64,000 nt of DNA from Flavobacteriales bacterium. GTDB lineage: Bacteria; Bacteroidota; Bacteroidia; Flavobacteriales_F; PHOS-HE28. The stretch is from contig JAHBUK010000002.1 of assembly GCA_019638115.1 (NCBI GenBank), positions 565,867 through 629,866 of the forward strand, written 5' to 3'. Shown one piece after another: positions 1 to 64,000 of the stretch (its first letter is position 1; every line of letters begins with the position of its first letter). Position numbers and translations under genes: made by a program. The notes beneath the pieces are model-generated. The model was not told the DNA's origin. It worked only from the letters and a program-made list of their open reading frames with translations, and did not search any database.

Positions 1-720
1 GCGGCCGCTTCCCGTTTCCCGCGCTACACGGCCACCACCATCACTTTCCGCTCGTTCCGGCTCCGAGTTACGGACATGCTTTCCGTGGCCTGGCAGATCA
101 AGGAGTTCTTCGGCGATGAACGGATGAAGCTCGTCTGCGACCGCCCCGACCCGGTCATCATTGATTGCGGTGCCAATGTGGGCGTGTCCGTGCTCTACCT
201 CAAGGGGCTGTTCCCGCAAGCGCGCATCACCTGTTTCGAGCCGGATGCCGCCGTGTTCGCCTGTCTGCAAGAGAACCTCAGCACCAACGGCATAAGCGGC
301 GTGGAATGCCGCCAGGAGGTGGTGTGGGTGGATGGCAACGGTGTGTCGTTCGGCAGTGAAGGTGCTGATGGCGGCTCCATCCTGCGCAGTGCCAATGCCC
401 GCCCGCTGCCCTCCGTACGCTTGCGCGATGTGTTGCTCCAACACGCTGCCATCGACCTGCTGAAGGTGGATATCGAAGGCGCGGAAACCACCGTGCTCAC
501 GGATTGTGGTGATGCGCTCAAGCGCGTGAAGAAGCTGTACGTGGAATACCACTCCATGCCGGATCGTCCGCAGGAGCTGCACAGCTTGTTGGCCACGCTC
601 ACACAGTACGGCTTCCGCTACTACATACACCGCATCGGTGTGTACCACGAACACCCCTTCGCTGGTCTGAAAGAGGCAGCGATGGACATGCAATTGGATA
701 TCCATGCCATCCGGGAATAG
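1..720 (+). CDS. FkbM family methyltransferase (5' end outside window)
   Basis: SAM-dependent methyltransferase of the FkbM type, likely O-methylating a sugar of a surface glycan. The frame is open to base 1, and the residues before the first ATG (base 76) are conserved-looking (RFPRYTATTITF), so the true start lies left of the window. The SAM-binding motif VIIDCGANVGVSVLY is encoded near 154-200, and the family signature LLKVDIEGAE near 460-490. It overlaps the next gene by 17 bases, so it belongs to the glycan operon. Family assignment is solid; the substrate is unknown. Confidence 0.85.
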   Translation, partial: AAASRFPRYTATTITFRSFRLRVTDMLSVAWQIKEFFGDERMKLVCDRPDPVIIDCGANVGVSVLYLKGLFPQARITCFEPDAAVFACLQENLSTNGISGVECRQEVVWVDGNGVSFGSEGADGGSILRSANARPLPSVRLRDVLLQHAAIDLLKVDIEGAETTVLTDCGDALKRVKKLYVEYHSMPDRPQELHSLLATLTQYGFRYYIHRIGVYHEHPFAGLKEAAMDMQLDIHAIRE

Positions 721-1708
721 CTGGAAGGATGTCCTGCGCCCGTGGGTATACCGGATGCGCAACACACGCGATCGCATGCTGGGTGGCGCCTGTACCGTGC
801 TGCTCTACCACCGGGTGATCGACATACCGAGCGATCCGCAGCAGCTGGCCGTGGGGCCTGCCGAGTTCGAGGCACACCTACAAGTTCTGAAGAGCCGATA
901 CCGGGTACTGACGGTGGCGGAGTTCGACCATCACTTGCTGCATGGCAAGCGCTTCCCGGACCGTTCGGTGCTGCTCACCTTTGATGATGGCTATGCCGAC
1001 AACCACTACTTCGCACGGCCACTGCTGGAGAAATATGGCATGCAGGCCTTGTTCTACATCGCTTCGGGCTACATGGGCAGCGGTCGCGAATTCTGGTGGG
1101 ATGAGGTGGAACGACTGCTCCTGCACCGCCCGGTGCCGCTGCTATTGGACCTGCAATTGCCCGACCTGCGGCTGAAGGTGCCCGAAGCTGGTGCTACACC
1201 CAACAGAGGCGATGACCAGGAGGCTTACGCTTCTGCACTGGTGCAGCTCCGCAAGCTTCCTGGCAACGAGCGCGATGCGCTGCTGATTAAGCTTCGCAGC
1301 TCGATCGGTCCGGCCGAACCACGCAGCACGCACCTGCCCATGAGCGTGGAAGAACTGCGCGAATTTGCCGCCTCGCCAGCCGTGGTCATCGGTGCGCATA
1401 CCGTGCTGCATCCTTCACTGGCGCAGTTGCCGGAAGGCGAGCAACGGCAGGAGATCTCCGCTTCCAAAGCGCAGTTGGAACACCTGCTGGGCATATCGGT
1501 CCCGTACTTCTCCTATCCCTTTGGCACCGGTGCCGACTTCAGCGCCACCACCGAACGGTTGGCCCGCGCGGCCGGCTTCCGGCACACTGCCGCCAACTAC
1601 CCCGGCTTCGTGCATGCCCGCTCGCCACAGCACCGCTTTCCACGGCATCTGGTGCGCAACTGGCAAGGGCCTGAGTTCGCGCACAGAATGGAACAGTTCG
1701 CTCCCTGA
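704..1708 (+). CDS. Polysaccharide deacetylase family protein (NodB domain)
   Basis: Carbohydrate esterase-4-like deacetylase of 334 residues. Visible motifs are LLYHRV (residues 33-38), the metal/catalytic motif TFDDGYAD (92-99), a histidine pair in AHTVLHPSLA (H232, H236) that fits the zinc-binding motif, and SYPFG (270-274). There is no signal peptide, so it may act on a lipid-linked or nucleotide-linked intermediate in the cytoplasm; this is inference. It overlaps the upstream methyltransferase by 17 bases and shares a TGATG junction with the following glycosyltransferase, so the three are probably translationally coupled. Confidence 0.85.
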   Translation: MPSGNSWKDVLRPWVYRMRNTRDRMLGGACTVLLYHRVIDIPSDPQQLAVGPAEFEAHLQVLKSRYRVLTVAEFDHHLLHGKRFPDRSVLLTFDDGYADNHYFARPLLEKYGMQALFYIASGYMGSGREFWWDEVERLLLHRPVPLLLDLQLPDLRLKVPEAGATPNRGDDQEAYASALVQLRKLPGNERDALLIKLRSSIGPAEPRSTHLPMSVEELREFAASPAVVIGAHTVLHPSLAQLPEGEQRQEISASKAQLEHLLGISVPYFSYPFGTGADFSATTERLARAAGFRHTAANYPGFVHARSPQHRFPRHLVRNWQGPEFAHRMEQFAP

Positions 1709-2967
1709 TGAAGGTCGTTCACCTCAATACCAGTGACACCGGTGGGGCTGCCATGGCCGCCATCAACCTGCACTTGGCATTTTTGGACCAAGGGGTGGGT
1801 TCGCACCTGCTCACGCTCAACCGCACCCGCACGGACCTGCCCGGCCACGCTGCGGTGGAACCCTTTCTGTTGCGCGGCACACCCATCCGCGACCGACTGC
1901 TGTACAAGGCGCGCCGTGCGTTGGAGCTAAGCGGTCTGGTGGACGACCGGAGCAACACGCCCTTCAACCGGAACCTGCGTTCGGACCCCGGTGGTCTCGA
2001 GATCTTCACCCTGCCATACAGCTGGTTCGATGTCTTGCAGCACCCGCTCGTGCAGCAAGCCGATCTGGTACACCTGCATTGGGTTGGCTATGGCATGATC
2101 GATCACCGGCACTTCTTCGGTCAGTGCACCAAGCCCATCGTGTGGACCATGCACGACATGAACCCCTTCACGGCAGGCAGTCACCACACCGATGGTGACC
2201 TGGGCTTTCGCGAAGGGCCTGACCGATCGCCGCAGCTGCGCCAGCCGCATAAGGCAGCCCAGTACTGGAACTACAAACACGCGGCAGTGGAACCGCTTCC
2301 GCAAACGCGCTTGAAGTTGGTGGCGCCGTCGCAGTGGTTGGCGGCACACGCTGAAAGCAGCGCCATGTTCCGAGGCAGGCCCGTTGCTGTGATACCCAAT
2401 GGCTTCGACACGGCCGTGTTCCGTCAGCAGGACCGTGCCGCGGCACGCGAAGCACTTGGCCTGCCGAGGAACGACGCGGTCATCCTCTTCAACGCGCAGG
2501 ACGTGGACAATCCGCGGAAAGGCATGCCCCTGTTGCTGGAAGCGCTGCAAGGCAATGGTTTGGGTCATGCCCGGCTGCTCTGCATCGGAAGCCCCGGCAA
2601 ATTGGCCGGCACCGATCGTTCCATCCACTTCACCGGCCAGCTCAACGACACTGCCACCATTGCGCGTTGTTATGCGGCTGCCGACCTGTTCGTGCTGCCT
2701 TCCCTGGCGGAGAACCTGCCCAACACCGTGGCGGAAGCCCATCTCTGCGGCATCCCGGTGGTGGCGTTCCGCGTGGGAGGCATTCCCGAGCAGGTTCACG
2801 CGGGCAACGGTTTACTGGCGGAGCCCCGCAACGTCGCTGAGCTCAGTCATGCCATCGCAAAGGCGCTCAGCACTTCGTGGAACAATGCCGCCATAGCAAC
2901 GGAAGCTGCCGCTCGTTACGACCGGCGCACCGTGGCACAAGCATATCGCACCCTCTACACCAGCTGA
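1708..2967 (+). CDS. Glycosyltransferase family 4
   Basis: GT-B fold sugar transferase of 419 residues. The N-terminal acceptor domain opens with MKVVHLNTSDTGGAAMAA, the usual glycine-rich loop of GT4 enzymes. The C-terminal donor domain has VIPNGFD and the EX7E motif inside LAENLPNTVAEAHLCG, followed by GIPVVAF. It probably adds a hexose to the growing surface glycan on the cytoplasmic face. The start ATG overlaps the upstream stop (TGATG), and a family 2 transferase follows after two bases. Donor and acceptor are not deducible. Confidence 0.88.
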   Translation: MKVVHLNTSDTGGAAMAAINLHLAFLDQGVGSHLLTLNRTRTDLPGHAAVEPFLLRGTPIRDRLLYKARRALELSGLVDDRSNTPFNRNLRSDPGGLEIFTLPYSWFDVLQHPLVQQADLVHLHWVGYGMIDHRHFFGQCTKPIVWTMHDMNPFTAGSHHTDGDLGFREGPDRSPQLRQPHKAAQYWNYKHAAVEPLPQTRLKLVAPSQWLAAHAESSAMFRGRPVAVIPNGFDTAVFRQQDRAAAREALGLPRNDAVILFNAQDVDNPRKGMPLLLEALQGNGLGHARLLCIGSPGKLAGTDRSIHFTGQLNDTATIARCYAAADLFVLPSLAENLPNTVAEAHLCGIPVVAFRVGGIPEQVHAGNGLLAEPRNVAELSHAIAKALSTSWNNAAIATEAAARYDRRTVAQAYRTLYTS

Positions 2968-2969
2968 GC

Positions 2970-3701
2970 ATGGTACGGCTGGCCATCATCACCATATGCT
3001 ACAACGACCGCGCTGGTCTGGAACGCACCTTCGCCAGTGTGTTCTCGCAAGGCGCGCAGGACATCGAGTACATCGTGGTGGACGGTGGCAGCACCGACGG
3101 CAGCGTTGACGTGATCCGCGCGCACGCCCAACACTTGGCGCACTGGGTATCGGAACCCGACGGCGGCATCTACCAAGCCATGAACAAAGGCTGGCAATTG
3201 GCAAGCGCACCTTTCGTGCTGTTCATGAACGCCGGCGATGAGTTCGCCGGGCCTGAGGTGCTGCAGCACTGCCTGCCGCAACTCACGGAAAAGGTGGACG
3301 TGCTCTATGGCGATGCCCTGTTGGGCAATGGCCATGCGGTGTATGGCACCAAAGCCCATCCGCGTCGCATGCACAGCGCATGGCTGATGAAGGAGAGCGT
3401 TGCGCATCAATCCCAGTTCATCCGACGCACCATGCTGCAACGGACCGGCGGATATGACCTGCGCTTCCCCATAGCAGCGGACTATGCGCTTTTTGCACGC
3501 CTTTTCTGGAAAGAGCATGCCCAGGTCATGCATGCCGGCTGCACGGTGTGCACCTTCCACACCACCGGCCTCAGTTCAGATCCAGCTCGGAAACAGCAGG
3601 CAGCACAAGAGCGCAAGCGCATTCAGCGAGCCTTTGCACCGTACTTCTGGTACCACCTCTACCACGGCTGGGCCGCATTCAACCGATGGATAGGACGATG
3701 A
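2970..3701 (+). CDS. Glycosyltransferase family 2 (WcaA/WcaE-like)
   Basis: GT-A transferase of 243 residues. I chose the ATG at 2970, two bases after the upstream stop, because conserved sequence (LAIITICYNDRAGLERT) starts at once; the frame is open further upstream. Motifs are YIVVDGGSTDGS and SEPDGGIYQAMNKGW, the latter typical of colanic-acid-type GT2 enzymes, then NAGDEF. The stop overlaps the next start (ATGA). Role: one sugar addition in glycan repeat-unit assembly; specificity unknown. Confidence 0.86.
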   Translation: MVRLAIITICYNDRAGLERTFASVFSQGAQDIEYIVVDGGSTDGSVDVIRAHAQHLAHWVSEPDGGIYQAMNKGWQLASAPFVLFMNAGDEFAGPEVLQHCLPQLTEKVDVLYGDALLGNGHAVYGTKAHPRRMHSAWLMKESVAHQSQFIRRTMLQRTGGYDLRFPIAADYALFARLFWKEHAQVMHAGCTVCTFHTTGLSSDPARKQQAAQERKRIQRAFAPYFWYHLYHGWAAFNRWIGR

Positions 3702-4609
3702 ACGCCCCCTCCGTTTCGGTGATCGTGGCCGCCTACAACTACGGGCGCTACATCGGCGAAACGCTGCGCTCGGTGCAGGCCCAAACGCTGCAGGAATGGG
3801 AGTGCATAGTGGTGGATGATGCCAGCACCGACGACACGGCTTCCGTAGTGGCCGGCTATGCCACGCAAGACCCGCGGATACGTCTTGTGCGCTTCACGCA
3901 GAACCAAGGGGTTTCGGCCGCACGCAACACCGGGCTACAGCAATCCCGAGGCACGTACATCCAGTTTCTTGATGCGGACGATCTGATCGCACCGCGGAAG
4001 TTGGAACGGCAGGTTTCCTTCCTCGCTTCCCGGCCGGACGTGGCCATCGTGTATTCCGACCATGTGCGCTTTACCGACCAAGCGGACTTGAAAGCTCCTG
4101 GGCTATTAAGAGCCGATGAGCGAGTGCACGGACGCGCTGCCCTTCGCAGAGCCATCAAGAGCAATTTCCTGCGCTTGAACGCGGTGCTCTTCCGCAGCTC
4201 CTTGCTCAAGGATATCGGTGGTTTCCGCGAGCAGTTCCGCTACGCCGAGGATTGGGACTTCTGGCTGCGCGCCATGGCGAACGGCCACAGCGTGCATTTC
4301 CTGAACGACGATCAGGCAAAGGCCGCGGTCCGAAACACGCCGGGGAGCCTTAGCAAAGACCTTCCCGCCATGCGAAGTTTCCACCTGCCCGTGCGGCAAT
4401 CGCTTTGGGCGAGCGGCAGGCTTACGCTGATGGAGCGAATGAGCCTGTTGGTCCGCTCGGTGGATTTCCTGATGGAGATGGTGGTGGTGGAACGTGAACG
4501 TGTGATCGTGCTGAAAGAGGGGAGGTGGAGCTTCTTTCCGCTGGTCGTGATCGTGGCGTTATTCACCGCCCCCCTGTGGTTGTTGCTGCGCTTCTTCGTT
4601 CGGCGCTGA
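3698..4609 (+). CDS. Glycosyltransferase family 2
   Basis: GT-A transferase of 303 residues. The start at 3698 (ATGA overlap with the preceding gene) is preferred; an ATG at 3686 is in frame too. Motifs are SVIVAAYNYGRYI, CIVVDDASTDDT, the divalent-metal DADD in FLDADDLI, and RYAEDWDFWLRA (likely the ED catalytic-base region). A hydrophobic C-terminal stretch (FFPLVVIVALFTAPLWLLL) could anchor it to the inner membrane. It is the third of four consecutive transferases in the operon. Confidence 0.87.
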   Translation: MNAPSVSVIVAAYNYGRYIGETLRSVQAQTLQEWECIVVDDASTDDTASVVAGYATQDPRIRLVRFTQNQGVSAARNTGLQQSRGTYIQFLDADDLIAPRKLERQVSFLASRPDVAIVYSDHVRFTDQADLKAPGLLRADERVHGRAALRRAIKSNFLRLNAVLFRSSLLKDIGGFREQFRYAEDWDFWLRAMANGHSVHFLNDDQAKAAVRNTPGSLSKDLPAMRSFHLPVRQSLWASGRLTLMERMSLLVRSVDFLMEMVVVERERVIVLKEGRWSFFPLVVIVALFTAPLWLLLRFFVRR

Positions 4610-4622
4610 TCCGTGTGCCGGT

Positions 4623-5561
4623 ATGTTTGCCCTACCGGCCAACATGAACGCGGAACCGCTGCTTTCCATCATCATCGTAAGCTACAACACCCGCGAGGTG
4701 CTGCGCGCTTGTTTGGCATCGGTGCAAGCTTATGCCGGAGTGCCCCATGAGACCATCGTGGTGGACAATGCATCGCCCGACGGATCGGCCGACATGGTGG
4801 CCAGCGCATTCCCTGAGGTGCGGCTGTTGCGCAATACCGACAACGTGGGGTTCTCGCCCGCCAACAACAGTGGTATGGCCATGGCCAGCGGCGCATACAT
4901 CCTGCTGCTGAACCCGGATACGCTCGTGCGTCCCGGCGTGATCCCCGCCTGGCTTGAAAGTCACCAACGGGTGGGGGCTTCCATCTCCGGTACCCGCTTG
5001 ATCGGCCGCGATGGAAGCTTCCAGGTTTCGGCGTGGCGGGTGCCGGGCATTTTGGACGCTTTGTTGGAATTGCTCTTGCTCCACAACCTGGTGCATCGGA
5101 CCCACTATCCGCCGGCGGCCTTTTCCTCGGACCTTCAAGCGGAATTCGTTTCCGGCGCGGCCATGCTCTTCGCTCGGGAGCTCTGGGAACGGACGGGCGG
5201 CTTGGACCCCGGCATGTTCTGGATGGAAGATGCCGACCTCTGTTACCGAATCCGGCAGCAGGGGGGAAGTTGTTGGTTCTTGAACAGTTCCGGTATCGTG
5301 CACATTGGTGGCGAAAGCGCGAAAGGCAATCCCGACCGTGCCATCCCCAATCAGTTGTTGAGCCGCATCAAGTACACGCGCAAGCACCACGGCCCCTTCG
5401 CCACCTTCCTCATGGCCATCATCATCGGCCTGCATGCCTTTACGCGTGCTGTGGCCTTCGGGGCCATTGCCCTGTTCCGGCACGAACCGCGAGCAAGATC
5501 CTACCGCATCGCCCTGCACCGCTGGTACACCTACCTGTTCAAGAACGACCGAAGCATTTAG
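4623..5561 (+). CDS. Glycosyltransferase family 2, rhamnosyltransferase-like
   Basis: GT2 enzyme of 312 residues (305 if the in-frame ATG at 4644 is used, which gives the more typical start MNAEPLLSIIIVSYN). Motifs are ETIVVDNASPDGSADMV, LLNPDTLVRPG, and MFWMEDADLCYRIRQQG, the C-terminal ED-DLC-R box seen in WbbL-type rhamnosyltransferases. A hydrophobic tail near residues 257-285 suggests membrane attachment. It follows the previous transferase closely and is followed one base later by an O-antigen-ligase-like gene. Confidence 0.87.
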   Translation: MFALPANMNAEPLLSIIIVSYNTREVLRACLASVQAYAGVPHETIVVDNASPDGSADMVASAFPEVRLLRNTDNVGFSPANNSGMAMASGAYILLLNPDTLVRPGVIPAWLESHQRVGASISGTRLIGRDGSFQVSAWRVPGILDALLELLLLHNLVHRTHYPPAAFSSDLQAEFVSGAAMLFARELWERTGGLDPGMFWMEDADLCYRIRQQGGSCWFLNSSGIVHIGGESAKGNPDRAIPNQLLSRIKYTRKHHGPFATFLMAIIIGLHAFTRAVAFGAIALFRHEPRARSYRIALHRWYTYLFKNDRSI

Positions 5562-5562
5562 G

Positions 5563-6822
5563 ATGCGCAACGCCGCCGCGAACATCAGCCGCTATCTGCC
5601 CCATGCAGCGCTCTGGGCGTGGTTGCTGCTCTGTGTGGTGCTGCCCATCAATGGTGCATGGGTGCCGGTGCCCATGGCCTTGGCCACACTGCTGGGGCTC
5701 GCCTGCTGGACACTGGCACGCCCGCGCTTGGCAGGCGCTGCGCTCTGGCCCTACCTCGCTTGGTACCTGCTGCACGTGGTCGGCATGGCATGGACCACCG
5801 ACATCGCTTTCGGCTCCTTCGACCTGCAAGTGAAGCTCGGCCTGTTGTTGTTGCCCGTCGCTGCTGCTGCACTGGTGGCCAACCATCCGGAATTCCTGCG
5901 CTGGAGCATGGTGGCGTTCACCATCGGTGTGCTGCTTTCCATGGTACTCGGTTTCCACAAGGGCTACCAGTGCTGGTCTGAAACGGGGCAGTGGGGTTGC
6001 TTCTCGCAGAGCACACTCTCGTTCGAGCTGCACCCCAGCTATGCTGCATGGTATGCAAGCTGGGCCCTGCTCTGGTGGGGACATCGCGCCATGCAATACA
6101 CCAAGGGCCGGGCTGTTGCCCTGTTGCTTGTGGCACTCCTGCTCGGTTGGACTGTTCTCTTGGCCAGCAAGAGCGGCCTGCTTTCCGTGGCCGTGGTGGC
6201 CGTCTTCTCCGTTGTTTCAGCATTCAGCACCGTAAAGGGACGATCGCGTTGGATGCTGCTTGCCACCGCCGGGCTTTTGCTGGTAGTGGCCTCCGTGCTG
6301 CAAGGTCCGGTGGCTGGCGATCGTCTGCGGGCCAGCATCAACGCTGTTCAACGAGCGCTTTCCGGCGATGCCGCCATGATCACGTCCAGTGACAGCAACG
6401 ACTTGCGCCTGATGGCTTGGCGATGCAGTGTGGCCCGTTTGGAACAAGAGCCTTTCGGTGCAGGTACCGGCGACATCAAACACGCGCTGATGGACTGTTA
6501 CGAAGCGGAAGGAGCCGTGGAAGCCGCTTCACGCAATCTCAACAGTCATTCGCAATTCCTGCAAGGCGCTGTTGCGCTCGGTTGGCCAGGGCTGCTCCTT
6601 AGCGCACTGCTCGTGCTTGTGCCCTTGGCCTGGGCGTGGCGCGGACGCCGGGGTATGCTCATCGGTTTTCTGCTGCTCTTTCTGGTGAACGCAGCTGTTG
6701 AAAGTGTGCTTGAAGTGCAGGCCGGAGTGCTTTTCGTGGGCTTGTTCATCGGCATGTTGGTCATTCAGCCCCGATCCTCGCACGAACACATCAAGCCGCT
6801 CCGATCGCAGCACTCCGCATGA
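5563..6822 (+). CDS. O-antigen ligase/polymerase family membrane protein
   Basis: Polytopic membrane protein of 419 residues with about ten hydrophobic segments. I took the ATG at 5563, one base after the upstream stop; the open frame extends further left inside the neighbour. Typical Wzy/WaaL features are the periplasmic-loop motif FELHPSYAAWY and NSHSQFLQGAVALGWPG near residue 325, which matches the conserved histidine region of the Wzy_C family. It likely polymerises repeat units or ligates the glycan to a lipid acceptor at the periplasmic face. It ends the first glycan operon. Polymerase versus ligase cannot be told from sequence. Confidence 0.8.
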   Translation: MRNAAANISRYLPHAALWAWLLLCVVLPINGAWVPVPMALATLLGLACWTLARPRLAGAALWPYLAWYLLHVVGMAWTTDIAFGSFDLQVKLGLLLLPVAAAALVANHPEFLRWSMVAFTIGVLLSMVLGFHKGYQCWSETGQWGCFSQSTLSFELHPSYAAWYASWALLWWGHRAMQYTKGRAVALLLVALLLGWTVLLASKSGLLSVAVVAVFSVVSAFSTVKGRSRWMLLATAGLLLVVASVLQGPVAGDRLRASINAVQRALSGDAAMITSSDSNDLRLMAWRCSVARLEQEPFGAGTGDIKHALMDCYEAEGAVEAASRNLNSHSQFLQGAVALGWPGLLLSALLVLVPLAWAWRGRRGMLIGFLLLFLVNAAVESVLEVQAGVLFVGLFIGMLVIQPRSSHEHIKPLRSQHSA

Positions 6823-6898
6823 TCCCGTTCCCCGCGTACCAAGTTGTTCAAGTGAGCACTCACCTATTTCAGCGGGTTGGGGCGCATGATCATTGCCC

Positions 6899-8275
6899 TT
6901 ATGCCCGCTCCACGAAGTACATCTCCATCTCGCCCTTGCCCTTGGCCTCGATCATTCCGCGGGGGGTGAATGCAAATGCGGGGGTGGTTGTCAGTAGTTG
7001 GTTGTCAGTTGACCGACTGCCGATATCAGGCGTGTGTAGTGCTGTGTGACTGACAACGGACAACTGTGACCCGACAACCAACCGATACGTCACCCCACTG
7101 ATGTTCACCTTGCCAGCCTCGCCGCTGCTCTCCATCCTGCTCGCGGTGTTCACGGTATCGCCCCAGATGTCGTAAGCGAACTTCTTGATGCCCACGATCC
7201 CCGCCACCAGGGGGCCGGTGTGGATACCGATGCGGATCTGGAAGCAGGGCTTGCCCTCCGCTTCGTGTTGGGCGCACCGCGTTGCGATGAAGTCCCGGAT
7301 ATCCAGCGCTGCGTTCACCACATCCACCGCTGGTATCGTGTTGGTGCGCGTTAGACCACCGGCAGCCATGTAGGCATCGCCGATGGTCTTGATCTTCTCG
7401 ATGCCGTATTTCTCGATGATTCGGTCGAAGGCCATGAAGCAGGCATGTATCTCGGCCACCAGTTCGTGGGCGCTGAGTTTCTCCGCCACGGCCGTGAAGC
7501 CCTTGAAGTCGGTGAAGAGTACGGTCACCTCATCGAATTGCCGGGGCTCGGCAGTACCCTTGGTTTTGAGTTCGCTGGCCACTTCGACGGGCAGGATGTT
7601 CAGCAACAGGTCGTCCGCAAGCTTCTTTTCATGCGCTATCTGCACATACTGCTGTTTGATGAGGTCTTCCGCTTCTTTACGCGCCACCACCTCGTGTTTG
7701 AACCTGGCGTTCCACGAGAAAAGCCCGGCCAACAGCAGGGCGATGCCCGCATAGACCACGTGGAAGTGGTCCACCCAGGACTGGTAGTGCATCAACAGCC
7801 CGAGCAGGATCAAGTTGATGCTCAGGAAGTCCAGCGAGCTCAGCAGGAACACCTCCCAGTTGTTCCGTGCGAAGGGCCTCCATTTCGCGATGCTCTCGAG
7901 CAGGGCAACAGGCGCATAGGCGAAACAGTACATGAACACACCGAGTATGCCGGCCAAGCCCGCGCCGGAGAGGTGGTTGTATTTGAGTGCCAAAGAGAGT
8001 GCTATGATGATCGCGGGGACCACCAGGTAAACCTGCATGAGGCGTCGGCGCATCACCTTGCCGGCCCGTATGGCGAGCGCGCCCAGTCCAGCGCAGAGCA
8101 GGATCAGGACGCTCATGGCCAGCAAGGCGCTGAAGTGATCCACACCGAAAAGCGGCAGCACCAGACCGGTTGCCAGCAACAGCGCGGCTGTCATGAAGAG
8201 CACCAGCGGAAGTCTCGGCCATGATCGGCCATAGACCGGCTTGGTATCCTGTTCCGTTGTAGGGTTTTGGGGCAA
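6899..8275 (-). CDS. Membrane-bound class III adenylate/guanylate cyclase with repeat insertion
   Basis: 458-residue cyclase. About six hydrophobic segments span residues 22-188, followed by a short linker helix (195-235) and a class III catalytic domain (248-455). Metal aspartates are in VLFTDFKGF (D256) and TIGDAY (D300), and the transition-state residues N376 and R380 in WGDTVNTASRM. K296 and D369 sit where substrate-specifying residues are expected and suggest ATP. Residues about 401-436, between NISGVTYRLV and RGMIEAKGKGEM, are not part of the fold: they are encoded by a heptamer hairpin element at 6986-7081, inserted in frame. Whether the enzyme remains active is untested. Confidence 0.88.
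   Translation of the reverse strand: MPQNPTTEQDTKPVYGRSWPRLPLVLFMTAALLLATGLVLPLFGVDHFSALLAMSVLILLCAGLGALAIRAGKVMRRRLMQVYLVVPAIIIALSLALKYNHLSGAGLAGILGVFMYCFAYAPVALLESIAKWRPFARNNWEVFLLSSLDFLSINLILLGLLMHYQSWVDHFHVVYAGIALLLAGLFSWNARFKHEVVARKEAEDLIKQQYVQIAHEKKLADDLLLNILPVEVASELKTKGTAEPRQFDEVTVLFTDFKGFTAVAEKLSAHELVAEIHACFMAFDRIIEKYGIEKIKTIGDAYMAAGGLTRTNTIPAVDVVNAALDIRDFIATRCAQHEAEGKPCFQIRIGIHTGPLVAGIVGIKKFAYDIWGDTVNTASRMESSGEAGKVNISGVTYRLVVGSQLSVVSHTALHTPDIGSRSTDNQLLTTTPAFAFTPRGMIEAKGKGEMEMYFVERA
6986..7081. repeat. Heptamer-based inverted repeat inside the cyclase gene
   Basis: On the forward strand the left half contains GTTGTCA GTAGTTG GTTGTCA GTTGACC and the right half the complementary GACTGAC AACGGAC AACTGTG ACCCGAC AACC, so both arms have a 7-nt period and can fold on each other. 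The element sits inside the conserved C-terminal cyclase region and keeps the frame open. Its boundaries are approximate. Confidence 0.75.
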
Positions 8276-8408
8276 GGGTGCAGGCTTGAAGGTGAATGGA
8301 AATGTATGCAGCGATCGGCGGATATCTCCGTGTGTTGCGCATTTACCCGTTCAAAACGCAGTTCTCCTCCCGGACCGGGTAGCCCTGTCGCAGGTACCTT
8401 CGCACCAC

Positions 8409-9650
8409 ATGATCCCGTTCTCCCCGCCCCGCATAGACGACCTTACCATCAAAGCCGTGGAGGAGGCCCTCCGCAGCGGCTGGATCACCACCGGCCCGCG
8501 CACCAAGGAGTTCGAGCGCAAGCTGGCCGACTTCTGCGGGGTGGATCGCATGATCGCCCTGAACAGCTGGACCAACGCCTGCGAACTGGTGCTGCGCTGG
8601 TACGGCATCGGGCCCGGCGATGAGGTGATCCTGCCGGCCTACACCTACTGCGCCACGGCCAACATCGTCATGCACGTGGGCGCCAAGCCCGTGCTGGTGG
8701 ATGTGCTGGACGACTTCACCATCGACCCCGAGGCCGTGCGCAAGGCCATCAACCAGCGCACCAAGTGCATCATTCCGGTGGACATCGGTGGCCTGCCTGC
8801 GCGGTTGGACAGGCTCATGCGCGTAGCCGAGGAGAGCTGCGCCCTCTTCACTCCGGCGGTGAACCTGCGGGTGGCGGGCAGCAATCCGCAGATGCGCCTC
8901 GGGCGTGCACTGGTGCTCTCCGATGCCGCACATTCCTTCGGCGCCCGCATCGCCGGGAAGCCGGTGGGTGGCCAGGCGGACATCACAGGCTTCAGTTTCC
9001 ACGCGGTGAAGAACCTCACCACTGCGGAAGGCGGGGCACTGGCCTTCAACCTGCCCGCACCCTTCGACCACGAGGAGATCTACCGCTGGTTCAACACCAT
9101 GAGCCTGCACGGGCAGAGCAAGGACGCACTGGCCAAAACGCAGCCCGGCGCTTGGCGCTACGATGTGACCCAGCCGGGCTTCAAATGCAACATGACCGAC
9201 CTGCAGGCCGCAATCGGACTGGTGGAGCTGAAGCGCTACAAAAGCGAGACGCTGCCCCGCCGCAAGGCCATCTGCGATCGCTACTCGGCCGCGTTCAGCG
9301 ACGATGCGCGTTTCGTGCTGCCCACCTTCGTGGATGAAGAGCCGGGGCGCGCTGCTCGGACCTCGTCCTACCACCTCTACATGTTGCGCGTGGCATCGGC
9401 CACCGAAGCACAACGCGATGCCATCATCGAAGCCATCGCCAAAAAGCAGGTCAGTGTGAACGTGCATTTCCTGCCGCTGCCCTTGCTGAGCTTCTACAAG
9501 GGGCAAGGCTTGCGGATGGACGATTTCCCCAACAGTTACAAGCACTACAGCCGGGAGATCAGCTTGCCGGTGTACTACGACCTGAGCGATGCGCAGGTGG
9601 ATACCGTGATCCAAGTGGTGAAGGCCGCTGTGAAGGAAGTGATGGGCTGA
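8409..9650 (+). CDS. DegT/DnrJ/EryC1/StrS sugar aminotransferase
   Basis: PLP-dependent aminotransferase of 413 residues that would aminate a keto nucleotide sugar. The start ATG at 8409 is chosen because MIPFSPPRIDDLTIKAVEEA is the normal family N terminus; the frame is open upstream without similarity. Motifs are SDAAHSFGA (D172 and H175, cofactor contacts) and GFSFHAVKNLTTAEGG, with the Schiff-base lysine K201. It lies directly upstream of the initiating sugar transferase, the order seen in bacillosamine-type or amino-sugar glycan loci. The 4,6-dehydratase encoded at 18064-19956 could supply its substrate (inference). Confidence 0.9.
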   Translation: MIPFSPPRIDDLTIKAVEEALRSGWITTGPRTKEFERKLADFCGVDRMIALNSWTNACELVLRWYGIGPGDEVILPAYTYCATANIVMHVGAKPVLVDVLDDFTIDPEAVRKAINQRTKCIIPVDIGGLPARLDRLMRVAEESCALFTPAVNLRVAGSNPQMRLGRALVLSDAAHSFGARIAGKPVGGQADITGFSFHAVKNLTTAEGGALAFNLPAPFDHEEIYRWFNTMSLHGQSKDALAKTQPGAWRYDVTQPGFKCNMTDLQAAIGLVELKRYKSETLPRRKAICDRYSAAFSDDARFVLPTFVDEEPGRAARTSSYHLYMLRVASATEAQRDAIIEAIAKKQVSVNVHFLPLPLLSFYKGQGLRMDDFPNSYKHYSREISLPVYYDLSDAQVDTVIQVVKAAVKEVMG

Positions 9651-9681
9651 TGGTCAGAATGCGTTGCACGACCGAGCTGAC

Positions 9682-10269
9682 ATGAAGCGACTCTTTGACA
9701 TCGTCGTCTCCGCGTTGGCCTTGTGTATTCTGGCGCCCTTGCTGCTGTTGCTGGCCTTGGCCGTGGCGCTCGGCTCACCCGGAGGGGCCTTCTTCCGCCA
9801 GGAGCGCGTGGGCTTGAACGGCAGGACCTTCAAGCTGCTGAAGTTCCGATCCATGCGCCCGGGCAGCGAGTCGCAGGGGCAGATCACCGTGGGTGCCCGC
9901 GATCCGCGCATCACCGGGGTGGGGCACTTCATGCGCAAGACCAAGCTCGATGAACTGCCCCAACTGTTCAACATCCTGCTGGGCGACATGAGCGTGGTGG
10001 GGCCGCGTCCGGAAGTGCCGCGTTATGTGGCGCTCTATACCACCGAGCAGCGGCAGGTGCTCAGCGTGCGGCCCGGCCTCACCAGCCTGGCGAGCATCAC
10101 TTACATCAACGAGAACGAACTGTTGGGCAGGAGCAACGATCCGGAACGCACCTACGTGGAGGAGGTGATGCCCGCCAAGTTGGCCCTTGACCTGCAGTAC
10201 GTGCGCGAGCAAAGCCTGGGCCTTGACCTCCGCATCATGCTCGGAACGCTCATGGCCCTTTTCCGCTGA
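9682..10269 (+). CDS. Bacterial sugar transferase (PglC/WcaJ-type phosphoglycosyl transferase)
   Basis: Monotopic phosphoglycosyl transferase of 195 residues that would transfer a sugar phosphate to undecaprenyl phosphate, the first membrane step of glycan assembly. One hydrophobic N-terminal segment (MKRLFDIVVSALALCILAPLLL) forms the re-entrant helix. Conserved motifs are FRQERVGLNGRTFKLLKFRSM, TKLDELPQL with the catalytic Asp-Glu pair, and MSVVGPRPEVP. The short PglC-like architecture has no extra N-terminal helices. ATG 9682 is used rather than the upstream TTG at 9664. Confidence 0.9.
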   Translation: MKRLFDIVVSALALCILAPLLLLLALAVALGSPGGAFFRQERVGLNGRTFKLLKFRSMRPGSESQGQITVGARDPRITGVGHFMRKTKLDELPQLFNILLGDMSVVGPRPEVPRYVALYTTEQRQVLSVRPGLTSLASITYINENELLGRSNDPERTYVEEVMPAKLALDLQYVREQSLGLDLRIMLGTLMALFR

Positions 10270-10276
10270 ACGCCCC

Positions 10277-10840
10277 ATGTGGAACAGCGGTGCAAATCGG
10301 TATGATCGCGGTGAAGAGCCGAGCACGGAAGCCAACCGGCGTGTGCGCATCATGCGGCTTGTGAACCTGGTGCTCGCCGTGGTGATGGGCGTGGTGGTGC
10401 TGGACAAACACCTGGATCCGCGCATTGAGAGCGCCGCGGTGCAGGAAGCCGTGCAGCACAAGGTCAACATCCGGTCCAGGCACCAGCGAGGCTCCACCTA
10501 TTGGGTGGTGCTGAAGATGGACAACGGCCGGAAATTCCAGACCGAACGCATGGCCAAGGCATTCCCCGTGGGTACTGTGCTGCAACTGCGCGTTGGTGCC
10601 TTGCTCGGTGGTGTCACAGCCTACCGGATGGACGGCGACATCCATCGTTGGGTTTCCGTGGAAGCGGAGAAGGAGGAGTTCAAGCCGATGCCTTATGCCG
10701 TGCTGCTGCTTTCCATCGTGTTGCTCGCCCCTTGGTGGAAGGTGGAAACACGCTGGGTGATGCAGGCCATACAACTCACGATCCTGGTGGCTTGGGCCTT
10801 GATGTTGATCGGCACCGGAGTCCTCATACCCTTGAGTTGA
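10277..10840 (+). CDS. Hypothetical membrane protein
   Basis: 187 residues starting at MWNSGANRYDRG; a start at MRLVNLV (10352) is also possible. One hydrophobic segment near residues 27-45 (LVNLVLAVVMGVVVL) and two near the C terminus (YAVLLLSIVLLAPWW and LTILVAWALMLIGTGVLIPL) flank a soluble middle domain of about 90 residues rich in basic positions. I recognise no family. It lies 7 bases after the sugar transferase, so it is probably co-transcribed with it. Confidence 0.6.
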   Translation: MWNSGANRYDRGEEPSTEANRRVRIMRLVNLVLAVVMGVVVLDKHLDPRIESAAVQEAVQHKVNIRSRHQRGSTYWVVLKMDNGRKFQTERMAKAFPVGTVLQLRVGALLGGVTAYRMDGDIHRWVSVEAEKEEFKPMPYAVLLLSIVLLAPWWKVETRWVMQAIQLTILVAWALMLIGTGVLIPLS

Positions 10841-10867
10841 TCGCATGAACATGCAGCATCAAGCCCG

Positions 10868-12313
10868 ATGAAAGCCACCCGCAACCCACTGCTTCTTGGC
10901 GCCTTGGTGCTGGTGGTCGCTGCGTTCTTTTCGGCCGGCTTCCACCATTGGGACGAGCACTTCCAGATCTTGGAGTTCGCCGGTTGGAAGCTCGGGTTGA
11001 GCCCCGCCTCCGATCTGCCGTGGGAGTTCGATGCCCGCTTGCGTCCGGCACTGCAACCCGCTATCGTGGTGGCGCTGCATCGCTTCATGGCCCTCTTCGG
11101 AACGCCCGATCCCTTCCTGCTGAACACGCTGCTGCGCCTGGCCATGGCCACGCTTTCCTGGGTGGGTGCGGTGCTGCTCCTGCGCGGCCAACTGCGCGAC
11201 AACCCGACGCTGCACGATGAACGGCTGCGCAACTGGTACACCTTCCTGGCCTTCTTCCTGTGGTTCTTCGTGTACCATGCGGTTCGCTTCTCCAGCGAGG
11301 GCTTCTCGGCGGCGCTGTTCGTCATTGCCTATGCCGCCTATGTGCATCCTGCGAAGCCTTTAAGACCATTGCAACTATTGGGCATCGGGCTGCTGCTGGG
11401 ACTGGCCTTCGTAGCGCGCTACCAAGTGGGCTTCATGATCGCAGGCCTGCTTGGCTGGAGCCTGTTCGTTGCGCGCCATGCTTGGCAGCGTGTGGCTTGG
11501 GTGGCGGTCGGCGCCCTTTGCTCCGTTGGCCTCGGTGTACTGCTGGACCGCTGGTTCTATGGTGAATGGACACTCACGCTCTGGACCTACTTCGAGCAGA
11601 ACCTGCTGGCCGGCAAGGCCGCGTCCTTCGGCACTGAACCCTGGTGGGAGTACTTCACGGAGGTCTTCAACCGGGCCGTGCCGCCCTTCAGCCTGCTGTT
11701 CCTGCTACCGCCCATGCTCTTCATGGCCATGCGGCGCAGGGATCCGCTCACCTGGGTGGTGCTTCCCTTCCTGCTCGTCCACATCCTAATCGGTCACAAG
11801 GAGATCCGTTTCCTCTTCCCGCTGATCGCATTCCTGCCGCCCTTGGCGATCGGTGGTCTGTCCTTGGTGCGCGACAGGTGGTGGCCCGAAATGCTCGAAC
11901 GCCGCGCTACGCGAATTGCTGCAAAGAGCTTCGTGTGGGTGCATATCCCATTGCTCCTGGTGATCATGCTGAAACCGGCCGATGCCGATGCCGGTCTCTA
12001 CCGCACGCTCTACCGCAACTATCCGCAGGCGATCAAGCTGCTCCACAACGAGGAGCATCCCTATCACCGCGTGGCCAGCATCAACTTTCTGCGCAGGCCG
12101 GGCTTGCAACTGGTGCAGCAGGTGGAAGGGAAGTGGCCTTCGGATGCGCGGTACCTGTGGGTAAGTCGTACGTCGGAGGTGCCTCCTTCAGAAGCCGGAT
12201 CAGCGCGCCTGGTGTACAGTTCGTTCCCGGAGTGGGTCACGCGTTTCAACGTGGGTGGCTGGGTGGACCGCACGGACCGTTGGTACGTGTGGGAGCTGCG
12301 CCGATCCGAATAA
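10868..12313 (+). CDS. GT-C fold mannosyltransferase-like membrane protein (GT22/Alg9-like)
   Basis: 481-residue polytopic protein. The first luminal/periplasmic loop holds HHWDEHFQILEF (D29, E30), the acidic motif of GT-C transferases, followed by a PWEFDARLRPALQP stretch typical of GT22 relatives of eukaryotic Alg9/PIG-B. It has about nine hydrophobic segments and a soluble C-terminal part from about residue 365. Such enzymes use lipid-linked sugar donors on the outer face of the membrane. It lies 27 bases after the small membrane protein and converges with the reverse-strand gene at 12317. Confidence 0.75.
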   Translation: MKATRNPLLLGALVLVVAAFFSAGFHHWDEHFQILEFAGWKLGLSPASDLPWEFDARLRPALQPAIVVALHRFMALFGTPDPFLLNTLLRLAMATLSWVGAVLLLRGQLRDNPTLHDERLRNWYTFLAFFLWFFVYHAVRFSSEGFSAALFVIAYAAYVHPAKPLRPLQLLGIGLLLGLAFVARYQVGFMIAGLLGWSLFVARHAWQRVAWVAVGALCSVGLGVLLDRWFYGEWTLTLWTYFEQNLLAGKAASFGTEPWWEYFTEVFNRAVPPFSLLFLLPPMLFMAMRRRDPLTWVVLPFLLVHILIGHKEIRFLFPLIAFLPPLAIGGLSLVRDRWWPEMLERRATRIAAKSFVWVHIPLLLVIMLKPADADAGLYRTLYRNYPQAIKLLHNEEHPYHRVASINFLRRPGLQLVQQVEGKWPSDARYLWVSRTSEVPPSEAGSARLVYSSFPEWVTRFNVGGWVDRTDRWYVWELRRSE

Positions 12314-12316
12314 AGC

Positions 12317-13204
12317 TCACGCCTCGGGACTGCCCAGCAGATCGCGCAGGCGCTCCAGGTCCGTGGCGCGTTCAGGATCCCCCAGCTTCTGGTAGCTGTT
12401 CGCCAGGTTGTTCAGTTGGCGGCGGATGATGTCCATGTTCGTGCAGGGCACATAGAAGGAAGGCCGCGGCTCGATGTTGAGCTTCTGCAGGAACTCGGTG
12501 ATCTCGTTGCGGCCCAGGATGTCGCCCTGGCTGAAGGCGTTCACGTAGAAGAGCACGTTCTCCGGACCATCCTGCCCGGCATCGGCACCGCCCATGCTGT
12601 CCTCATCGAGGTAGGCCAGCACGAAGTGGTTGGGCAGGTTCACGCCGCGCAGGGGAATGCCCAGATCCTCCGCCAGCACCTGGTAGATGATGGCCAGTGA
12701 AAGCGGGTTGCCGCTGCGGCTGGAGAGCACCTCGTTGATGTAGCTGTTCTGGGGCGCATGGTAGTTCCGCTTGTTGCCCTTGAAGCCGTGCACCTGGAAG
12801 AAGATGTGGTTGAAGACCCGGATCTTCTCGAAGGCGGTGAGATGATCGTTCAATTCCAGCCAGATGTCCTGCCGGATGGAAGCCAGCCGTGACTTCACCT
12901 GCATTTCATCCAACTCCGGGAAACGGTAGCGGCTGATGATGAGGGCGCCTTCCAAGAGGTCGTCGCAGCCGCTTTCCTTCCACGCTTTCAAGCGGTCGGT
13001 AACACAGCTCAGGTGGATGGAATGCAGGATGTCCTCCACGCGATTGCGGAAGAGGTCGCCCAGATCATCCACCTCCCAGGCGCGCTCCAGCGAGGGCACC
13101 ACATTGCTGCCCAACTCTACGATCCGGTTGCGCACCTCGCGGTAGATGTCCTCATCGGGATCATCGATCAAGGTGATCAGTGCGCGGATCTCGTTGTCGC
13201 TCAT
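12317..13204 (-). CDS. SirB1/transglutaminase-like family protein
   Basis: 295 residues from the ATG at 13204; an ATG at 13228 is in frame. The N-terminal part (DNEIRALITLIDDPDEDIYREV) resembles an alpha-helical HEAT-like repeat, and the central region has the transglutaminase-like core2 signature SGNPLSLAIIYQVLAEDLGIP followed by GVNLPNHFVLAYLDE. The C-terminal helices resemble TPR (SYQKLGDPERATDLERLRDL). The family has no proven enzymatic role. A TACTTTCG box (13246 to 13239, reverse strand) is a one-mismatch match to the Bacteroidota -7 promoter element. Confidence 0.75.
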   Translation of the reverse strand: MSDNEIRALITLIDDPDEDIYREVRNRIVELGSNVVPSLERAWEVDDLGDLFRNRVEDILHSIHLSCVTDRLKAWKESGCDDLLEGALIISRYRFPELDEMQVKSRLASIRQDIWLELNDHLTAFEKIRVFNHIFFQVHGFKGNKRNYHAPQNSYINEVLSSRSGNPLSLAIIYQVLAEDLGIPLRGVNLPNHFVLAYLDEDSMGGADAGQDGPENVLFYVNAFSQGDILGRNEITEFLQKLNIEPRPSFYVPCTNMDIIRRQLNNLANSYQKLGDPERATDLERLRDLLGSPEA

Positions 13205-13357
13205 GCTGCCCGACCGGATGTCGTGCATCGGTCAAGGGCGAAAGTATCCGGCCGGATGGCGGGCTTAAGTAGCGCCCAACGGCATGTTTCCACAAAGCCG
13301 GTGTTGATGTCGCAAGGCCCCACGTTGTGAACGTGCGATCGTTCAGAACGGGCACGT

Positions 13358-14095
13358 TCAGCGAAGCAGCCATGCGGCCAGCACGGCAGAGAAAACGATC
13401 AACAGCACATAGGCTGTGAAGGCGCCTGCGAAGCGCAAAGCATGTTGGCCCAGCTTGCGCGGGAACACCCTTCGCACCGCCACCCACAAGTAGACGAGCA
13501 GGTAGACGAGCACCAGGAGGATAAGCACCAGGTTCACCTGTGCGGCATCGATCCGCGCAAGCAGGCCGGAGAGCAAGCCATACAGCGTGAACACCAGGAA
13601 TACGAAGGCGTGGAAGTGCGCACTGAAGATGAAGGGCTTCACCAGGCTGCGCGGCTTGTCGGGGTAAAAGAGGCTCAATACCAAGGCCAGCAAGGGCAGG
13701 AAGAGGAAGAAGAGCTTGGGCAGGATGTTGGAAAAGAAGCGGTCCCAGAAGAGCGTGTCCTCCAACTCATCGACCTGCACTTGCCCTGCATGGCTGCTGG
13801 CCCCCCAACCGAAGATGAGGAAGAACAGGATGCTGAGGAAGATGAACATCCGCAGTGGCGGGATGTAGCGTGCCCGGCGGCCTTCCATGTATTCGGTGGT
13901 AAGGAAACCGGGTCTCCACAGCAGGGGCACCACGCTGCGCACGATCTTGGAGTCGAAGGTGAAGTAGTCACCCAGGAACTGGTCGAGGAAACCGCGCAGG
14001 TCCTCCTTGCCGATCCGGGCCTGGCCACAGTTAGCGCAGTACTTGTCGGCAGGGGCGAGCAGGGTTTCGCAATTCGGGCAGGTGCCTTCCTTCAT
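13358..14095 (-). CDS. DUF3667 domain-containing membrane protein
   Basis: 245 residues. The start at 14095 (MKEGTCPNCETLLAPADKYC) places a four-cysteine zinc-ribbon CPNC/CANC at the extreme N terminus, then VRSVVPLLWRPGFLTTEYMEGRRARYIPPLRMFIFLS, the hallmark of DUF3667, and four to five hydrophobic helices. The function is unknown. A paralogue is encoded at 38806-39765, with the same zinc ribbon and [16 protein letters not shown] core. Confidence 0.8.
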   Translation of the reverse strand: MKEGTCPNCETLLAPADKYCANCGQARIGKEDLRGFLDQFLGDYFTFDSKIVRSVVPLLWRPGFLTTEYMEGRRARYIPPLRMFIFLSILFFLIFGWGASSHAGQVQVDELEDTLFWDRFFSNILPKLFFLFLPLLALVLSLFYPDKPRSLVKPFIFSAHFHAFVFLVFTLYGLLSGLLARIDAAQVNLVLILLVLVYLLVYLWVAVRRVFPRKLGQHALRFAGAFTAYVLLIVFSAVLAAWLLR

Positions 14096-14139
14096 TGTGG
14101 GATCAATGATACGCTGCCCGGCTGTACTTTTCGGACGGC

Positions 14140-14457
14140 ATGAACGCTTCGTCCCACCGCCCCGCGCGCCTTTGGCTAAGCCTCTTGGCTGCCATGGCCT
14201 TCGGGACCACCATGGCACAAAGCGCCACGACCAAGGAAGCAGATGCTGCGACACCGAAGCAGGAAGCCACGGCAAAAGCATCCGAAGTGAAGGACTTGGA
14301 CACGGGCGACAGCATCATCTACCTGGGCAAGAAGCTCTGGTTCGAGATGCGCAAACGACTGAATCTGACGGATGCTGCCGAAGAGGAAGCGCGCAAGCAG
14401 GAGGATGCCCAAGTGCGCCTGAAGGTGGGCGGCGTGAAAGTGGATACCGGACGATAG
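14140..14457 (+). CDS. Small secreted hypothetical protein
   Basis: 105 residues with a signal peptide (RLWLSLLAAMAFGTTMAQS), then a charged, mostly helical mature part (KKLWFEMRKRLNLTDAAEEEARKQEDAQVRLKVG). No family is recognised. It is transcribed divergently from the DUF3667 gene, 44 bases away, and converges with the nucleoside phosphorylase gene. Confidence 0.6.
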   Translation: MNASSHRPARLWLSLLAAMAFGTTMAQSATTKEADAATPKQEATAKASEVKDLDTGDSIIYLGKKLWFEMRKRLNLTDAAEEEARKQEDAQVRLKVGGVKVDTGR

Positions 14458-14463
14458 CCGGAT

Positions 14464-15363
14464 CTACCCGGTCAGCCTTTCCAGTGCTTCACCGATCATC
14501 ACATCCACGGCTGTGTGGTGGTCCTTGCTGTATTCCTTGCGCAGGCGGTTGGCCACCACGGTGCACACGGTGCATACGCGGTGCCCCAGCATGCCACCAA
14601 GGCCAAAGAGGGCACTGGTCTCCATCTCGTAGTTGGTGGCGCGCAAACCCTCATGCTCGAACGCACTGAGGCGTTCGTTCAAGCCATCCACGGAAGGCAG
14701 CAGGCGTAGTTGGCGTCCCTGCGGACCGTAGAAGCCACCGGCGGTGAGCGTGATACCCACGGTGTTGCCATTGCCCAGCAGTTCCACCAGGGCTTTGTCA
14801 CCCTGCGCCACGTAGGGGTAGGGCAGGTTGTCCGGCCACTCGGTCTGCGCCAGCAGGTCCTGCAACAAGCGCGTTTCCCGGTCGGTGTTCTCGTAGGCGT
14901 AGTAGTGCAGCACGTTGTCCATGCCCACGCCATAAGCGCTCACGATACGGGTATCAACAGGGATGTCCTCCTGCAAGGCGCCGCAGGTACCCAAGCGTAC
15001 CAAACGCAGCGCGCGATGCTCACGGCAGGGGCTGCGCTTCTCCAGGTCGATGTTGGCAAGCGCATCCAGCTCATTGAGCACGATGTCGATGTTGTCCGTG
15101 CCGATGCCGGTGCTGAGCGCGGTGATGTGCGTGCCGTGGTACACGCCGGTATGCGCCACGAACTCGCGGTTCTGGGTGCGGTGCTCCACCTTCTCGAAGT
15201 GTCTGCTGATGCGCTCCACACGCCCTTGGTCACCGACCAGGATCACCAGATCGCCCAACTGCTCCGGCCGCAAGGCCAGGTGGTAGATGGACCCATCGGG
15301 ATTGAGGACAAGCTCGCTGGGTGGGAGCGTGGTGCCGACTTCGGTGAGGGTGATGGGGTTCAT
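14464..15363 (-). CDS. Nucleoside phosphorylase (uridine phosphorylase-like)
   Basis: 299 residues from the ATG at 15363. The open frame runs on to 16173, but that part lies over a repeat and an antisense gene and is not coding. Motifs of the PNP/UDP-1 family are VILVGDQGRVERIS (phosphate site), LSTGIGTDNIDIVLNEL, TCGALQEDIPVDT, GGFYGPQGR, and TNYEMETSALFGL, where the Glu-Met-Glu binds ribose. It would cleave uridine or another nucleoside phosphorolytically for salvage. It is not clearly in an operon; the tandem-repeat tract at 15363-15430 sits immediately upstream. Confidence 0.85.
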   Translation of the reverse strand: MNPITLTEVGTTLPPSELVLNPDGSIYHLALRPEQLGDLVILVGDQGRVERISRHFEKVEHRTQNREFVAHTGVYHGTHITALSTGIGTDNIDIVLNELDALANIDLEKRSPCREHRALRLVRLGTCGALQEDIPVDTRIVSAYGVGMDNVLHYYAYENTDRETRLLQDLLAQTEWPDNLPYPYVAQGDKALVELLGNGNTVGITLTAGGFYGPQGRQLRLLPSVDGLNERLSAFEHEGLRATNYEMETSALFGLGGMLGHRVCTVCTVVANRLRKEYSKDHHTAVDVMIGEALERLTG

Positions 15364-15432
15364 ATGAGATGTGAAGATGTAAAGATGTGAGGATGTGGCT
15401 TCGCGTCGCTCGCGATGTGAAGATGTACCGAT
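15363..15432. repeat. Tandem 8-nt repeat GATGTGAA
   Basis: The units GATGTGAA GATGTAAA GATGTGAG GATGTG lie directly upstream of the phosphorylase start, and GATGTGAAGATGT recurs at about 15415 after a GC-rich spacer. The promoter region of that gene is therefore largely repeat. A second inverted sequence (GATCGAACAACGA / GATCGTTGTT) lies at about 15450-15500. Confidence 0.7.
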
Positions 15433-15497
15433 GAGCGTGCTAAAGGGCGCGATCGAACAACGACCCTCGACTTCGCTCGGGGTAGGTGTGATCGTTG

Positions 15498-16223
15498 TTA
15501 CTGCGCCGCGAATACTTTTTGCAACAGGGCGGTGGTGCGTGCCACGGGGTCCTGACGGATGGTCTTCTCCTCTTGGGCGAGCAGGGTGAAGAGGCCATCG
15601 ATGGCGCGATCGGTGACGTAGGCGTTGAGGTCGGGCTGCACGGCTTTGCCGCCGGTGAGCAGCGTGGCTGTGTTGTAGGCGGAGGCAAGCGGCTGCCAGT
15701 AACTGGTGAGCGCCACCTGGCTGGTGGCCTTCTCCACCACGGGCGTGAAGCGTGTGCGCAAGGTGGCGCTCGTTTTCTCGCGCAGGTAGTTGGTGGCCGC
15801 GTTCTCGCCGCCGCGCAGCAGGGTGAAGCCGTCCTGGATCGTCATGCTGGTGATCGCGTCCACGAAGACCGGCACGGCTTCCTTGGAGGCCAGCTCGGCG
15901 GCCTGGTTCAGGGTGCGCTCGAAATCCTCCACGGGCTTGTTGATGCCCAGATCGGTAAGGGTGTTCTTCACGGCGATTGCTTCCTGCGGGAAGGGGATAC
16001 GGATCAGGTTGTTGTTCCAGAATCCGTTGGTGGCGCCGGCCTTGTCCACGCTGCGTTCGGTGCTCACACGCAGGGCCTCCTTCAAGCCGGAGATCACCTC
16101 CTCGTTGCTGAGGGCAGCAGGAGCGCCGGCCCCCAGAATGGACTGCAGCTCCTGCGGGGAACTGGCCGTGCATAGGAGGACAACGGCCAATACAGGCGCG
16201 GAGAGCGTTCGTGACATCTTCAT
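15498..16223 (-). CDS. DUF4197 domain-containing protein, exported
   Basis: 241 residues starting at MKMSRTLSAPVLAVVLLCTAS (signal peptide); two further in-frame ATGs lie upstream but would overlap the neighbouring stop. The mature part shows DUF4197 features: LSNEEVISGLKEALRVSTERSV near the N terminus, NLIRIPFPQEA, and a C-terminal DRAIDGLFTLLAQEEKTIRQDP. The family is common in Gram-negative periplasms and has no assigned function. It begins 10 bases after the stop of the gene at 16234-17004, so both may be co-transcribed. Confidence 0.8.
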   Translation of the reverse strand: MKMSRTLSAPVLAVVLLCTASSPQELQSILGAGAPAALSNEEVISGLKEALRVSTERSVDKAGATNGFWNNNLIRIPFPQEAIAVKNTLTDLGINKPVEDFERTLNQAAELASKEAVPVFVDAITSMTIQDGFTLLRGGENAATNYLREKTSATLRTRFTPVVEKATSQVALTSYWQPLASAYNTATLLTGGKAVQPDLNAYVTDRAIDGLFTLLAQEEKTIRQDPVARTTALLQKVFAAQ

Positions 16224-16233
16224 GGTCAGCGGT

Positions 16234-17004
16234 TCAGCGGGTTTCACAGTGCTCGATCAATTGAAAGCTTCCGGCTTCATAGCGGAAAGAGCCAAAGTGC
16301 TTGGGTAAACCCTCGATGGGATATAGCGGGTCGTCCTCCAACACTTCATAGGCGAAGGTGAAGGTGCTCGAGTTCGGGTCGAGGTCGAAGACGGACACCA
16401 GCCCCATCCGTCCGGAGTAGGAAAAGAAGACTTGCGCTTGAATGCCATCGGGCCTGAGCCGCAGGGTGGTGGCGCACAACTCGATGCAGGTGCTGCATCC
16501 AATGGTGGAGGCCACCGTAAAGTAGGCGCTGTCGTCCAACGTGATCAGTGAACTGAAGTAGGACATGGGGAACACGCAGTTGCCATCGCCTTCTTCAGCA
16601 TCCATTTCGACAACACCGTAGTATCCATCCTTCTGACGGATCCGGGCAAAGGCGGAACGTTCACGGAACGTGCCTCCGGTCTTCAGGTCCAAGCTCAGCA
16701 GCCAGAGCCGGTCATCATCGGAAGCCACGCATTGCAACGCACCACGGTCCAGGTCGCGTGCATCCAGGGTGGCACTCCGCCGATCGTTCAAAAGCTGGAA
16801 GCACCGTTCCAGAATGCGGCCCTGTAATTCACTGATGGCATCCTGGTCCTGCACACCCAGGTGATCGTATCGGTCAAGGTCCTTGTGGACCGCATCCAGC
16901 TCGCGCTGCAGCTCGGGCGCATAGCGCGGCTTGTTGCGCTGGGCCTCCGCGTGCAGGGCGGACAGCACGAAGATCAAGGCGAGGCACGGAGCGAACTGGG
17001 TCAT
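16234..17004 (-). CDS. Secreted hypothetical protein
   Basis: 256 residues with a signal peptide (MTQFAPCLALIFVLSALHAEA). The mature part begins with a helical region (PELQRELDAVHKDLDRYD) and continues as a probable beta-rich domain with several cysteines (SYFSSLITL, TIGCSTCIELCATTLRL). I recognise no family. The start overlaps the stop of the upstream thioesterase gene (ATGA), so the two are likely coupled. Confidence 0.65.
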   Translation of the reverse strand: MTQFAPCLALIFVLSALHAEAQRNKPRYAPELQRELDAVHKDLDRYDHLGVQDQDAISELQGRILERCFQLLNDRRSATLDARDLDRGALQCVASDDDRLWLLSLDLKTGGTFRERSAFARIRQKDGYYGVVEMDAEEGDGNCVFPMSYFSSLITLDDSAYFTVASTIGCSTCIELCATTLRLRPDGIQAQVFFSYSGRMGLVSVFDLDPNSSTFTFAYEVLEDDPLYPIEGLPKHFGSFRYEAGSFQLIEHCETR

Positions 17005-17408
17005 GCTTGCGCTTCCAGTTGCTTTCGCCATTCCTCGGGAACGGGAATGGTCCGCTGTGCCGTGTAGTCGAAACACACCATCACACTGCGTCCTTCGGCA
17101 CAGATGCCCGGCTGTTCGCCACTGGTGCGGCGGATGATGTAACTGAGGTCGAAGCTTTTGGAGCCCACTGCACTGCACCATACTTCGGCCACCAGCGTAT
17201 CCCGCAGGCGCACCGGCATGCGGTAGTCCACCTCGTTGCGCGCCAGGATCAAGCCCTGCGCTTTCCAATCATGGTCCTTCGGGATGATGGTCTCGAGGTA
17301 GCCCATGCGCCCCAGCTCGAACCACTGCAGGTAGACCGCATTGTGCACATGGTGGGCCATGTCCACATCGCTGAAGCGGATCTGAATGGGCGTGGTGACT
17401 GTTTTCAT
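17001..17408 (-). CDS. Acyl-CoA thioesterase, hotdog fold (4HBT/YbgC-like)
   Basis: 135-residue single hotdog domain, the usual length for the family. The N-terminal motif RFSDVDMAHHVHNAVYLQWFE carries the probable catalytic aspartate (D16) and the helix that covers the CoA pocket; NEVDYRMPVRLRDTL follows. It would hydrolyse an acyl-CoA or hydroxybenzoyl-type thioester in the cytoplasm. It is coupled to the downstream secreted hypothetical gene by an ATGA overlap. Upstream lies a long CCACAACT/CCTCAACC repeat tract. Confidence 0.85.
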   Translation of the reverse strand: MKTVTTPIQIRFSDVDMAHHVHNAVYLQWFELGRMGYLETIIPKDHDWKAQGLILARNEVDYRMPVRLRDTLVAEVWCSAVGSKSFDLSYIIRRTSGEQPGICAEGRSVMVCFDYTAQRTIPVPEEWRKQLEAQA

Positions 17409-17457
17409 GTTCCTGATAGCGCTTTGTTGCCTGTTGGACGTTCATAGGGTGTGTGTT

Positions 17458-17610
17458 GCTACCACCCCACAACTCCTCACCCCCACAACTCTTCAACCCC
17501 ACAACTCCTCAACTCCACAACCCCTCAACCCCACAACTCCTCAACCCTACAACTCCTCAACCCCACAACTCCACAACCCCACAACCCCTCAACTTCCCAA
17601 CCCCTCAACT
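17458..17610. repeat. Pyrimidine-rich tandem repeat of 8-nt units (CCACAACT / CCTCAACC)
   Basis: About 150 bases made of alternating 8-nt units such as CCACAACT and CCTCAACC, with a strong strand bias (almost no G on the forward strand). It fills the whole gap between the thioesterase and the small gene at 17611. It is open in several frames but shows no protein-like composition. Confidence 0.85.
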
Positions 17611-18018
17611 TCACGTGATCGGATTCAGCATCACACTGAACACGGTGATGCTGTTGGGGTCGCGGTCGTAGAACAGCTTGTCCAGTGCTTCCATCACGTT
17701 CTTGGCGCGGAAGTAGGAGGTCTGCAGGCCGTTGTCGCCGCGCGCGCTCCACTGGATGGTGTAGCTGCTCGTGCGCTCCTTGTAATTCCGCACGTAGTCC
17801 AGCATGTTCCGCAAGGCATCCAACTTGTCGCTGCCCTCGGTGCTTTCAAAGAGGAAGCTCTGGTTGTGGCGGGCGTTCAGTGTGATGAGGTAGAGCTTGG
17901 TGCTCTTCCCTTTGCCATCCTCTTCGAAGTTGAAGACCAGGCTGTCCTGGCCCATGCCGATGTAGTCGCCGATCTCCTTCTGCAGGCGGGCGATCTCCAG
18001 GTTCTTGTCGCGTGTCAT
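17611..18018 (-). CDS. Conserved hypothetical protein
   Basis: 135 residues from MTRDKNLEIARLQ (18018); an ATG at 18042 is also in frame. A short N-terminal helix is followed by an alternating strand pattern (SLVFNFEEDGKGKSTKLYLIT, SYTIQWSARGDNGLQTSYFR) and an amphipathic helix NVMEALDKLFYDRD. There is no signal peptide or membrane segment. The family is not recognised; it may be a small cytoplasmic alpha/beta protein. Confidence 0.6.
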   Translation of the reverse strand: MTRDKNLEIARLQKEIGDYIGMGQDSLVFNFEEDGKGKSTKLYLITLNARHNQSFLFESTEGSDKLDALRNMLDYVRNYKERTSSYTIQWSARGDNGLQTSYFRAKNVMEALDKLFYDRDPNSITVFSVMLNPIT

Positions 18019-18063
18019 GCGGGGCTTCCCGGAAGCGGGCAACGCCGTTGCGGCGCGCCTTTC

Positions 18064-19956
18064 CTAAGGGGTGTCAAAGCTACTGAACGCGGAATTGTGG
18101 CTCTTGTACTCGGGCACCATGCGCTTCACCTGGCGCACGATCTCCTCATTGCTTCCGGTAGCCAGTAGGTCGGTCAGTTCGGTGATATGGCCTTGCACTT
18201 CCGCCGGGTCCACCTGGCGCACCTGCCCGATGAGGATGCGTGGATGGTGGGTGGGGAGGGTGTTCTCCGCCGTTGCCAGTAGTTCCTCGTAGAGTTTCTC
18301 TCCCGGGCGCAGGCCGGTGTAGCGGATGTGTATGCGACCCGGTGCAGGTGGCTCATCCGCAGCAGCGGGCTCATATCCGCTCAGGCGGATCATCTTGTCG
18401 GCCAGATCGGCGATGCGTACCGGCTGTCCCATGTCGAACACGTAGATCTCCCCGCCGTGCCCCATGGACGCGGCCTCCAGCACCAGGCGGCATGCTTCGG
18501 GAATGGTCATGAAGAAGCGCGTCACCTCCGGGTGGGTTACGGTGACCGGCCCGCCCGCTTCGATCTGCCTGCGGAACAGGGGTATCACCGATCCGCTGGA
18601 ACCGAGCACGTTGCCGAAACGGGTGGTGATGAATTGCGTGCGGCAACCTTCGGGCAGGCTGCTCACCAGCAGCTCGGCCACGCGCTTGGAGGCCCCCATC
18701 ACGCTGGTGGGGTTCACGGCCTTGTCCGTGCTGATGAGCACGAACTTCTCCACACCGAAGGCGCAGGCCAGTTCGGCGGTGTTGCGGGTGCCCAGCACGT
18801 TGGTGGCGATGGCCTCGGCGGGCTGTGCCTCCATCATGGGCACGTGCTTGTAGGCTGCGGCATGGAAGACCACCTGGGGGCGGTGCTCCGCGAAAATGCG
18901 CTCCAGGCTTGGCCGGTGGCGGACATCTCCGATCACCGTGGTGATGCCTTTCCCCAGTCCGGCGCCTTGCAGTTCCATGTCCACATCGTAGAGACCCGAT
19001 TCGGCCAGGTCCACCAGCACCAAGTGCTCCACGCCGAGGCCGGCCAGTTGGCGCACCAACTCGCTTCCAATGGAACCCGCAGCACCGGTCACCAGCACAC
19101 GCTTGCCTGCGAAGAGCGCCTGCACGCCGGCCTGGTCCAGTTGGATCACCGCACGCCCCAGCAGGTCCTCGATCCGCACCTCCTGGATCTGCCCCGCGCT
19201 CAGCTGGCCATTTATCCAGTCGTTCACCGGGGGTATGCTGAGCACCTTCACCTGGGCGGCCATGCATGCATCCACCACGCGGCGGCGGTTCTCGGGGTCC
19301 GGATGGGCAATGGCGATGATCACCTGGTCCACGGCTTCCTCCGATAGCAACTCGGGGAGCTTATCGGTGTGGTACACCATGGCGCCTTCCAAGGTCCTTC
19401 CGGCCCGTCGCGCATCGTCATCCACAAAGGCGAGCACCTCGTAGCGCATGTCGCCGGAGCGTTCCAGCGTGCGCTTGGTGATGAGCCCGGCCTCGCCGGC
19501 ACCGTGTATCAGCACGCGCACCTTGTCCTTGCCGGAACCGCGCCGGCGCAGGTAGCGCAGCTTGAAGGCGATGCGCACACCGATGAGCAGCATGGCGGTG
19601 GCCAGGAAGTCGATGATGATGACGGCGCGCGGCATCACATAAAGCCCGTCGATGAACTGGTAGCGGATGAGGCTGGCCACGCCCAGGGCCACGGAACCAC
19701 CCACGGCGGTGAGGAAGAGCAGGCGGGCATCGTCGGTGTTGGTGTGGCGCACCATCAAGCGGTGGGTGCCTGCCACCAGGAAGGATGCGAGGCGGATGCC
19801 CAGAAAGAGCGGAAGCACGGGCAACAGCAGGTCCACCTCGTGCGCGGGCACTTTGAAATTGAAGCGCAGCAGGTAGGCCGAAGCCAATGCCATAAGGCAG
19901 AGGAGGAGGTCGATGACGAGTACTCCCCACCGCGGAAATAGCATGGTGCGCTTCAT
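18064..19956 (-). CDS. Membrane nucleotide-sugar 4,6-dehydratase (FlaA1/PglF/WbpM type)
   Basis: 630 residues. Four hydrophobic helices (about 10-130) are followed by a first Rossmann domain (VLIHGAGEAGLITKR) and a second NAD-binding SDR domain (VLVTGAAGSIGSELV). The active site LISTDKAVNPTSVMGASKR has Met in place of the usual Tyr of YxxxK, as in WbpM-type UDP-GlcNAc 4,6-dehydratases with a Ser-Met-Lys triad. The product, a 4-keto sugar, would suit the DegT aminotransferase at 8409. The start ATG 19956 was chosen because the transmembrane domain begins there; the longer open frame overlaps the divergent methyltransferase gene. Confidence 0.9.
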   Translation of the reverse strand: MKRTMLFPRWGVLVIDLLLCLMALASAYLLRFNFKVPAHEVDLLLPVLPLFLGIRLASFLVAGTHRLMVRHTNTDDARLLFLTAVGGSVALGVASLIRYQFIDGLYVMPRAVIIIDFLATAMLLIGVRIAFKLRYLRRRGSGKDKVRVLIHGAGEAGLITKRTLERSGDMRYEVLAFVDDDARRAGRTLEGAMVYHTDKLPELLSEEAVDQVIIAIAHPDPENRRRVVDACMAAQVKVLSIPPVNDWINGQLSAGQIQEVRIEDLLGRAVIQLDQAGVQALFAGKRVLVTGAAGSIGSELVRQLAGLGVEHLVLVDLAESGLYDVDMELQGAGLGKGITTVIGDVRHRPSLERIFAEHRPQVVFHAAAYKHVPMMEAQPAEAIATNVLGTRNTAELACAFGVEKFVLISTDKAVNPTSVMGASKRVAELLVSSLPEGCRTQFITTRFGNVLGSSGSVIPLFRRQIEAGGPVTVTHPEVTRFFMTIPEACRLVLEAASMGHGGEIYVFDMGQPVRIADLADKMIRLSGYEPAAADEPPAPGRIHIRYTGLRPGEKLYEELLATAENTLPTHHPRILIGQVRQVDPAEVQGHITELTDLLATGSNEEIVRQVKRMVPEYKSHNSAFSSFDTP

Positions 19957-20049
19957 GGTGATGGCTGCAAAGGTGGCAACAGGAGCGGAAGTGCGGCGAT
20001 CTTCAGCGCAGCGGATGTGCAAGCAGGATACCTTGCGCCCCCTTTCGCC

Positions 20050-20949
20050 ATGGGTCATATACCCTTCACACACCCGCCACTGGAGGTCCGGCAAGCCGGT
20101 CCTGCCAAGGTGTATGTGTTCCCGACCGGGGTACAGGACGATGCGGAACTGCTGGCAAGTTTCGGTGCCGAATGGCGGAAGTTCAATTCCATGGATGCCG
20201 CCGATCTGGCCACGGCAGGAGGGGAGTTGTTCGATCTGTGGCCGAAGGATGCCAATGCCAAGGACCTCTGCCTTTTGGACGTGGGCTGCGGCAATGGCCG
20301 TTGGACACGCTACCTCGCCGAGCACGTGTGCCAAGTGGATGCCGTGGACCCCAGCCTGGCCGTGGAGCATGCCGCCGCCCGGCACGACGATATGCCACAC
20401 GTGCGCTGGAGCATGGCCAGCGCAGAGGAGCTGCCCTTTCCGGACAACAGCTATCAACGGGCCTTGTGCATCGGCGTGCTGCACCACCTGAAGGACCCCG
20501 GCAAGGCCTTGGATGAGTTACGGCGCGTGCTGGTACCCGGCGGCGTGCTGTATTTCTACGTCTACTATGCCTTGGAGCAGCGTGGCATGCTGTATCGCAC
20601 CCTCTACCGGCTGAGCGACCTGTTGCGCCGTTCCATCCATCGCCTTCCCGGTCCCCTGAAGCGAGCGCTCTGCGAGGCCATCGCCGTGCTGGCCTATGCA
20701 CCGCTGGTGGCGCTTGCACGCGCCATGAAGGCATTGGGAATGAAGCTCTGGCGAAAGATGCCATTGGCCTACTATCACAACAAGAGCTTCCACGTGATGC
20801 GCAATGACGCCCTGGACCGCTTCGGCACGCCCGTGGAGCAGCGCTACACCAAGCAGGGCATACAGGAACTGCTGCAAGCACACGGTTTCGGGTCCGTTCA
20901 ATTCAGCGATGGGCCGCCCTTCTGGCACGGGGTGGCAGTGGCCGTGTAG
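20050..20949 (+). CDS. Class I SAM-dependent methyltransferase
   Basis: 299 residues from MGHIPFTHPPLEVRQAG; an ATG at 20017 is in frame. Motif I is CLLDVGCGNGRWTRYLAE, followed by VDAVDPS and MASAEELPFPDNSYQRAL, then LHHLKDPGKALDELRRVLVPGGVLYFYVYY, a clear Methyltransf_11-type core. A C-terminal helical extension contains LKRALCEAIAVLAYAPLVALARA, which could contact the membrane. It lies next to nucleotide-sugar genes, so a sugar or lipid-linked glycan substrate is likely but unproven. Confidence 0.85.
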   Translation: MGHIPFTHPPLEVRQAGPAKVYVFPTGVQDDAELLASFGAEWRKFNSMDAADLATAGGELFDLWPKDANAKDLCLLDVGCGNGRWTRYLAEHVCQVDAVDPSLAVEHAAARHDDMPHVRWSMASAEELPFPDNSYQRALCIGVLHHLKDPGKALDELRRVLVPGGVLYFYVYYALEQRGMLYRTLYRLSDLLRRSIHRLPGPLKRALCEAIAVLAYAPLVALARAMKALGMKLWRKMPLAYYHNKSFHVMRNDALDRFGTPVEQRYTKQGIQELLQAHGFGSVQFSDGPPFWHGVAVAV

Positions 20950-21051
20950 CATCCGTGTTCCCGGTTCCCGGCATCCTTTCGGAAAGGATCACGTCCCTGT
21001 TATGCATCTTCGCAGCCGAAGCAAAACACCTGCGGACGAACGATCTCCAAC

Positions 21052-22047
21052 ATGCCTACATCACTGGTCACCGGCGGCGCCGGATTCATGGGTGCCCATC
21101 TTGTGAAGGAATTGCTGGCCATGGGCCACCAAGTGGTCGCCTTGGACGACCTCAGCGGTGGTTTCGCCGACCAGGTGGATCCGCGTGCCACCTTCGTGCA
21201 GGGTTCCATCAACGACCATGAACTGGTGGACCGCCTCTTCGCGGAGCACCAATTCACCTACGTGTACCACCTTGCGGCCTACGCGGCCGAAGGCTTGAGC
21301 CACTTCATCCGGCGCTTCAACTACCAGAACAACCTCATCGGCAGCATCAACCTGATCAACGCCAGTGTGCGGCACGAGGTGAAGTGCTTCGTGTTCACCA
21401 GCAGCATCGCCGTATATGGTGCGCTGAAGCCGCCCATGCGCGAGGACATGCGCCCCGTGCCGGAGGATCCTTACGGGGTGGCCAAGCTCGCCGTGGAACT
21501 CGATCTCTACGCAGCCCACCACATGTTCGGGCTCAACTACGTGGTGTTCCGTCCGCACAACGTGTACGGCGAGTACCAGAACCTGGGCGACCGTTACCGC
21601 AACGTGGTGGGCATCTTCATGAACCAACTGATGCAGGGTCTGCCGCTCACCGTGTTCGGCGATGGGCAACAGCAGCGGGCCTTCACCTACATCGGCGACA
21701 TCGCGCCCATCATGGCGCGTGCGGCCCTTACCCCGGAAGCCTATGGAGAGGTCTTCAACGTGGGGGCGGACCGCCCCTACACCGTGAACGAACTGGTGGT
21801 GGCCGTGCAGGACGCCATGGGGATAAAAGGAACGGTGAAGAACCTGGAAGCCCGCAATGAGGTGGTCTTCGCCTTCAGCGACCACAGCAAGGTGGAGCGC
21901 GTGTTCGGCAAGCAACAGGAGACCACCTTGGAGGAAGGCTTGCAGCGGATGGCGCCTTGGGCCAAGGCCACCGGGGCCCGCAAGAGCGGCAGCTTCGGCA
22001 ACATCGAGATCGAGCGGGGGCTGCCTCCCAGCTGGCGCGACGCATAA
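21052..22047 (+). CDS. NAD-dependent epimerase/dehydratase (GalE-like SDR)
   Basis: 331-residue extended SDR enzyme. The N terminus has the nucleotide-binding motif TGGAGFMGAHL, then HLAAYAAEG, FTSSIAVYG (catalytic Ser/Thr) and YGVAK (Tyr-Lys pair), followed by FRPHNVYGEYQ and FGDGQQQRAFTYIGD. This is the classic UDP-sugar 4-epimerase or dehydratase layout. It probably makes a nucleotide-sugar precursor for the glycan. It sits between the methyltransferase and a GT4 gene in the same orientation. Confidence 0.88.
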   Translation: MPTSLVTGGAGFMGAHLVKELLAMGHQVVALDDLSGGFADQVDPRATFVQGSINDHELVDRLFAEHQFTYVYHLAAYAAEGLSHFIRRFNYQNNLIGSINLINASVRHEVKCFVFTSSIAVYGALKPPMREDMRPVPEDPYGVAKLAVELDLYAAHHMFGLNYVVFRPHNVYGEYQNLGDRYRNVVGIFMNQLMQGLPLTVFGDGQQQRAFTYIGDIAPIMARAALTPEAYGEVFNVGADRPYTVNELVVAVQDAMGIKGTVKNLEARNEVVFAFSDHSKVERVFGKQQETTLEEGLQRMAPWAKATGARKSGSFGNIEIERGLPPSWRDA

Positions 22048-22089
22048 GGCTGCGTATTGCCGGTTATCTTCGGCCGCGCTCCACAGTCC

Positions 22090-23184
22090 ATGCCCAAGGT
22101 CCTCTTTCTCGCATCGCACCGTCAAGGCCGAAGCCCCAACCAGCGCTTCCGTTTCGAGCAATACCTGGGTTTCCTGGAGGAGAACGGCTTCCAGTGCGAA
22201 GTATCCTATCTCGTTACCGAAGCCGACGACAAGTTCTTCTACAAGCCCGGCAACCTGCTGAAGAAGGTCGGCTTTGTCAGGCGCAGCATCGCAAAGCGTC
22301 GTGCCGATGTACGCCGCGCCAAGGACTTCGACATCGTGTTCGTATGCCGCGAGGCCCTGATGACGCGCAGCATCGCCTTCGAGAAGGCCTTCAAGCGGAA
22401 GGGCGTGCGGATGATCTTCGATTTCGACGATTCCATCTGGCTGAGCAATGTGAGCGATGCGAACAAGCGCTGGTCGTGGGTGAAGGACCCCGGCAAGACC
22501 GGCAAACTGATCGCACTGGCCGACCTGGTCTTTGCGGGCAACGACTACCTGAAGGACTATGCGCTCGGCTTCAACAAGCGGGTGGAAGTGGTGCCCACCA
22601 CCATTGATACCGAGGAATACCAGCCACGCACCGTGCGCCCTGAAGGTCCGGTCTGCATCGGCTGGAGCGGCAGCATCACCACCATCCAGCATTTCCAATA
22701 CGCCATCCCGGCTTTGCGCATCATCAAGGCGCGCTATGGCGACCGGGTCACCATCCGCGTGGTGGGCGATGGGTCGTACACCGAACCCGAACTCGGCATA
22801 CAGGGCCTGCCCTGGCGGAAGGACACCGAACTCGATGACCTGCGCGCCATGGACATCGGGCTGATGCCTTTGCCGGACGATGAATGGGCGCGTGGCAAAT
22901 GCGGGCTGAAGGGTTTACAGTACATGGCCTTGGGCATACCCACCATCATGTCGCCCGTTGGGGTGAACAGCACCATCATCCAGGATGGGCACAACGGATA
23001 CCTGGCCGATACCACCGAGGCCTGGGTGGAGAAAATGGGCCGCTTGATCGAGGATGCCGAACTTCGCCGCCGCATGGGCGAGGAGGCGAGGCGCTCCGTG
23101 GTGGAGCACTGGTCGCAAGCCGCTTGGCGCGATCGCTACCTGCAATTGTTCAACCAACTACTGAAGCAAGGCAAACAGCCATGA
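22090..23184 (+). CDS. Glycosyltransferase family 4/1
   Basis: 364 residues from the ATG at 22090 ([25 protein letters not shown]). The GT-B signature includes [38 protein letters not shown] at the domain junction, and a C-terminal [20 protein letters not shown] donor-binding region. The last base quartet is ATGA, overlapping gcvT, so glycan and housekeeping genes are translationally linked here. Sugar specificity unknown. Confidence 0.86.
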
Positions 23185-24287
23185 GCGACCTTAAACGCAC
23201 CGCACTCACCCACATCCACGAAGCACTCGGCGCCAAGATGGTGCCCTTCGCGGGCTACCTCATGCCCGTGCAGTACTCGGGCATCAACGACGAGCACCAC
23301 TGTGTGCGCAATGCCTTGGGCGTGTTCGATGTGAGCCACATGGGCGAGTTCATCCTGCGTGGCCCCGGCGCGCTGGACCTGATCCAGAAGGTGACCAGCA
23401 ACGATGCCTCCAAACTCACCCCGGGCAAGGTGCAGTACAGCTGCCTGCCAAATGGACAAGGCGGCATCGTGGACGACCTGCTGGTGTACCGCATGGAGCG
23501 TGGCGATGATCACCACTACGTACTTGTGGTCAACGCATCCAACATCGACAAGGACTGGGCGTGGATCAACAGCCAGAACACCTTCGACTGCACCTTGGAG
23601 AACATCAGCGATCACATGAGCCTGCTGGCCGTGCAAGGGCCAAAGGCCGCTGATGCGCTGAAAGGCCTCTTCGCGGAAGACATCGCTTCCATGCCTTATT
23701 ACACCGCCATGTATGCGGAGATGAAGGGCGTGGGACTGGTGCTGATCTCCACCACGGGCTACACCGGTGCAGGTGGCTACGAGATCTACATGCCCAACCC
23801 GCTGGCTGAAGCCGCATGGCACGCCGTTATGGAAGCGGGCAAGCCCTTCGGCATCAAACCCGCCGGCCTCGCTTCGCGTGACACGCTGCGCCTGGAGATG
23901 GGCTTCTGCCTGTATGGCAACGACATCGACGACACCACCTCGCCCATTGAGGCCGGGCTCGGCTGGATCACCAAGTTCACCAAGGATTTCATTGATGGCC
24001 CCGTGTTGAAGGCCCAGAAGGAGCAGGGCACCGCCCGCAAGCTGGTGGCCTTCGAGCTGCTGGATCGCGGTATTCCCCGGCACGACCACCCGGTGGTTGA
24101 CGAGGCCGGCCAGGTGATCGGCAAGGTCACCTCGGGAACCATGAGCCCCACGCTACAGAAGCCCATTGGCATGGCCTATGTGCCGAGCAACATGGCAGCG
24201 GAAGGCACCGAGATCCGCATTGATGTCCGCGGCAAAGTGTTGAAAGGACGCATCGTGAAACTACCTTTCCTGAAAAGCCTGGCATGA
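23181..24287 (+). CDS. gcvT: Glycine cleavage system aminomethyltransferase (T protein)
   Basis: 368 residues, normal length. It transfers the methylene group from the aminomethyl-lipoyl H protein to tetrahydrofolate. Family marks are [66 protein letters not shown], and the C-terminal [21 protein letters not shown]. The start at 23181 is set by the ATGA overlap with the upstream glycosyltransferase; the stop overlaps comB in the same way. The other glycine-cleavage genes are not in this window. Confidence 0.95.
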
Positions 24288-25048
24288 GCAACGGAGGCAG
24301 TGAAGTAGACTACAAGCACCGGGTGGAGGTCTGCTTCATACCGGGGCAGTACCCACTGTACGCGCCGGAAATGGGCATCGTGGTGGTGATCGACGTGCTG
24401 CGGGCCACCAGCGCCATGGTGGCGGCTTTCGACAGTGGCGTGGACCGGATAATTCCGGTAAGCACCGTTGAGGAAGCCAGCCAGTACATCGGTAGGCCCG
24501 GATACATCGCAGCCGCCGAGCGCAACGCCGAAGTGGTGCCGGGCTTCAGCTACGGCAATTCACCCTTGGCCTACGTGGGGCAGGACCTGCGCGGCAAGAC
24601 CATCGTGATGACCACCACCAACGGCACCAAGGCCATCAACCTGGCGCACGATGCCAAACAACTGGTGATCGGATCGTTCCTCAACCTTACGGCCCTGTGC
24701 GATTGGCTCATCGAGCAGAACGAGAACGTGCTGCTGCTGTGTTCCGGGTGGAAGGACAAGTTCAACCTGGAGGATTCCGTTTTCGCCGGTGCCGTGCTGG
24801 ACCGCCTGTTGGCCAGTGGCAAGTTCGGGGTGGAAGAAGACAGCAGCATTGCCGCCAAGTACATGTACATGTCCGCCAGGGACAATTACATGGGCATCCT
24901 GAAGGCGGCACCACGTAGGCGCCGGATAGAGCAACTGAAGCTCAATGCGGATGTGAAGTTCTGCTTGACGCCTGACCAAAGCACGGTGATACCGGTGCTT
25001 CGCAATGGCGAATTGGTGAAGATGGACACCTGTAGCTCCACGTCATGA
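24284..25048 (+). CDS. comB: 2-phosphosulfolactate phosphatase family protein
   Basis: 254-residue ComB-family phosphatase. Motifs are [52 protein letters not shown] and [21 protein letters not shown]. The family dephosphorylates phosphosulfolactate in coenzyme M synthesis in archaea; in Bacteroidota it may belong to sulfolactate or sulfonolipid metabolism, or have another substrate. It overlaps gcvT and the next gene by ATGA junctions. Confidence 0.9.
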
Positions 25049-26055
25049 CCAAGCGCGTGGCCCTCCTTTTCCTTGCGTTATCAGCATTGTTGCTGGTGCT
25101 TCCAACACCTGTGGTGGAGCCTGCCGATGCATGGGGGTTCTATGGCCACAAAAGGATCAATCGGATGGCCTGCTACACGCTTCCGCCGGAGATGTTCCCC
25201 TTCTTCAAGCGTCACATTGATTTCATCAGCGATGAAGCCGTGGGGCCGGACCGCAGGCGCTACGCAGTGCAAGGCGAGGCCCCCAGGCATTACATAGACA
25301 TCGACCATTATGGCAAGGGTGGCTTGGATCCCTTCGAGGCCATGCCGCGCAAGTGGGAGGATGCGGTGCGCAAATACAGCGAGGACACCCTGCAGGCCTA
25401 TGGCATCGTTCCCTGGCACATCGAGGTCATGTTCCAGCGCTTGGTGAAGGCCTTCCAACGCGGCAATGTGGACGCCATTCTGAAGAACGCGACCGACATG
25501 GGGCACTACATCGGTGATGCGCATGTACCCTTGCACACCACGGAGAACTACAACGGCCAATTGACCGACCAATACGGCATACACGCCTTTTGGGAATCGC
25601 GGATACCGGAGCTATCGGCAGAGAACTACGACCATCTTGTAGGGCGTGCCCAGTACATCAACTCCCCTTTGGATGCCGCATGGGAAGCGGTGTATGACAG
25701 CCACATGTTGCTGGATAGCGTGTTGGCCATCGAGAAACGATTGAGCCGGGAGTATCCCGAAGATCGCAAGTACGTTTTTGAGCAGCGGGGCAACTCACGT
25801 ACTCCTTTCCGAACCTATTCGCGCGAGTTCACCAAGGCCTACGAAGATGCCATGGGCGGTATGGTGGAGCGGCGCATGAACCAGTCGATTTTGAGCTTGG
25901 GCAACTTCTGGTACTCCGCATGGGTGGTTGCCGGCCAACCGAACCTTGACCGCTTTGAGGTGAAGGAGGTGAGCGATAGCCTGAAAAAGGTGATAAAGGC
26001 CGAGCAGGAACTGATGGAACAGAACCGCAAAGGCTACGGCAGGGAGCACGAGTGA
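25045..26055 (+). CDS. Exported zinc-dependent phospholipase C / S1-P1 nuclease-like protein
   Basis: 336 residues with a signal peptide (VALLFLALSALLLVL). The mature part begins near W30-GFYGH35, matching the N-terminal Trp and His that bind zinc in the phospholipase C / P1 nuclease fold. Further likely ligands lie in HYIDIDHY and DMGHYIGDAHVPLHTTENYNG. It would act in the periplasm on phospholipids or nucleic acids. The C-terminal region is helical (SDSLKKVIKAEQELMEQNRK). It overlaps comB by ATGA. Confidence 0.82.
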   Translation: MTKRVALLFLALSALLLVLPTPVVEPADAWGFYGHKRINRMACYTLPPEMFPFFKRHIDFISDEAVGPDRRRYAVQGEAPRHYIDIDHYGKGGLDPFEAMPRKWEDAVRKYSEDTLQAYGIVPWHIEVMFQRLVKAFQRGNVDAILKNATDMGHYIGDAHVPLHTTENYNGQLTDQYGIHAFWESRIPELSAENYDHLVGRAQYINSPLDAAWEAVYDSHMLLDSVLAIEKRLSREYPEDRKYVFEQRGNSRTPFRTYSREFTKAYEDAMGGMVERRMNQSILSLGNFWYSAWVVAGQPNLDRFEVKEVSDSLKKVIKAEQELMEQNRKGYGREHE

Positions 26056-26071
26056 ACGAGCGCTTACGCGC

Positions 26072-26719
26072 TCACCCCTTCGGTTCGGAAGGCTTCACGC
26101 TGCGCTTCTTGCGCGGATCCACCGGCATGGTGCCGAACACATGGTCCCAGAAGGGAGAGCTAACACCAAAGGCGCCGGAATCGCCCACATAATGATGCAG
26201 GTTGTGGTGCTTCCAGATCTCCTTCAGGAAGTTCTTGGGGGGATTGTAGACATGTATGGCGTAGTGCGCCAACAGATAAGTGGCGTATCCCGTCATGAAA
26301 CCGCCCCCGAACGCTATGCCGTTAACGCCCATTACCAAGCGGAAGATGCCCAGGAACATGGCTGCCACAAGAACACTCATAAGGGGAGGTAGTGCCAGTC
26401 GTTTCTTGTCGCGGGGGTGATCGTGATGGACACCGTGGAAGACATACTGGATCCGTGCTTTACGCGGGCTACCGGTGGCCATGTGATAGAAGTAGCGATG
26501 CACCAGATACTCCACCAGGGTGAAGAAGAAGGTGCCGACCAGAAAGAGCGAGATCACCGGCACCAGAGCGAGGTGCATCCAGAATAACGACACATAGAGC
26601 GCCACCACGCCCGTTCCATAGAAAATGGTAAGCGGAAAGGCGATGTGCGTCTTGGTCAGCGCCTCAAGCAATGGGCTCTTGAAGATGCGCCCGCTGTCGC
26701 TGATGTTGTGGGAAGCCAT
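26072..26719 (-). CDS. Fatty acid hydroxylase / sterol desaturase family protein
   Basis: 215-residue di-iron membrane hydroxylase. Histidine clusters HRYFYH, HGVHHDHP, HYAIH and HHNLHH give the eight-histidine iron-binding pattern, with four hydrophobic helices between them. It resembles fatty acid 2-hydroxylases that modify sphingolipid or sulfonolipid acyl chains, which are common in Bacteroidota. Proximity to comB fits a sulfonolipid link, but that is speculative. A TACCTTTG promoter box lies 23 bases before the ATG on the reverse strand. Confidence 0.85.
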   Translation of the reverse strand: MASHNISDSGRIFKSPLLEALTKTHIAFPLTIFYGTGVVALYVSLFWMHLALVPVISLFLVGTFFFTLVEYLVHRYFYHMATGSPRKARIQYVFHGVHHDHPRDKKRLALPPLMSVLVAAMFLGIFRLVMGVNGIAFGGGFMTGYATYLLAHYAIHVYNPPKNFLKEIWKHHNLHHYVGDSGAFGVSSPFWDHVFGTMPVDPRKKRSVKPSEPKG

Positions 26720-26741
26720 TACAAGCGATGGATTTGCGCTG

Positions 26742-26749
26742 CAAAGGTA
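26742..26749 (-). promoter_or_regulatory. Candidate -7 promoter box of the fatty acid hydroxylase gene
   Basis: TACCTTTG read on the reverse strand is an exact match to the Bacteroidota consensus TAnnTTTG, and it lies 23 bases upstream of the start codon at 26719. No convincing -33 TTG is seen at the usual spacing. Confidence 0.45.
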
Positions 26750-26851
26750 GCCACGCACGCAAATGACTAAAGGGTACCATGAACATCTCCATTCGGGCAC
26801 CACGCTTGATAAGAATTAAACACCTGGTCGTGCCACGTGTCCCCCTTCCGT

Positions 26852-26859
26852 TACTTTTG
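26852..26859 (+). promoter_or_regulatory. Candidate -7 promoter box of tRNA-Val
   Basis: TACTTTTG matches TAnnTTTG exactly and ends 24 bases before the first tRNA base, a reasonable distance for a short 5' leader. Confidence 0.45.
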
Positions 26860-26883
26860 CGGCCCTCCGGCGGTCGGAGAACA

Positions 26884-26958
26884 GGGCTATTAGCTCAGCT
26901 GGTTCAGAGCACTACCTCGACAAGGTAGGGGTCGCTGGTTCGAATCCGGCATAGCCCA
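26884..26958 (+). tRNA. tRNA-Val (anticodon GAC)
   Basis: A complete cloverleaf can be drawn: acceptor GGGCTAT/ATAGCCC, D stem GCTC/GAGC, anticodon stem CTACC/GGTAG, T stem GCTGG/CCGGC with loop TTCGAAT. The 7-base anticodon loop is TCGACAA, giving anticodon GAC, and base 33, almost always U, is C here. CCA is not encoded. A hairpin terminator follows directly. Confidence 0.9.
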
Positions 26959-26960
26959 CA

Positions 26961-26990
26961 GAGTCCCCTTAGCGGGACTCTTTTCGTTTT
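26961..26990 (+). terminator. Intrinsic terminator after tRNA-Val
   Basis: GAGTCCC and GGGACTC form a perfect 7-bp stem around a 6-base loop, followed by TTTTCGTTTT. It starts within three bases of the tRNA end. Confidence 0.85.
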
Positions 26991-27088
26991 GCAGGGTGCG
27001 TGGTGTGGCCCTGCACGGTTCATACCCTGCTACGGTCATGTGCAATGCAGCCAAGGATGCACATCTTTGCGGTCTCAAAACCAAGAAA

Positions 27089-28042
27089 ATGAGATCTCAA
27101 CTACTTGTTGTCGCGGGGTTGATCGCAACCAGCGGAGCGTTCGCCCAGGGTGACATTGATGCAACAGCGCGACAAAAGGCGGAAGAAGCGCTGCGCACCC
27201 GGACCGCGGCCGATACCCTGGAGGGCTGGAAGACCGGTGGTGTGTTCCAATTGAACATGACCCAGGTATACCTTTCCAATTGGGCAGCAGGTGGTTTCAG
27301 TTCGGTCAGTGGTATTGCCATGTTCAACGGTACGGCCAATTGGAAGAAAGGCCGTCGTGCCTGGGACAACAGCTTGGTTCTCGCCTTCGGTGGCCAGGAT
27401 GTACACAACGGTTCCGGCCCCCAAAAGACCGATGACCGTATAGAGATCAACTCCAAGTACGGCTACGAACTGAACAAGGCTTGGTACCTGGCCGGTCTGG
27501 CCCAATTCCGCACCCAGTTCACCGAGGGTTTTAATGCCGATGGCGTGCGCATCTCCAATCTCTTGGCCCCGGCATACGCCCTGGCCGGTGTCGGTCTCGA
27601 CTACAAGCCGAACGATAAGCTGAGCGTTTACATCAGCCCGGCCACGGCTCGTTTGGTCATCGTTACGGACCAGACCCTGTGGGGCGGCTCCACCGATCCG
27701 GACCTGCGCGTTTACGGCGTGCTCAATGGTGAGACCACGGCCTTCGAGGCTGGGGGATATGTGCGCTTCCAATACGCCACACCGCTCGCCGAGAACATCA
27801 GCTTCATGACCCGTGGCGACCTCTTCAGCAACTACCTCCGGGATCCCGGGAACATCGATGTCACCTGGGAAACCTTGTGGACATTCAAGGTGAACAACTG
27901 GTTCGCGGCCACTTTCAACACCCTGCTGATCTACGACCACGATACCAACCTGCCCAAAGTGAACCCTGAGGGGCTGCCTTACGCGGGGCCCGCCACTCAG
28001 TTCAAGCAGACCTTGGGCCTCGGGCTCACCTTCAAGCTCTGA
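27089..28042 (+). CDS. DUF3078 outer-membrane-like protein
   Basis: 317 residues starting MRSQLLVVAGLIATSGAFAQG, a clear signal peptide. The mature region has GVFQLNMTQVYLSNWAAGGFSS, the marker of DUF3078, and alternating strands ending in LGLGLTFKL with a C-terminal aromatic/hydrophobic pattern typical of outer membrane barrels. The function is unknown. The longer open frame upstream covers the tRNA terminator region and is not coding. A bidirectional terminator follows the stop. Confidence 0.85.
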   Translation: MRSQLLVVAGLIATSGAFAQGDIDATARQKAEEALRTRTAADTLEGWKTGGVFQLNMTQVYLSNWAAGGFSSVSGIAMFNGTANWKKGRRAWDNSLVLAFGGQDVHNGSGPQKTDDRIEINSKYGYELNKAWYLAGLAQFRTQFTEGFNADGVRISNLLAPAYALAGVGLDYKPNDKLSVYISPATARLVIVTDQTLWGGSTDPDLRVYGVLNGETTAFEAGGYVRFQYATPLAENISFMTRGDLFSNYLRDPGNIDVTWETLWTFKVNNWFAATFNTLLIYDHDTNLPKVNPEGLPYAGPATQFKQTLGLGLTFKL

Positions 28043-28058
28043 TCGCTCCCGATCTCAT

Positions 28059-28090
28059 GAAAAAGGGTCACCGCTTGGTGGCCTTTTTTC
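28059..28090. terminator. Bidirectional intrinsic terminator
   Basis: AAAAAGG..CACC pairs with GGTGGCCTTTTTT around a short loop, with A-tracts and T-tracts on both sides. It sits between two convergent genes ending at 28042 and 28093. Confidence 0.8.
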
Positions 28091-28092
28091 GT

Positions 28093-30072
28093 TCAGGGGT
28101 ACAACGCAGCGTTCGGTATCCGCTGGAAGAAGGCATACTGCCAAACATGTCCGCGCCGCACATGTGCACTGAAGCGTACCACGCCCAGCGGTGCACCAGC
28201 ACGGTTGTGCAGGTATGCCCGCAGTTCAAGCGGACCTTTGCGCCAACCAGCATCACCGGGCTGACTGGCCACGATCAGCGTCGCTTTTCCATCCACCACG
28301 GCTGCACGGTCCAACTCATCAGTGCGGTAGAAGACGGTCTCGCCGGCTCGCTTCAGTTCCAACACCAAGTCCACGTTGTGCGTCCCATCCGGTACCCAAA
28401 GGTCGGCCTGTATTTCTATGCGGTCCTGGGCGTGCTGAACGAGACCATCCAGTTCCAATTCGATGTGTGCACCATATTCACGGCCGCTATAATCCCAATG
28501 CCCTAAACTATCCACAAGCAGGTCGTCGGGAACATGGAACACTTCCTGGGCACCGGAAGATGGCTCCGCACGCAACAGCTCACGGCGGTCCGTCAGAGCC
28601 ACATCCATCGGCTTGTCAGAAAAGCGGAAGACCTGTCCTTCAGCCAGATCCCTACGCGACAGCAGCACGGGGAAATGTGTTTGGATACGTGCGACCAGTT
28701 CCGGAGATGCTCCGTTGGAACCGCCGTAGATCACCACACGGCCATGGGCAGCACGCAACAGGCTATCCAAACGGACATTGTTGAGCGCCGGATCGCGGGC
28801 ATCCACATACGGTAGGTCCGTGCCCCATTCCCGCAAGTGGAAACCCAGGGCATCCGCCGGTGCATCCAGAATTACAAGGACACCATCCGATCCCCGCGCG
28901 CCTATCTCATTGATACCTGCGTGCAGCATGGCCTCATACTTCGACTCGTAAAAAGCCACATAGTGCCTACGCTCACACACCAGGCCATCCACTCCCATGA
29001 TCACCAAGACACCCACGCCCAGCAGGGTGTTCCGGGGGGCTGATTCAGGCAAACCGTGCAGCAGGCCGATGAGCAGGAATGGAAAGGAAAAAAGGAGGGT
29101 GGAGTACTGCAGCACGGGATCGACCCACAAGGAATAGAGGTATCCGATCACCAGTGGCGCACCGCCCCAAAGGAGCGCGATGTGCATTATGGGCCCACGG
29201 CCATTGCCTTTCAGCACGCGGAAGACCACGGACAGGAGTAGAAAGCCGCCCAACAACAAGGCCAGGGGCCAGCGGTACTGCACCACCCAGGCCAGGTAGT
29301 CAGGCACCCAGTGGCGGTCCGGTGCTGCCAGCCATTGCCCCACGCCGCCATAACTCAGCTGCTGCAGGAAGATGGGCACATTGGGCAGGTAGAGCAGCAC
29401 GGCGATGCTGGCCGCAATGAGGTATGGGCGACGTTGCTTCGGTCCCGCAAGGAAGAGCCCTGTTAGCCCCACCAAGCCGGCGAACAGAAGGGAGAAGTGG
29501 TGGGTGTATGCACAGAGCACGAAACCTGCGACAGTACCGACCAGGGCGCGTTGTGCCTTCGGTCCACCGGCCAGCCAGCGGGTCCATTGGTCGGCAAGCA
29601 AGGCGCAAGTGAAGAAGCCCAATGCGTAGGGTCGGGCGATCTGCGCATACATCACCGTGTACTGGAGAGTGGCCAGTAAAGTCACCGCGAAGAGTGCAAC
29701 GGTCGCATTGGTCCAGGCCAGCGCAAAGCGGTAAAGCAGGAACAAGGCAACAACGGAGAGCAGGATGAAGGGCGCTTTCACCCAGCCTTCGCCATAGCCA
29801 CCCAGCATGGTCCAGTAGTGCAGGAATACGGCAGTGGCCGGCGGGTGGGCATCGATCGCCACGCCATCGCGGATCAGCTGGCCGAAGGTGTCGAAGCCGG
29901 TGCGTAGCAGACCACTGATCTCATCGTGGGTGTAGGGGATCTCCGGAAGCCGCCAGAAGCGCAGCACGGCCGCCAGCAGCAACAAGGCCAACAAGGTCCA
30001 GCGTTCCCATGCCCTGCCTGGCAGTGAACGGCCACCATGCCGGGCGATGTGTGCGCGCCATTCCATGCCCAT
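28093..30072 (-). CDS. GT39-type membrane glycosyltransferase (ArnT/PMT-like)
   Basis: 659 residues with about ten hydrophobic helices in the first 390 residues. The first periplasmic loop has YTHDEISGLLR, the GT-C catalytic acidic motif, then DAHPPATAVFLHYWTMLGG typical of GT39/ArnT relatives. A soluble C-terminal region of about 250 residues (from about 410) contains a possible carbohydrate-binding beta domain (YGAHIELELDGLVQ, NVDLVLELKRAGETVFY). It would use a polyprenyl-linked sugar donor. The start overlaps the smpB stop; ATG 30066 is an alternative. Confidence 0.8.
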   Translation of the reverse strand: MGMEWRAHIARHGGRSLPGRAWERWTLLALLLLAAVLRFWRLPEIPYTHDEISGLLRTGFDTFGQLIRDGVAIDAHPPATAVFLHYWTMLGGYGEGWVKAPFILLSVVALFLLYRFALAWTNATVALFAVTLLATLQYTVMYAQIARPYALGFFTCALLADQWTRWLAGGPKAQRALVGTVAGFVLCAYTHHFSLLFAGLVGLTGLFLAGPKQRRPYLIAASIAVLLYLPNVPIFLQQLSYGGVGQWLAAPDRHWVPDYLAWVVQYRWPLALLLGGFLLLSVVFRVLKGNGRGPIMHIALLWGGAPLVIGYLYSLWVDPVLQYSTLLFSFPFLLIGLLHGLPESAPRNTLLGVGVLVIMGVDGLVCERRHYVAFYESKYEAMLHAGINEIGARGSDGVLVILDAPADALGFHLREWGTDLPYVDARDPALNNVRLDSLLRAAHGRVVIYGGSNGASPELVARIQTHFPVLLSRRDLAEGQVFRFSDKPMDVALTDRRELLRAEPSSGAQEVFHVPDDLLVDSLGHWDYSGREYGAHIELELDGLVQHAQDRIEIQADLWVPDGTHNVDLVLELKRAGETVFYRTDELDRAAVVDGKATLIVASQPGDAGWRKGPLELRAYLHNRAGAPLGVVRFSAHVRRGHVWQYAFFQRIPNAALYP

Positions 30073-30524
30073 CAGCCGTGCCTGTCCATGTCGCGCTGCA
30101 CGTCCTTGGCCTTCAGGCTCTCGCGCTTGTCGAAGGTCTTCTTGCCTTTGGCAACGGCTATTTCCAGCTTGGCGAAGCCATTATCGGATATGTACAAGCG
30201 TGTTGGTACCACGGTTATGCCGGCATCCTTCAACTTGCGCTTGATCTTCTCCAACTCGCGTCTGTTCAGCAGCAGTTTTCGATCCCGTTTGGGTTCATGC
30301 GTGAAATGCACGGTCTGCATCCACGGGTTGATCTGCATGTTACGGACCACCAGTTCATCGCCCACGAATGCACAAAAGGCCTCGCTGATGCTGGCCCCTC
30401 CGGCACGTATGCTCTTGATCTCAGACCCCGACAGCACCATTCCGCAGTTGAAGGTATCGAGCAGGTGGTACTCGAAACCTGCGCGGCGGTTCTTTACATC
30501 GATGTTGGGCTTGGTGGAGGCCAT
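30072..30524 (-). CDS. smpB: SsrA-binding protein
   Basis: 150 residues, full family length. It binds tmRNA and delivers it to stalled ribosomes. Motifs are NRRAGFEYHLLDTFNCGMVLSGSEIKSIR, NWMQ-like NPWMQTVHFTHEP and the basic tail AVAKGKKTFDKRESLKAKDVQRDM. Start MASTKPNIDVKNR at 30524. It is followed by the GT39 gene with overlapping stop and start. Confidence 0.96.
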   Translation of the reverse strand: MASTKPNIDVKNRRAGFEYHLLDTFNCGMVLSGSEIKSIRAGGASISEAFCAFVGDELVVRNMQINPWMQTVHFTHEPKRDRKLLLNRRELEKIKRKLKDAGITVVPTRLYISDNGFAKLEIAVAKGKKTFDKRESLKAKDVQRDMDRHG

Positions 30525-30637
30525 GGGCCGCGAAGCTACGGGGCACGCGGGGATCGCGTCCATGTACACGATCGCATAGGAAATACTCCGATCACGGCAC
30601 GATGCTTGGCCGTGCGCGGCTCACCAAATTGCATCCC

Positions 30638-32458
30638 ATGAAATTCAGGACCCTTAGCCTTGGCGTGCTCATCCTTCTTGCCGGGTCTACCACCACGGCA
30701 CAGACCATCATCACCATCGCAGGCTCCGGCACGGCCGGTTTCCTGGGCGACAATGGGCCGGCCACCGCAGCTCGCGTGAACTTGCCCACCTCGGTGCAAC
30801 GCGACGCTTTCGGCAACTTGTACATCGCCGACCGCATGAACCACCGGGTGCGCCGCATCGACCAGGATGGCACCATCACCACCATCGCAGGCACGGGCAC
30901 GGCCGGCTTTTCGGGCGATGGCGGACCGGCCACGGCGGCACAGCTCAACCAGCCCATTGGCCTGGCGGTCGGCGATGATGGCACCCTCTACATCACCGAT
31001 CACGGGAATCTTCGGATCCGCAGGCTGGGGCCGAATGGCATCATCACCACCATTGCAGGTACCGGTGTGGCAGGTCCGGGTGGTGACGGTGGACCGGCCT
31101 TGCAGGCCCAATTCAGCAACCCATGGGGCCTTCTACTGCGCGGTACCGAACTCTACATAGCCGACCGCAGCAACGACCGGGTGCGCATGATCGACCTCAA
31201 CACCGGCATCATCACCTCCGTGGCCGGTACGGGCACAGCAGGGGCCCAAGGCGATGGCGGACCGGCCACGGCGGCACAACTCAACAAGCCCATTGCAATC
31301 TGCTTCGATGCCCAGAACCGGCTCTACATCGCCGACGAGAACAACGAACGCGTGCGCCGTGTGGACCTCAACACCGGCATCATCACCACGGTGGCCGGCA
31401 CGGGTACGGCCGGTTTCCAAGGCGATGGGGGGCAGGCCACCGCAGCGCGCCTCAACAAGCCATGCGGCGTGGCCACCGACATTGAAGGCAACCTCTACAT
31501 CAGCGACCGCATGAACCAGCGCCTGCGCCGCGTGGGCACCAATGGGGTCATCAGCACCATTGCAGGAACAGGTACGGTGGGTTTCACCGGAGACGGCGGC
31601 CCGGCTACAAGTGCCCGCATCAACTACCCGCGCGAACTGTTCTCCGATGGCTCGGGCAACATCTACTTCGCCGACACGGACAACAACCGCATCCGCAAGA
31701 TCACCTACTGCCTGCTGCCCACGGTACCGGTGGCGGCATCATCGGCCATCGCCACGGTATGCCCGGGCGATGAGGTCACCCTCAGCATCACCGCAGGCCA
31801 GCTCAACGCCGCCACGGACTGGCAGTGGTACGCCAACGGCTGCGGACTGGAGCCGGTGGGCAGCGGTACGTCCATCACCGTCACGCCCCAGCAGACCACC
31901 ACGTATTATGTGCGTGGCGAAGGCGATTGTGTGACTCCCTATGCCTGTGCCACCATCACAGTGAACGTGCTGGAGGAGGTGAGCTTCACGGACTTCCCGC
32001 AGTTCTTCTGTGTCACCGCCCCATCCGTGGTCCTTGCAGGTGGTTTTCCGGCAGGAGGCATCTACACCGGGCCGGGGGTTACGGGCGTCATCTTCGACCC
32101 AGCATCAGCGGGTGTGGGGGTGCACACTATCACCTACGCGTACGGCGACCTGCTGGGCTGCGTACTCACGGCATCGGTTGAGGTGACAGTGGACTTCTGC
32201 ACGGGGCTCACCGAAAGCGATACACGCAAAGCGCTTCAGGTGTCCCCGAACCCCGTGCGTGACCGCTTGTTCGTGAATTCCATGGGTGCTGTGCTGCACG
32301 CCGAACTCGTAGACGCCACAGGCCGCGTAACGAGAACGTGGTCACCGATGGCGGAGCGTTTCGAGCTTTCCGTGGAGGGTTTGCCCAGTGGCATGTACTT
32401 CCTGCGGACCTCAGGTTCCGAAGGTGGCATCAACACGGTGCGTGTGGTGGTATACTGA
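30638..32458 (+). CDS. NHL-repeat protein with T9SS type-A sorting domain
   Basis: 606 residues with a signal peptide (LGVLILLAGSTTTAQ). About six NHL-type repeats (pattern TIAGTGTAGFSGDGGPATAAQLNQP...LYIADxxNxRVRRID) cover roughly residues 22-350 and should form a six-bladed propeller. An Ig-like region follows (TVCPGDEVTLSITAG), and the C-terminal 70 residues (VSPNPVRDRLFVN...GMYFLRTS) are a type IX secretion sorting domain. It is therefore probably exported across the outer membrane and attached to the surface; the binding partner is unknown. Start ATG 30638. Confidence 0.88.
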   Translation: MKFRTLSLGVLILLAGSTTTAQTIITIAGSGTAGFLGDNGPATAARVNLPTSVQRDAFGNLYIADRMNHRVRRIDQDGTITTIAGTGTAGFSGDGGPATAAQLNQPIGLAVGDDGTLYITDHGNLRIRRLGPNGIITTIAGTGVAGPGGDGGPALQAQFSNPWGLLLRGTELYIADRSNDRVRMIDLNTGIITSVAGTGTAGAQGDGGPATAAQLNKPIAICFDAQNRLYIADENNERVRRVDLNTGIITTVAGTGTAGFQGDGGQATAARLNKPCGVATDIEGNLYISDRMNQRLRRVGTNGVISTIAGTGTVGFTGDGGPATSARINYPRELFSDGSGNIYFADTDNNRIRKITYCLLPTVPVAASSAIATVCPGDEVTLSITAGQLNAATDWQWYANGCGLEPVGSGTSITVTPQQTTTYYVRGEGDCVTPYACATITVNVLEEVSFTDFPQFFCVTAPSVVLAGGFPAGGIYTGPGVTGVIFDPASAGVGVHTITYAYGDLLGCVLTASVEVTVDFCTGLTESDTRKALQVSPNPVRDRLFVNSMGAVLHAELVDATGRVTRTWSPMAERFELSVEGLPSGMYFLRTSGSEGGINTVRVVVY

Positions 32459-32537
32459 TCGCCTGGAGTTCTTGCGAACGGCGATCGATGGTCGCCGGAT
32501 CTGACGCCAGCGCTGGAGGTGCGATCTTGTTCCCGCA

Positions 32538-33464
32538 ATGAACGGGCAGCGCGCCGCCAACCGATACGAGCATAACCAGCCGATCAGCGGCATGGCCAAA
32601 GCCGTGTCGCGCGCTTTGCGCCTCATCGGCTGGAAGCGCGCCTTCCTGCGCAAGCTGGATAGCGGTGGTTATCCCGATGCGCCAGCCGCCTTCCCCTTCT
32701 GGATGCGGATGCAGTATCGGGTGTCCGTGGCCCGGCAGGAGGGGAGGCGCGTGTGGACCGTGGCACCGCGTGGAAGGGCCGGGAGCAAGGTGGTGCTGTA
32801 CCTGCACGGCGGTGCGTATGTGCGCAACATCAACTTCTTCCACTGGCTGCTCATTGGCCATTTGGTGCGGCGCACGGGTGCCACGGTGGTGGTGCCGGAC
32901 TATCCGCTGGCACCTACCGCTAGCCACCGCGAGGCACACGCCTTCGTGCAGCGCACATATGCCGACCTGCTGAAGCAATACACGCCGGAACACATCGTGG
33001 TCATGGGCGACTCGGCGGGTGGTGGACTGGCCCTGGGCTTGGCACAGGACCTCCGCGGCCAAGGACTACCGGTACCTGCACGCCTCATCCTCATTGCACC
33101 GTGGCTCGATGTCACTGTGAGCGATCCCGTCATCGAAGCCCTGGTGCCCTTGGACCACATGCTGGATGTGGCGTCCATCCGCCGTGCGGGCCTGGCCTAT
33201 GCGGCGGGCGATGATCCGCGCCACCCTTCCGTGAGCCCCCTGTTCGGTGCGCTGCATGGCCTGCCGCGCATCACGCTATTCGTGGGCACGCACGACCTCC
33301 TGCTGGCCGATGCCCGTGCCTTGGTGCGACAGATGGAAGCGGAAGGGCACACCATGGACCTGCATGAGTACCCCGGCATGTTCCACGTGTGGGTGGCGGT
33401 TACCATGGTTCCTGAGGCGAAGGAGGCGCTTAGCAGGATAGCGGGGATGGTGCAGGCGGGTTAG
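32538..33464 (+). CDS. Alpha/beta hydrolase, HSL-type esterase
   Basis: 308 residues, hormone-sensitive-lipase family. The oxyanion-hole motif LHGGAYV and the nucleophile motif VVMGDSAGGGLALG are present; the acid is in FVGTHDLLLADA and the histidine in YPGMFHVWV. It hydrolyses an ester of a short or medium acyl chain in the cytoplasm. It is the last gene before the cassette-like insertion region. The start follows the NHL gene by 79 bases. Confidence 0.87.
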   Translation: MNGQRAANRYEHNQPISGMAKAVSRALRLIGWKRAFLRKLDSGGYPDAPAAFPFWMRMQYRVSVARQEGRRVWTVAPRGRAGSKVVLYLHGGAYVRNINFFHWLLIGHLVRRTGATVVVPDYPLAPTASHREAHAFVQRTYADLLKQYTPEHIVVMGDSAGGGLALGLAQDLRGQGLPVPARLILIAPWLDVTVSDPVIEALVPLDHMLDVASIRRAGLAYAAGDDPRHPSVSPLFGALHGLPRITLFVGTHDLLLADARALVRQMEAEGHTMDLHEYPGMFHVWVAVTMVPEAKEALSRIAGMVQAG

Positions 33465-33466
33465 CG

Positions 33467-33562
33467 CTCACCCCAACGCTACATCCAGCACCATCATCAC
33501 GATGAAGCCCCGATGGATCCCAGTTTGGCGATGTCGGTGTGGGCATCGAGCTGGGTCAAGGA
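33467..33562 (-). pseudogene. Fossil 3' fragment of a ZIP transporter gene
   Basis: This stretch is a diverged copy of the 3' end of the ZIP gene at 34935: CATCATCACGATGAAGCC, GGCGAT.TCGGTGTGGGCAT and CGAGCTGGGTC are shared in the same order. On the reverse strand it still encodes TQLDAHTDIAKLGSIG (the intact gene has TQLDAHTDIATLGFIG) before a frame loss. Only about 95 bases remain, so it is non-functional. Confidence 0.75.
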
Positions 33563-33725
33563 CCGTGTATGTGCCGAACCGGGATGTACCAGCCGGGATC
33601 CCGGATGCCTATCTTCGGACCACCCATGGCACCAGTTGTTGTTATCCACCGCAATGAGGTGGGATTGCCGCATTGTGGCAATCTCGCCAGGATTAGGGGG
33701 TAAAGCGCAATGTGGCAATTGGGAG
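33563..33725. other. Non-coding left flank of the cassette, with hairpins
   Basis: No gene is seen. GATTGCC (33663-33669) and GGCAATC (33677-33683) form a perfect 7-bp hairpin, and CCACC/GGTGG a smaller one just before it. The related text GCAATGTGGCAATT follows close to the cassette border. It could be the remnant of another recombination site. Confidence 0.4.
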
Positions 33726-33750
33726 TTGGGCGTAATACAAAAACACTAAA

Positions 33751-34728
33751 ATGGCAAAAATATACCTAACTGGACAAAGAAGTCATAGCCGTGACAACAA
33801 GCTATTTCGAGGACTATCATATCGACTTACTGAATTAGGGCATAAAATAGTATCGGATGATATAGACTTGGGCAGAGAAATCGAAATTTCATTCAGAAAG
33901 ACCCTAAATATTGCTGACGTAATCATACCAATTATTACGAAGTCTTCATTGGACTCAAAATACTTCTATGACGAACTTATTCAATTACGAAATTATGCCT
34001 CAAATATTGACAATAAACTCGTAATTCCAATCCTTTCACCAAATATTCCGTTTGACGAATTACCTGACAGCTTTTTAAATATTAACGTTCTCAGGATGGA
34101 GGGTGAGAGTGATTCTGAAATTGATTATGTTGCTAAAAGAATTGATGAGTCGATAAACTCCTTTTTGGGAAAGAAAATTGCTACAGAAGAAAAGGCTCAA
34201 GAGATTAAAGAGAAAATTGAGAACACGGCACCAACATATATTTCTCAGACACTAACAGAGTTAACTAAAAGAGAGCGATATCAAAGAAATATTGCATTCT
34301 TTTGGTACATGCTTGGATTTTTGGCGTTAATTAGTGGTGTTGGTGTTGCTGTTTGGTTTGCAAATAACGGATTAGTAAGTTTTCAAGGTAAAGAAAACTG
34401 GAGCTTAACAGTTTTCTATGCATTGAAGAGCCTTTTTATTATAATACTCTTAATCGCAGCGTCAAAGTACTGCTTCAATCTGGCTAAATCTTATATGAGT
34501 GAATCTCTCAAAATTGCAGACCGAATTCACGCAATTTCGTTCGGAAAGTTTTACTTGCAAGTTTTTAATCAACAAATAAATCCCGGAGAAATTAAAGACA
34601 TATTTAGAGATTGGAACATTAATAATCAAACAAACAACTTTTCAACGCAGACTGCTGACTTTGACCCTAAACTTTTGGAGAAGATTACAGAAATTGTTGA
34701 AAAGGTGAAGTCATCTGACAAAAAATGA
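33751..34728 (+). CDS. TIR-like domain protein with two transmembrane helices
   Basis: 325 residues. Residues 1-140 look like a TIR domain: KIYLTGQRSHSRDNKLFRGL, LTELGHKIVSDDIDLGREI, ADVIIPIITKSSLDSKYFYDEL with E75 in the position of the catalytic glutamate of NADase TIRs, then LVIPILSP. A charged helix follows (145-178), then two membrane helices (181-205 and about 218-240) and a C-terminal cytoplasmic helical tail (LLEKITEIVEKVKSSDKK). Codons and base composition (about one third GC by eye) differ sharply from all neighbours, so it was acquired. A defence or cell-death effector role is plausible, not shown. Confidence 0.72.
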   Translation: MAKIYLTGQRSHSRDNKLFRGLSYRLTELGHKIVSDDIDLGREIEISFRKTLNIADVIIPIITKSSLDSKYFYDELIQLRNYASNIDNKLVIPILSPNIPFDELPDSFLNINVLRMEGESDSEIDYVAKRIDESINSFLGKKIATEEKAQEIKEKIENTAPTYISQTLTELTKRERYQRNIAFFWYMLGFLALISGVGVAVWFANNGLVSFQGKENWSLTVFYALKSLFIIILLIAASKYCFNLAKSYMSESLKIADRIHAISFGKFYLQVFNQQINPGEIKDIFRDWNINNQTNNFSTQTADFDPKLLEKITEIVEKVKSSDKK

Positions 34729-34735
34729 GTACTAC

Positions 34736-34926
34736 GCCCAACATTGCATTGGCAATATGGCGGGGTGACAAATATATTCTCTGCTTTTTGTTCGCTACTC
34801 AGCTTTGGTTTCGGCAGACGAATAACGCCGAGCAACAGAATAAACAATGAGCTTTTGTATCTTTAATCAGCAGCGGCACCTGGCAGACGGAACACAGAAT
34901 ACCGCCACATCGCCAATGCTTTAACG
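34736..34926. other. attC-like imperfect inverted repeat
   Basis: CAACATTGCATTGGCAATATGGCGG near the left end is nearly the reverse complement of CCGCCACATCGCCAATGCTTTAACG at the right end, with GCCCAAC outermost on the left. The interior shows no open frame and contains smaller inverted segments. The architecture is that of an integron cassette recombination site, but it is long and the R' box is only testable in the circular form. Confidence 0.45.
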
Positions 34927-34934
34927 TTACCCCC

Positions 34935-35756
34935 TCACCCCAGCGCCACATCCAACACCATCATCACGATGAAGCCGCCGATGAAGCCCAGCGTGGCGAT
35001 ATCGGTGTGGGCATCGAGCTGGGTCTCGGGGATCACTTCCTCGATCACCACATAGATCATGGCACCGGCGGCGAAGGCCAGGGCGTAGGGGAGGATGGGC
35101 TGCATCCACAGCACGGCCACGGCACCGATGACGCCCGCAATGGGTTCCACAATGGCGCTGAGCTGACCGTAGAAGAAACTGCGGCGCCGGCTTAGGCCCA
35201 TGCGCCGCAGGGGCATGGACACGGCGATGCCTTCAGGGAAATTCTGAAGCCCGATACCGATGGCCAACACCACCGCACCACCAATAGTGGCTTCCGGTAT
35301 GCCCGCCGCCACACCGCCGAAGAGCACGCCCACCGCCAGTCCCTCGGGGATGTTGTGCAGGGTGATGGCCAGGATCAGCAGCGTGCTGCGGCGCCATTCC
35401 GTCTTCGGACCTTCGGTGTTCTTCGGATCGAAGTTGATGTGGAGGTGCGGTACCCGTTTGTCCAGAAAGAAGATGAACAGGGCGCCCAGTCCGAAGCCGA
35501 TGGCGGGGGGCAGCCATTCGATCATGCCCATGCGTGCGCTCATCTCGATGCTGGGGGCCAGCAAGCTCCAGAAACTGGCGGCCACCATTACGCCCCCGGT
35601 GAAGCCAAGCATGCCATCCATGACCCGCCGATGCGGCTCGTTGAAGAAGAACACCACGGCCGCCCCGGCAGCTGTGACCAGCCAGGTGAAGGTGGTGGCC
35701 AGCAGCGCGGCCCAAACCGGGTCGATGCCTTCGAAGAAATCCAGAATGGCATCCAT
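34935..35756 (-). CDS. ZIP family divalent metal transporter
   Basis: 273 residues from MDAILDFFEGIDP (35756), with eight hydrophobic helices. Conserved ZIP motifs are ITLHNIPEGLAVG in helix 4 and GIGLQNFPEGIAVSMPL in helix 5, plus a short metal-binding loop HLHINFD. It would import zinc, iron or manganese across the inner membrane. The start lies 3 bases after the stop of the DtxR/MntR-type regulator, so both form an operon; the regulator presumably controls this uptake. A decayed copy of its 3' end lies at 33467-33562. Confidence 0.9.
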   Translation of the reverse strand: MDAILDFFEGIDPVWAALLATTFTWLVTAAGAAVVFFFNEPHRRVMDGMLGFTGGVMVAASFWSLLAPSIEMSARMGMIEWLPPAIGFGLGALFIFFLDKRVPHLHINFDPKNTEGPKTEWRRSTLLILAITLHNIPEGLAVGVLFGGVAAGIPEATIGGAVVLAIGIGLQNFPEGIAVSMPLRRMGLSRRRSFFYGQLSAIVEPIAGVIGAVAVLWMQPILPYALAFAAGAMIYVVIEEVIPETQLDAHTDIATLGFIGGFIVMMVLDVALG

Positions 35757-35758
35757 GA

Positions 35759-36427
35759 TCAGAGAGCTTTGACGGTCAAATTCCCGCACACCTTCTCGTT
35801 CAGCAGCATGCCCGTGCGGAAACGGCTGCTCACCTCCAGGGAGTTGTCATAATCGAAGCGGCGGTCCACGGTGAGTTGGGTGCCGAGCTTTAGGCCCAGC
35901 CCATCCAACAGCTTGAGGAACTCCGGCGAGCTGTCCTTCACGCCAACGATGTGGACCAGGGTACCCTTGGGAACCTCAGTAAGCGGAAGCGCGCCCGCCA
36001 CGTCGGTGATGTTGCCCTCGCGGTCGGGGATTGGATCACCGTGCGGGTCGAACTTGGGGAAGCCCATATAGCGGTCCAGCCGATCGATGAGGTCCTCGGA
36101 GCGGATGTGCTCCAGCTGTTCGGCCAGCTCGTGTACCTCGTCCCAGCGGTAGTTCAGGTGGCTCACCAGGAAGGTCTCCCACAAGCGGTGCTTGCGGATC
36201 GTGTCGATGGCCACCCGGCGACCCGCGTCGGTGAGGCTCACCCCGTAGTAGGGACGGTGGTCGGCCAGACCCTTTTCGTTGAGCCGCTTCACCATGTCCG
36301 TTACGGAGCTCGCCTTGGTTTCCAGACGCTGGGCAATAGCTGTCGTACTGGCACCTTTTCCGGTTTTCGAGCTTATGCTGAAGATGGCCTTGATGTAGTT
36401 CTCCTCTGCGCTACTATGCATGGGCAT
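35759..36427 (-). CDS. DtxR/MntR family metal-dependent transcriptional regulator
   Basis: 222 residues. An N-terminal winged helix (SSAEENYIKAIFSISSKTGKGASTTAIAQRLETKASSVTDMV by parts) is followed by the metal-binding dimerisation region WETFLVSHLNYRWDEVHELAEQLEHI with His and Glu ligands, and a C-terminal FeoA/SH3-like domain (GTLVHIVGVKDSSPEFLKLLDGLGL). It likely represses metal uptake when metal is plentiful. It is divergent from the TonB receptor gene and co-directional with ZIP. ATG 36421 is an alternative start. Confidence 0.9.
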   Translation of the reverse strand: MPMHSSAEENYIKAIFSISSKTGKGASTTAIAQRLETKASSVTDMVKRLNEKGLADHRPYYGVSLTDAGRRVAIDTIRKHRLWETFLVSHLNYRWDEVHELAEQLEHIRSEDLIDRLDRYMGFPKFDPHGDPIPDREGNITDVAGALPLTEVPKGTLVHIVGVKDSSPEFLKLLDGLGLKLGTQLTVDRRFDYDNSLEVSSRFRTGMLLNEKVCGNLTVKAL

Positions 36428-36435
36428 TATCGACT

Positions 36436-36477
36436 AATTCGAGGGCGAATGTAATAGATTGTTTAGACGAGACGAAA
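36436..36477. promoter_or_regulatory. Candidate operator between regulator and TonB receptor
   Basis: The divergent intergenic region contains ATTCG-AGGG-CGAAT (36436-36449), a perfect 5-bp inverted repeat, and TTTAGACGAGACGAAA (36462-36477), an imperfect palindrome with TTT/AAA ends as in DtxR-family boxes. The second lies just before the receptor's TAGCTTTG box. Both are by-eye candidates. Confidence 0.3.
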
Positions 36478-36485
36478 TTGTGAAT

Positions 36486-36493
36486 TAGCTTTG
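36486..36493 (+). promoter_or_regulatory. Candidate -7 promoter box of the TonB receptor gene
   Basis: TAGCTTTG is an exact TAnnTTTG match, 6 bases before the ATG at 36500, which would give a very short leader. TTG at 36459-36461 is a weak -33 candidate at slightly long spacing. Confidence 0.45.
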
Positions 36494-36499
36494 CGCTCC

Positions 36500-38800
36500 A
36501 TGTTGATGATGCTATCTCGTATATTGATCATCAGCCTCTTATGGGCGCTGACTCCAGAATGGTCCGCTGCGCAGGAGGGAAGCGTACGTGGGCGAGTTTT
36601 CGGCCCCGGAGGCCCTCTTCCATATGCCAATGTGGCGGTTGTTGGGCTTGGTGCCGGGGCCACCACGGATGTTTCCGGAGCCTTCCGGATGGGTGAATTG
36701 CCTACCGGAGAGCACACCTTGGAAGTGCGCTTTGTGGGCTTCGAGCCGGGGCGAAAGACCTTCCGTTTGGAGGCCGGCCAGAGCCTCGATCTGGGCACCA
36801 TCACCCTGCGGCCGATCCCCACCGAACTCACCGAGGTGGTGGTCACGGGCACCCTTCGCGAAGTGTCGCGGGCGGACAGTCCGGTGCCGGTGGAGGTGAT
36901 CGATTCCCGGCTCTTCAAACGCAACCCAGGTCCCTCCCTGGCCGAGGCCATCGGGTTGCTCAACGGGGTGCGCGCGCAGAACCTCTGCGGGGTGTGCGGC
37001 ACCAACGACATCCGCATCAACGGCATGGACGGCCCCTACACCTTGGTGCTGATCGACGGCATGCCCATCGTGAGCGGGCTGGGCACGGTGTACGGCTTCA
37101 ACGGCATCCCGCAGAGCCTCATCGAGCGGGTGGAAGTGGTGAAGGGACCGGGCGCGGCGCTTTACGGCAGCGAGGCCATGGGCGGCATCATCAACATCAT
37201 CACCAAGGACCCCGCGCTGGCTCCGCGCGTGGCGGTGGACGCCAGCACCACCAGCTGGCTGGAGCACAACGTGGATCTGGGCCTCACGGCGCGCAAGGGC
37301 AAAGTGAGCAACCTGTTGGGGGTGAACGTCTACTCGTTCCAGGAACTGATCGATCGCAACCCCGTGACCGACCCGTCGCCCGGCTTCGGCGATGGCTTCA
37401 CCGATGCGCCCCTCACGCGGCGGATCTCGGTCTTCAACAAGGTGGCGGTGCAGCGGCCGGAACGCCGGGTGGCCAGCATCGCCGCGCGTTATGTGAACGA
37501 GGACCGCTGGGGCGGGCAGCTCGACTGGACACCAGCCTTCCGGAGTAGCGATGAAGTGTATGGCGAGAGCATCCTCACCGAGCGTTGGGAGTTGCTCGGC
37601 CAGTACCAGCTGCCGGTGAAGGAGAAGGTGACGGCGTGGGTGAGCTTCAACAGCCACCGGCAGGACAGCTGGTATGGCGAGGAGATCTACCAGGCCGACC
37701 AGCGCATCTTCTTCGGGCAGCTCTTCTGGCAACGCAAGCTGGGCGCGAGGCACCATCTGCTCAGCGGCCTGGCCTACCGCCACACCTTCTACAACGACAA
37801 CACCACCGCCACGCAGCTCGGCGAGGAGCCCTTCACCACAGATGCGCCACAGCGCACGCCGTTGCCGGGCATCTTCCTGCAGGACGAGATCATGCTCAGC
37901 GATGCGCAGACGCTTTTGCTGGGCTACCGCGCCGACAACGACCGGGTACACGGGTTGGTCCATTCACCGCGCGTGGCCTACAAGTGGGCACCCAGCGGCA
38001 GGTGGGCCGTGCGTGGCAGTTTCGGCACCGGCTTCCGCGTGGTGAACCTCTTCACCGAGGAGCACGCAGCGCTTACGGGGGCACGTAGGGTGGTGATCGC
38101 CGAGGAACTGCGGCCCGAGGAGAGCGTGAGCGGATTGATCAACGTGGTACGGCGCTGGAGCGGGGAGGGCCGCTCGTTCAGCCTGGACGGCACGCTCTTC
38201 CACACGCGCTTCAGCAACCGCATCCTGCCCGACTACGACAGCGATCCGAACCTGATCATCTACGCCAACCTGGACGGCAAGGCCGTGTCGCAGGGCGTAA
38301 GCCTGAACGCCGAAGCCCGCCTGGGCAACGCGTGGAAGCTCTACGCGGGCGTCACATGGATGGACGTGTTCTTCGAGGACCTCAATGAGGATGACGTGCT
38401 GGAGCGCCAGCCCAACTTCTTCGCGCCGGAGTGGTCGGGCACCTTCACCCTGGGCTACCAGTGGCGCCGTTGGAACGCCGATCTCTCCGGACAGTGGAAC
38501 GGCCCCATGCGTGCGGTGACGCTGCCAGTCGACTTCCGGCCCGAGTTCACGCCATGGTTCGCGCTGATCAACCTGCAGCTGCGCCACACCCTGAACGACC
38601 ACTGGGAACTCTACGGCGGCGTGCGCAACCTGCTGGACTTCGTGCCCAGCGATGCGCTCATGCGGCCCTTCGATCCCTTCGATGCGCAGGCGGACGACCC
38701 GGTGGCCAATCCGCGCGGCTACACCTTCGATCCGGGGTATGCCTTCGCGCCGTTGTTGGGCAGGCGGATGTTCGTGGGGGTGAGGTGGACGTTGCGGTAG
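36500..38800 (+). CDS. TonB-dependent receptor
   Basis: 766-residue outer membrane receptor. It has a signal peptide (LSRILIISLLWALTPEWSAAQ), a carboxypeptidase-regulatory-like domain (SVRGRVFGPGGPLPYANVAV, about 30-110), a TonB box/plug region (TELTEVVVTGTLREV; IRINGMDGPYTLVLIDGMPI; VEVVKGPGAALYGSEAMGGIINIIT) and a beta-barrel ending in RRMFVGVRWTLR. A CGVCG cysteine pair lies in the plug. Next to a metal regulator and a ZIP transporter, it probably imports a metal or metal chelate across the outer membrane. Its ATG at 36500 is used instead of a TTG at 36491. Confidence 0.92.
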   Translation: MLMMLSRILIISLLWALTPEWSAAQEGSVRGRVFGPGGPLPYANVAVVGLGAGATTDVSGAFRMGELPTGEHTLEVRFVGFEPGRKTFRLEAGQSLDLGTITLRPIPTELTEVVVTGTLREVSRADSPVPVEVIDSRLFKRNPGPSLAEAIGLLNGVRAQNLCGVCGTNDIRINGMDGPYTLVLIDGMPIVSGLGTVYGFNGIPQSLIERVEVVKGPGAALYGSEAMGGIINIITKDPALAPRVAVDASTTSWLEHNVDLGLTARKGKVSNLLGVNVYSFQELIDRNPVTDPSPGFGDGFTDAPLTRRISVFNKVAVQRPERRVASIAARYVNEDRWGGQLDWTPAFRSSDEVYGESILTERWELLGQYQLPVKEKVTAWVSFNSHRQDSWYGEEIYQADQRIFFGQLFWQRKLGARHHLLSGLAYRHTFYNDNTTATQLGEEPFTTDAPQRTPLPGIFLQDEIMLSDAQTLLLGYRADNDRVHGLVHSPRVAYKWAPSGRWAVRGSFGTGFRVVNLFTEEHAALTGARRVVIAEELRPEESVSGLINVVRRWSGEGRSFSLDGTLFHTRFSNRILPDYDSDPNLIIYANLDGKAVSQGVSLNAEARLGNAWKLYAGVTWMDVFFEDLNEDDVLERQPNFFAPEWSGTFTLGYQWRRWNADLSGQWNGPMRAVTLPVDFRPEFTPWFALINLQLRHTLNDHWELYGGVRNLLDFVPSDALMRPFDPFDAQADDPVANPRGYTFDPGYAFAPLLGRRMFVGVRWTLR

Positions 38801-38805
38801 CCCCC

Positions 38806-39765
38806 TCACATCCGGAAGACCGCGAGGACCAGCGCGGCCAGTGAAGCGGCAAGCACGAGCATGAACTGCAGCAATAGGATCACTAGGCTGCGTGTGATCG
38901 TGGCTGGCCAGCGCATGCCGTACACCCGCTTGGTGGCCATGGGCACATAGACCAGCATGATCGGCAGGCTGAGGAGCGATATGCCCTTGGCGGTCAGGAT
39001 GTCCACCGCGTTCAGCAGGGCCAGCAGCAGGAATAAGAAGCAGTGCAGGTGGATGGCCATGAACAGGTGGTCGATGTACCACGGGCGCCGCCGCCGGAAG
39101 AAGAGCCAGAAGAGTACGCCCATCAAAGGCATCAGCAGGAAGAGCAGGTACGAGATGTTCTGGACGACCGTGGCCATCATCTGCTCGATGCCCTGCAATT
39201 CACTGAGTCTCGATGCGCGCCGCAGGGTAGCTCGATCGAATGCAGTTGGGACATGTCCCTGGGCGACGAGCACGGAATCCAGTTGGGCATCGCTCATGTC
39301 CTTGTACAGCTTCGCATCACTTACGATGACGTTGATGCCTCCGATGGTCAACTTGGAATCATCGCTCAGCACCTGTTTGCCCTTGCCGAAGCGTTCGTGC
39401 CCAATGCGATCGAACTCCCGGTGCAGGCTGAAGTTCAGCAACAGGAAGTAGACCACACTGATGAAGAGGTAGAGCCGCACCGGCGGCACCTGACCACGGC
39501 GACGGCCTTCCATCAGCTCCAACGTAAGCGCACCGGGCTTGAACAGCAGCCGGCGCAGTGTGGTCCACAACTTGGCGTCCCAGCCCAGTTCCAACGAAAC
39601 GAACTCTTTAAGGAGAGCCAACACCGGCCGCTTCAGGTCCTTGGTGGACTGCCCGCACTGGGTGCAGAACTGGTCGTCGACATGGAGAGAGTGGCCGCAA
39701 TTGGGGCAGGGGAAGCCCAAGCCTTCCGCATTCGCACCGGTCGATATGGTGGACGTGTTCGCCAC
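38806..39765 (-). CDS. DUF3667 domain-containing membrane protein (paralogue)
   Basis: 319 residues if the GTG at 39765 is the start; a GTG at 39813 is also possible and would reach the pyrD region, and no ATG precedes the conserved part. The zinc ribbon [20 protein letters not shown] is followed by [30 protein letters not shown], typical of DUF3667, and by four hydrophobic helices. It differs from the gene at 13358 by an extra domain between the first and second helices (residues about 140-215). Function unknown. Confidence 0.78.
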
Positions 39766-39800
39766 GATGGCGGCAAGATAATCGGGCAGCCCACCCCGGC

Positions 39801-39808
39801 TACCTTTG
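39801..39808 (+). promoter_or_regulatory. Candidate -7 promoter box of pyrD
   Basis: TACCTTTG fits TAnnTTTG exactly and ends 7 bases before the ATG at 39816, implying a leaderless or nearly leaderless transcript. Confidence 0.45.
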
Positions 39809-39815
39809 CCCACCG

Positions 39816-40934
39816 ATGTACACCCTCCTCCGCCCGCTGCTCTTCTCCATGCCCCCCGAGCGGGCGCACCACTTCACCTTCGGGCTGCTTGAGTTCGCTT
39901 CCAAACTGCCCGGTGCCCTTGCGCTGGCCGGTGGTGCCAAGCCGCCCCAATCCGCAGCGGTGGAGGTGATGGGCCTCAAGTTCCCTTCACCCGTGGGCTT
40001 GGCCGCCGGCATGGACAAGGACGCGAAGCACGTGGATGCCATGTCCGCCTTGGGATTCGGCTTCATCGAGGTGGGTACGCTTACCCCCAAGCCACAGCCC
40101 GGCAATGAACAGCCACGCCTCTTCCGCCTGCCCGCCGACCGTGCACTGATCAACCGCATGGGCTTCAACAATGGGGGCGTGATGGAAGCGGTGGAGCGAC
40201 TGCGGAAACGTCGGCCGGGCATAATCGTGGGCGGCAACATCGGCAAGAACAAGGTCACCCCGAACGAGGAGGCCGTCAACGATTACCTCATCTGCTTCGA
40301 GGCGCTGTACCCTGTAGTGGACTACTTCGTGGTGAACGTGAGCAGCCCGAACACACCGGGTTTGAGGGAGCTGCAGGAGAAGGGGCCGTTGTTGGAGATA
40401 CTTGGGACCTTGCAGCAACTCGGGAACAAACTCTCTACCGGCAAGCAAGTAAGTGGCGAGTTCCGAGTGGCGAGTGGCGAGTCCTCCGGCAGCCACTCGC
40501 CACTCGCGACTCGCCACTCACCACTCCCCAAACCCATCCTCCTCAAGATCGCCCCCGACCTCACCGACGCCCAACTCGATGATGTCTGCGCCGTGGTGAA
40601 GGAGAGCGGCATTGCCGGGGTGATCGCCACCAACACCACCATTTCGCGCGAAACGCTGACTACTCCCAAGAGCGAGGTGGAGGCCATGGGGGCGGGGGGC
40701 GTGAGCGGTGCTCCGGTGCGAAAGCGCAGCACCGAGGTGGTCCGCTACCTGCGCGAGCGCCTGCCACGGCCCTTGGTGATCATTGGCGTGGGCGGCATCG
40801 ACAGTGCGGAAGCGGCCATGGAGAAGTTGGATGCTGGCGCCGACCTCGTGCAGGTATACACCGGTCTCATCTACGAAGGCCCCGCACTGGTGAAGCGCAT
40901 TAACCGGGCCTTCGCTGCGCGGCACCGCTCATGA
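39816..40934 (+). CDS. pyrD: Dihydroorotate dehydrogenase (quinone) with in-frame repeat insertion
   Basis: 372 residues. Class 2 enzyme that oxidises dihydroorotate to orotate with quinone at the inner membrane. Motifs are [67 protein letters not shown] with the catalytic serine, [13 protein letters not shown], and the FMN phosphate loop [10 protein letters not shown] with [18 protein letters not shown]. Between NKLSTGKQV and [11 protein letters not shown] lie about 25 residues ([24 protein letters not shown]) encoded by a GAGTGGC-type hairpin repeat at 40451-40526. The insert lies just before a core strand; the enzyme may tolerate it as a surface loop. Confidence 0.95.
40451..40526. repeat. 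GAGTGGC-unit hairpin element inside pyrD
   Basis: GAGTGGCGAGTGGCGAGT (40465-40482) faces ACTCGCCACTCGCGACTC and CCACTCACCACTC on the other side of a short CCTCCGGC spacer, so the element folds back on itself with a 7-nt period. It keeps the pyrD frame. The same element type occurs outside genes at 51245-51328. Confidence 0.85.
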
Positions 40935-40938
40935 CATG

Positions 40939-41043
40939 AACCGCAGATGGACGCAGATGAACGCAGATCGGCTCAGAGGCATGCGGAGAGCATTGCCAGC
41001 GGGGTGGCATTTCATCCGCGTCCATCTGCGTCATCCGCAGTTA
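40939..41043. repeat. 10-nt-unit inverted repeat (GCAGATGGAC)
   Basis: GCAGATGGAC GCAGATGAAC GCAGAT at 40943-40968 is matched by the complementary ATCCGCGTCC ATCTGCGTCA TCCGC near 41014-41040, separated by a unique segment of about 45 bases. The element fills the space between pyrD and the next gene. Confidence 0.8.
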
Positions 41044-41092
41044 AACAAATGATCGCCGCCAGGCGATCCATCATTCCTGATCATTGTCCATC

Positions 41093-41953
41093 ATGACCGA
41101 CATCAAACTCATCGAATGCCCCCGCGACGCCATGCAGGGCATCGCCACGTTCATCCCCACGGACGTGAAGGTGAAGTACCTCAACGAACTGCTCAAGGTG
41201 GGCTTCGACACCATCGATATCGGCAGCTTCGTTAGCCCCAAGGCTATTCCGCAGCTGGCCGACACAGCGGAGGTGCTCGCCAATATCGACCGCAGCGGTT
41301 CGCACAGTAAACTGCTGGTGATCGTGGCCAACGAGCGCGGCGCTGAGGAAGCCGTGAAGCAGGAGAGCGTCACCTACCTGGGCTATCCCTTCAGCATCAG
41401 CGAGACCTTCCAGCAGCGCAACACCAACACCAGCATCGAGGGCAGCTGGGCGCGCACGGCACGCATCGCGGAACTCGCACGGGCCCACGGCAAGGAGCTG
41501 GTGGTCTACATCAGCATGGCCTTCGGTAACCCCTATGGCGACCCGTGGAACGCGGAGGTGGCCCTGCATTGGACCGAGCGCCTGGTGAAGGAACTGGGTG
41601 TGGGCATCATCGCCCTCAGCGATACGGTGGGCGTGGCCAAACCGGAGGACATCACGGCGATGTTCGCTGCGCTGATCCCCGCATTGCCCTTGGTGGAGTT
41701 CGGGGCACACCTGCACTGCTCACCGGAGAATTGGAAGCAGAAGACCCAAGCCGCATGGGACGGTGGTTGCCGCCGCTTCGATGGCGCCATCAAGGGCTAC
41801 GGAGGCTGCCCCATGGCCGAGGACGAACTCGTGGGCAACCTGCAGATGGAACTCTTCGTGCGGGACTTGGAGGAGCGTGGCATACGCACCGGGCTGGACC
41901 AGGCGCAGTTGGATCGATGCGTACTGGGGGCAGCGGTGGTGTTCCCGGCTTAG
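41093..41953 (+). CDS. Hydroxymethylglutaryl-CoA lyase
   Basis: 286-residue TIM-barrel lyase of the HMGL-like family, cleaving HMG-CoA to acetyl-CoA and acetoacetate (leucine breakdown). Motifs are IECPRDAMQGI (first metal/arginine site), FGAHLHCSPENW (metal His-x-His) and IKGYGGCPMAEDELVGNL, the HMG-CoA lyase signature with the catalytic cysteine. ATG at 41093; a TTG at 41084 is in frame. No other leucine-degradation gene is nearby. Confidence 0.87.
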   Translation: MTDIKLIECPRDAMQGIATFIPTDVKVKYLNELLKVGFDTIDIGSFVSPKAIPQLADTAEVLANIDRSGSHSKLLVIVANERGAEEAVKQESVTYLGYPFSISETFQQRNTNTSIEGSWARTARIAELARAHGKELVVYISMAFGNPYGDPWNAEVALHWTERLVKELGVGIIALSDTVGVAKPEDITAMFAALIPALPLVEFGAHLHCSPENWKQKTQAAWDGGCRRFDGAIKGYGGCPMAEDELVGNLQMELFVRDLEERGIRTGLDQAQLDRCVLGAAVVFPA

Positions 41954-41994
41954 CGGGGCGGAGGTCTTTGATGCCCCCATAGAATGAAGGGAGC

Positions 41995-43287
41995 CTATTT
42001 CGTCGGACCAACAACCAACTGTCCGAAGGCCTGCCAATCCCATTCATCAAAGAACCAGCAGTTCCCATAGCTGTAGACCAACTTCAGGTTATAGGCAGCA
42101 AGCACCAAGAAGACCGTAATCGGCATCCAGCGCCCCCAGCGCTTAGCTGCCCATTGGGTCCAACCTGCCAACGGGATTGCGAACAAGGCGAGGTATTCCA
42201 CCATCGTGCGGCTTCCGAAACCACATCCGAAATGCCACACCCACCAAGAGGCGCCGAGGTAGCTCACTGCCATGAAAGTGATCAACGCGGCAGCTCCCAC
42301 AGCTCGTTCACCTCTGCGCCACATGATCCATGCTGCCCAGATCACAATAGCGAAAAGTGGCGAGTAAGGGAATAGCCCGTTGTTCGGAGCGAACCAGAAT
42401 CGCACTAGTTCGGGCGATGCCCAATTCGTGAAACCCTCGTCGATATAAGGCCAGGTCAGTGCACTTCCATATGCGTATTGCCAGTAGAATAATTGTGGCA
42501 CCCAAACCATCAATGCAGGAACAGTGACCAAAAAGATCCGGGGCAGAGTCACATTGGCTTTGATCGTTTGCCAAACCGAGCTCTGATCCGACAAGACCAC
42601 AAAAGGTACCGCCAATAGGAATAGGGCGTTCGTAGGGCGGACCAGAACGATCAAACCAGCTGTGACGCCAATGAGCACAAGACCATAGCTGCCTTCCTGT
42701 ACTCGAAACCATTGGTCAACTGAAAACATCAGAAATGCGAATAGGAAGAAAGAGTACACGTGCGACATGCCCGGGTCACCGATGGTGTAGAAAAAGAGAT
42801 TGGAACCGGCAAAGAGCGCAAGAAGCATCCACGCGGAAAGACGGTCCCCATATCGCCTCCTCAGGACCAGGAATAGGAAGAGAAGCGCAAGGGAAGCCAG
42901 AACAGGTGCAGCAACATCCACGATAACATGATCCAACGGTCCATATGGATAGGCGGGTATGCCGACCATCAATGCAATGCCATGGCCCAGGAGGTAGAAC
43001 GGGGCTTGTAGCATGGCGACCCCTGAAGTGTACTTGGTAATGACCCGGCCTTGCAGCGTATCAAGCTTGAATCCACGCCCGGCCAAAGTGTCCATTCCGC
43101 TCGGGAACTTTCGAGCATCGAAGCCGAACTGAATAGCTGCTGGCAGATATACGAAGTATCCTCCACGGTCCGCCCAAAGCTCTCCATGATAGGAGTGTGG
43201 CTTTGAATGACTGTGGCGATTCAATGCCAAAAAGACATTGAGCCCGGTAAAGAGAAAGAGGACCAGAGCGATGGTCTTCGGTTTCAT
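41995..43287 (-). CDS. Polytopic membrane protein, GT-C-like
   Basis: 430 residues with about eleven hydrophobic helices. The first periplasmic loop after the signal-anchor has SYHGELWADRGGYFVYLPAAIQFGFD, whose acidic/aromatic content resembles GT-C sugar transferases, and the middle has YTIGDPGMSHVYSFFLFAF and GLIVLVRPTN, often seen in uncharacterised Bacteroidota glycosyltransferase-like proteins. The assignment is by pattern only. Codon use looks slightly more relaxed than in neighbours. ATG 43287 (preceded by an in-frame GTG). Confidence 0.65.
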   Translation of the reverse strand: MKPKTIALVLFLFTGLNVFLALNRHSHSKPHSYHGELWADRGGYFVYLPAAIQFGFDARKFPSGMDTLAGRGFKLDTLQGRVITKYTSGVAMLQAPFYLLGHGIALMVGIPAYPYGPLDHVIVDVAAPVLASLALLFLFLVLRRRYGDRLSAWMLLALFAGSNLFFYTIGDPGMSHVYSFFLFAFLMFSVDQWFRVQEGSYGLVLIGVTAGLIVLVRPTNALFLLAVPFVVLSDQSSVWQTIKANVTLPRIFLVTVPALMVWVPQLFYWQYAYGSALTWPYIDEGFTNWASPELVRFWFAPNNGLFPYSPLFAIVIWAAWIMWRRGERAVGAAALITFMAVSYLGASWWVWHFGCGFGSRTMVEYLALFAIPLAGWTQWAAKRWGRWMPITVFLVLAAYNLKLVYSYGNCWFFDEWDWQAFGQLVVGPTK

Positions 43288-43321
43288 CACGTTGGCCGCA
43301 AATTAGAAAGGCCGTTGCTCA

Positions 43322-44581
43322 CTAAACGGCGGTGCGCTGCAACTCCAACACCGTTATCTCCGGCGGCATGCCCACACGACCAGGGAAGCCGATGAATCCG
43401 AAGCCCCGGTTCACGTAGAGTTGCTGTTCGCCCTCTGCGTAGAGCCCAGCCCAGTGCTTGTACACCCATTGGGCCGGGCTGTATTGGGTGCTGCCGATCT
43501 TCACGCCGAGCTGCGCTCCGTGGGTATGGCCGCTGAGCGTGAGGTCGATGCCGGTGCCCTGCACCTGGTGTTCCCAATGCGTGGGGTCGTGGCTGAGCAG
43601 GATTCGAAAGGGGAGTCCCTCACTTCCCTTGATGGTCTTGGCCAAGTCTCCGTATTGCTGGAAACGATGGCCCCAGTTCTGCACACCGAGCAGACCGATC
43701 CGCTCTTCGTCCACCTCTATGGTGGTATTCTCGTCCAATAGCAGACGGAAGCCCATCTCTTGGTGGATGGCCTTCAAACGCTCCAGATTGGCGGCCTTCT
43801 CAGCCGGACTTGCCCACTTGGGGTAGTCGCTGTAGTCGTGGTTGCCGAGTATGGAATACTTGCCCAAACGCGCCTCCAGCCGACCCAATTCCGCAATGAA
43901 AGGCTCAGCCTCGTCCGCATAGTCGTTCACCAGATCACCGGTGAAGACGATCACATCCGGCTTCTCTGCATTGATGAGGTCGATGCCGTTTCGCACCAGG
44001 CTCAGGTCATCCCCGTAGCTACCCAGGTGCATATCACTGATCTGCACCACACGCAAGCCATGGAAAGCCTGCGGCAGGTTGCCGGATCGCACGGGAACGC
44101 GAGCCACATGAAAACGGCTCCGGCCCTTGGTGACCCCATACAGCACCCCGGTGAAGGGGATCGCAGCCAAGATCAATCCCAACTGGCTCAGAAAACGCAC
44201 GCGGTCTATCTGTTCGCCAGGCGTATCCATGGTGCCGGGCAGCAGTTTGGCCCACAGCCAGCGTCCTGCATGCAGCAGATCGTCAAGGCCATGGAACACC
44301 ACCATCACCAACTTGGGCAGGAAGAAGAGCAGAAAGAGCGCCACCAGTGAAAAGGCATAACTGTGGTCGCGGCGCACTTTGGGATCCTGCATGGAAACCA
44401 CGCTGTACACCAGAACAGAGAGGATCCCGATGGAGACGATCCAGTACAGCACCCGCACGATGCGCCGTAGCACCAGGCTGTGATTGCCTAACGCGGTGTT
44501 CAACCCCTTGTAGGCATAGAGGTCGATCAGTACCAGAAGTACCAGAAAGATGACGAAATTGCGGACGGCATTTGCGGACAT
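43322..44581 (-). CDS. Membrane-anchored metallophosphoesterase (YkuE-like)
   Basis: 419 residues. Four hydrophobic helices in the first 170 residues precede a calcineurin-like phosphoesterase domain with the metal motifs ISDMHLGSYG (D-x-H), VFTGDLVNDY (GD-x-x-D), LGNHDYSDYP (GNHD) and LSGHTHGAQLGV (GHTH). It would hydrolyse a phosphate ester such as a UDP-lipid intermediate in YkuE/LpxG relatives (inference). The start MSANAVRN at 44581 is preceded by a TACCTTCG box. Confidence 0.87.
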   Translation of the reverse strand: MSANAVRNFVIFLVLLVLIDLYAYKGLNTALGNHSLVLRRIVRVLYWIVSIGILSVLVYSVVSMQDPKVRRDHSYAFSLVALFLLFFLPKLVMVVFHGLDDLLHAGRWLWAKLLPGTMDTPGEQIDRVRFLSQLGLILAAIPFTGVLYGVTKGRSRFHVARVPVRSGNLPQAFHGLRVVQISDMHLGSYGDDLSLVRNGIDLINAEKPDVIVFTGDLVNDYADEAEPFIAELGRLEARLGKYSILGNHDYSDYPKWASPAEKAANLERLKAIHQEMGFRLLLDENTTIEVDEERIGLLGVQNWGHRFQQYGDLAKTIKGSEGLPFRILLSHDPTHWEHQVQGTGIDLTLSGHTHGAQLGVKIGSTQYSPAQWVYKHWAGLYAEGEQQLYVNRGFGFIGFPGRVGMPPEITVLELQRTAV

Positions 44582-44625
44582 GGGCACGAAGGTAGACTGA
44601 CGAGAACCTTTGAAACTGAGTGAGA

Positions 44626-46092
44626 ATGATAAGCGGTAGAACATTCAATGGTCTCGTATTGCTCGCGTGTGTGGGCATGGTCATGTTGTGGCCGGTAAAG
44701 TTGGCCGCACAGCCAACATGGAAACGTGTCTACGGCGGATTCGATGTGGACTTCGCTTATGATGCTGTATTGACCGATGACGGTGGAGTGGTGGTGGTAG
44801 GCTCTACGGGCAGCTTTGGCAACGGCAATTCGGATGTTTACCTGTTCAAGGTAGATGAGTTCGGTGTTCGTCAATGGTCGACGACCTTGGGGTCGGCTGC
44901 TTTGGAAGTAGGCAATGCTATCGTCGTAATGGATGATGGAGGGTTCACGATAGCAGGCAGCACCAATGCGACCCCCTCTGGTGATTACGATGGCTTGGTA
45001 ATGCGAGTCTCAGCGGATGGACAGTTGCTGTGGCAGCGGAATCTTGGCGGAGAGGCTTGGGACTTTCTATACAGCGTGGACAGAACGGATGACGATGGCG
45101 TCTTCGTGGCTGGTGTTACCTACAGTTCTTCAAGTGCTGGTGAAGCATGGGTGGTAAGACTCAACAGTTCTGGTGATGAACTTTGGGCGTTAGGCTACGG
45201 CGGCGAGGGATCCGCACAAGCGAATTCCGTGTGCAGTACGATCGATGGCGGAGGGATAATCACTGGTTCGTCGGCAGCGACCAATTCAGACACCAGCGCC
45301 TTCGTGCTGAAGTTCGATGCTAATTCGAACGTTGAATGGTCCAACAGTTACGGAGGTGATCAACTGGACATTGGTCGCCACATCATCACGACGTTGGATG
45401 GCGGCTACTCCGTATTGGGCATTACCCGAAGCTTCGGCACCGTTACGGAACAATACCATTTCAAACTGGGCTCGGACGGAAGTTTGGAGTGGGAGCGCAA
45501 CTGGGGTCAGATAGCGGATCAGGAGGGCTACGAACATTTGCAACTTCCCAATGGCGACTATGCATCAATTGGCTTCGTGACCCAAGGAGGTGCAGGAGGG
45601 AAGGACATGTTCCTTTTGAAAAGTGACCCGAACGGCCAATTCTTATTGGGTCAAACACAAGGAGGGATAGACGATGAGGTCGGTTATGCGATCCTACGCA
45701 TGGATGGCGGGTACTTGATGTGTGGTATCACTGCATCATATGGTGCCGGAATGTGGGATGTGTTCCTGGTTCGAACGAATGAAGTCGGGTTCACGGCGAC
45801 CGATGATGTGATCGCTTCCTTCGACCCGCTCTCCACCACGGAACTCACCCGTGCCGCACCTGCCCTCAACCTATTTCCCAACCCCAGCACCGGGCGCTTC
45901 CAACTCGGGTACGAGGGCACCTGGAAGGACCTACGCGTAGTGGATGCCAGCGGCCGCAGTGTGGATGGGGTGCAGTGGTCCGCGGGAAGCAGGGAGGTAC
46001 ATGCCGACCTGCCCGCAGGGTCATACGTGCTGGAGTTGCACACCTTGGATGGACAGTTGCTCCGTGCCCGCCTACAGATCGTGAAGCCTTGA
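44626..46092 (+). CDS. T9SS type-A sorting domain protein with beta-propeller-like repeats
   Basis: 488 residues with a signal peptide (LVLLACVGMVMLWPVKLAAQ). About eight repeats of the type TDDGGVVVVGSTGSFGNGNSDVYLFKVD (sequence split here) with W...LGG spacing fill residues 33-395, as in delta-60-like/kelch-type propeller proteins of Bacteroidota. The C terminus (LNLFPNPSTGRFQLGYEG...GSYVLELHT) is a type IX secretion sorting domain. It is predicted to be cell-surface or secreted. Divergent from the metallophosphoesterase gene by 44 bases. Confidence 0.85.
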   Translation: MISGRTFNGLVLLACVGMVMLWPVKLAAQPTWKRVYGGFDVDFAYDAVLTDDGGVVVVGSTGSFGNGNSDVYLFKVDEFGVRQWSTTLGSAALEVGNAIVVMDDGGFTIAGSTNATPSGDYDGLVMRVSADGQLLWQRNLGGEAWDFLYSVDRTDDDGVFVAGVTYSSSSAGEAWVVRLNSSGDELWALGYGGEGSAQANSVCSTIDGGGIITGSSAATNSDTSAFVLKFDANSNVEWSNSYGGDQLDIGRHIITTLDGGYSVLGITRSFGTVTEQYHFKLGSDGSLEWERNWGQIADQEGYEHLQLPNGDYASIGFVTQGGAGGKDMFLLKSDPNGQFLLGQTQGGIDDEVGYAILRMDGGYLMCGITASYGAGMWDVFLVRTNEVGFTATDDVIASFDPLSTTELTRAAPALNLFPNPSTGRFQLGYEGTWKDLRVVDASGRSVDGVQWSAGSREVHADLPAGSYVLELHTLDGQLLRARLQIVKP

Positions 46093-47504
46093 AGCCCCTC
46101 GAACGGATCACCGTGAAGCAGGGCTTCCTCGCCCTGGGCCACTTGCTCTTCCTGGGCCTGTTCATCCTGTCGCTGATCCACTTCCGGGAGCGCGTGGTGC
46201 AGGTGGACTCCGCCCTCCAGTTCTTCAAATGGGTGCAGGTGGATGGGGTGGAAGTGGAGGCCCACCGCTACACGGCCGTGTTCCCGCAATTGATGGTGAA
46301 GGTGTTCCGCTACCTGCGGGTGGACCTGGTGCTGCTGATGCAGGTGGCCTCTGCGGCCCATGTGCTGGTGGCTTGGCTCATTTACACCCTGGCGGCTCAT
46401 CTGTGGCGCGTGCCTTGGGTGGCTTTGGGCAGCGCGCTTGCAGCCGTGCTCTGCACCCGCCTCACGTTCTACGGCATGGTGCTGGAGGCCAACTACCTGC
46501 TCTCGTACCCTTTCCTGCTGGCGGCTGTGATCCAAGGCCCCATGTTGCGGCAGCGCGATCGTGGGGCCCTTGCGCTATCCGTGCTTGCCTTGCTCATCCT
46601 GCTGTTCGTACACCCGGTGGCATCATTGGTGGCCCTGTTCGTGCTGGTGCACTACTTCCTGACGGAGCCTCGCCTGCGCGGTCCGCTCACCATCCTGATC
46701 CTGGTCACCGTGATCTGGGCCGCCACCAGCCGCCTGATCTTCTCGCCTTCGGGCTACGAACAGGGCTTGTACGCTTCGGCCTGGGAGGGCTGGAGTCAGT
46801 GGAAGTCGATGATGAGCCTGCCGAGCACGGACTTCCTGCTGGGCCATAGCTGGCGCGACACCAGCCTCTACCTGCCCATGTGGATCCTGCTCGTAGTGAC
46901 CCTGGTAGCGCTCGGCTTCCTCCGGAAATGGATGCAGCTGCTGTTCCTGCTGCTGGCGGTGCTCGGTTTCCTGCTGCTTACCTTGTTCACCTACCACAGC
47001 GGCGAAACGGCCCTGATGATGGAGAAGAACTTCGTGCCGCTGGCTACGCTGATCGCGCTGCCCTTGATGGGCCTGGTGGTGCGCGCCTCGCTCACGTGGA
47101 AGCGCTTGGCTCTGGTGGGCTTCGTGCTGGTCCTGTTCATCCAGTTCCGGGGCATCTCCTTCGCATCGAAACCCATGAAGGAACGCTACCAAGCGATCAC
47201 CCAGCTGGTGGAAGCCGCTGAGCAGGCCGGCATGCGCAAGGCGGTGGTGGCGCCCGAGTTTCTCGATAACAGCAAAGTGGGAGTGGCTTGGGCCCTGCCC
47301 TTCGAGGCCCTGTTGGTGAGCGCCCAGAACGGACCGGACCGAAGCGTTACCCTGATAAGCGGTGCTATTCCGAAGCAGGACGAACTGGAACGTGCCGTAT
47401 TGCTTCCCCCTTACGCTGAGGTGTTCCCGGTCGATCAACTGAGAAGCCGCTATTTTGGCCATCCGATCGGCGCATACGGACACCTGAACAGCACCGCTCC
47501 CTGA
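46089..47504 (+). CDS. Polytopic membrane protein, possible GT-C transferase
   Basis: 471 residues if TTG 46089 (overlapping the previous TGA) is used; GTG 46113 is an alternative and no ATG fits. About nine hydrophobic helices. The first loop (FRERVVQVDSALQFFKWVQVDGVEVEAHRYTAVFPQL) is similar in position to acidic loops of GT-C enzymes. The last 110 residues are soluble (ITQLVEAAEQAGMRKAVV). No family is recognised with certainty. It is coupled to the upstream surface protein by the stop/start overlap. Confidence 0.6.
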   Translation: MKPLERITVKQGFLALGHLLFLGLFILSLIHFRERVVQVDSALQFFKWVQVDGVEVEAHRYTAVFPQLMVKVFRYLRVDLVLLMQVASAAHVLVAWLIYTLAAHLWRVPWVALGSALAAVLCTRLTFYGMVLEANYLLSYPFLLAAVIQGPMLRQRDRGALALSVLALLILLFVHPVASLVALFVLVHYFLTEPRLRGPLTILILVTVIWAATSRLIFSPSGYEQGLYASAWEGWSQWKSMMSLPSTDFLLGHSWRDTSLYLPMWILLVVTLVALGFLRKWMQLLFLLLAVLGFLLLTLFTYHSGETALMMEKNFVPLATLIALPLMGLVVRASLTWKRLALVGFVLVLFIQFRGISFASKPMKERYQAITQLVEAAEQAGMRKAVVAPEFLDNSKVGVAWALPFEALLVSAQNGPDRSVTLISGAIPKQDELERAVLLPPYAEVFPVDQLRSRYFGHPIGAYGHLNSTAP

Positions 47505-47515
47505 ACGAAAAAGCC

Positions 47516-48217
47516 TTGGAGGAGAAGATCATCAATATCCTACAGTTCATTCACGCAGCATCCGGCTTTCTTGCCCTTGTTGTTGCGCCCCTGGCCATGA
47601 TCGCGCGCAAGAGTTCCAGCAACCACCGGCGCTGGGGCAAGGTCTTTTTCTGGGCCATGGTGGTGGTGGTGGTCACGGCCATCACGCTTTCCGTGCTGCG
47701 TAGCAACTGGCTGATGGCCATGGTCGCCATCTTCAGCTTCCACATGATCGCCTCGGGCTACCGCTCGTTGTACCACAAGAAGCTGCACGAAGGCCAGAAG
47801 CCACGGGCCATGGACATCGTACTTCAAGGCAGCGCCGGGGTGATCAATACCGGCTTGCTTTTGTGGGGCGCCATCAACCTCATCTTCGGGCACCGCGATG
47901 GTATGGCCATCGTCTTCCTGGCCTTCGGCATCGTGGGCCTGTTGTTGGTGTTCAGCAACCTGCACCGATTCTATAAGCACAGCCACGACAAGCAGGAGTG
48001 GCTCTATGGCCACATGACCGGCTTCCTTGGCGGCTACATCGCAACGGTGTCCGCTTTCAGTGCGGTGAACATGAGCTTCATACAACCCACCTGGCTGCAA
48101 TGGCTGTGGCCCACGCTGATCGGATCGCCGCTCATCGCCTATTGGATCCGCCATTACAAGTCCCGTTTCACCCGGGGCCGCCGTGCCAAGGAGATCTTCG
48201 ACCTGCGCTTGAAATGA
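47516..48217 (+). CDS. Multi-pass membrane protein (DUF2306-like)
   Basis: 233 residues from a TTG at 47516 (the first ATG in frame is far inside). Seven hydrophobic helices; histidines inside or next to helices (LQFIHAASGFLAL, IFSFHMIASGYRS, LYGHMTGFLGG) suggest a heme- or metal-binding membrane fold as in DUF2306 and related cytochrome-b561-like proteins. The function is unknown. Eleven bases separate it from the upstream membrane protein gene. Confidence 0.65.
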   Translation: MEEKIINILQFIHAASGFLALVVAPLAMIARKSSSNHRRWGKVFFWAMVVVVVTAITLSVLRSNWLMAMVAIFSFHMIASGYRSLYHKKLHEGQKPRAMDIVLQGSAGVINTGLLLWGAINLIFGHRDGMAIVFLAFGIVGLLLVFSNLHRFYKHSHDKQEWLYGHMTGFLGGYIATVSAFSAVNMSFIQPTWLQWLWPTLIGSPLIAYWIRHYKSRFTRGRRAKEIFDLRLK

Positions 48218-48288
48218 GCAGCCACCGTTAGCTCCTTCGTTCTTCATCCTCGTTCTTTCAACCCATCGTCCCAACCGTTCCGGATACC

Positions 48289-51198
48289 ATGCTCCGCCGT
48301 TCCATCCTTCTGGCCAGCCTGCTGATCGCAGGTCTGCACCTGCACGCTCAGCGCGCATACACCTCCGTGCCGAACGACCCCATCGGCACCCGCATCTACA
48401 CGCTGGACAATGGCCTTACCGTGTACCTGAGCCGCAACGACGATGCACCCCGCATCCAGACCAACATAGCGGTACGCGCCGGCAGCAAGAACGACCCCGC
48501 CGATGCCACCGGCCTGGCGCACTACCTGGAGCACATGCTCTTCAAGGGCACCAGCAAGATCGCCAGCCGCGATTGGGAAACGGAGAAGGTGCTGCTGCAG
48601 CAGATCAGCGACCTCTACGAGCAACGCCGCGGCACCACCGATGAGGCCAAACGCGAACGGCTCTATACCAGCATCGACAGCCTGTCCAACCTCGCCGCGC
48701 GCTACGCCATCCCCAGCGAGTACGACAAGATGATCTCCTCCATCGGCGCACGCGGCACCAACGCCTACACCTGGGTGGAACAGACCGTGTACATCAACGA
48801 CATCCCCAGCGATGAGATGGAGAAGTGGATGATGGTGGAGGCCGAACGCTTCCAGGAACTGGTACTGCGCCTCTTCCACACCGAGCTCGAAACGGTGTAC
48901 GAGGAGTTCAACATGGGGCAGGACAACGACGGCCGCAACGCCAACAAGGCCATGATGGCCAGCCTCTTCAAGAAGCACCCCTACGGCACGCAGACCACCA
49001 TCGGCACCGGCGAGCATCTGAAGAACCCCAGCATGGAGAAGATCCATGAGTACTTCCGCAGCTACTACGTGCCCAACAACATGGCCATCATCATGGCCGG
49101 CGACCTGGACTACGACAAGACCATCGCACTGATCGAGAAACACTTCGGAGGCTGGAAACCGCGCGACACCCCGCATTTCACCTTCGACCCGGAGGCCCCG
49201 CTGGTGATCCCCGAGGAAGTGGAGGTCTTCGGTCCCATGGCCGGTTGGGTGGACATCGGTTGGCGCATGAAGGGCACCAGCACGGACGATGAGGTGATGG
49301 CGGCCCTGGTGAGCGGCCTGCTCAACAACGGCCAGGCCGGCCTCTTCGACCTTAACCTGCTGCAGGACCAGAAGGTGCTGAGCGCCTACGCCTATGCCAA
49401 CAGCATGCACGACTACACGCAGTTCCAGGTGCATGGCGAACCCAAGCAGGGGCAGAGCCTGGAGGAAGTGCGCGACCTGCTGCTGGCCCAGCTCGAGCTA
49501 CTGAAGCAAGGCGCCTTCGATGATTGGTTGATCGAGGCCGTGGTGAACGACCAGCGCCAGAGCCGCACCCGCGGTTGGAGCGACAGCAACCGTTCGCGTG
49601 CCTCCGCTTACACCAGCGCCTTCATCACCCACAAGGAATGGAAGGAGGTGCTCGACTTCCACGATCGCATGGCGCGGATCACGAAACAGCAGGTGATGGA
49701 CTGGGCCAGCAAGAACCTGGGCAAAGGCCACGTGGTGGTGCTGAAGCGCAGCGGTGAGAACAAGGATGCCTACAAGGTGCCCAAGCCCAAGATCACCCCG
49801 GTGGCCATTGACCGTGACAGCAAGAGCGCCTGGCGCAGCACATGGGAGCAGGTGCCCAGCGCCAACATGGAGCCGGTGTTCGTGGACTACCAGAAAGCCA
49901 TTTCCCGCAGCACCCTGAAGAGCGGTGTGCCCCTGGCCCACGTGTCCAACCCCAGCAACGACCTCTTCTCGCTCTATTACATCGTGGACATGGGCACCAA
50001 CCACGATCCGGCTCTTCGCTTGGCCGTGGAATACCTGCAATACCTCGGTACATCCACCTACACACCCGCCGCACTGCAGAAGGAGTTCTTCAAGCTCGGC
50101 CTCAGCTTCGGGGTGAACGTGGGAGAGGACCGCGCCTATGTATCCCTCAGCGGTTTGGAGAAGAACCTGGCCAAGGGCGTGGAACTGCTGGAGCACCTGC
50201 TGGCCAACGCACAGGCCAACGACGCGGCCCTCGCCGAACTGATCAAGGACATCCAGAAGGAGCGACTGGACCGCTTGAAGAACAAGAACTTCATCCTGAA
50301 CAACGCCATGTTCAGCTACGCGCGTTACGGCGAGGTGTCGCCCCTGAAGGACGCGCTCAGCCTGGAGCAGATGCAGGCCCTCACCTCCGCCGAACTGCTG
50401 CAGCGCATCCACGGGCTAACCAGCTACCAGCACCGCATCTTCTACTACGGCCGCAAGCCCACCAAGGACGTGAAAGCCCTGCTGGACAAGGCCCACAAGG
50501 TGCCCGCCACCCTGAAGGCCGTGCCCGCCCAGCGCAACTACGTGGAGCAGCCCACCGACCGCAACGTGGTCTACTTCCTGGACCATGACATGGTGCAGAC
50601 TGACCTGCTGCTGGTGAGCAAGGCCGGACCCTACAACAAGGAGATCCTGCCCTACGCCTCGCTCTTCAACGAGTACTTCGGTTCGGGCCTGTCGTCCATC
50701 GTGTTCCAAGAGATCCGCGAGGCCAAGGCCCTGGCCTATAGTGCGCGGGCCTTCTACACCACGCCCGGCCGAAGCGATGAGGCGCATTACGTAAGGGCCT
50801 TCATCGGCACCCAGAGCGACAAGCTCGGTGATGCCGTGGATGCCCTGCTGGCGCTGATGAACAACATGCCCGAGGCCGAAGCGCAATACAACGGTGCCAA
50901 GGAGGCCGCCCTCAAGGTCATCGCCAGTGACCGCATCACCAAGGAGCGCATCTACTGGAGCTGGGAGAGCGCCCAACGACTGGGCCTTTCCTACGACATC
51001 CGCAAGGACAACTACGCGCGCATCCCCTCCATCGGCATGTCCGAGATGAAGACCTTCTTCGATCGCGAGATCAAGGGACGCACCTACACCTACCTCATCA
51101 TCGGCAAAGAGAGCAGCATGGACTTCGACGCGCTGAACAAACTCGGCGAAGTGCGCAAGCTGACCAAGAAGGACGTTTTCGGCTACGACGCGGAGTGA
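48289..51198 (+). CDS. M16 family zinc peptidase, periplasmic
   Basis: 969 residues with a signal peptide (SILLASLLIAGLHLHAQ). Residues 30-500 form the active M16 half with the inverted zinc motif HYLEH (78-82) in GLAHYLEHMLFKGTS and the downstream glutamate in LETVYEEFNMG. The second half (from about 540) has the same fold without the motif, ending with the substrate-binding YSARAFYTTP region. This two-domain form resembles pitrilysin-like proteins of Bacteroidota that degrade peptides in the periplasm. It is monocistronic or leads the following glycan genes. Confidence 0.92.
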   Translation: MLRRSILLASLLIAGLHLHAQRAYTSVPNDPIGTRIYTLDNGLTVYLSRNDDAPRIQTNIAVRAGSKNDPADATGLAHYLEHMLFKGTSKIASRDWETEKVLLQQISDLYEQRRGTTDEAKRERLYTSIDSLSNLAARYAIPSEYDKMISSIGARGTNAYTWVEQTVYINDIPSDEMEKWMMVEAERFQELVLRLFHTELETVYEEFNMGQDNDGRNANKAMMASLFKKHPYGTQTTIGTGEHLKNPSMEKIHEYFRSYYVPNNMAIIMAGDLDYDKTIALIEKHFGGWKPRDTPHFTFDPEAPLVIPEEVEVFGPMAGWVDIGWRMKGTSTDDEVMAALVSGLLNNGQAGLFDLNLLQDQKVLSAYAYANSMHDYTQFQVHGEPKQGQSLEEVRDLLLAQLELLKQGAFDDWLIEAVVNDQRQSRTRGWSDSNRSRASAYTSAFITHKEWKEVLDFHDRMARITKQQVMDWASKNLGKGHVVVLKRSGENKDAYKVPKPKITPVAIDRDSKSAWRSTWEQVPSANMEPVFVDYQKAISRSTLKSGVPLAHVSNPSNDLFSLYYIVDMGTNHDPALRLAVEYLQYLGTSTYTPAALQKEFFKLGLSFGVNVGEDRAYVSLSGLEKNLAKGVELLEHLLANAQANDAALAELIKDIQKERLDRLKNKNFILNNAMFSYARYGEVSPLKDALSLEQMQALTSAELLQRIHGLTSYQHRIFYYGRKPTKDVKALLDKAHKVPATLKAVPAQRNYVEQPTDRNVVYFLDHDMVQTDLLLVSKAGPYNKEILPYASLFNEYFGSGLSSIVFQEIREAKALAYSARAFYTTPGRSDEAHYVRAFIGTQSDKLGDAVDALLALMNNMPEAEAQYNGAKEAALKVIASDRITKERIYWSWESAQRLGLSYDIRKDNYARIPSIGMSEMKTFFDREIKGRTYTYLIIGKESSMDFDALNKLGEVRKLTKKDVFGYDAE

Positions 51199-51244
51199 TC
51201 CGCTGATAGAGCGTTCTGAGTAACCCCAAGCACCAATCTGGATG

Positions 51245-51328
51245 GAGTGGCGAGTATGCGAGTGTCGAGTAGGCGAGTGAGCCCAGACTCGCGTACTCGC
51301 CACTCACCACTCGCCACTCGCCACTCAA
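51245..51328. repeat. GAGTGGC-unit hairpin element (intergenic copy)
   Basis: GAGTGGCGAGTATGCGAGTG is mirrored by ACTCGCGTACTCGCCACTC and further ACTCGCC units. It is the same repeat type as in pyrD. It ends 4 bases before the GTG start of the following glycosyltransferase, so it occupies the probable leader of that gene. Confidence 0.85.
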
Positions 51329-51332
51329 GAAA

Positions 51333-52421
51333 GTGAAAGCCCTCTTCCTATACACCGAAGCTGCACCCTATGTACTTGCCTGCTTGCAGCGCTTGGCCGA
51401 GGGGCATGGCGTGGAGGTACACTTGGTGCGCTGGCCTGTGAATGCAGAGGCTCCCTTTGCTGCGTTGGAAGGAGGGGCGATCAACGATTCGATCCGCGAC
51501 CGAATGGATGACGCCGGGCTCTACCAGCGTTGCATGGCGCTTTCGCCAGACATCGTCTTCGTGAGCGGCTGGGTGGACAAGGGCTACCTGCGCGTGGCGC
51601 GTGCCCTGCGTGCCAAGGGTGTGCCCGTGGTGCTTTGTAGCGATACCGCCTGGCGCGGCGACCTTCGCCAATGGGCCAACGTGCTGCTTTCCCGATTCTG
51701 GATGAAGCGCACCTTCTCCCACGCCTGGGTAACCGGCAAGGCGCAATGGGACTATGCCCGCTACCTCGGTTTCCGTCCGGAAGCCATCCGCACCGGTTTC
51801 TATTCCGCGGATACGACGCTCTTTGAGCCGCTTGGCCGGCAGCTTTTGGCAGAACGTAGCACTCGCTGGCCCCACCGCTTCCTCTGTGTGGCGCGTTACA
51901 TCCCCACCAAGGGCCACCAGCTGCTGTGCGATGCCTTTGCCGAGCTCTGCGACAGCGGCGAGGCGGACGACTGGGAGTTGTTGATCGCGGGTACCGGCGA
52001 ATTGCACGAACAGGTGAAGTCCTCGACCAGCGGCAAACACGAGCGCATCAGGCACCTCGGGTTCAAGCAGGCGGAAGAAATGCAGGAAGTGGTGGCCCAG
52101 TGTGGCGCCTTCGTGCTGCCCAGCCTGTATGAGCCTTGGGGCGTGGTGGTACACGAGCACGCCTGCGCCGGTCTGCCGCTGGTGCTCAGCAGTGCCGTGG
52201 GTGCCAGCGAACGTTTCCTCCAAGAGGGGCGCAACGGCTTCCGCTTTCCCAGTGGCGACAAGGCCCGCCTGAAGGATGCCCTGCGCGGCATCATCCGCCG
52301 TACCGACCCCGAACTACAGACCATGGGCCGCCACAGCGCCGACGTGGGCCGCCAATGGAGCCCCACGGCTTGGGCCGATACGGCCATGGAGTTCCTCTCA
52401 AATACGCGCCACGGAAAATGA
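51333..52421 (+). CDS. Glycosyltransferase family 4
   Basis: 362 residues from a GTG (MKALFLYTEAAPYVLACLQ). GT-B features are PDIVFVSGWVDKGYL in the acceptor domain, RYIPTKGHQLLCDAF at the linker and the EX7E box LPSLYEPWGVVVHEHACAGLPLVLS in the donor domain. The 5' leader is repeat DNA, and a 10-nt-unit repeat follows the stop. It is the first of a small glycan group 51333-54854. Sugar unknown. Confidence 0.87.
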   Translation: MKALFLYTEAAPYVLACLQRLAEGHGVEVHLVRWPVNAEAPFAALEGGAINDSIRDRMDDAGLYQRCMALSPDIVFVSGWVDKGYLRVARALRAKGVPVVLCSDTAWRGDLRQWANVLLSRFWMKRTFSHAWVTGKAQWDYARYLGFRPEAIRTGFYSADTTLFEPLGRQLLAERSTRWPHRFLCVARYIPTKGHQLLCDAFAELCDSGEADDWELLIAGTGELHEQVKSSTSGKHERIRHLGFKQAEEMQEVVAQCGAFVLPSLYEPWGVVVHEHACAGLPLVLSSAVGASERFLQEGRNGFRFPSGDKARLKDALRGIIRRTDPELQTMGRHSADVGRQWSPTAWADTAMEFLSNTRHGK

Positions 52422-52446
52422 GCTACGCGCCGCACAGCATGCGAGG

Positions 52447-52487
52447 CTACATCCGCGCTAATCTGCGTTCATCCGCGGTTAATGCAT
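52447..52487. repeat. Partial 10-nt-unit repeat
   Basis: ATCCGCGCTA ATCTGCGTTC ATCCGCGGTT resembles the right arm of the element at 40939-41043; the left arm is missing here. Confidence 0.7.
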
Positions 52488-52525
52488 TTCACATCCGCCG
52501 CAAGGCGCGTATCGTACGCTAAGCC

Positions 52526-53668
52526 ATGCCCAAGCCGCAGGTCCTGGTGCTCATCGACTGGTACAAGCCGCACTACAAGGCAGGCGGTCCGGTGCGCAGC
52601 CTGGTGAACCTGGTGGAGCACTTGCACCAGGAGCTCGACTTCCACATCCTCACCGGCGACCGCGACTACACGGCCACTGCGGCATCCACCGGCTTGCTCC
52701 GCGACCAATGGACCGCGCAGGACAAGGGCGAACACGTGTGGTATGCTTCCCCGGAAGGGCGCAACGCGAAGCAGTGGAAGGCCCTCCTCAACGAGCGCGC
52801 ATGGGACGTGGTGTACATCAACGGCATGTGGTCGCGGTGGAGCAGTTTGCTGCCCCTGTGGCTGTTGCGCGGCACCAAGCAGCGGCGCATCGTGGCTGTG
52901 CGCGGCATGCTGGCCAGCGGCGTGATGCAGCAGAAGAACGCCCTGAAGCGCGCGGTGCTGCAGGTGTTGCGCATCAGCGGCTGTTTCAAGGGCGTGGAGT
53001 TCCAGGCCACCAATGCCGAGGAGGTGGAGGACGTGAAGCGCTGGATCGGCCGCGATGCCGTGGTACACCTGGTGCCCAACCTGGGCCGTAAGCTGGAACG
53101 ATCAGCACCGCTGCCTATCGCCAAACAGCCCGGCGAATTACGCTTGGTGAGCGTGGGCCGCATTGCACAAGAGAAGAACACGCTCTTCGCCATCGAGCGA
53201 TTGAAAGGCCTGACCGGCAACATCCACTTCGACCTCTATGGCACCGTGTACGACGAAACCTACTGGCAGCGCTGCCAGGCGGCCATTGCCGAGTTGCCGC
53301 CCAACGTGCGCGTGCAATGGCACGGCGAAGTGGCGCCCGACCAGGTGCCGGAAGTGCTTGCTGCGGCACACGTGGTCTTCATGCCCAGCGTGGGGGAGAA
53401 CTTCGGCCACAGCATGCTGGAAGCGCTCAGCGTGGGCCGCCCACTGCTCATCAGCGATCGCACGCCGTGGAGGGAACTGGAGCGCCAGCAGGCCGGCTGG
53501 GATATACCGCTGGATAGGCCCGAGCGCTTCGAGGAAATACTGCGCGGTGTGGTGGGGATGGGGGAGGAGGACTTTGCGGAATGGCTTCATGGGGCATTCG
53601 CGCTGGGAAGTCGATCTTTACGGGCGGAGGATGCCAAGTCCCAGTATCTCCGCCTGTTCCGCTCATGA
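52526..53668 (+). CDS. Glycosyltransferase family 4
   Basis: 380 residues. N-terminal YKPHYKAGGPVRSLVNLVEHL is the typical GT4 glycine-rich loop. The donor domain has LVSVGRIAQEKNTLFAIE, HGEVAPDQVPEVLAAAHVVFMPSVGENFGHSMLEAL (with the EX7E motif ENFGHSMLE) and LSVGRPLLISDRTPW. It likely extends the same surface glycan as the neighbour at 51333. It is followed by the toxin-antitoxin module. Confidence 0.88.
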   Translation: MPKPQVLVLIDWYKPHYKAGGPVRSLVNLVEHLHQELDFHILTGDRDYTATAASTGLLRDQWTAQDKGEHVWYASPEGRNAKQWKALLNERAWDVVYINGMWSRWSSLLPLWLLRGTKQRRIVAVRGMLASGVMQQKNALKRAVLQVLRISGCFKGVEFQATNAEEVEDVKRWIGRDAVVHLVPNLGRKLERSAPLPIAKQPGELRLVSVGRIAQEKNTLFAIERLKGLTGNIHFDLYGTVYDETYWQRCQAAIAELPPNVRVQWHGEVAPDQVPEVLAAAHVVFMPSVGENFGHSMLEALSVGRPLLISDRTPWRELERQQAGWDIPLDRPERFEEILRGVVGMGEEDFAEWLHGAFALGSRSLRAEDAKSQYLRLFRS

Positions 53669-53720
53669 CAAGCCCCAACGTGGATACGATCTTTGGGGAT
53701 GACACAGCCATGTTTCAAGG

Positions 53721-53728
53721 TATCTTTG
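53721..53728 (+). promoter_or_regulatory. Candidate -7 promoter box of the VapBC-like operon
   Basis: TATCTTTG matches TAnnTTTG exactly and lies 34 bases before the antitoxin start codon. Confidence 0.4.
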
Positions 53729-53762
53729 GTAAAGCAATCAACACACGCTCATGGTGGTCGTG

Positions 53763-53921
53763 ATGAAACGGAAACTGCGTAAGGGCCAATTGACGGCGGC
53801 TTTGAAGCGCATGGCCAAGACAAAGCGGAAGGGGGCCAGTATCATGCGATTCGTTGGAAAGATCTCCTTTGAGGGAGACCCTGTGGAAACCCAGAAAGCC
53901 ATGCGCCGTGATCGCGAATAG
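53763..53921 (+). CDS. VapB-like antitoxin (short ORF)
   Basis: 52 residues, MKRKLRKGQLTAALKRMAKT..., ending FVGKISFEGDPVETQKAMRRDRE; an ATG at 53751 is in frame. The basic N-terminal half should bind DNA, and the C-terminal G-K-I-x-F-x-G-D-x-x-x-x-Q-K pattern is that of VapB-type antitoxins from Bacteroidota and Chlorobi, which wraps around the toxin. The stop overlaps the toxin start region by 14 bases, the usual arrangement of such pairs. Confidence 0.7.
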   Translation: MKRKLRKGQLTAALKRMAKTKRKGASIMRFVGKISFEGDPVETQKAMRRDRE

Positions 53922-54294
53922 CGTGTTGCTGGATACCAACGTCATCGTCAGTATTTTCCAAGGACACGAGACATTGGCAGCTGAACTGGAGGGAAAACAT
54001 CTCTACGTTTCAGTATTGCCCCGGATCGAACTCTACTCGTGGCGATCCAGCGACATCGATCGGGTGCGCTGGTTGGATGAATTTCTTGGTGAATGTGAAC
54101 TGGTCGAAATGGATCGGAGGATACAAGACCTGTCGATCGGCATTCGCAGGAATTACAACCTTGCAGTGGTCGATGCGGTCATTGCCGCCACGGCCTTGGG
54201 CAAGGACCTGCCATTGCTCACTGCTGATCAGGATTTTGCCAAATTGGATGGAGCGGTCAAGGTGATCTTACTGGAAGGATGGCCCAAGAAATGA
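53908..54294 (+). CDS. vapC: PIN-domain ribonuclease toxin (VapC family)
   Basis: 128 residues from GTG 53908 (MIANSVLLDTNVIVSIFQGHE); GTG 53923 is an alternative. The acidic PIN residues are in LLDTNV (first Asp), RIELYSW (Glu), VVDAVIAATAL (Asp) and LLTADQDFAKL (Asp), so the active site is complete. It should cleave a specific RNA when freed from the antitoxin. The last codon overlaps the next gene (ATGA), inserting the toxin pair into a glycan operon. Confidence 0.85.
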   Translation: MIANSVLLDTNVIVSIFQGHETLAAELEGKHLYVSVLPRIELYSWRSSDIDRVRWLDEFLGECELVEMDRRIQDLSIGIRRNYNLAVVDAVIAATALGKDLPLLTADQDFAKLDGAVKVILLEGWPKK

Positions 54295-54854
54295 CCCGCC
54301 CCACCGTCGACCTTTCCCGCTTCGACAACTCGAAGTCCTTCGACCCCGGCGCGGGTTTCGTGAAGCGCACGCTCTGGTACTTCACCAATGCGCTCTTCTT
54401 CCTCAATCCACTCTTCCCGTTCCGTTCGCCGAAACCCGCGTTGCTGCGCCTGTTCGGTGCCCAGGTGGGCAGGGGGGTGGTGATCCATCCGGGCGTCAAC
54501 ATCAAGTTCCCCTGGAAACTGCGCATCGGTGACCACAGCTGGATCGGCCAGCGGGCCTGGCTGGACAACCTCGACACGCTCACCATCGGGAATAACGTGG
54601 TCATCAGCCAGGGTGCCGTGATCATCCAAGGCAGCCACGACTACAAGAAGGTCGACTATCCCACCTACACCAAGCCCGTGGTGCTGGAGGATGGCTGTTG
54701 GGTGGGGGCAGGCGCCATCGTTACGCTCGGTGTCACCATGAAGAGCCACAGCGTGCTCGCGGCGGGCAGCATGGCCAGCAAGGACCTGGAAGCGTACATG
54801 GTGTATCAGGGAAATCCGGCGGTGGCGGTGCGGGAGCGGGTGATAAGTATGTAA
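54291..54854 (+). CDS. WcaF-like colanic acid acetyltransferase
   Basis: 187-residue hexapeptide (left-handed beta-helix) acyltransferase. The start ATG 54291 overlaps the vapC stop; ATG 54279 is also in frame. The repeat region reads IGDHSWIGQRAWLDNLDTLTIGNNVVISQGAVI (in parts), with the catalytic histidine in QGSHDYKKVDY and the C-terminal VLEDGCWVGAGAIVTLGVTMKSH and QGNPAVAVRER. It would O-acetylate a glycan sugar using acetyl-CoA. Family assignment is good. Confidence 0.85.
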   Translation: MTRPTVDLSRFDNSKSFDPGAGFVKRTLWYFTNALFFLNPLFPFRSPKPALLRLFGAQVGRGVVIHPGVNIKFPWKLRIGDHSWIGQRAWLDNLDTLTIGNNVVISQGAVIIQGSHDYKKVDYPTYTKPVVLEDGCWVGAGAIVTLGVTMKSHSVLAAGSMASKDLEAYMVYQGNPAVAVRERVISM

Positions 54855-54865
54855 AACACAGGCTC

Positions 54866-55357
54866 ATGAAGTGGACCATCGCAATTGCGCTAAGCATGGT
54901 TGTCCTGGGAGCTTATGCGCAGCACGGATCAGTATCGATGTACAACGAAGCTGGTCTATTGAGGGCGGATACCAGCTTGCGGATAAGTCAAGCTCAGCTG
55001 GAACGATGGCGTGCTATTGAGGACCTCCTCTTGACCCATGTGGTCGATAAGGTTCGCTACTCGGACATGGCAAGGGATGGTCAGGTTGAAGGTAGAATCA
55101 TTTGTTCGTTCGGGTTGGATAAGGAAGGAGCAGTCGGCAGCTTTGAAATGTTGAGCGGGCCTGGATACGGGATGGATCAAGAATTGAAACGTGCATTGAG
55201 TTCCTTCCGATCCATTAGCAGCTTGTCAAATGGGACGAGCTCATCTGGACTCTACCACATCGTGCTGGACCTTCAATTTGTGGACGCAAGGTCCTACATA
55301 AAGGAGCATGGGGCGATACCGATCATTGGTGTCGACGCGAAAGTCATTCAGCACTGA
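54866..55357 (+). CDS. Exported hypothetical protein, TonB-C-like
   Basis: 163 residues with a signal peptide (WTIAIALSMVVLGAYAQ). The region GRIICSFGLDKEGAVGSFEMLSGPGYGMDQELKRALSSF follows the strand-helix pattern of TonB C-terminal domains (V-x-F-V-D-x-x-G-x-V...L-x-x-G...LDxEAxRVV), suggesting a small periplasmic protein related to energy transducers. Function unknown. It follows the acetyltransferase by 11 bases. Confidence 0.55.
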   Translation: MKWTIAIALSMVVLGAYAQHGSVSMYNEAGLLRADTSLRISQAQLERWRAIEDLLLTHVVDKVRYSDMARDGQVEGRIICSFGLDKEGAVGSFEMLSGPGYGMDQELKRALSSFRSISSLSNGTSSSGLYHIVLDLQFVDARSYIKEHGAIPIIGVDAKVIQH

Positions 55358-55379
55358 CCAACTTGTAGCCACCTTAAAA

Positions 55380-55461
55380 CCTCCGCAGGGTCTCCCAACG
55401 CAGGAGGGGACCCTGCGGTACACAACGACCGCAGGGTCCCTTGCAGGAGACCCTGCGGAGG
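55380..55461. repeat. Nested perfect inverted repeats (CGCAGGGTC family)
   Basis: CCTCCGCAGGGTCTCC (55380-55395) pairs perfectly with GGAGACCCTGCGGAGG (55446-55461), and inside it GGGACCCTGCGGT (55407-55419) pairs perfectly with ACCGCAGGGTCCC (55428-55440). All four arms share the core GCAGGGTC or its complement. A degenerate relative is at 58192-58268. Confidence 0.85.
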
Positions 55462-55552
55462 TGGTCGAGATCCTGTAGACCCATACCTCCCCAAAGTCTC
55501 CCGATTTACAAGGAGTCCGGTGCATATCGGCCCCTGCCGCGCCTCACAAACC

Positions 55553-55972
55553 TCAGCCCTTGCTGCGGCTCAGCACGCTGCCTGCCACCAGGCCCATGGC
55601 CGCCGTCCACACCGTGTTGGCCAGCACATCCACCACGGCCACTGCAGGCCCCATGTACCAGTTCATGAAGGCGTAGAACATCAGCGTTATGCTTGTGTAT
55701 ACCCCCAGTCCCAGAACGGCGCCGGTGACCATGCCCGCCATGGCACCCTGTGCGGCGGTGCGGGCACATACCCAGGCCAGCATCAGGCCCCAAGCCAGAT
55801 TGCCCGCAAGCACAAGCCCGAGGTTCAAGCTCTCTTCCGGCTTGTTCATCCCTTCATACTGAAAGATGTTCGCCTCGAAGTAGCCCATCAGCAGCATGCC
55901 GAACAGCAGCCATCCCAAAAGGAAGCCCGCCACCCCGGCAGCAAGCCCCGCGATCAGTACCCGTGTGTTCAT
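55553..55972 (-). CDS. Small hypothetical membrane protein
   Basis: 139 residues from MNTRVLIAGLAAGVAG (55972). Four hydrophobic segments: the N-terminal one, NLGLVLAGNLAWGLMLAWV, MAGMVTGAVLGLGVYTSI and a C-terminal VLANTVWTAAMGLVAGSV. The open frame continues left of this ATG through the purine/pyrimidine repeat tract but is repeat-encoded. No family is recognised with certainty. Confidence 0.6.
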   Translation of the reverse strand: MNTRVLIAGLAAGVAGFLLGWLLFGMLLMGYFEANIFQYEGMNKPEESLNLGLVLAGNLAWGLMLAWVCARTAAQGAMAGMVTGAVLGLGVYTSITLMFYAFMNWYMGPAVAVVDVLANTVWTAAMGLVAGSVLSRSKG

Positions 55973-56070
55973 GGTCGTTGGTGTTGGTTGGTACATCGAA
56001 GCTAAGCCATGCGGAGCGGCATACGACATGGTGGGGCAATTACTGATCCGATGAATACGATCCGAACTTA

Positions 56071-56254
56071 TGCGAAGGAGGTAGGGGAGGTAAGGGAGGT
56101 GAAGGAGGTAAGGGAGGTGAAGGAAGTAAGGGAGGTGAAGGAAGTAAGGGAGGTGAATGAGGTGAAGGAGGTAAGGGAGGTGAAGGAAGTAAGGGAGGTG
56201 AAGGAGGTGAAGGGGGAAAGGGAGGTGAAGGAAGTGAAGGGGGAAAGGGAGGAG
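56071..56254. repeat. 9-nt purine tandem repeat (GGAGGTAAG / GGAGGTGAA)
   Basis: About 180 bases of alternating GGAGGTAAG and GGAGGTGAA units with GGAAGT and GGGGGAAAG variants, almost pure purine plus T. Because 9 is a multiple of 3, it stays open on both strands (as EVREVKEV or HLPYFLHLPYLL) and mimics a gene. It lies in the 361-base gap between the genes at 55972 and 56334. Confidence 0.9.
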
Positions 56255-56292
56255 TGGGGATGGAACGCTTCGTTGCCAACCCAGTAGCACGA

Positions 56293-56300
56293 TACCTTTG
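56293..56300 (+). promoter_or_regulatory. Candidate -7 promoter box
   Basis: TACCTTTG matches TAnnTTTG; a TTG lies about 17 bases upstream (near 56273), close to the usual -33 spacing. The ATG at 56334 follows after 33 bases. Confidence 0.5.
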
Positions 56301-56333
56301 CCCCTCCGGCCTCTCGGCCACGCTCTCACCACC

Positions 56334-56750
56334 ATGTTCCACGCATTGCGTCAGCAACACGAAGCCCGCAACCTGTCGGGGCCTGGTTGGGCCTTGCGCG
56401 TGGCGCTGGTGCTGCTCATGGTGGCCCTTGGGCTGGGCGGAAAGAGCGGAAGCTTCCAAGGCTGGATGGCCACCGGCCAACACAGCCATGTGGCTGATCA
56501 CACGCAGGATGGGCACGTTGCCACCGCACAAGCCCTGGCGCCCAGCACCCAGGCCAACGGCCAGGCGAATGTGCAGCAGGTGCCTGCTACACCAGTGGGC
56601 AAGGACCACGGTCCCGGACAGCTCCTGCACATCCGAGCCGACCAGCGTGTGTTGCACACCGCTTGGGCCAGCATGATCGCCAGCGAACGCATCGTGCGCA
56701 TCACCCTGCGCCGCTGCCAATTGCTGTTCCCTTTCCACGTCTTCTGGTAG
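56334..56750 (+). CDS. Hypothetical protein with one membrane segment
   Basis: 138 residues (MFHALRQQHEARNLSG). One hydrophobic segment near residues 20-36 (WALRVALVLLMVALGLGG), then a Gln/His/Ala-rich soluble part (TQANGQANVQQVPATPVG) and a basic C terminus (ERIVRITLRRCQLLFPFHVFW). No homology is recognised. The presence of a good promoter box upstream supports it as a gene. Confidence 0.45.
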   Translation: MFHALRQQHEARNLSGPGWALRVALVLLMVALGLGGKSGSFQGWMATGQHSHVADHTQDGHVATAQALAPSTQANGQANVQQVPATPVGKDHGPGQLLHIRADQRVLHTAWASMIASERIVRITLRRCQLLFPFHVFW

Positions 56751-56866
56751 TTGGTAGCCGGCCCCGCAGGGGCTTCCGCTGCCTTCGCCAAGGTGGTGGC
56801 TTTCTGGCCCTGCCTTGCGCATGGCCGCAGTTCTCCTTTCCACACTACCGACCCATACACCGGATC

Positions 56867-57349
56867 ATGCAACTCGACCCGGCCACCCTCATCGTGGCCC
56901 TCCTCTCCATCAGCCTCCTGGCCTCACCCTTCCTGCTCGACATGCTCAGCCGCAGGAAGAAAAGCCGTCTACTCCTGCGCGCCCTGCAGGATCTTGCCCA
57001 GAAGAACCAATGCACCGTGCACCAACACGGTATCTGCGGACAACACGCATTCGGCATCGACGAACAGCGCAACATGCTCTTCCACCTCGATCAGGAACAG
57101 CCACAGGCCACAGCGCAGGTGGTGGAACTGGGCCACGTGAAGCTCGCCTCCGCGGTGCCCGTGGCAGCCAAGGCCGGCTCCGGCCTTGCCCAGGGCCAAC
57201 ACGAACGCGTGGAACTGCACCTGATGCCCCGGCAGGTGCACCAGGCCCCCATCCGGGTGGTGCTGCACCAGGCAAGCCATGGCGCACCCACCGGTGATGA
57301 ACTGCCCTTCGCACAGGATTGGGCCCAGCGCATCAACGCGCGGCTTTGA
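56867..57349 (+). CDS. Hypothetical membrane-anchored protein
   Basis: 160 residues from MQLDPATLIVALLSISLLASPFLL, a single N-terminal membrane anchor followed by a dibasic stretch (SRRKKSR) and a soluble domain with regularly spaced hydrophobics (HAFGIDEQRNMLFHLDQ, RVELHLMPRQ). No family known to me. The longer open frame to the left is unlikely. Confidence 0.55.
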   Translation: MQLDPATLIVALLSISLLASPFLLDMLSRRKKSRLLLRALQDLAQKNQCTVHQHGICGQHAFGIDEQRNMLFHLDQEQPQATAQVVELGHVKLASAVPVAAKAGSGLAQGQHERVELHLMPRQVHQAPIRVVLHQASHGAPTGDELPFAQDWAQRINARL

Positions 57350-57490
57350 GCCTGGGGCCAGCCTTGGCCTGCACGGCCGCTGGCCCACGCTCGGCGCAGG
57401 TGCAGGCATTAGGGGATGAATGGCGAACGCAGGGGCTGCCACTGCGCGTGGCAGCCCCCCTTGCCGCCGCTTCGGCCTTACCTTTATTCC

Positions 57491-57793
57491 ATGCACAGCT
57501 ACTCCACACTCTCCGAAGCGGTGAACGACCTGCAACGCCGCGGATACACGGACGACCTTGCCATCGGGGGGCATTGCCTGGTGTGCAACACGCGGGGCGT
57601 GAGCCTCGATCCCGCTGAGTTCGAGATCGACGAGTTCCACCGCTTCGAGGGCATGTCCGACCCCGAGGACCAGAGCATCGTCTACGCCATCAGTTCCATC
57701 GATGGGCACATCAAGGGCATCCTGGTGAATGGCTACGGGCCGGCCGCCTCCAGCCTTACGCAGGAGCTGGTGCGCAAACTCGCTACGCACTGA
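57491..57793 (+). CDS. Small conserved protein (often labelled phosphoribosylpyrophosphate synthetase)
   Basis: 100 residues, MHSYSTLSEAVNDLQRRGYTDDL..., EFEIDEFHRFEGMSDPEDQSIVYAISS, IKGILVNGYGPAAS. Homologues of this small protein are widespread in Bacteroidota and are often annotated as phosphoribosylpyrophosphate synthetase, although it is far too short and lacks the PRPP-loop; treat the function as unknown. A TACCTTTA box (57479-57486) is a near match to the -7 consensus, 4 bases before the ATG. Confidence 0.7.
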   Translation: MHSYSTLSEAVNDLQRRGYTDDLAIGGHCLVCNTRGVSLDPAEFEIDEFHRFEGMSDPEDQSIVYAISSIDGHIKGILVNGYGPAASSLTQELVRKLATH

Positions 57794-57879
57794 GGCCGGG
57801 ACGGAGCTTCCGGCTGAGGCAGCGCTCAGCTACCTTCCGCCTACAGGGGAATCCGCCTTTTGCGGTCAGTTACGCTCCC

Positions 57880-58135
57880 ATTCCGACCAGAATTGCGCGA
57901 TAACTGGTCAATAGCGCTCCCCTTCTGATCAGGATGTTGCGTGATCTGGTCAATATCGCTGGTGTTCCGACTGTATGCTTCGTAAGCCGGTCAAGATCGC
58001 TCCCATCCCGACCAGCATGTTGTGGTAACCGCTCAATAGCGCTCATGTTCCGACCAGTATGTTGCGTGAACTGGTCAACATCGCTCCTGTTCCGACCGCT
58101 TTTTCTCGAATAGTGGGCCGAGCCGCACCTAAACG
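57880..58135. repeat. Tandem array of about six 42-bp hairpin units
   Basis: Units begin at about 57885, 57927, 57969, 58010, 58052 and 58094 (spacing 42, 42, 41, 42, 42). A typical unit is GACCAG + 13 bases + CTGGTC + AATAGCGCTCATGTTCC; GACCAG and CTGGTC form a 6-bp stem. Units differ at many positions but keep the period. There are no spacers and no cas genes. It fills most of the gap before the restriction locus. Confidence 0.85.
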
Positions 58136-58165
58136 GACCGGAATTCCTCGCGTTCCGGTCCTTTT
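58135..58165. terminator. Candidate hairpin, possible terminator
   Basis: GGACCGGAA and TTCCGGTCC form a perfect 9-bp stem around 9 bases, followed by TTTTCC. The T-run is short, so it may simply be another repeat hairpin. Confidence 0.35.
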
Positions 58166-58191
58166 CCGACCGGAATTGCTCTAAACCTAAA

Positions 58192-58268
58192 CCTGCGCAG
58201 GATCTCCTGCGGTACGAAGGAACCCTGCGCTTCAGGCCGTGATCGCAGGGTCCACTGCGTGAGACCCT
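58192..58268. repeat. Degenerate CGCAGGGTC repeat
   Basis: CTGCGCAGGATCTCCTGCGGTACGAAGG, AACCCTGCG and CGCAGGGTCCACTGCGTGAGACCC follow the order of the perfect element at 55380-55461 but with mismatches. Confidence 0.65.
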
Positions 58269-58369
58269 TTGAAGGCCAAAAAGCCTTGGTGCTTGAACCA
58301 TGCGGCCAGGTGCCCTACGATCTGGTCTTCGCACATCTTGTTAACGCCAACGCGAATCGAGTCGCACAT

Positions 58370-58678
58370 CTACACGGTCAGCATCAGCTCATTCAACTCC
58401 CCCCTCACCTCCTCCCACTCCCCCAGATACCCCCGCATCAAGCTCTTCCACAGCTTCCCGTGGTTGGGCACCCGCAGGTGCAGCAACTCGTGCACGATCA
58501 CATAGTCCTGCAGGCGGGGCGGCAGCGTGAGCAGTTCGTCGTTGAAGTTCAGGTGACCGTTGGTGCTGCAGCTGGCCCACTTGCGGCGCATGGGGCGGAT
58601 ACCCAGCCACACCACCTCCACCCCGATGCGGGCGGACCACTCGCGGACACGTTGCTTGAAGGCGGCGCGGGCGTCCAT
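58370..58678 (-). CDS. YgjP/SprT-like M48 family metallopeptidase (short form)
   Basis: 102 residues, the C-terminal catalytic half of the YgjP family: RPMRRKWASCSTNGHLNFNDELLTLP then YVIVHELLHLRVPNHGKLW with the zinc motif HELLH (63-67) and a third ligand near H73. Full-length family members are about twice this size; short ones next to type I restriction genes are a known arrangement. The start overlaps the hsdR stop by one base, so it is translated after hsdR. Confidence 0.83.
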   Translation of the reverse strand: MDARAAFKQRVREWSARIGVEVVWLGIRPMRRKWASCSTNGHLNFNDELLTLPPRLQDYVIVHELLHLRVPNHGKLWKSLMRGYLGEWEEVRGELNELMLTV

Positions 58679-61600
58679 CAGATGCGATCGGCTTTCTCCA
58701 ACAACGTGAACAGCCCATCCACCACCCGCGTCACTTGGTCCAGATCGTCGAGCTGGGCGTAGATGGCGAAGGTGACCTTCTTGCGCAGCTCGCGCAGGTC
58801 CTTCTCGCTCGTCTTCCAGTGGGGGAAGGCCACGAAGGCCTCCTTGATCTTGCGGCTCACCGCCTCGGCATCGTTCACCTTCGCGTCCAGCAGGGTGCGG
58901 TACACGAAGTAGGTGAGGCCGTCGAAGCCCTTGGCGGCCTGCTCCTGCTTGCGCTGCTCGTTCAGCTCCACCTCCTTCATCAGGTCGGCCAGGGCGTCGG
59001 CGGTACTGGTCTGGCGGCTCTCGAAGCTCTCCTGCACGGCGCGGGCGCGCTCGGCCATGGCGATCAGGTAGGGATCGTCGCTGTGCTCATCGGCGTGCTT
59101 CTCGATGCTCTTGATCAGGTTGATCACCTTGGTGCCGTCGCCGGCGTGCTTCTGCTTGATGAGCTCGATGGTGCGTTCGTTGATGGGCACGAACTCCATG
59201 GGCGCGCTCACATCGCCCACGGTGATGTTCTGCTGCACCAGCGCCGCCGTCTTGCGCTGGAACTCGCGGTCCACCTCCACGCGCTTGGTGTAGGCCTTGC
59301 GCACCACCTGGTAGATGGCGCTGAGCGTGGCGTAGGTGTCGATGTAGGGGCGCAGGAAGGCATCGGGGCTGATGATCTCGTAGAGCATCTCCACCTCCTT
59401 GTACTCCTTGAAGAACTCCTTGCGGCGCTCGGGGTCGCGGAAGTGCTCGATGAGGCCGTCCACGTCGCGGTCGTCGAAGCGGCCGCCGATGAGCTGGAGG
59501 TAGGCGGGCACCTTCTGCTCCATCTTGTTCTTGAACAGGCCCTTCAGCAGGGCGATGTCCTTCACGATGGCGTTGATCTCCTCGCTGTCGAAGGCCAGGG
59601 CCTTCTCCAGCTTGTCGAAGATGCCCACGAAGTCCAGCACGAAGCCGTGGGGCTTCACCATCTCGGCCTGCTCGTTCTCGTACGGTCGGTTCACCCGGGC
59701 GATGGCCTGAAGCAGCGTGTGGTCGCGCATGGGCTTGTCCAGGTACATGGCGTAGAGCACGGGCGCGTCGTAGCCGGTGAGCAGCTTCTCGGTGACGATG
59801 AGGATCTTGGGCTGCTGGTCCAGCTTGGTGAAGGCCTTGCGGATCTGCCGCTCCTTCTTCTCGTCCAGGTGGAAGGCCTTGAGCGTAGTGCTGTCGTTGT
59901 TGTTACCGGTGTAGACCACCCCGCTGTATTCGGCGGGCAGGAACTCGTCCAGCGCGTGCTTGTACAGGGCGCAGGCCTCGCGGTCCACGCCTACGAGGAA
60001 GGCCTTGTAGCCGAGCGGCTCCACGTTCTCGGTGTAGTGCCTGGCCACGAATTCGGCCACCTTGCGGATGCGCTCCTTGCCCTTCAGGAAGTTCTTCAGG
60101 TTCACGGCGCGGTCCAGCACCTTGTTCAGGTGCTCGATGTCCGCCAGCCCCTCGGCCTCGGCCAGGCTGAGGAACTCCTTGTCCAGCGTGTCGTGCGGCA
60201 CCAGCAGCTCGTTGGGCGCCAGGTTGTAGTACAGCGGCAGCGTGGTGCCGTCGGCGATGCTGTCGGCGATGCTGTACTTGTGCAGGTAGCCTTTGTCGTC
60301 CTCGCCGCCGAAGGTCTTGAAGGTGCCGCGCCCATAGGCCGTCTTGTCGATGGGCGTGCCGGTGAAGCCCAGGTAGCTGGCGTTGGGCAGGCCGGCCATG
60401 AGGAAGTTGCCCAGGTCGCCGCCCGTGGTGCGGTGCGCCTCGTCGATCAGCACGTAGATGTTCTTCCGCGTGTTGATGTTGGCGGGCATGTCGCGGAACT
60501 TGTGCACCATGCACACCACGATGCCGCGGTAGTCGTCCTTCAGCAGCCGGTTCAATTTGCTGATGCTCTCGGCGTGCTCCACGTTGCCGAGGCCCAGCGC
60601 CGCCAGGTTCTTCAGCATCTGGTCCTCCAGCTCGTTGCGGTCGATCATCAACAGCACCGTGGGCTTGTCGGCCTCGGGGGCCTTGAAGAGCTGCTCGGCG
60701 GCCTTGATCATGGTGAAGGTCTTGCCGCTGCCCTGCGTGTGCCACACCAGGCCGCGCCGCTTCACCGGGTCCAGCGCGCGGTGCACCACGCGCTCCACGG
60801 CGGTGGTCTGGTGCTGGCGCAGGATGAACTTGTTCAGCTCCTCGTCCTTCTCGGCAAAGACGATGTAGTCCTTCAGCAGGGCCAGCACCTGGGGGATGGC
60901 GCAGAAGGTTTTGACTTTCGCCTCCAGCCGGCCGGGGGTGTAGGTTGGCGGACCTCCCGGTCCGCCCGAAAACCCCGCCGAAGCCGAGCTGTGTGGCGGA
61001 CCGGTAGGTCCGCCTACCGGGGGTGGCTCTCCCGCGCCCATCGGCGGACCGGGAGGTCCGCCTACCGTCAACTCGTCCTTCTCGTAGAAGAGAAACTCCC
61101 CAGCTTTCAGCCCGCTCTCAGTCGGATTGTTGCGGATGTAGTCCAGCACCTGCTCGAAGTGATCCTCATTGCGGATCAGCCGATCCCAGTAATCGTCCAT
61201 CCACAGTGCACCCGACTTTCCGAGGCGTTTGTTCACCTCGCGGGCGCTGAAGCTCTTCCAAGACTTCACGATATCGCCCACTGTGTGGTATCCCAGCGGA
61301 CGGAACAGCACGTGCACGTGGTTCGGCATCACCACATAGCTCACCAGCTCGAAGTGTTGGCCATCGAAGTGCTGGAGGGTGTCACCCACGATACGGGCAA
61401 GTGACGGGTCACGGAACGGGCAGGAGCCTTTACCGGCATCCAGCCATTTATCCATCCGGCGGCTGAAGCGATCGAAGTACTCCAGTTCGGTGGCCTCGGT
61501 CCACGGCTCGGGATGGGCTCTCAACCACGCATTGCGTTCGGCGGTCCATTCGTCCAACACTTCACGTGGAAGTGAATCGCCCATGCGCCAGGTGACCGAG

Positions 61601-62511
61601 CAGTACACGCCGGGTTGGTGCCAATGCGGCAAACGATGTTCGCGCGGGTTGACGGAAGAGTACGGGTCGAAGAAGCGCCCGGTGGGCGGACCTCCCGGTC
61701 CGCCACCATTTCCTCCACCGGAGCGCACCGGCGGACCGGGAGGTCCGCCTACCGTATCCCTCACCAGCTTCCACTCGAAAATGTTCCGATTCACCATGTT
61801 CCAGGTCACACCATACTTGAAGCCGATGGCGTCGGTGGCGGTGAAAAGCTGCTGCGGCACCATCACCTCGGGCGTTTCGCGCTGGTAGCGGCGCAGCTGG
61901 TCAATGCCCAGGGCGATGCCCTCGTCCTTGGTGGCGTTCTTGCACTCCACCACCAGCACGGGGATGCCGTTGATGAGGAACACCACATCCTGCCGCGTAG
62001 TGTGGTGGCCGTTGTTGGTCACCCACTCCTCGGTGACCTCGTAGACGTTGTTGTCCTGGGGTGGCGGACCTCCCGGTCCGCCCGAAACACTGCCCGTGCC
62101 GGTGCTCTGTGGCGGAGCGGGAGCTCCGCCTACCGAAGGCCCGCCGATCGCCGAATAATCGATGAGCACCAGGTCGCGCTCGCGGTTCTCTTCGTGGTCG
62201 AAGAACTTGCCCTGGTTGCGCAGGTGGGCCAGGAACTCGCGGTTGCCGTAGATGTCCGCGTGCAGGTGGCGCAGCTTGCCGGGCAGGGCGCCGGGGGCAT
62301 CAGTGTAGCGTGGGTTGAAGCGCCGCACTTGGGCGTGCAGCAGCTCGTCGAAGAAGAGCGAAGCGTTGCGCGCCCGTTCACTGCCCTGTGCAGCGGCATC
62401 GAAACCCCGGCGCCGCTCCGCTTCCTCGCGCGGCACCACGGCCCAGCCCAGCTCCTGCGCATAGGCCAGGATGCGCGCTTGTACGGTCTTGTGTTCGCCG
62501 GGGGTGGGCAT
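58678..62511 (-). CDS. hsdR: Type I restriction endonuclease subunit R with nested RAYT domain
   Basis: 1277 residues. The nuclease domain has D175, E189 and K191 (in VVECKNA); the helicase has TQGSGKT (592-598), DEAH (690-693) and GFTGTP (715-720); the C-terminal helical domain is complete. Two stretches do not belong: residues about 122-153 (IGGPSVGGAPAPP...SGGPGGPPP), and about 255-527, where GGPPGPP runs flank a whole Y1/HUH transposase domain with MPNHVHV (H398, H400) and DYIRNNP (probable catalytic Tyr458). They are encoded by REP-like palindromes and a RAYT inserted in frame. The start overlaps the upstream ATPase stop (TAATG). hsdM and hsdS are not in the window. Confidence 0.92.
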   Translation of the reverse strand: MPTPGEHKTVQARILAYAQELGWAVVPREEAERRRGFDAAAQGSERARNASLFFDELLHAQVRRFNPRYTDAPGALPGKLRHLHADIYGNREFLAHLRNQGKFFDHEENRERDLVLIDYSAIGGPSVGGAPAPPQSTGTGSVSGGPGGPPPQDNNVYEVTEEWVTNNGHHTTRQDVVFLINGIPVLVVECKNATKDEGIALGIDQLRRYQRETPEVMVPQQLFTATDAIGFKYGVTWNMVNRNIFEWKLVRDTVGGPPGPPVRSGGGNGGGPGGPPTGRFFDPYSSVNPREHRLPHWHQPGVYCSVTWRMGDSLPREVLDEWTAERNAWLRAHPEPWTEATELEYFDRFSRRMDKWLDAGKGSCPFRDPSLARIVGDTLQHFDGQHFELVSYVVMPNHVHVLFRPLGYHTVGDIVKSWKSFSAREVNKRLGKSGALWMDDYWDRLIRNEDHFEQVLDYIRNNPTESGLKAGEFLFYEKDELTVGGPPGPPMGAGEPPPVGGPTGPPHSSASAGFSGGPGGPPTYTPGRLEAKVKTFCAIPQVLALLKDYIVFAEKDEELNKFILRQHQTTAVERVVHRALDPVKRRGLVWHTQGSGKTFTMIKAAEQLFKAPEADKPTVLLMIDRNELEDQMLKNLAALGLGNVEHAESISKLNRLLKDDYRGIVVCMVHKFRDMPANINTRKNIYVLIDEAHRTTGGDLGNFLMAGLPNASYLGFTGTPIDKTAYGRGTFKTFGGEDDKGYLHKYSIADSIADGTTLPLYYNLAPNELLVPHDTLDKEFLSLAEAEGLADIEHLNKVLDRAVNLKNFLKGKERIRKVAEFVARHYTENVEPLGYKAFLVGVDREACALYKHALDEFLPAEYSGVVYTGNNNDSTTLKAFHLDEKKERQIRKAFTKLDQQPKILIVTEKLLTGYDAPVLYAMYLDKPMRDHTLLQAIARVNRPYENEQAEMVKPHGFVLDFVGIFDKLEKALAFDSEEINAIVKDIALLKGLFKNKMEQKVPAYLQLIGGRFDDRDVDGLIEHFRDPERRKEFFKEYKEVEMLYEIISPDAFLRPYIDTYATLSAIYQVVRKAYTKRVEVDREFQRKTAALVQQNITVGDVSAPMEFVPINERTIELIKQKHAGDGTKVINLIKSIEKHADEHSDDPYLIAMAERARAVQESFESRQTSTADALADLMKEVELNEQRKQEQAAKGFDGLTYFVYRTLLDAKVNDAEAVSRKIKEAFVAFPHWKTSEKDLRELRKKVTFAIYAQLDDLDQVTRVVDGLFTLLEKADRI
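60947..61754 (-). mobile_element. RAYT (REP-associated tyrosine transposase) flanked by REP-like palindromes, inside hsdR
   Basis: The left border has palindromes at 60947-60966, 60995-61014 and 61043-61062 and the right border at 61685-61704 and 61730-61749, all variants of GGCGGACC-(TCCC or GGGA or GGTA)-GGTCCGCC; several carry a TACCG tail. Between them (about 61066-61684) is the Y1 transposase region, with sequence motifs of standalone RAYTs (FFDPYSS...PHWHQPGVYCSVTWRMGD, MPNHVHVLFRPLG, YWDRLIRNEDHF). It reads in the same strand and frame as hsdR and has no stop codon. An internal ATG at 61584 could give an independent product. Confidence 0.85.
62063..62135. repeat. Pair of REP-like palindromes in the hsdR nuclease region
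   Basis: GGCGGACCTCCCGGTCCGCC (62063-62082) and GGCGGAGCGGGAGCTCCGCC (62111-62130, followed by TACCG) face each other 28 bases apart. The second differs from the consensus at two positions that pair with each other, so the palindrome is kept. The pair is translated as glycine/proline-rich sequence in hsdR. Confidence 0.88.
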
Positions 62512-64000
62512 TAAGCCTTGGCTTTAGCAGCTTTTGCAGCCTTAATCAACTTACGTCGATTCATCGTGGCTTCAACCAATGCCTTCAGCGAAGCAATATC
62601 ATTCGCAAGTTCCGCAGGTGTGGGCACCGGCGCCGCTTTAGCCGAGGAAGGATCGTGTGCTGATACTACATCACTGCTACGGGAGTGCAGCTTGTCGATC
62701 ATCTCGTATTCACGTTGGTCAAAGCCGACAACTTCTTCGAGAGCATCAACCCGGATCCAATCTCTATAGCGTTTCACTGCCCCATTGAAGACAACATCCT
62801 GAATCACACGCTCAAGAGTTGCCCGTAATCCATCGTAAGCGCTCCGCATGTTGCGGATATCCTCTTCTCCAGGATAGGCAGGCCATGCCTTTGCCAGTTT
62901 CGTCTGTGTCTTCTCTAGCTTGTCAATGCGCTCTTTGTAGCCTTGATGGTCCCAAGGCAAACCGCTCATTACATTGCCAGGGGTAGAGTTGAGCCATTGC
63001 AAATGGCTGCTGTTGCTTGGGATTCCGGCTGCCTCAATCTCGTCAGACAGTTGACCAAGGAATGAAGTGTCATGCGTGAAAACTATTACTTGCCTCTTCC
63101 TAGCCTCTTCAACTAAGCGCCTTGCGACGTCGCGTCTTTTCCAATGATCCAGAGACGACACGGGGTCGTCAAACACGATACCACAGGTATGGTTGGCCAA
63201 TGACAATTCCGCAAAGAAAGACGCCAGTGCTATCGATCTCTGTTCACCCTCGCTCAGTATCTCATCGAGCTTCTTTGCCGTTGGCATGTCGAGTACAAGT
63301 TGAAGAAGCATCTTTCCCCTATCATTCCTCTCCTTGAGCTTGGTCCTTATGTGTGTCACATTCAACTTGACCAGTTCCGCATCAAGTGCGTCCTTGAGGT
63401 CTTTAGACACAGCGGAACTTGCAAGCTCTTTGGCCTTGCGGGAAATCGCAGTAGTTCCCAGTCCCGACTTTGCATCCTCAAGTAACTTGCGCGTCTTCAT
63501 TCGTTGCAGAAGATCAAGCATAGGCTGAAGGATCTGCGCTAAAGCCTGTCTACTTGCCAACTCATTGCGTTCCGCTTCTAGCATCTTCTTGGCCTCCGGA
63601 TCCGAAGCCTTCATGTATGAGCGCGCAAGAATCAGTTGGCGCGCCGCTAAGGACCGAATAGAAGACCTTGGGCAGGGCGCTAATGCAGGAACATTTAGCC
63701 AGGAATGCGTTTCTAGGGATGCAAGCATCCAATCCCTTCGCTTCACAATGCTCTCTGCCCAATTATCGATACTAATAGCCAAGGCCTCATCATGGGTGGC
63801 AATCTCCGCTCTCAGGGTAGCATCCATGCCAACGGACATACTGGCTGCTTCGATCTTACCCTTCGCAACATTTAATGCGTCAGCTGCCTCCTTCGCCTTC
63901 TTGGAAACATCATCCTTGACGTATTTCTCAAATCGCTTCAACCTGTCTGCGCCATCATTCAGAACTTCTTGGCACAGAGGGCACACGGCTGCATTATCCG
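62511..64000 (-). CDS. Zn-hook AAA/ABC ATPase of restriction locus, RloC-like (5' end outside window)
   Basis: The frame is open to the window edge; the first visible residues include CPLCQ, a zinc-hook at the tip of a coiled-coil, followed by helical segments. The ABC signature is LSEGEQRS (244-251 from the first GTG at 63986), Walker B VFDDPVSSLDH (271-281) and the H-loop VIVFTHDTSFL. The N-terminal Walker A half lies outside. The C-terminal region has R388-x-x-x-E392 and later histidines (H434, H444), compatible with but not proof of the Arg-Glu-His triad of PrrC/RloC anticodon nucleases. The stop overlaps the hsdR start, typical of defence genes embedded in type I systems. Confidence 0.75.
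   Translation of the reverse strand, partial: DNAAVCPLCQEVLNDGADRLKRFEKYVKDDVSKKAKEAADALNVAKGKIEAASMSVGMDATLRAEIATHDEALAISIDNWAESIVKRRDWMLASLETHSWLNVPALAPCPRSSIRSLAARQLILARSYMKASDPEAKKMLEAERNELASRQALAQILQPMLDLLQRMKTRKLLEDAKSGLGTTAISRKAKELASSAVSKDLKDALDAELVKLNVTHIRTKLKERNDRGKMLLQLVLDMPTAKKLDEILSEGEQRSIALASFFAELSLANHTCGIVFDDPVSSLDHWKRRDVARRLVEEARKRQVIVFTHDTSFLGQLSDEIEAAGIPSNSSHLQWLNSTPGNVMSGLPWDHQGYKERIDKLEKTQTKLAKAWPAYPGEEDIRNMRSAYDGLRATLERVIQDVVFNGAVKRYRDWIRVDALEEVVGFDQREYEMIDKLHSRSSDVVSAHDPSSAKAAPVPTPAELANDIASLKALVEATMNRRKLIKAAKAAKAKA

Follow-up and report, generated by a model that had tools for sequence, protein, structure and literature searches.

Organization of the hsdR locus

The window (the whole 64,000-nucleotide stretch of Flavobacteriales DNA analysed) carries on its minus strand a single open frame of 1277 residues (58678-62511), without interruption, which by ORF, Pfam, and NCBIfam analysis (TIGR00348 at 422 bits) is hsdR, encoding a type I restriction subunit with a nested REP-associated transposase (RAYT). 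The order of Pfam domains in the protein is HSDR_N (residues 6-234), Y1_Tnp (385-462), SWI2_SNF2 (567-786), and T1R_D3 (884-961). Padloc identifies REase_I and MTase_I in the operon, hsdS being recognised by its sequence and place, and the combination of an HSDR_N nuclease, an SWI2/SNF2 helicase, and operonic hsdM and hsdS genes is that of a type I system; the HsdR motifs ECK, Q..RY, GSGKT, and DEAH are all intact. An accessory gene between hsdS and hsdR (62511-63999, on to G000:C2:631010) matches padloc PDC-S06; a different gene, of 871 residues, takes its place in G002 (Flavobacteriales MAG BAC5) and G013 (MAG_25).

Comparison with an empty relative, the sister species G007, sets the edges of two inserts within the frame. 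The first piece of the HsdR nuclease domain (residues 1-119; 62155-62511), as defined by alignment with the empty G007 allele, is followed by insert 1 (62053-62154), an in-frame REPIN that has no counterpart in G007, G057, or G151, and then by the second piece of the nuclease domain (residues 154-248; 61768-62052), which is assigned from Pfam and motifs and includes ECK and Q..RY. Insert 2 (60934-61767) separates the nuclease from the helicase and C-terminal part (residues 527-1277; 58681-60933, likewise assigned from Pfam and motifs), and comprises a 5' linker (61675-61767), in which a REPIN is translated as GGPPGPP...GGPGGPP (palindromes 61685-61704 and 61730-61749), the RAYT domain itself (residues 280-479; 61075-61674), and a 3' linker (60934-61074) with three REP palindromes at 60947, 60995, and 61043.

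The RAYT domain, assigned in part from PDB entry 4er8, is matched by Pfam Y1_Tnp (36 bits, above the cut-off of 23; E 8e-9), scores 69.5 bits with the NCBIfam RAYT model NF047646, below its cut-off of 80, and contains the HUH motif MPNHVHVLF (61303-61329) and the tyrosine motif YIRNNP (61123-61140). AlphaFold predictions from alignments of three rows had mean pLDDT values of 53 for the RAYT domain and 32 for HsdR residues 1-756; Foldseek searches with the low-confidence RAYT-domain model gave weak matches, the best being an IS200/IS605 transposase (E 0.17), so that these models are too poor to bear on the fold.

An earlier note on this DNA had proposed that the HsdR frame runs unbroken through extra residues with the HUH and YIRNNP motifs of a REP-associated transposase, that these residues are nested as an insertion between nuclease and helicase, and that the GGPPGPP runs beside them are translated palindromes. 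All of this is borne out, by the domain order, the motifs, and the empty alleles, and the five palindromes of the note were located. A stop or frameshift in the region, which the note had named as counting against it, was sought and none was found; the G002 and G013 assemblies have the same layout.

Filled and empty alleles

In G007 the same operon has no insert at either hsdR place and none in hsdM, and its HsdR is 96% identical to that of the window over query residues 1-315. The G007 linkers, TEPGNNVYEV and WKHEEVGRLE, are similar to the linkers found in the more distantly related HsdRs of G057 and G151, which indicates that the window hsdR has received two in-frame inserts, i.e. a bare REPIN and a RAYT plus REPs. 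An ancestral HsdR domain is ruled out, the region being empty in G007, G057, G151, and most of the hsdR copies found in family f72; homologues either lack the region or have palindromes too, so that the general sharing of a palindrome-free region, which the earlier note had envisaged as a counter-case, was not found.

All three inserts (two in hsdR and one in hsdM) are also present in G002 and G013, two other species of the genus, and G003 retains that in hsdM. The genes next to the operon vary among these genomes, as do hsdS and the accessory gene, a pattern that would fit a horizontally moving operon. A scan of contigs with two peptide patterns retrieved the two sister copies of hsdR alone, with no standalone RAYT among the matches that could be a close donor; three distant matches were obtained from the plasmid collection and none from viral contigs. 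The standalone RAYTs of the genus (L074, L030, and L068) have in-frame REPs at two places, the N-terminus and the loop that separates the HUH motif from the tyrosine motif.

REP hairpins in hsdR and hsdM

The RAYT in the window hsdR is bracketed by inverted REP hairpins, GGCGGACC-tccc-GGTCCGCC, the translated forms of which are GGPPGPP and GGPGGPP. In addition to the five palindromes at 60947, 60995, 61043, 61685, and 61730, there are two in insert 1 (62063-62082 and 62111-62130), the latter of which, GGCGGAGC..GCTCCGCC, has a compensated base pair, and a third hairpin pair lies in hsdM, beyond the window and ~5 kb from hsdR. The nuclease-domain pair, the hsdM pair, and the recurrence in other DNA-modification genes described below were overlooked in the earlier note.

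The 4.06 Mb genome contains the exact pattern GGCGGACCNNNNGGTCCGCC at 8 places, each of them in the window hsdR or hsdM, versus 0 in a reversed control, so that the clustering is not a chance effect; a relaxed REP pattern occurs at 9 places, none of them outside these two genes. In G002, G013, and G003, too, the exact pattern is limited to hsdM/hsdR, and the relaxed pattern gives one or two stray matches, about the reversed-control level. Further copies of the palindrome elsewhere in the genome, which the earlier note had suggested looking for, were found in hsdM, but not outside hsdM and hsdR; a dispersed, genome-wide REPIN population was not found in the window's genome.

The arrangement is that of a REPIN, with inverted REPs, loops of TCCC then GGGA, and left outer feet of GGTA, the right feet being looser. 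The left outer foot is GGTA in all five window cases and in the G003 hsdM, GGAA in all four of G013, and GGAA or GGAG in G002; a GTAG-like foot is evident in that GGTAG precedes the stem in 5/5 window left arms, with GGAAG in G013. The REP foot therefore varies together with the RAYT lineage (GGTA versus GGAA/GGAG), and that several sites have changed in parallel suggests concerted evolution, which would be driven by the resident RAYT. This parallel change is the best sign available that the RAYT acts on these REPINs. The palindromes have fewer synonymous changes than HsdR, significantly so in one of three pairs.

Selection and codon divergence

Purifying selection on the RAYT codons is strong, with dN/dS values of 0.05, 0.08, and 0.11 in three allele pairs; those for the HsdR parts in the same pairs are 0.06-0.32. 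The HUH and tyrosine residues are invariant among the hsdR RAYT alleles. Insertion, taken together with purifying selection on both parts, argues that a mobile element lives inside this conserved gene without breaking its frame, as the earlier note had supposed.

The GC3 of the RAYT is lower than that of HsdR in every allele, which suggests a foreign origin. Between the window and G002, fourfold sites differ more often in the RAYT (37/82) than in HsdR (80/397; p 7.5e-6); the excess is not significant in the other two pairs, so a separate history of the RAYT cassette is only hinted at.

Recurrence in hsdR of a second family and in other genes

A RAYT is present at the same hsdR junction in three genomes of another family (G436, G327, and G475), where the hairpins are instead GGCGGGTT and GGCGGACA. 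The hsdR RAYTs form one clade across the two families (support 98/97), between which the RAYTs are 53% identical, compared with 80% for the HsdR helicase parts. In the HsdR tree, some forks of which are not firm, filled and empty alleles are interleaved. In family f72 the empty allele of G240 is 98% identical to the filled allele of G327, which exceeds it by 963 nucleotides and has clean flanks; here, as in the comparison with G007, the filled and empty alleles differ in length by a number divisible by three. Repeated insertion may account for this, as may a single old insertion, followed by more rapid change of the RAYT together with transfer and replacement. The empty G240 allele (L166) shares the filled-type right flank, PGHLETKV, with that of G327 (L115), possibly as the scar of an excision or as a conversion tract.

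The search for further cases covered a phylum sample of 395 genomes, queried first with the hsdR RAYT and next with a wider alignment, and 98 genomes of one class, for which the RAYT model of NCBI was used; the wider alignment, unlike the NCBI model, was partly made from nested copies. In the Hma defence system, RAYTs are nested in the HmaB methylase, at one site in G424 and G532 and at another in G229, each enzyme being empty at the other's site (L118, L119, and L120). In-frame RAYTs also occur in a type IIG enzyme in G448, in a BREX PglX-type methylase (G495:C154; L164:2530-6147), where the RAYT is from another branch, and in the housekeeping helicase RecG (G459:C58; L165:3-1556), where it lies just before the SATPIPRTL motif and where the left side is cut by the contig edge. 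Among the long RAYT frames examined in the phylum sample, no nested host unrelated to DNA processing was found; the apparent excess in DNA-processing genes is an impression from these cases.

Some long frames were rejected, i.e. those of G034, G293, and G000:C3, which are spurious or not nested (open lead-ins), and those of G359 and G233, in which a RAYT is followed by an MsrB-like tail. In two genomes (L169:2029-3612 and L170:1690-3210) a long RAYT-like transposase continues in frame into an MsrB-like domain, which is a tail fusion. Elsewhere in the window's genome, an IS200-type transposase with YIQNQEEHH (L001; G000:C7:17121-20465) adjoins a short-repeat cluster read as CRPYGTG.

Discussion

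The preferred explanation is that a group-4-like RAYT with its REP hairpins inserted, in frame and stop-free, into the linker between the HsdR nuclease and helicase, with REPIN copies also inserting in frame into the HsdR nuclease domain and the HsdM of the same operon. The hsdR alleles compared share no start codon at the 5' junction of the RAYT or upstream of LPHW, and none of them has a stop after the tyrosine motif, so that a fused protein offers the simplest interpretation. The RAYT would then be translated, without processing, as an internal domain of one 1277-residue protein, with the translated hairpins likely acting as Gly/Pro linkers. It most likely retains HUH/tyrosine single-strand nuclease-ligase activity, acting on the REPINs of the operon, and HsdR probably keeps its own function alongside. 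Spread may occur with the mobile restriction operon, or via recombination between hsdR alleles, rather than by genome-wide scattering. This explanation as a whole, drawn from sequence comparisons, is considered probable.

The need for a functional HsdR alone would also give frame maintenance and some amino-acid constraint, and it is conceivable, if unlikely, that the RAYT and REPINs are passive passengers, now inactive, which HsdR and HsdM tolerate as surface loops, with stops being avoided because they would kill HsdR. REP insertions in the linkers of many proteins are indeed thought neutral (PMC3733652), and the small number of hairpins and their confinement to the operon, which set them apart from an active REPIN population, count against an active RAYT. 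The NCBIfam score below the RAYT cut-off also speaks against the preferred explanation. However, RAYT residues are conserved at least as well as those of HsdR at high synonymous divergence, including at the invariant HUH and tyrosine positions, and inert loops would not readily account for REP feet that change in concert. The strong purifying selection is also compatible with a co-opted domain, i.e. one whose fold now serves restriction, e.g. by binding single-stranded DNA during HsdR translocation, and no longer transposition, and every genuine nested host found is a DNA-processing enzyme; that most HsdR homologues, some of them 96-98% identical, lack the RAYT, and that the REPs remain attached with feet tracking the RAYT lineage, makes such a role rather improbable.

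Production of a separate transposase from within hsdR, which the earlier note had raised with a start at 61584, is very doubtful. Although some alleles have in-frame GTG, TTG, or ATG codons, none is conserved as a start before the RAYT core, and with no stop after the RAYT the product would continue into the helicase. The ATG at 61584 is residue 310, which belongs to a conserved N-terminal stretch of the RAYT (TWRM); initiation there is rejected since it would remove the N-terminal strand. An assembly or binning artefact, which might be suspected given that the comparison genomes are mostly metagenome assemblies, is likewise rejected as scarcely credible, because independent assemblies agree; the same hsdR layout in those of two sister species argues against assembly error or a frameshift, and diverged copies of the same junctions occur in three assemblies from within the genus and in three from another family.

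RAYTs are domesticated transposases, the benefit of which to the cell, and the means of their persistence, are debated. Nesting in defence enzymes would offer them a conserved and transferable home, and makes the question of persistence testable, e.g. by asking whether the fusion cuts REPs and whether the enzyme needs the domain. A bolder and tentative proposal, toward which present evidence inclines less than even, is that there is a class of REP transposases that no longer have genes of their own and live as in-frame domains of enzymes for DNA restriction, modification, and repair (HsdR, HmaB, type IIG, BREX PglX, and RecG). They would insert anew into empty alleles, at the same joints of the protein, and be carried by defence genes that move horizontally, i.e. 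a splice-free counterpart of homing elements. If general, this would represent a splice-free means for a transposase to persist within a protein gene, and long proteins dropped from RAYT surveys as fusions or errors would merit re-examination; unexpectedly long proteins were left out of one such survey (PMC6006769). No description of a whole RAYT nested in another gene was found in a literature search that covered subscription journals thinly.

Comparison with known systems

Inteins with homing endonucleases place a DNA-cutting domain in frame inside DNA-processing enzymes, with filled and empty alleles at one site. The window HsdR is similar in having an in-frame domain of a DNA-cutting type in a DNA-processing enzyme, with both filled and empty alleles. 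It differs in that the domain is of the HUH nuclease type and the linkers are Gly/Pro-rich hairpin translations; no intein or splicing family is among the Pfam matches of the protein.

With respect to RAYTs, the closest likeness is to TnpA-REP/RAYT subclass 2.4 (Bertels group 4), which is common in Bacteroidetes and has REPs in frame within its own gene (PMC6006769). The window RAYT has the motifs of this subclass, NHVH (NH[IFV]H) and YIRNNP (YIxNNP), and flanking REPs with a GTAG-like foot; unlike subclass 2.4, however, it lies entire inside another gene, lacking the stop and conserved start that a standalone gene would have. In-frame REPs are also known from protein-coding genes, including many for DNA repair, as are the Rickettsia palindromic elements (RPE) (PMC3733652). 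These resemble the window inserts in being in-frame palindromes within protein genes, but encode tens of residues and no transposase, whereas insert 2 carries an entire RAYT domain.
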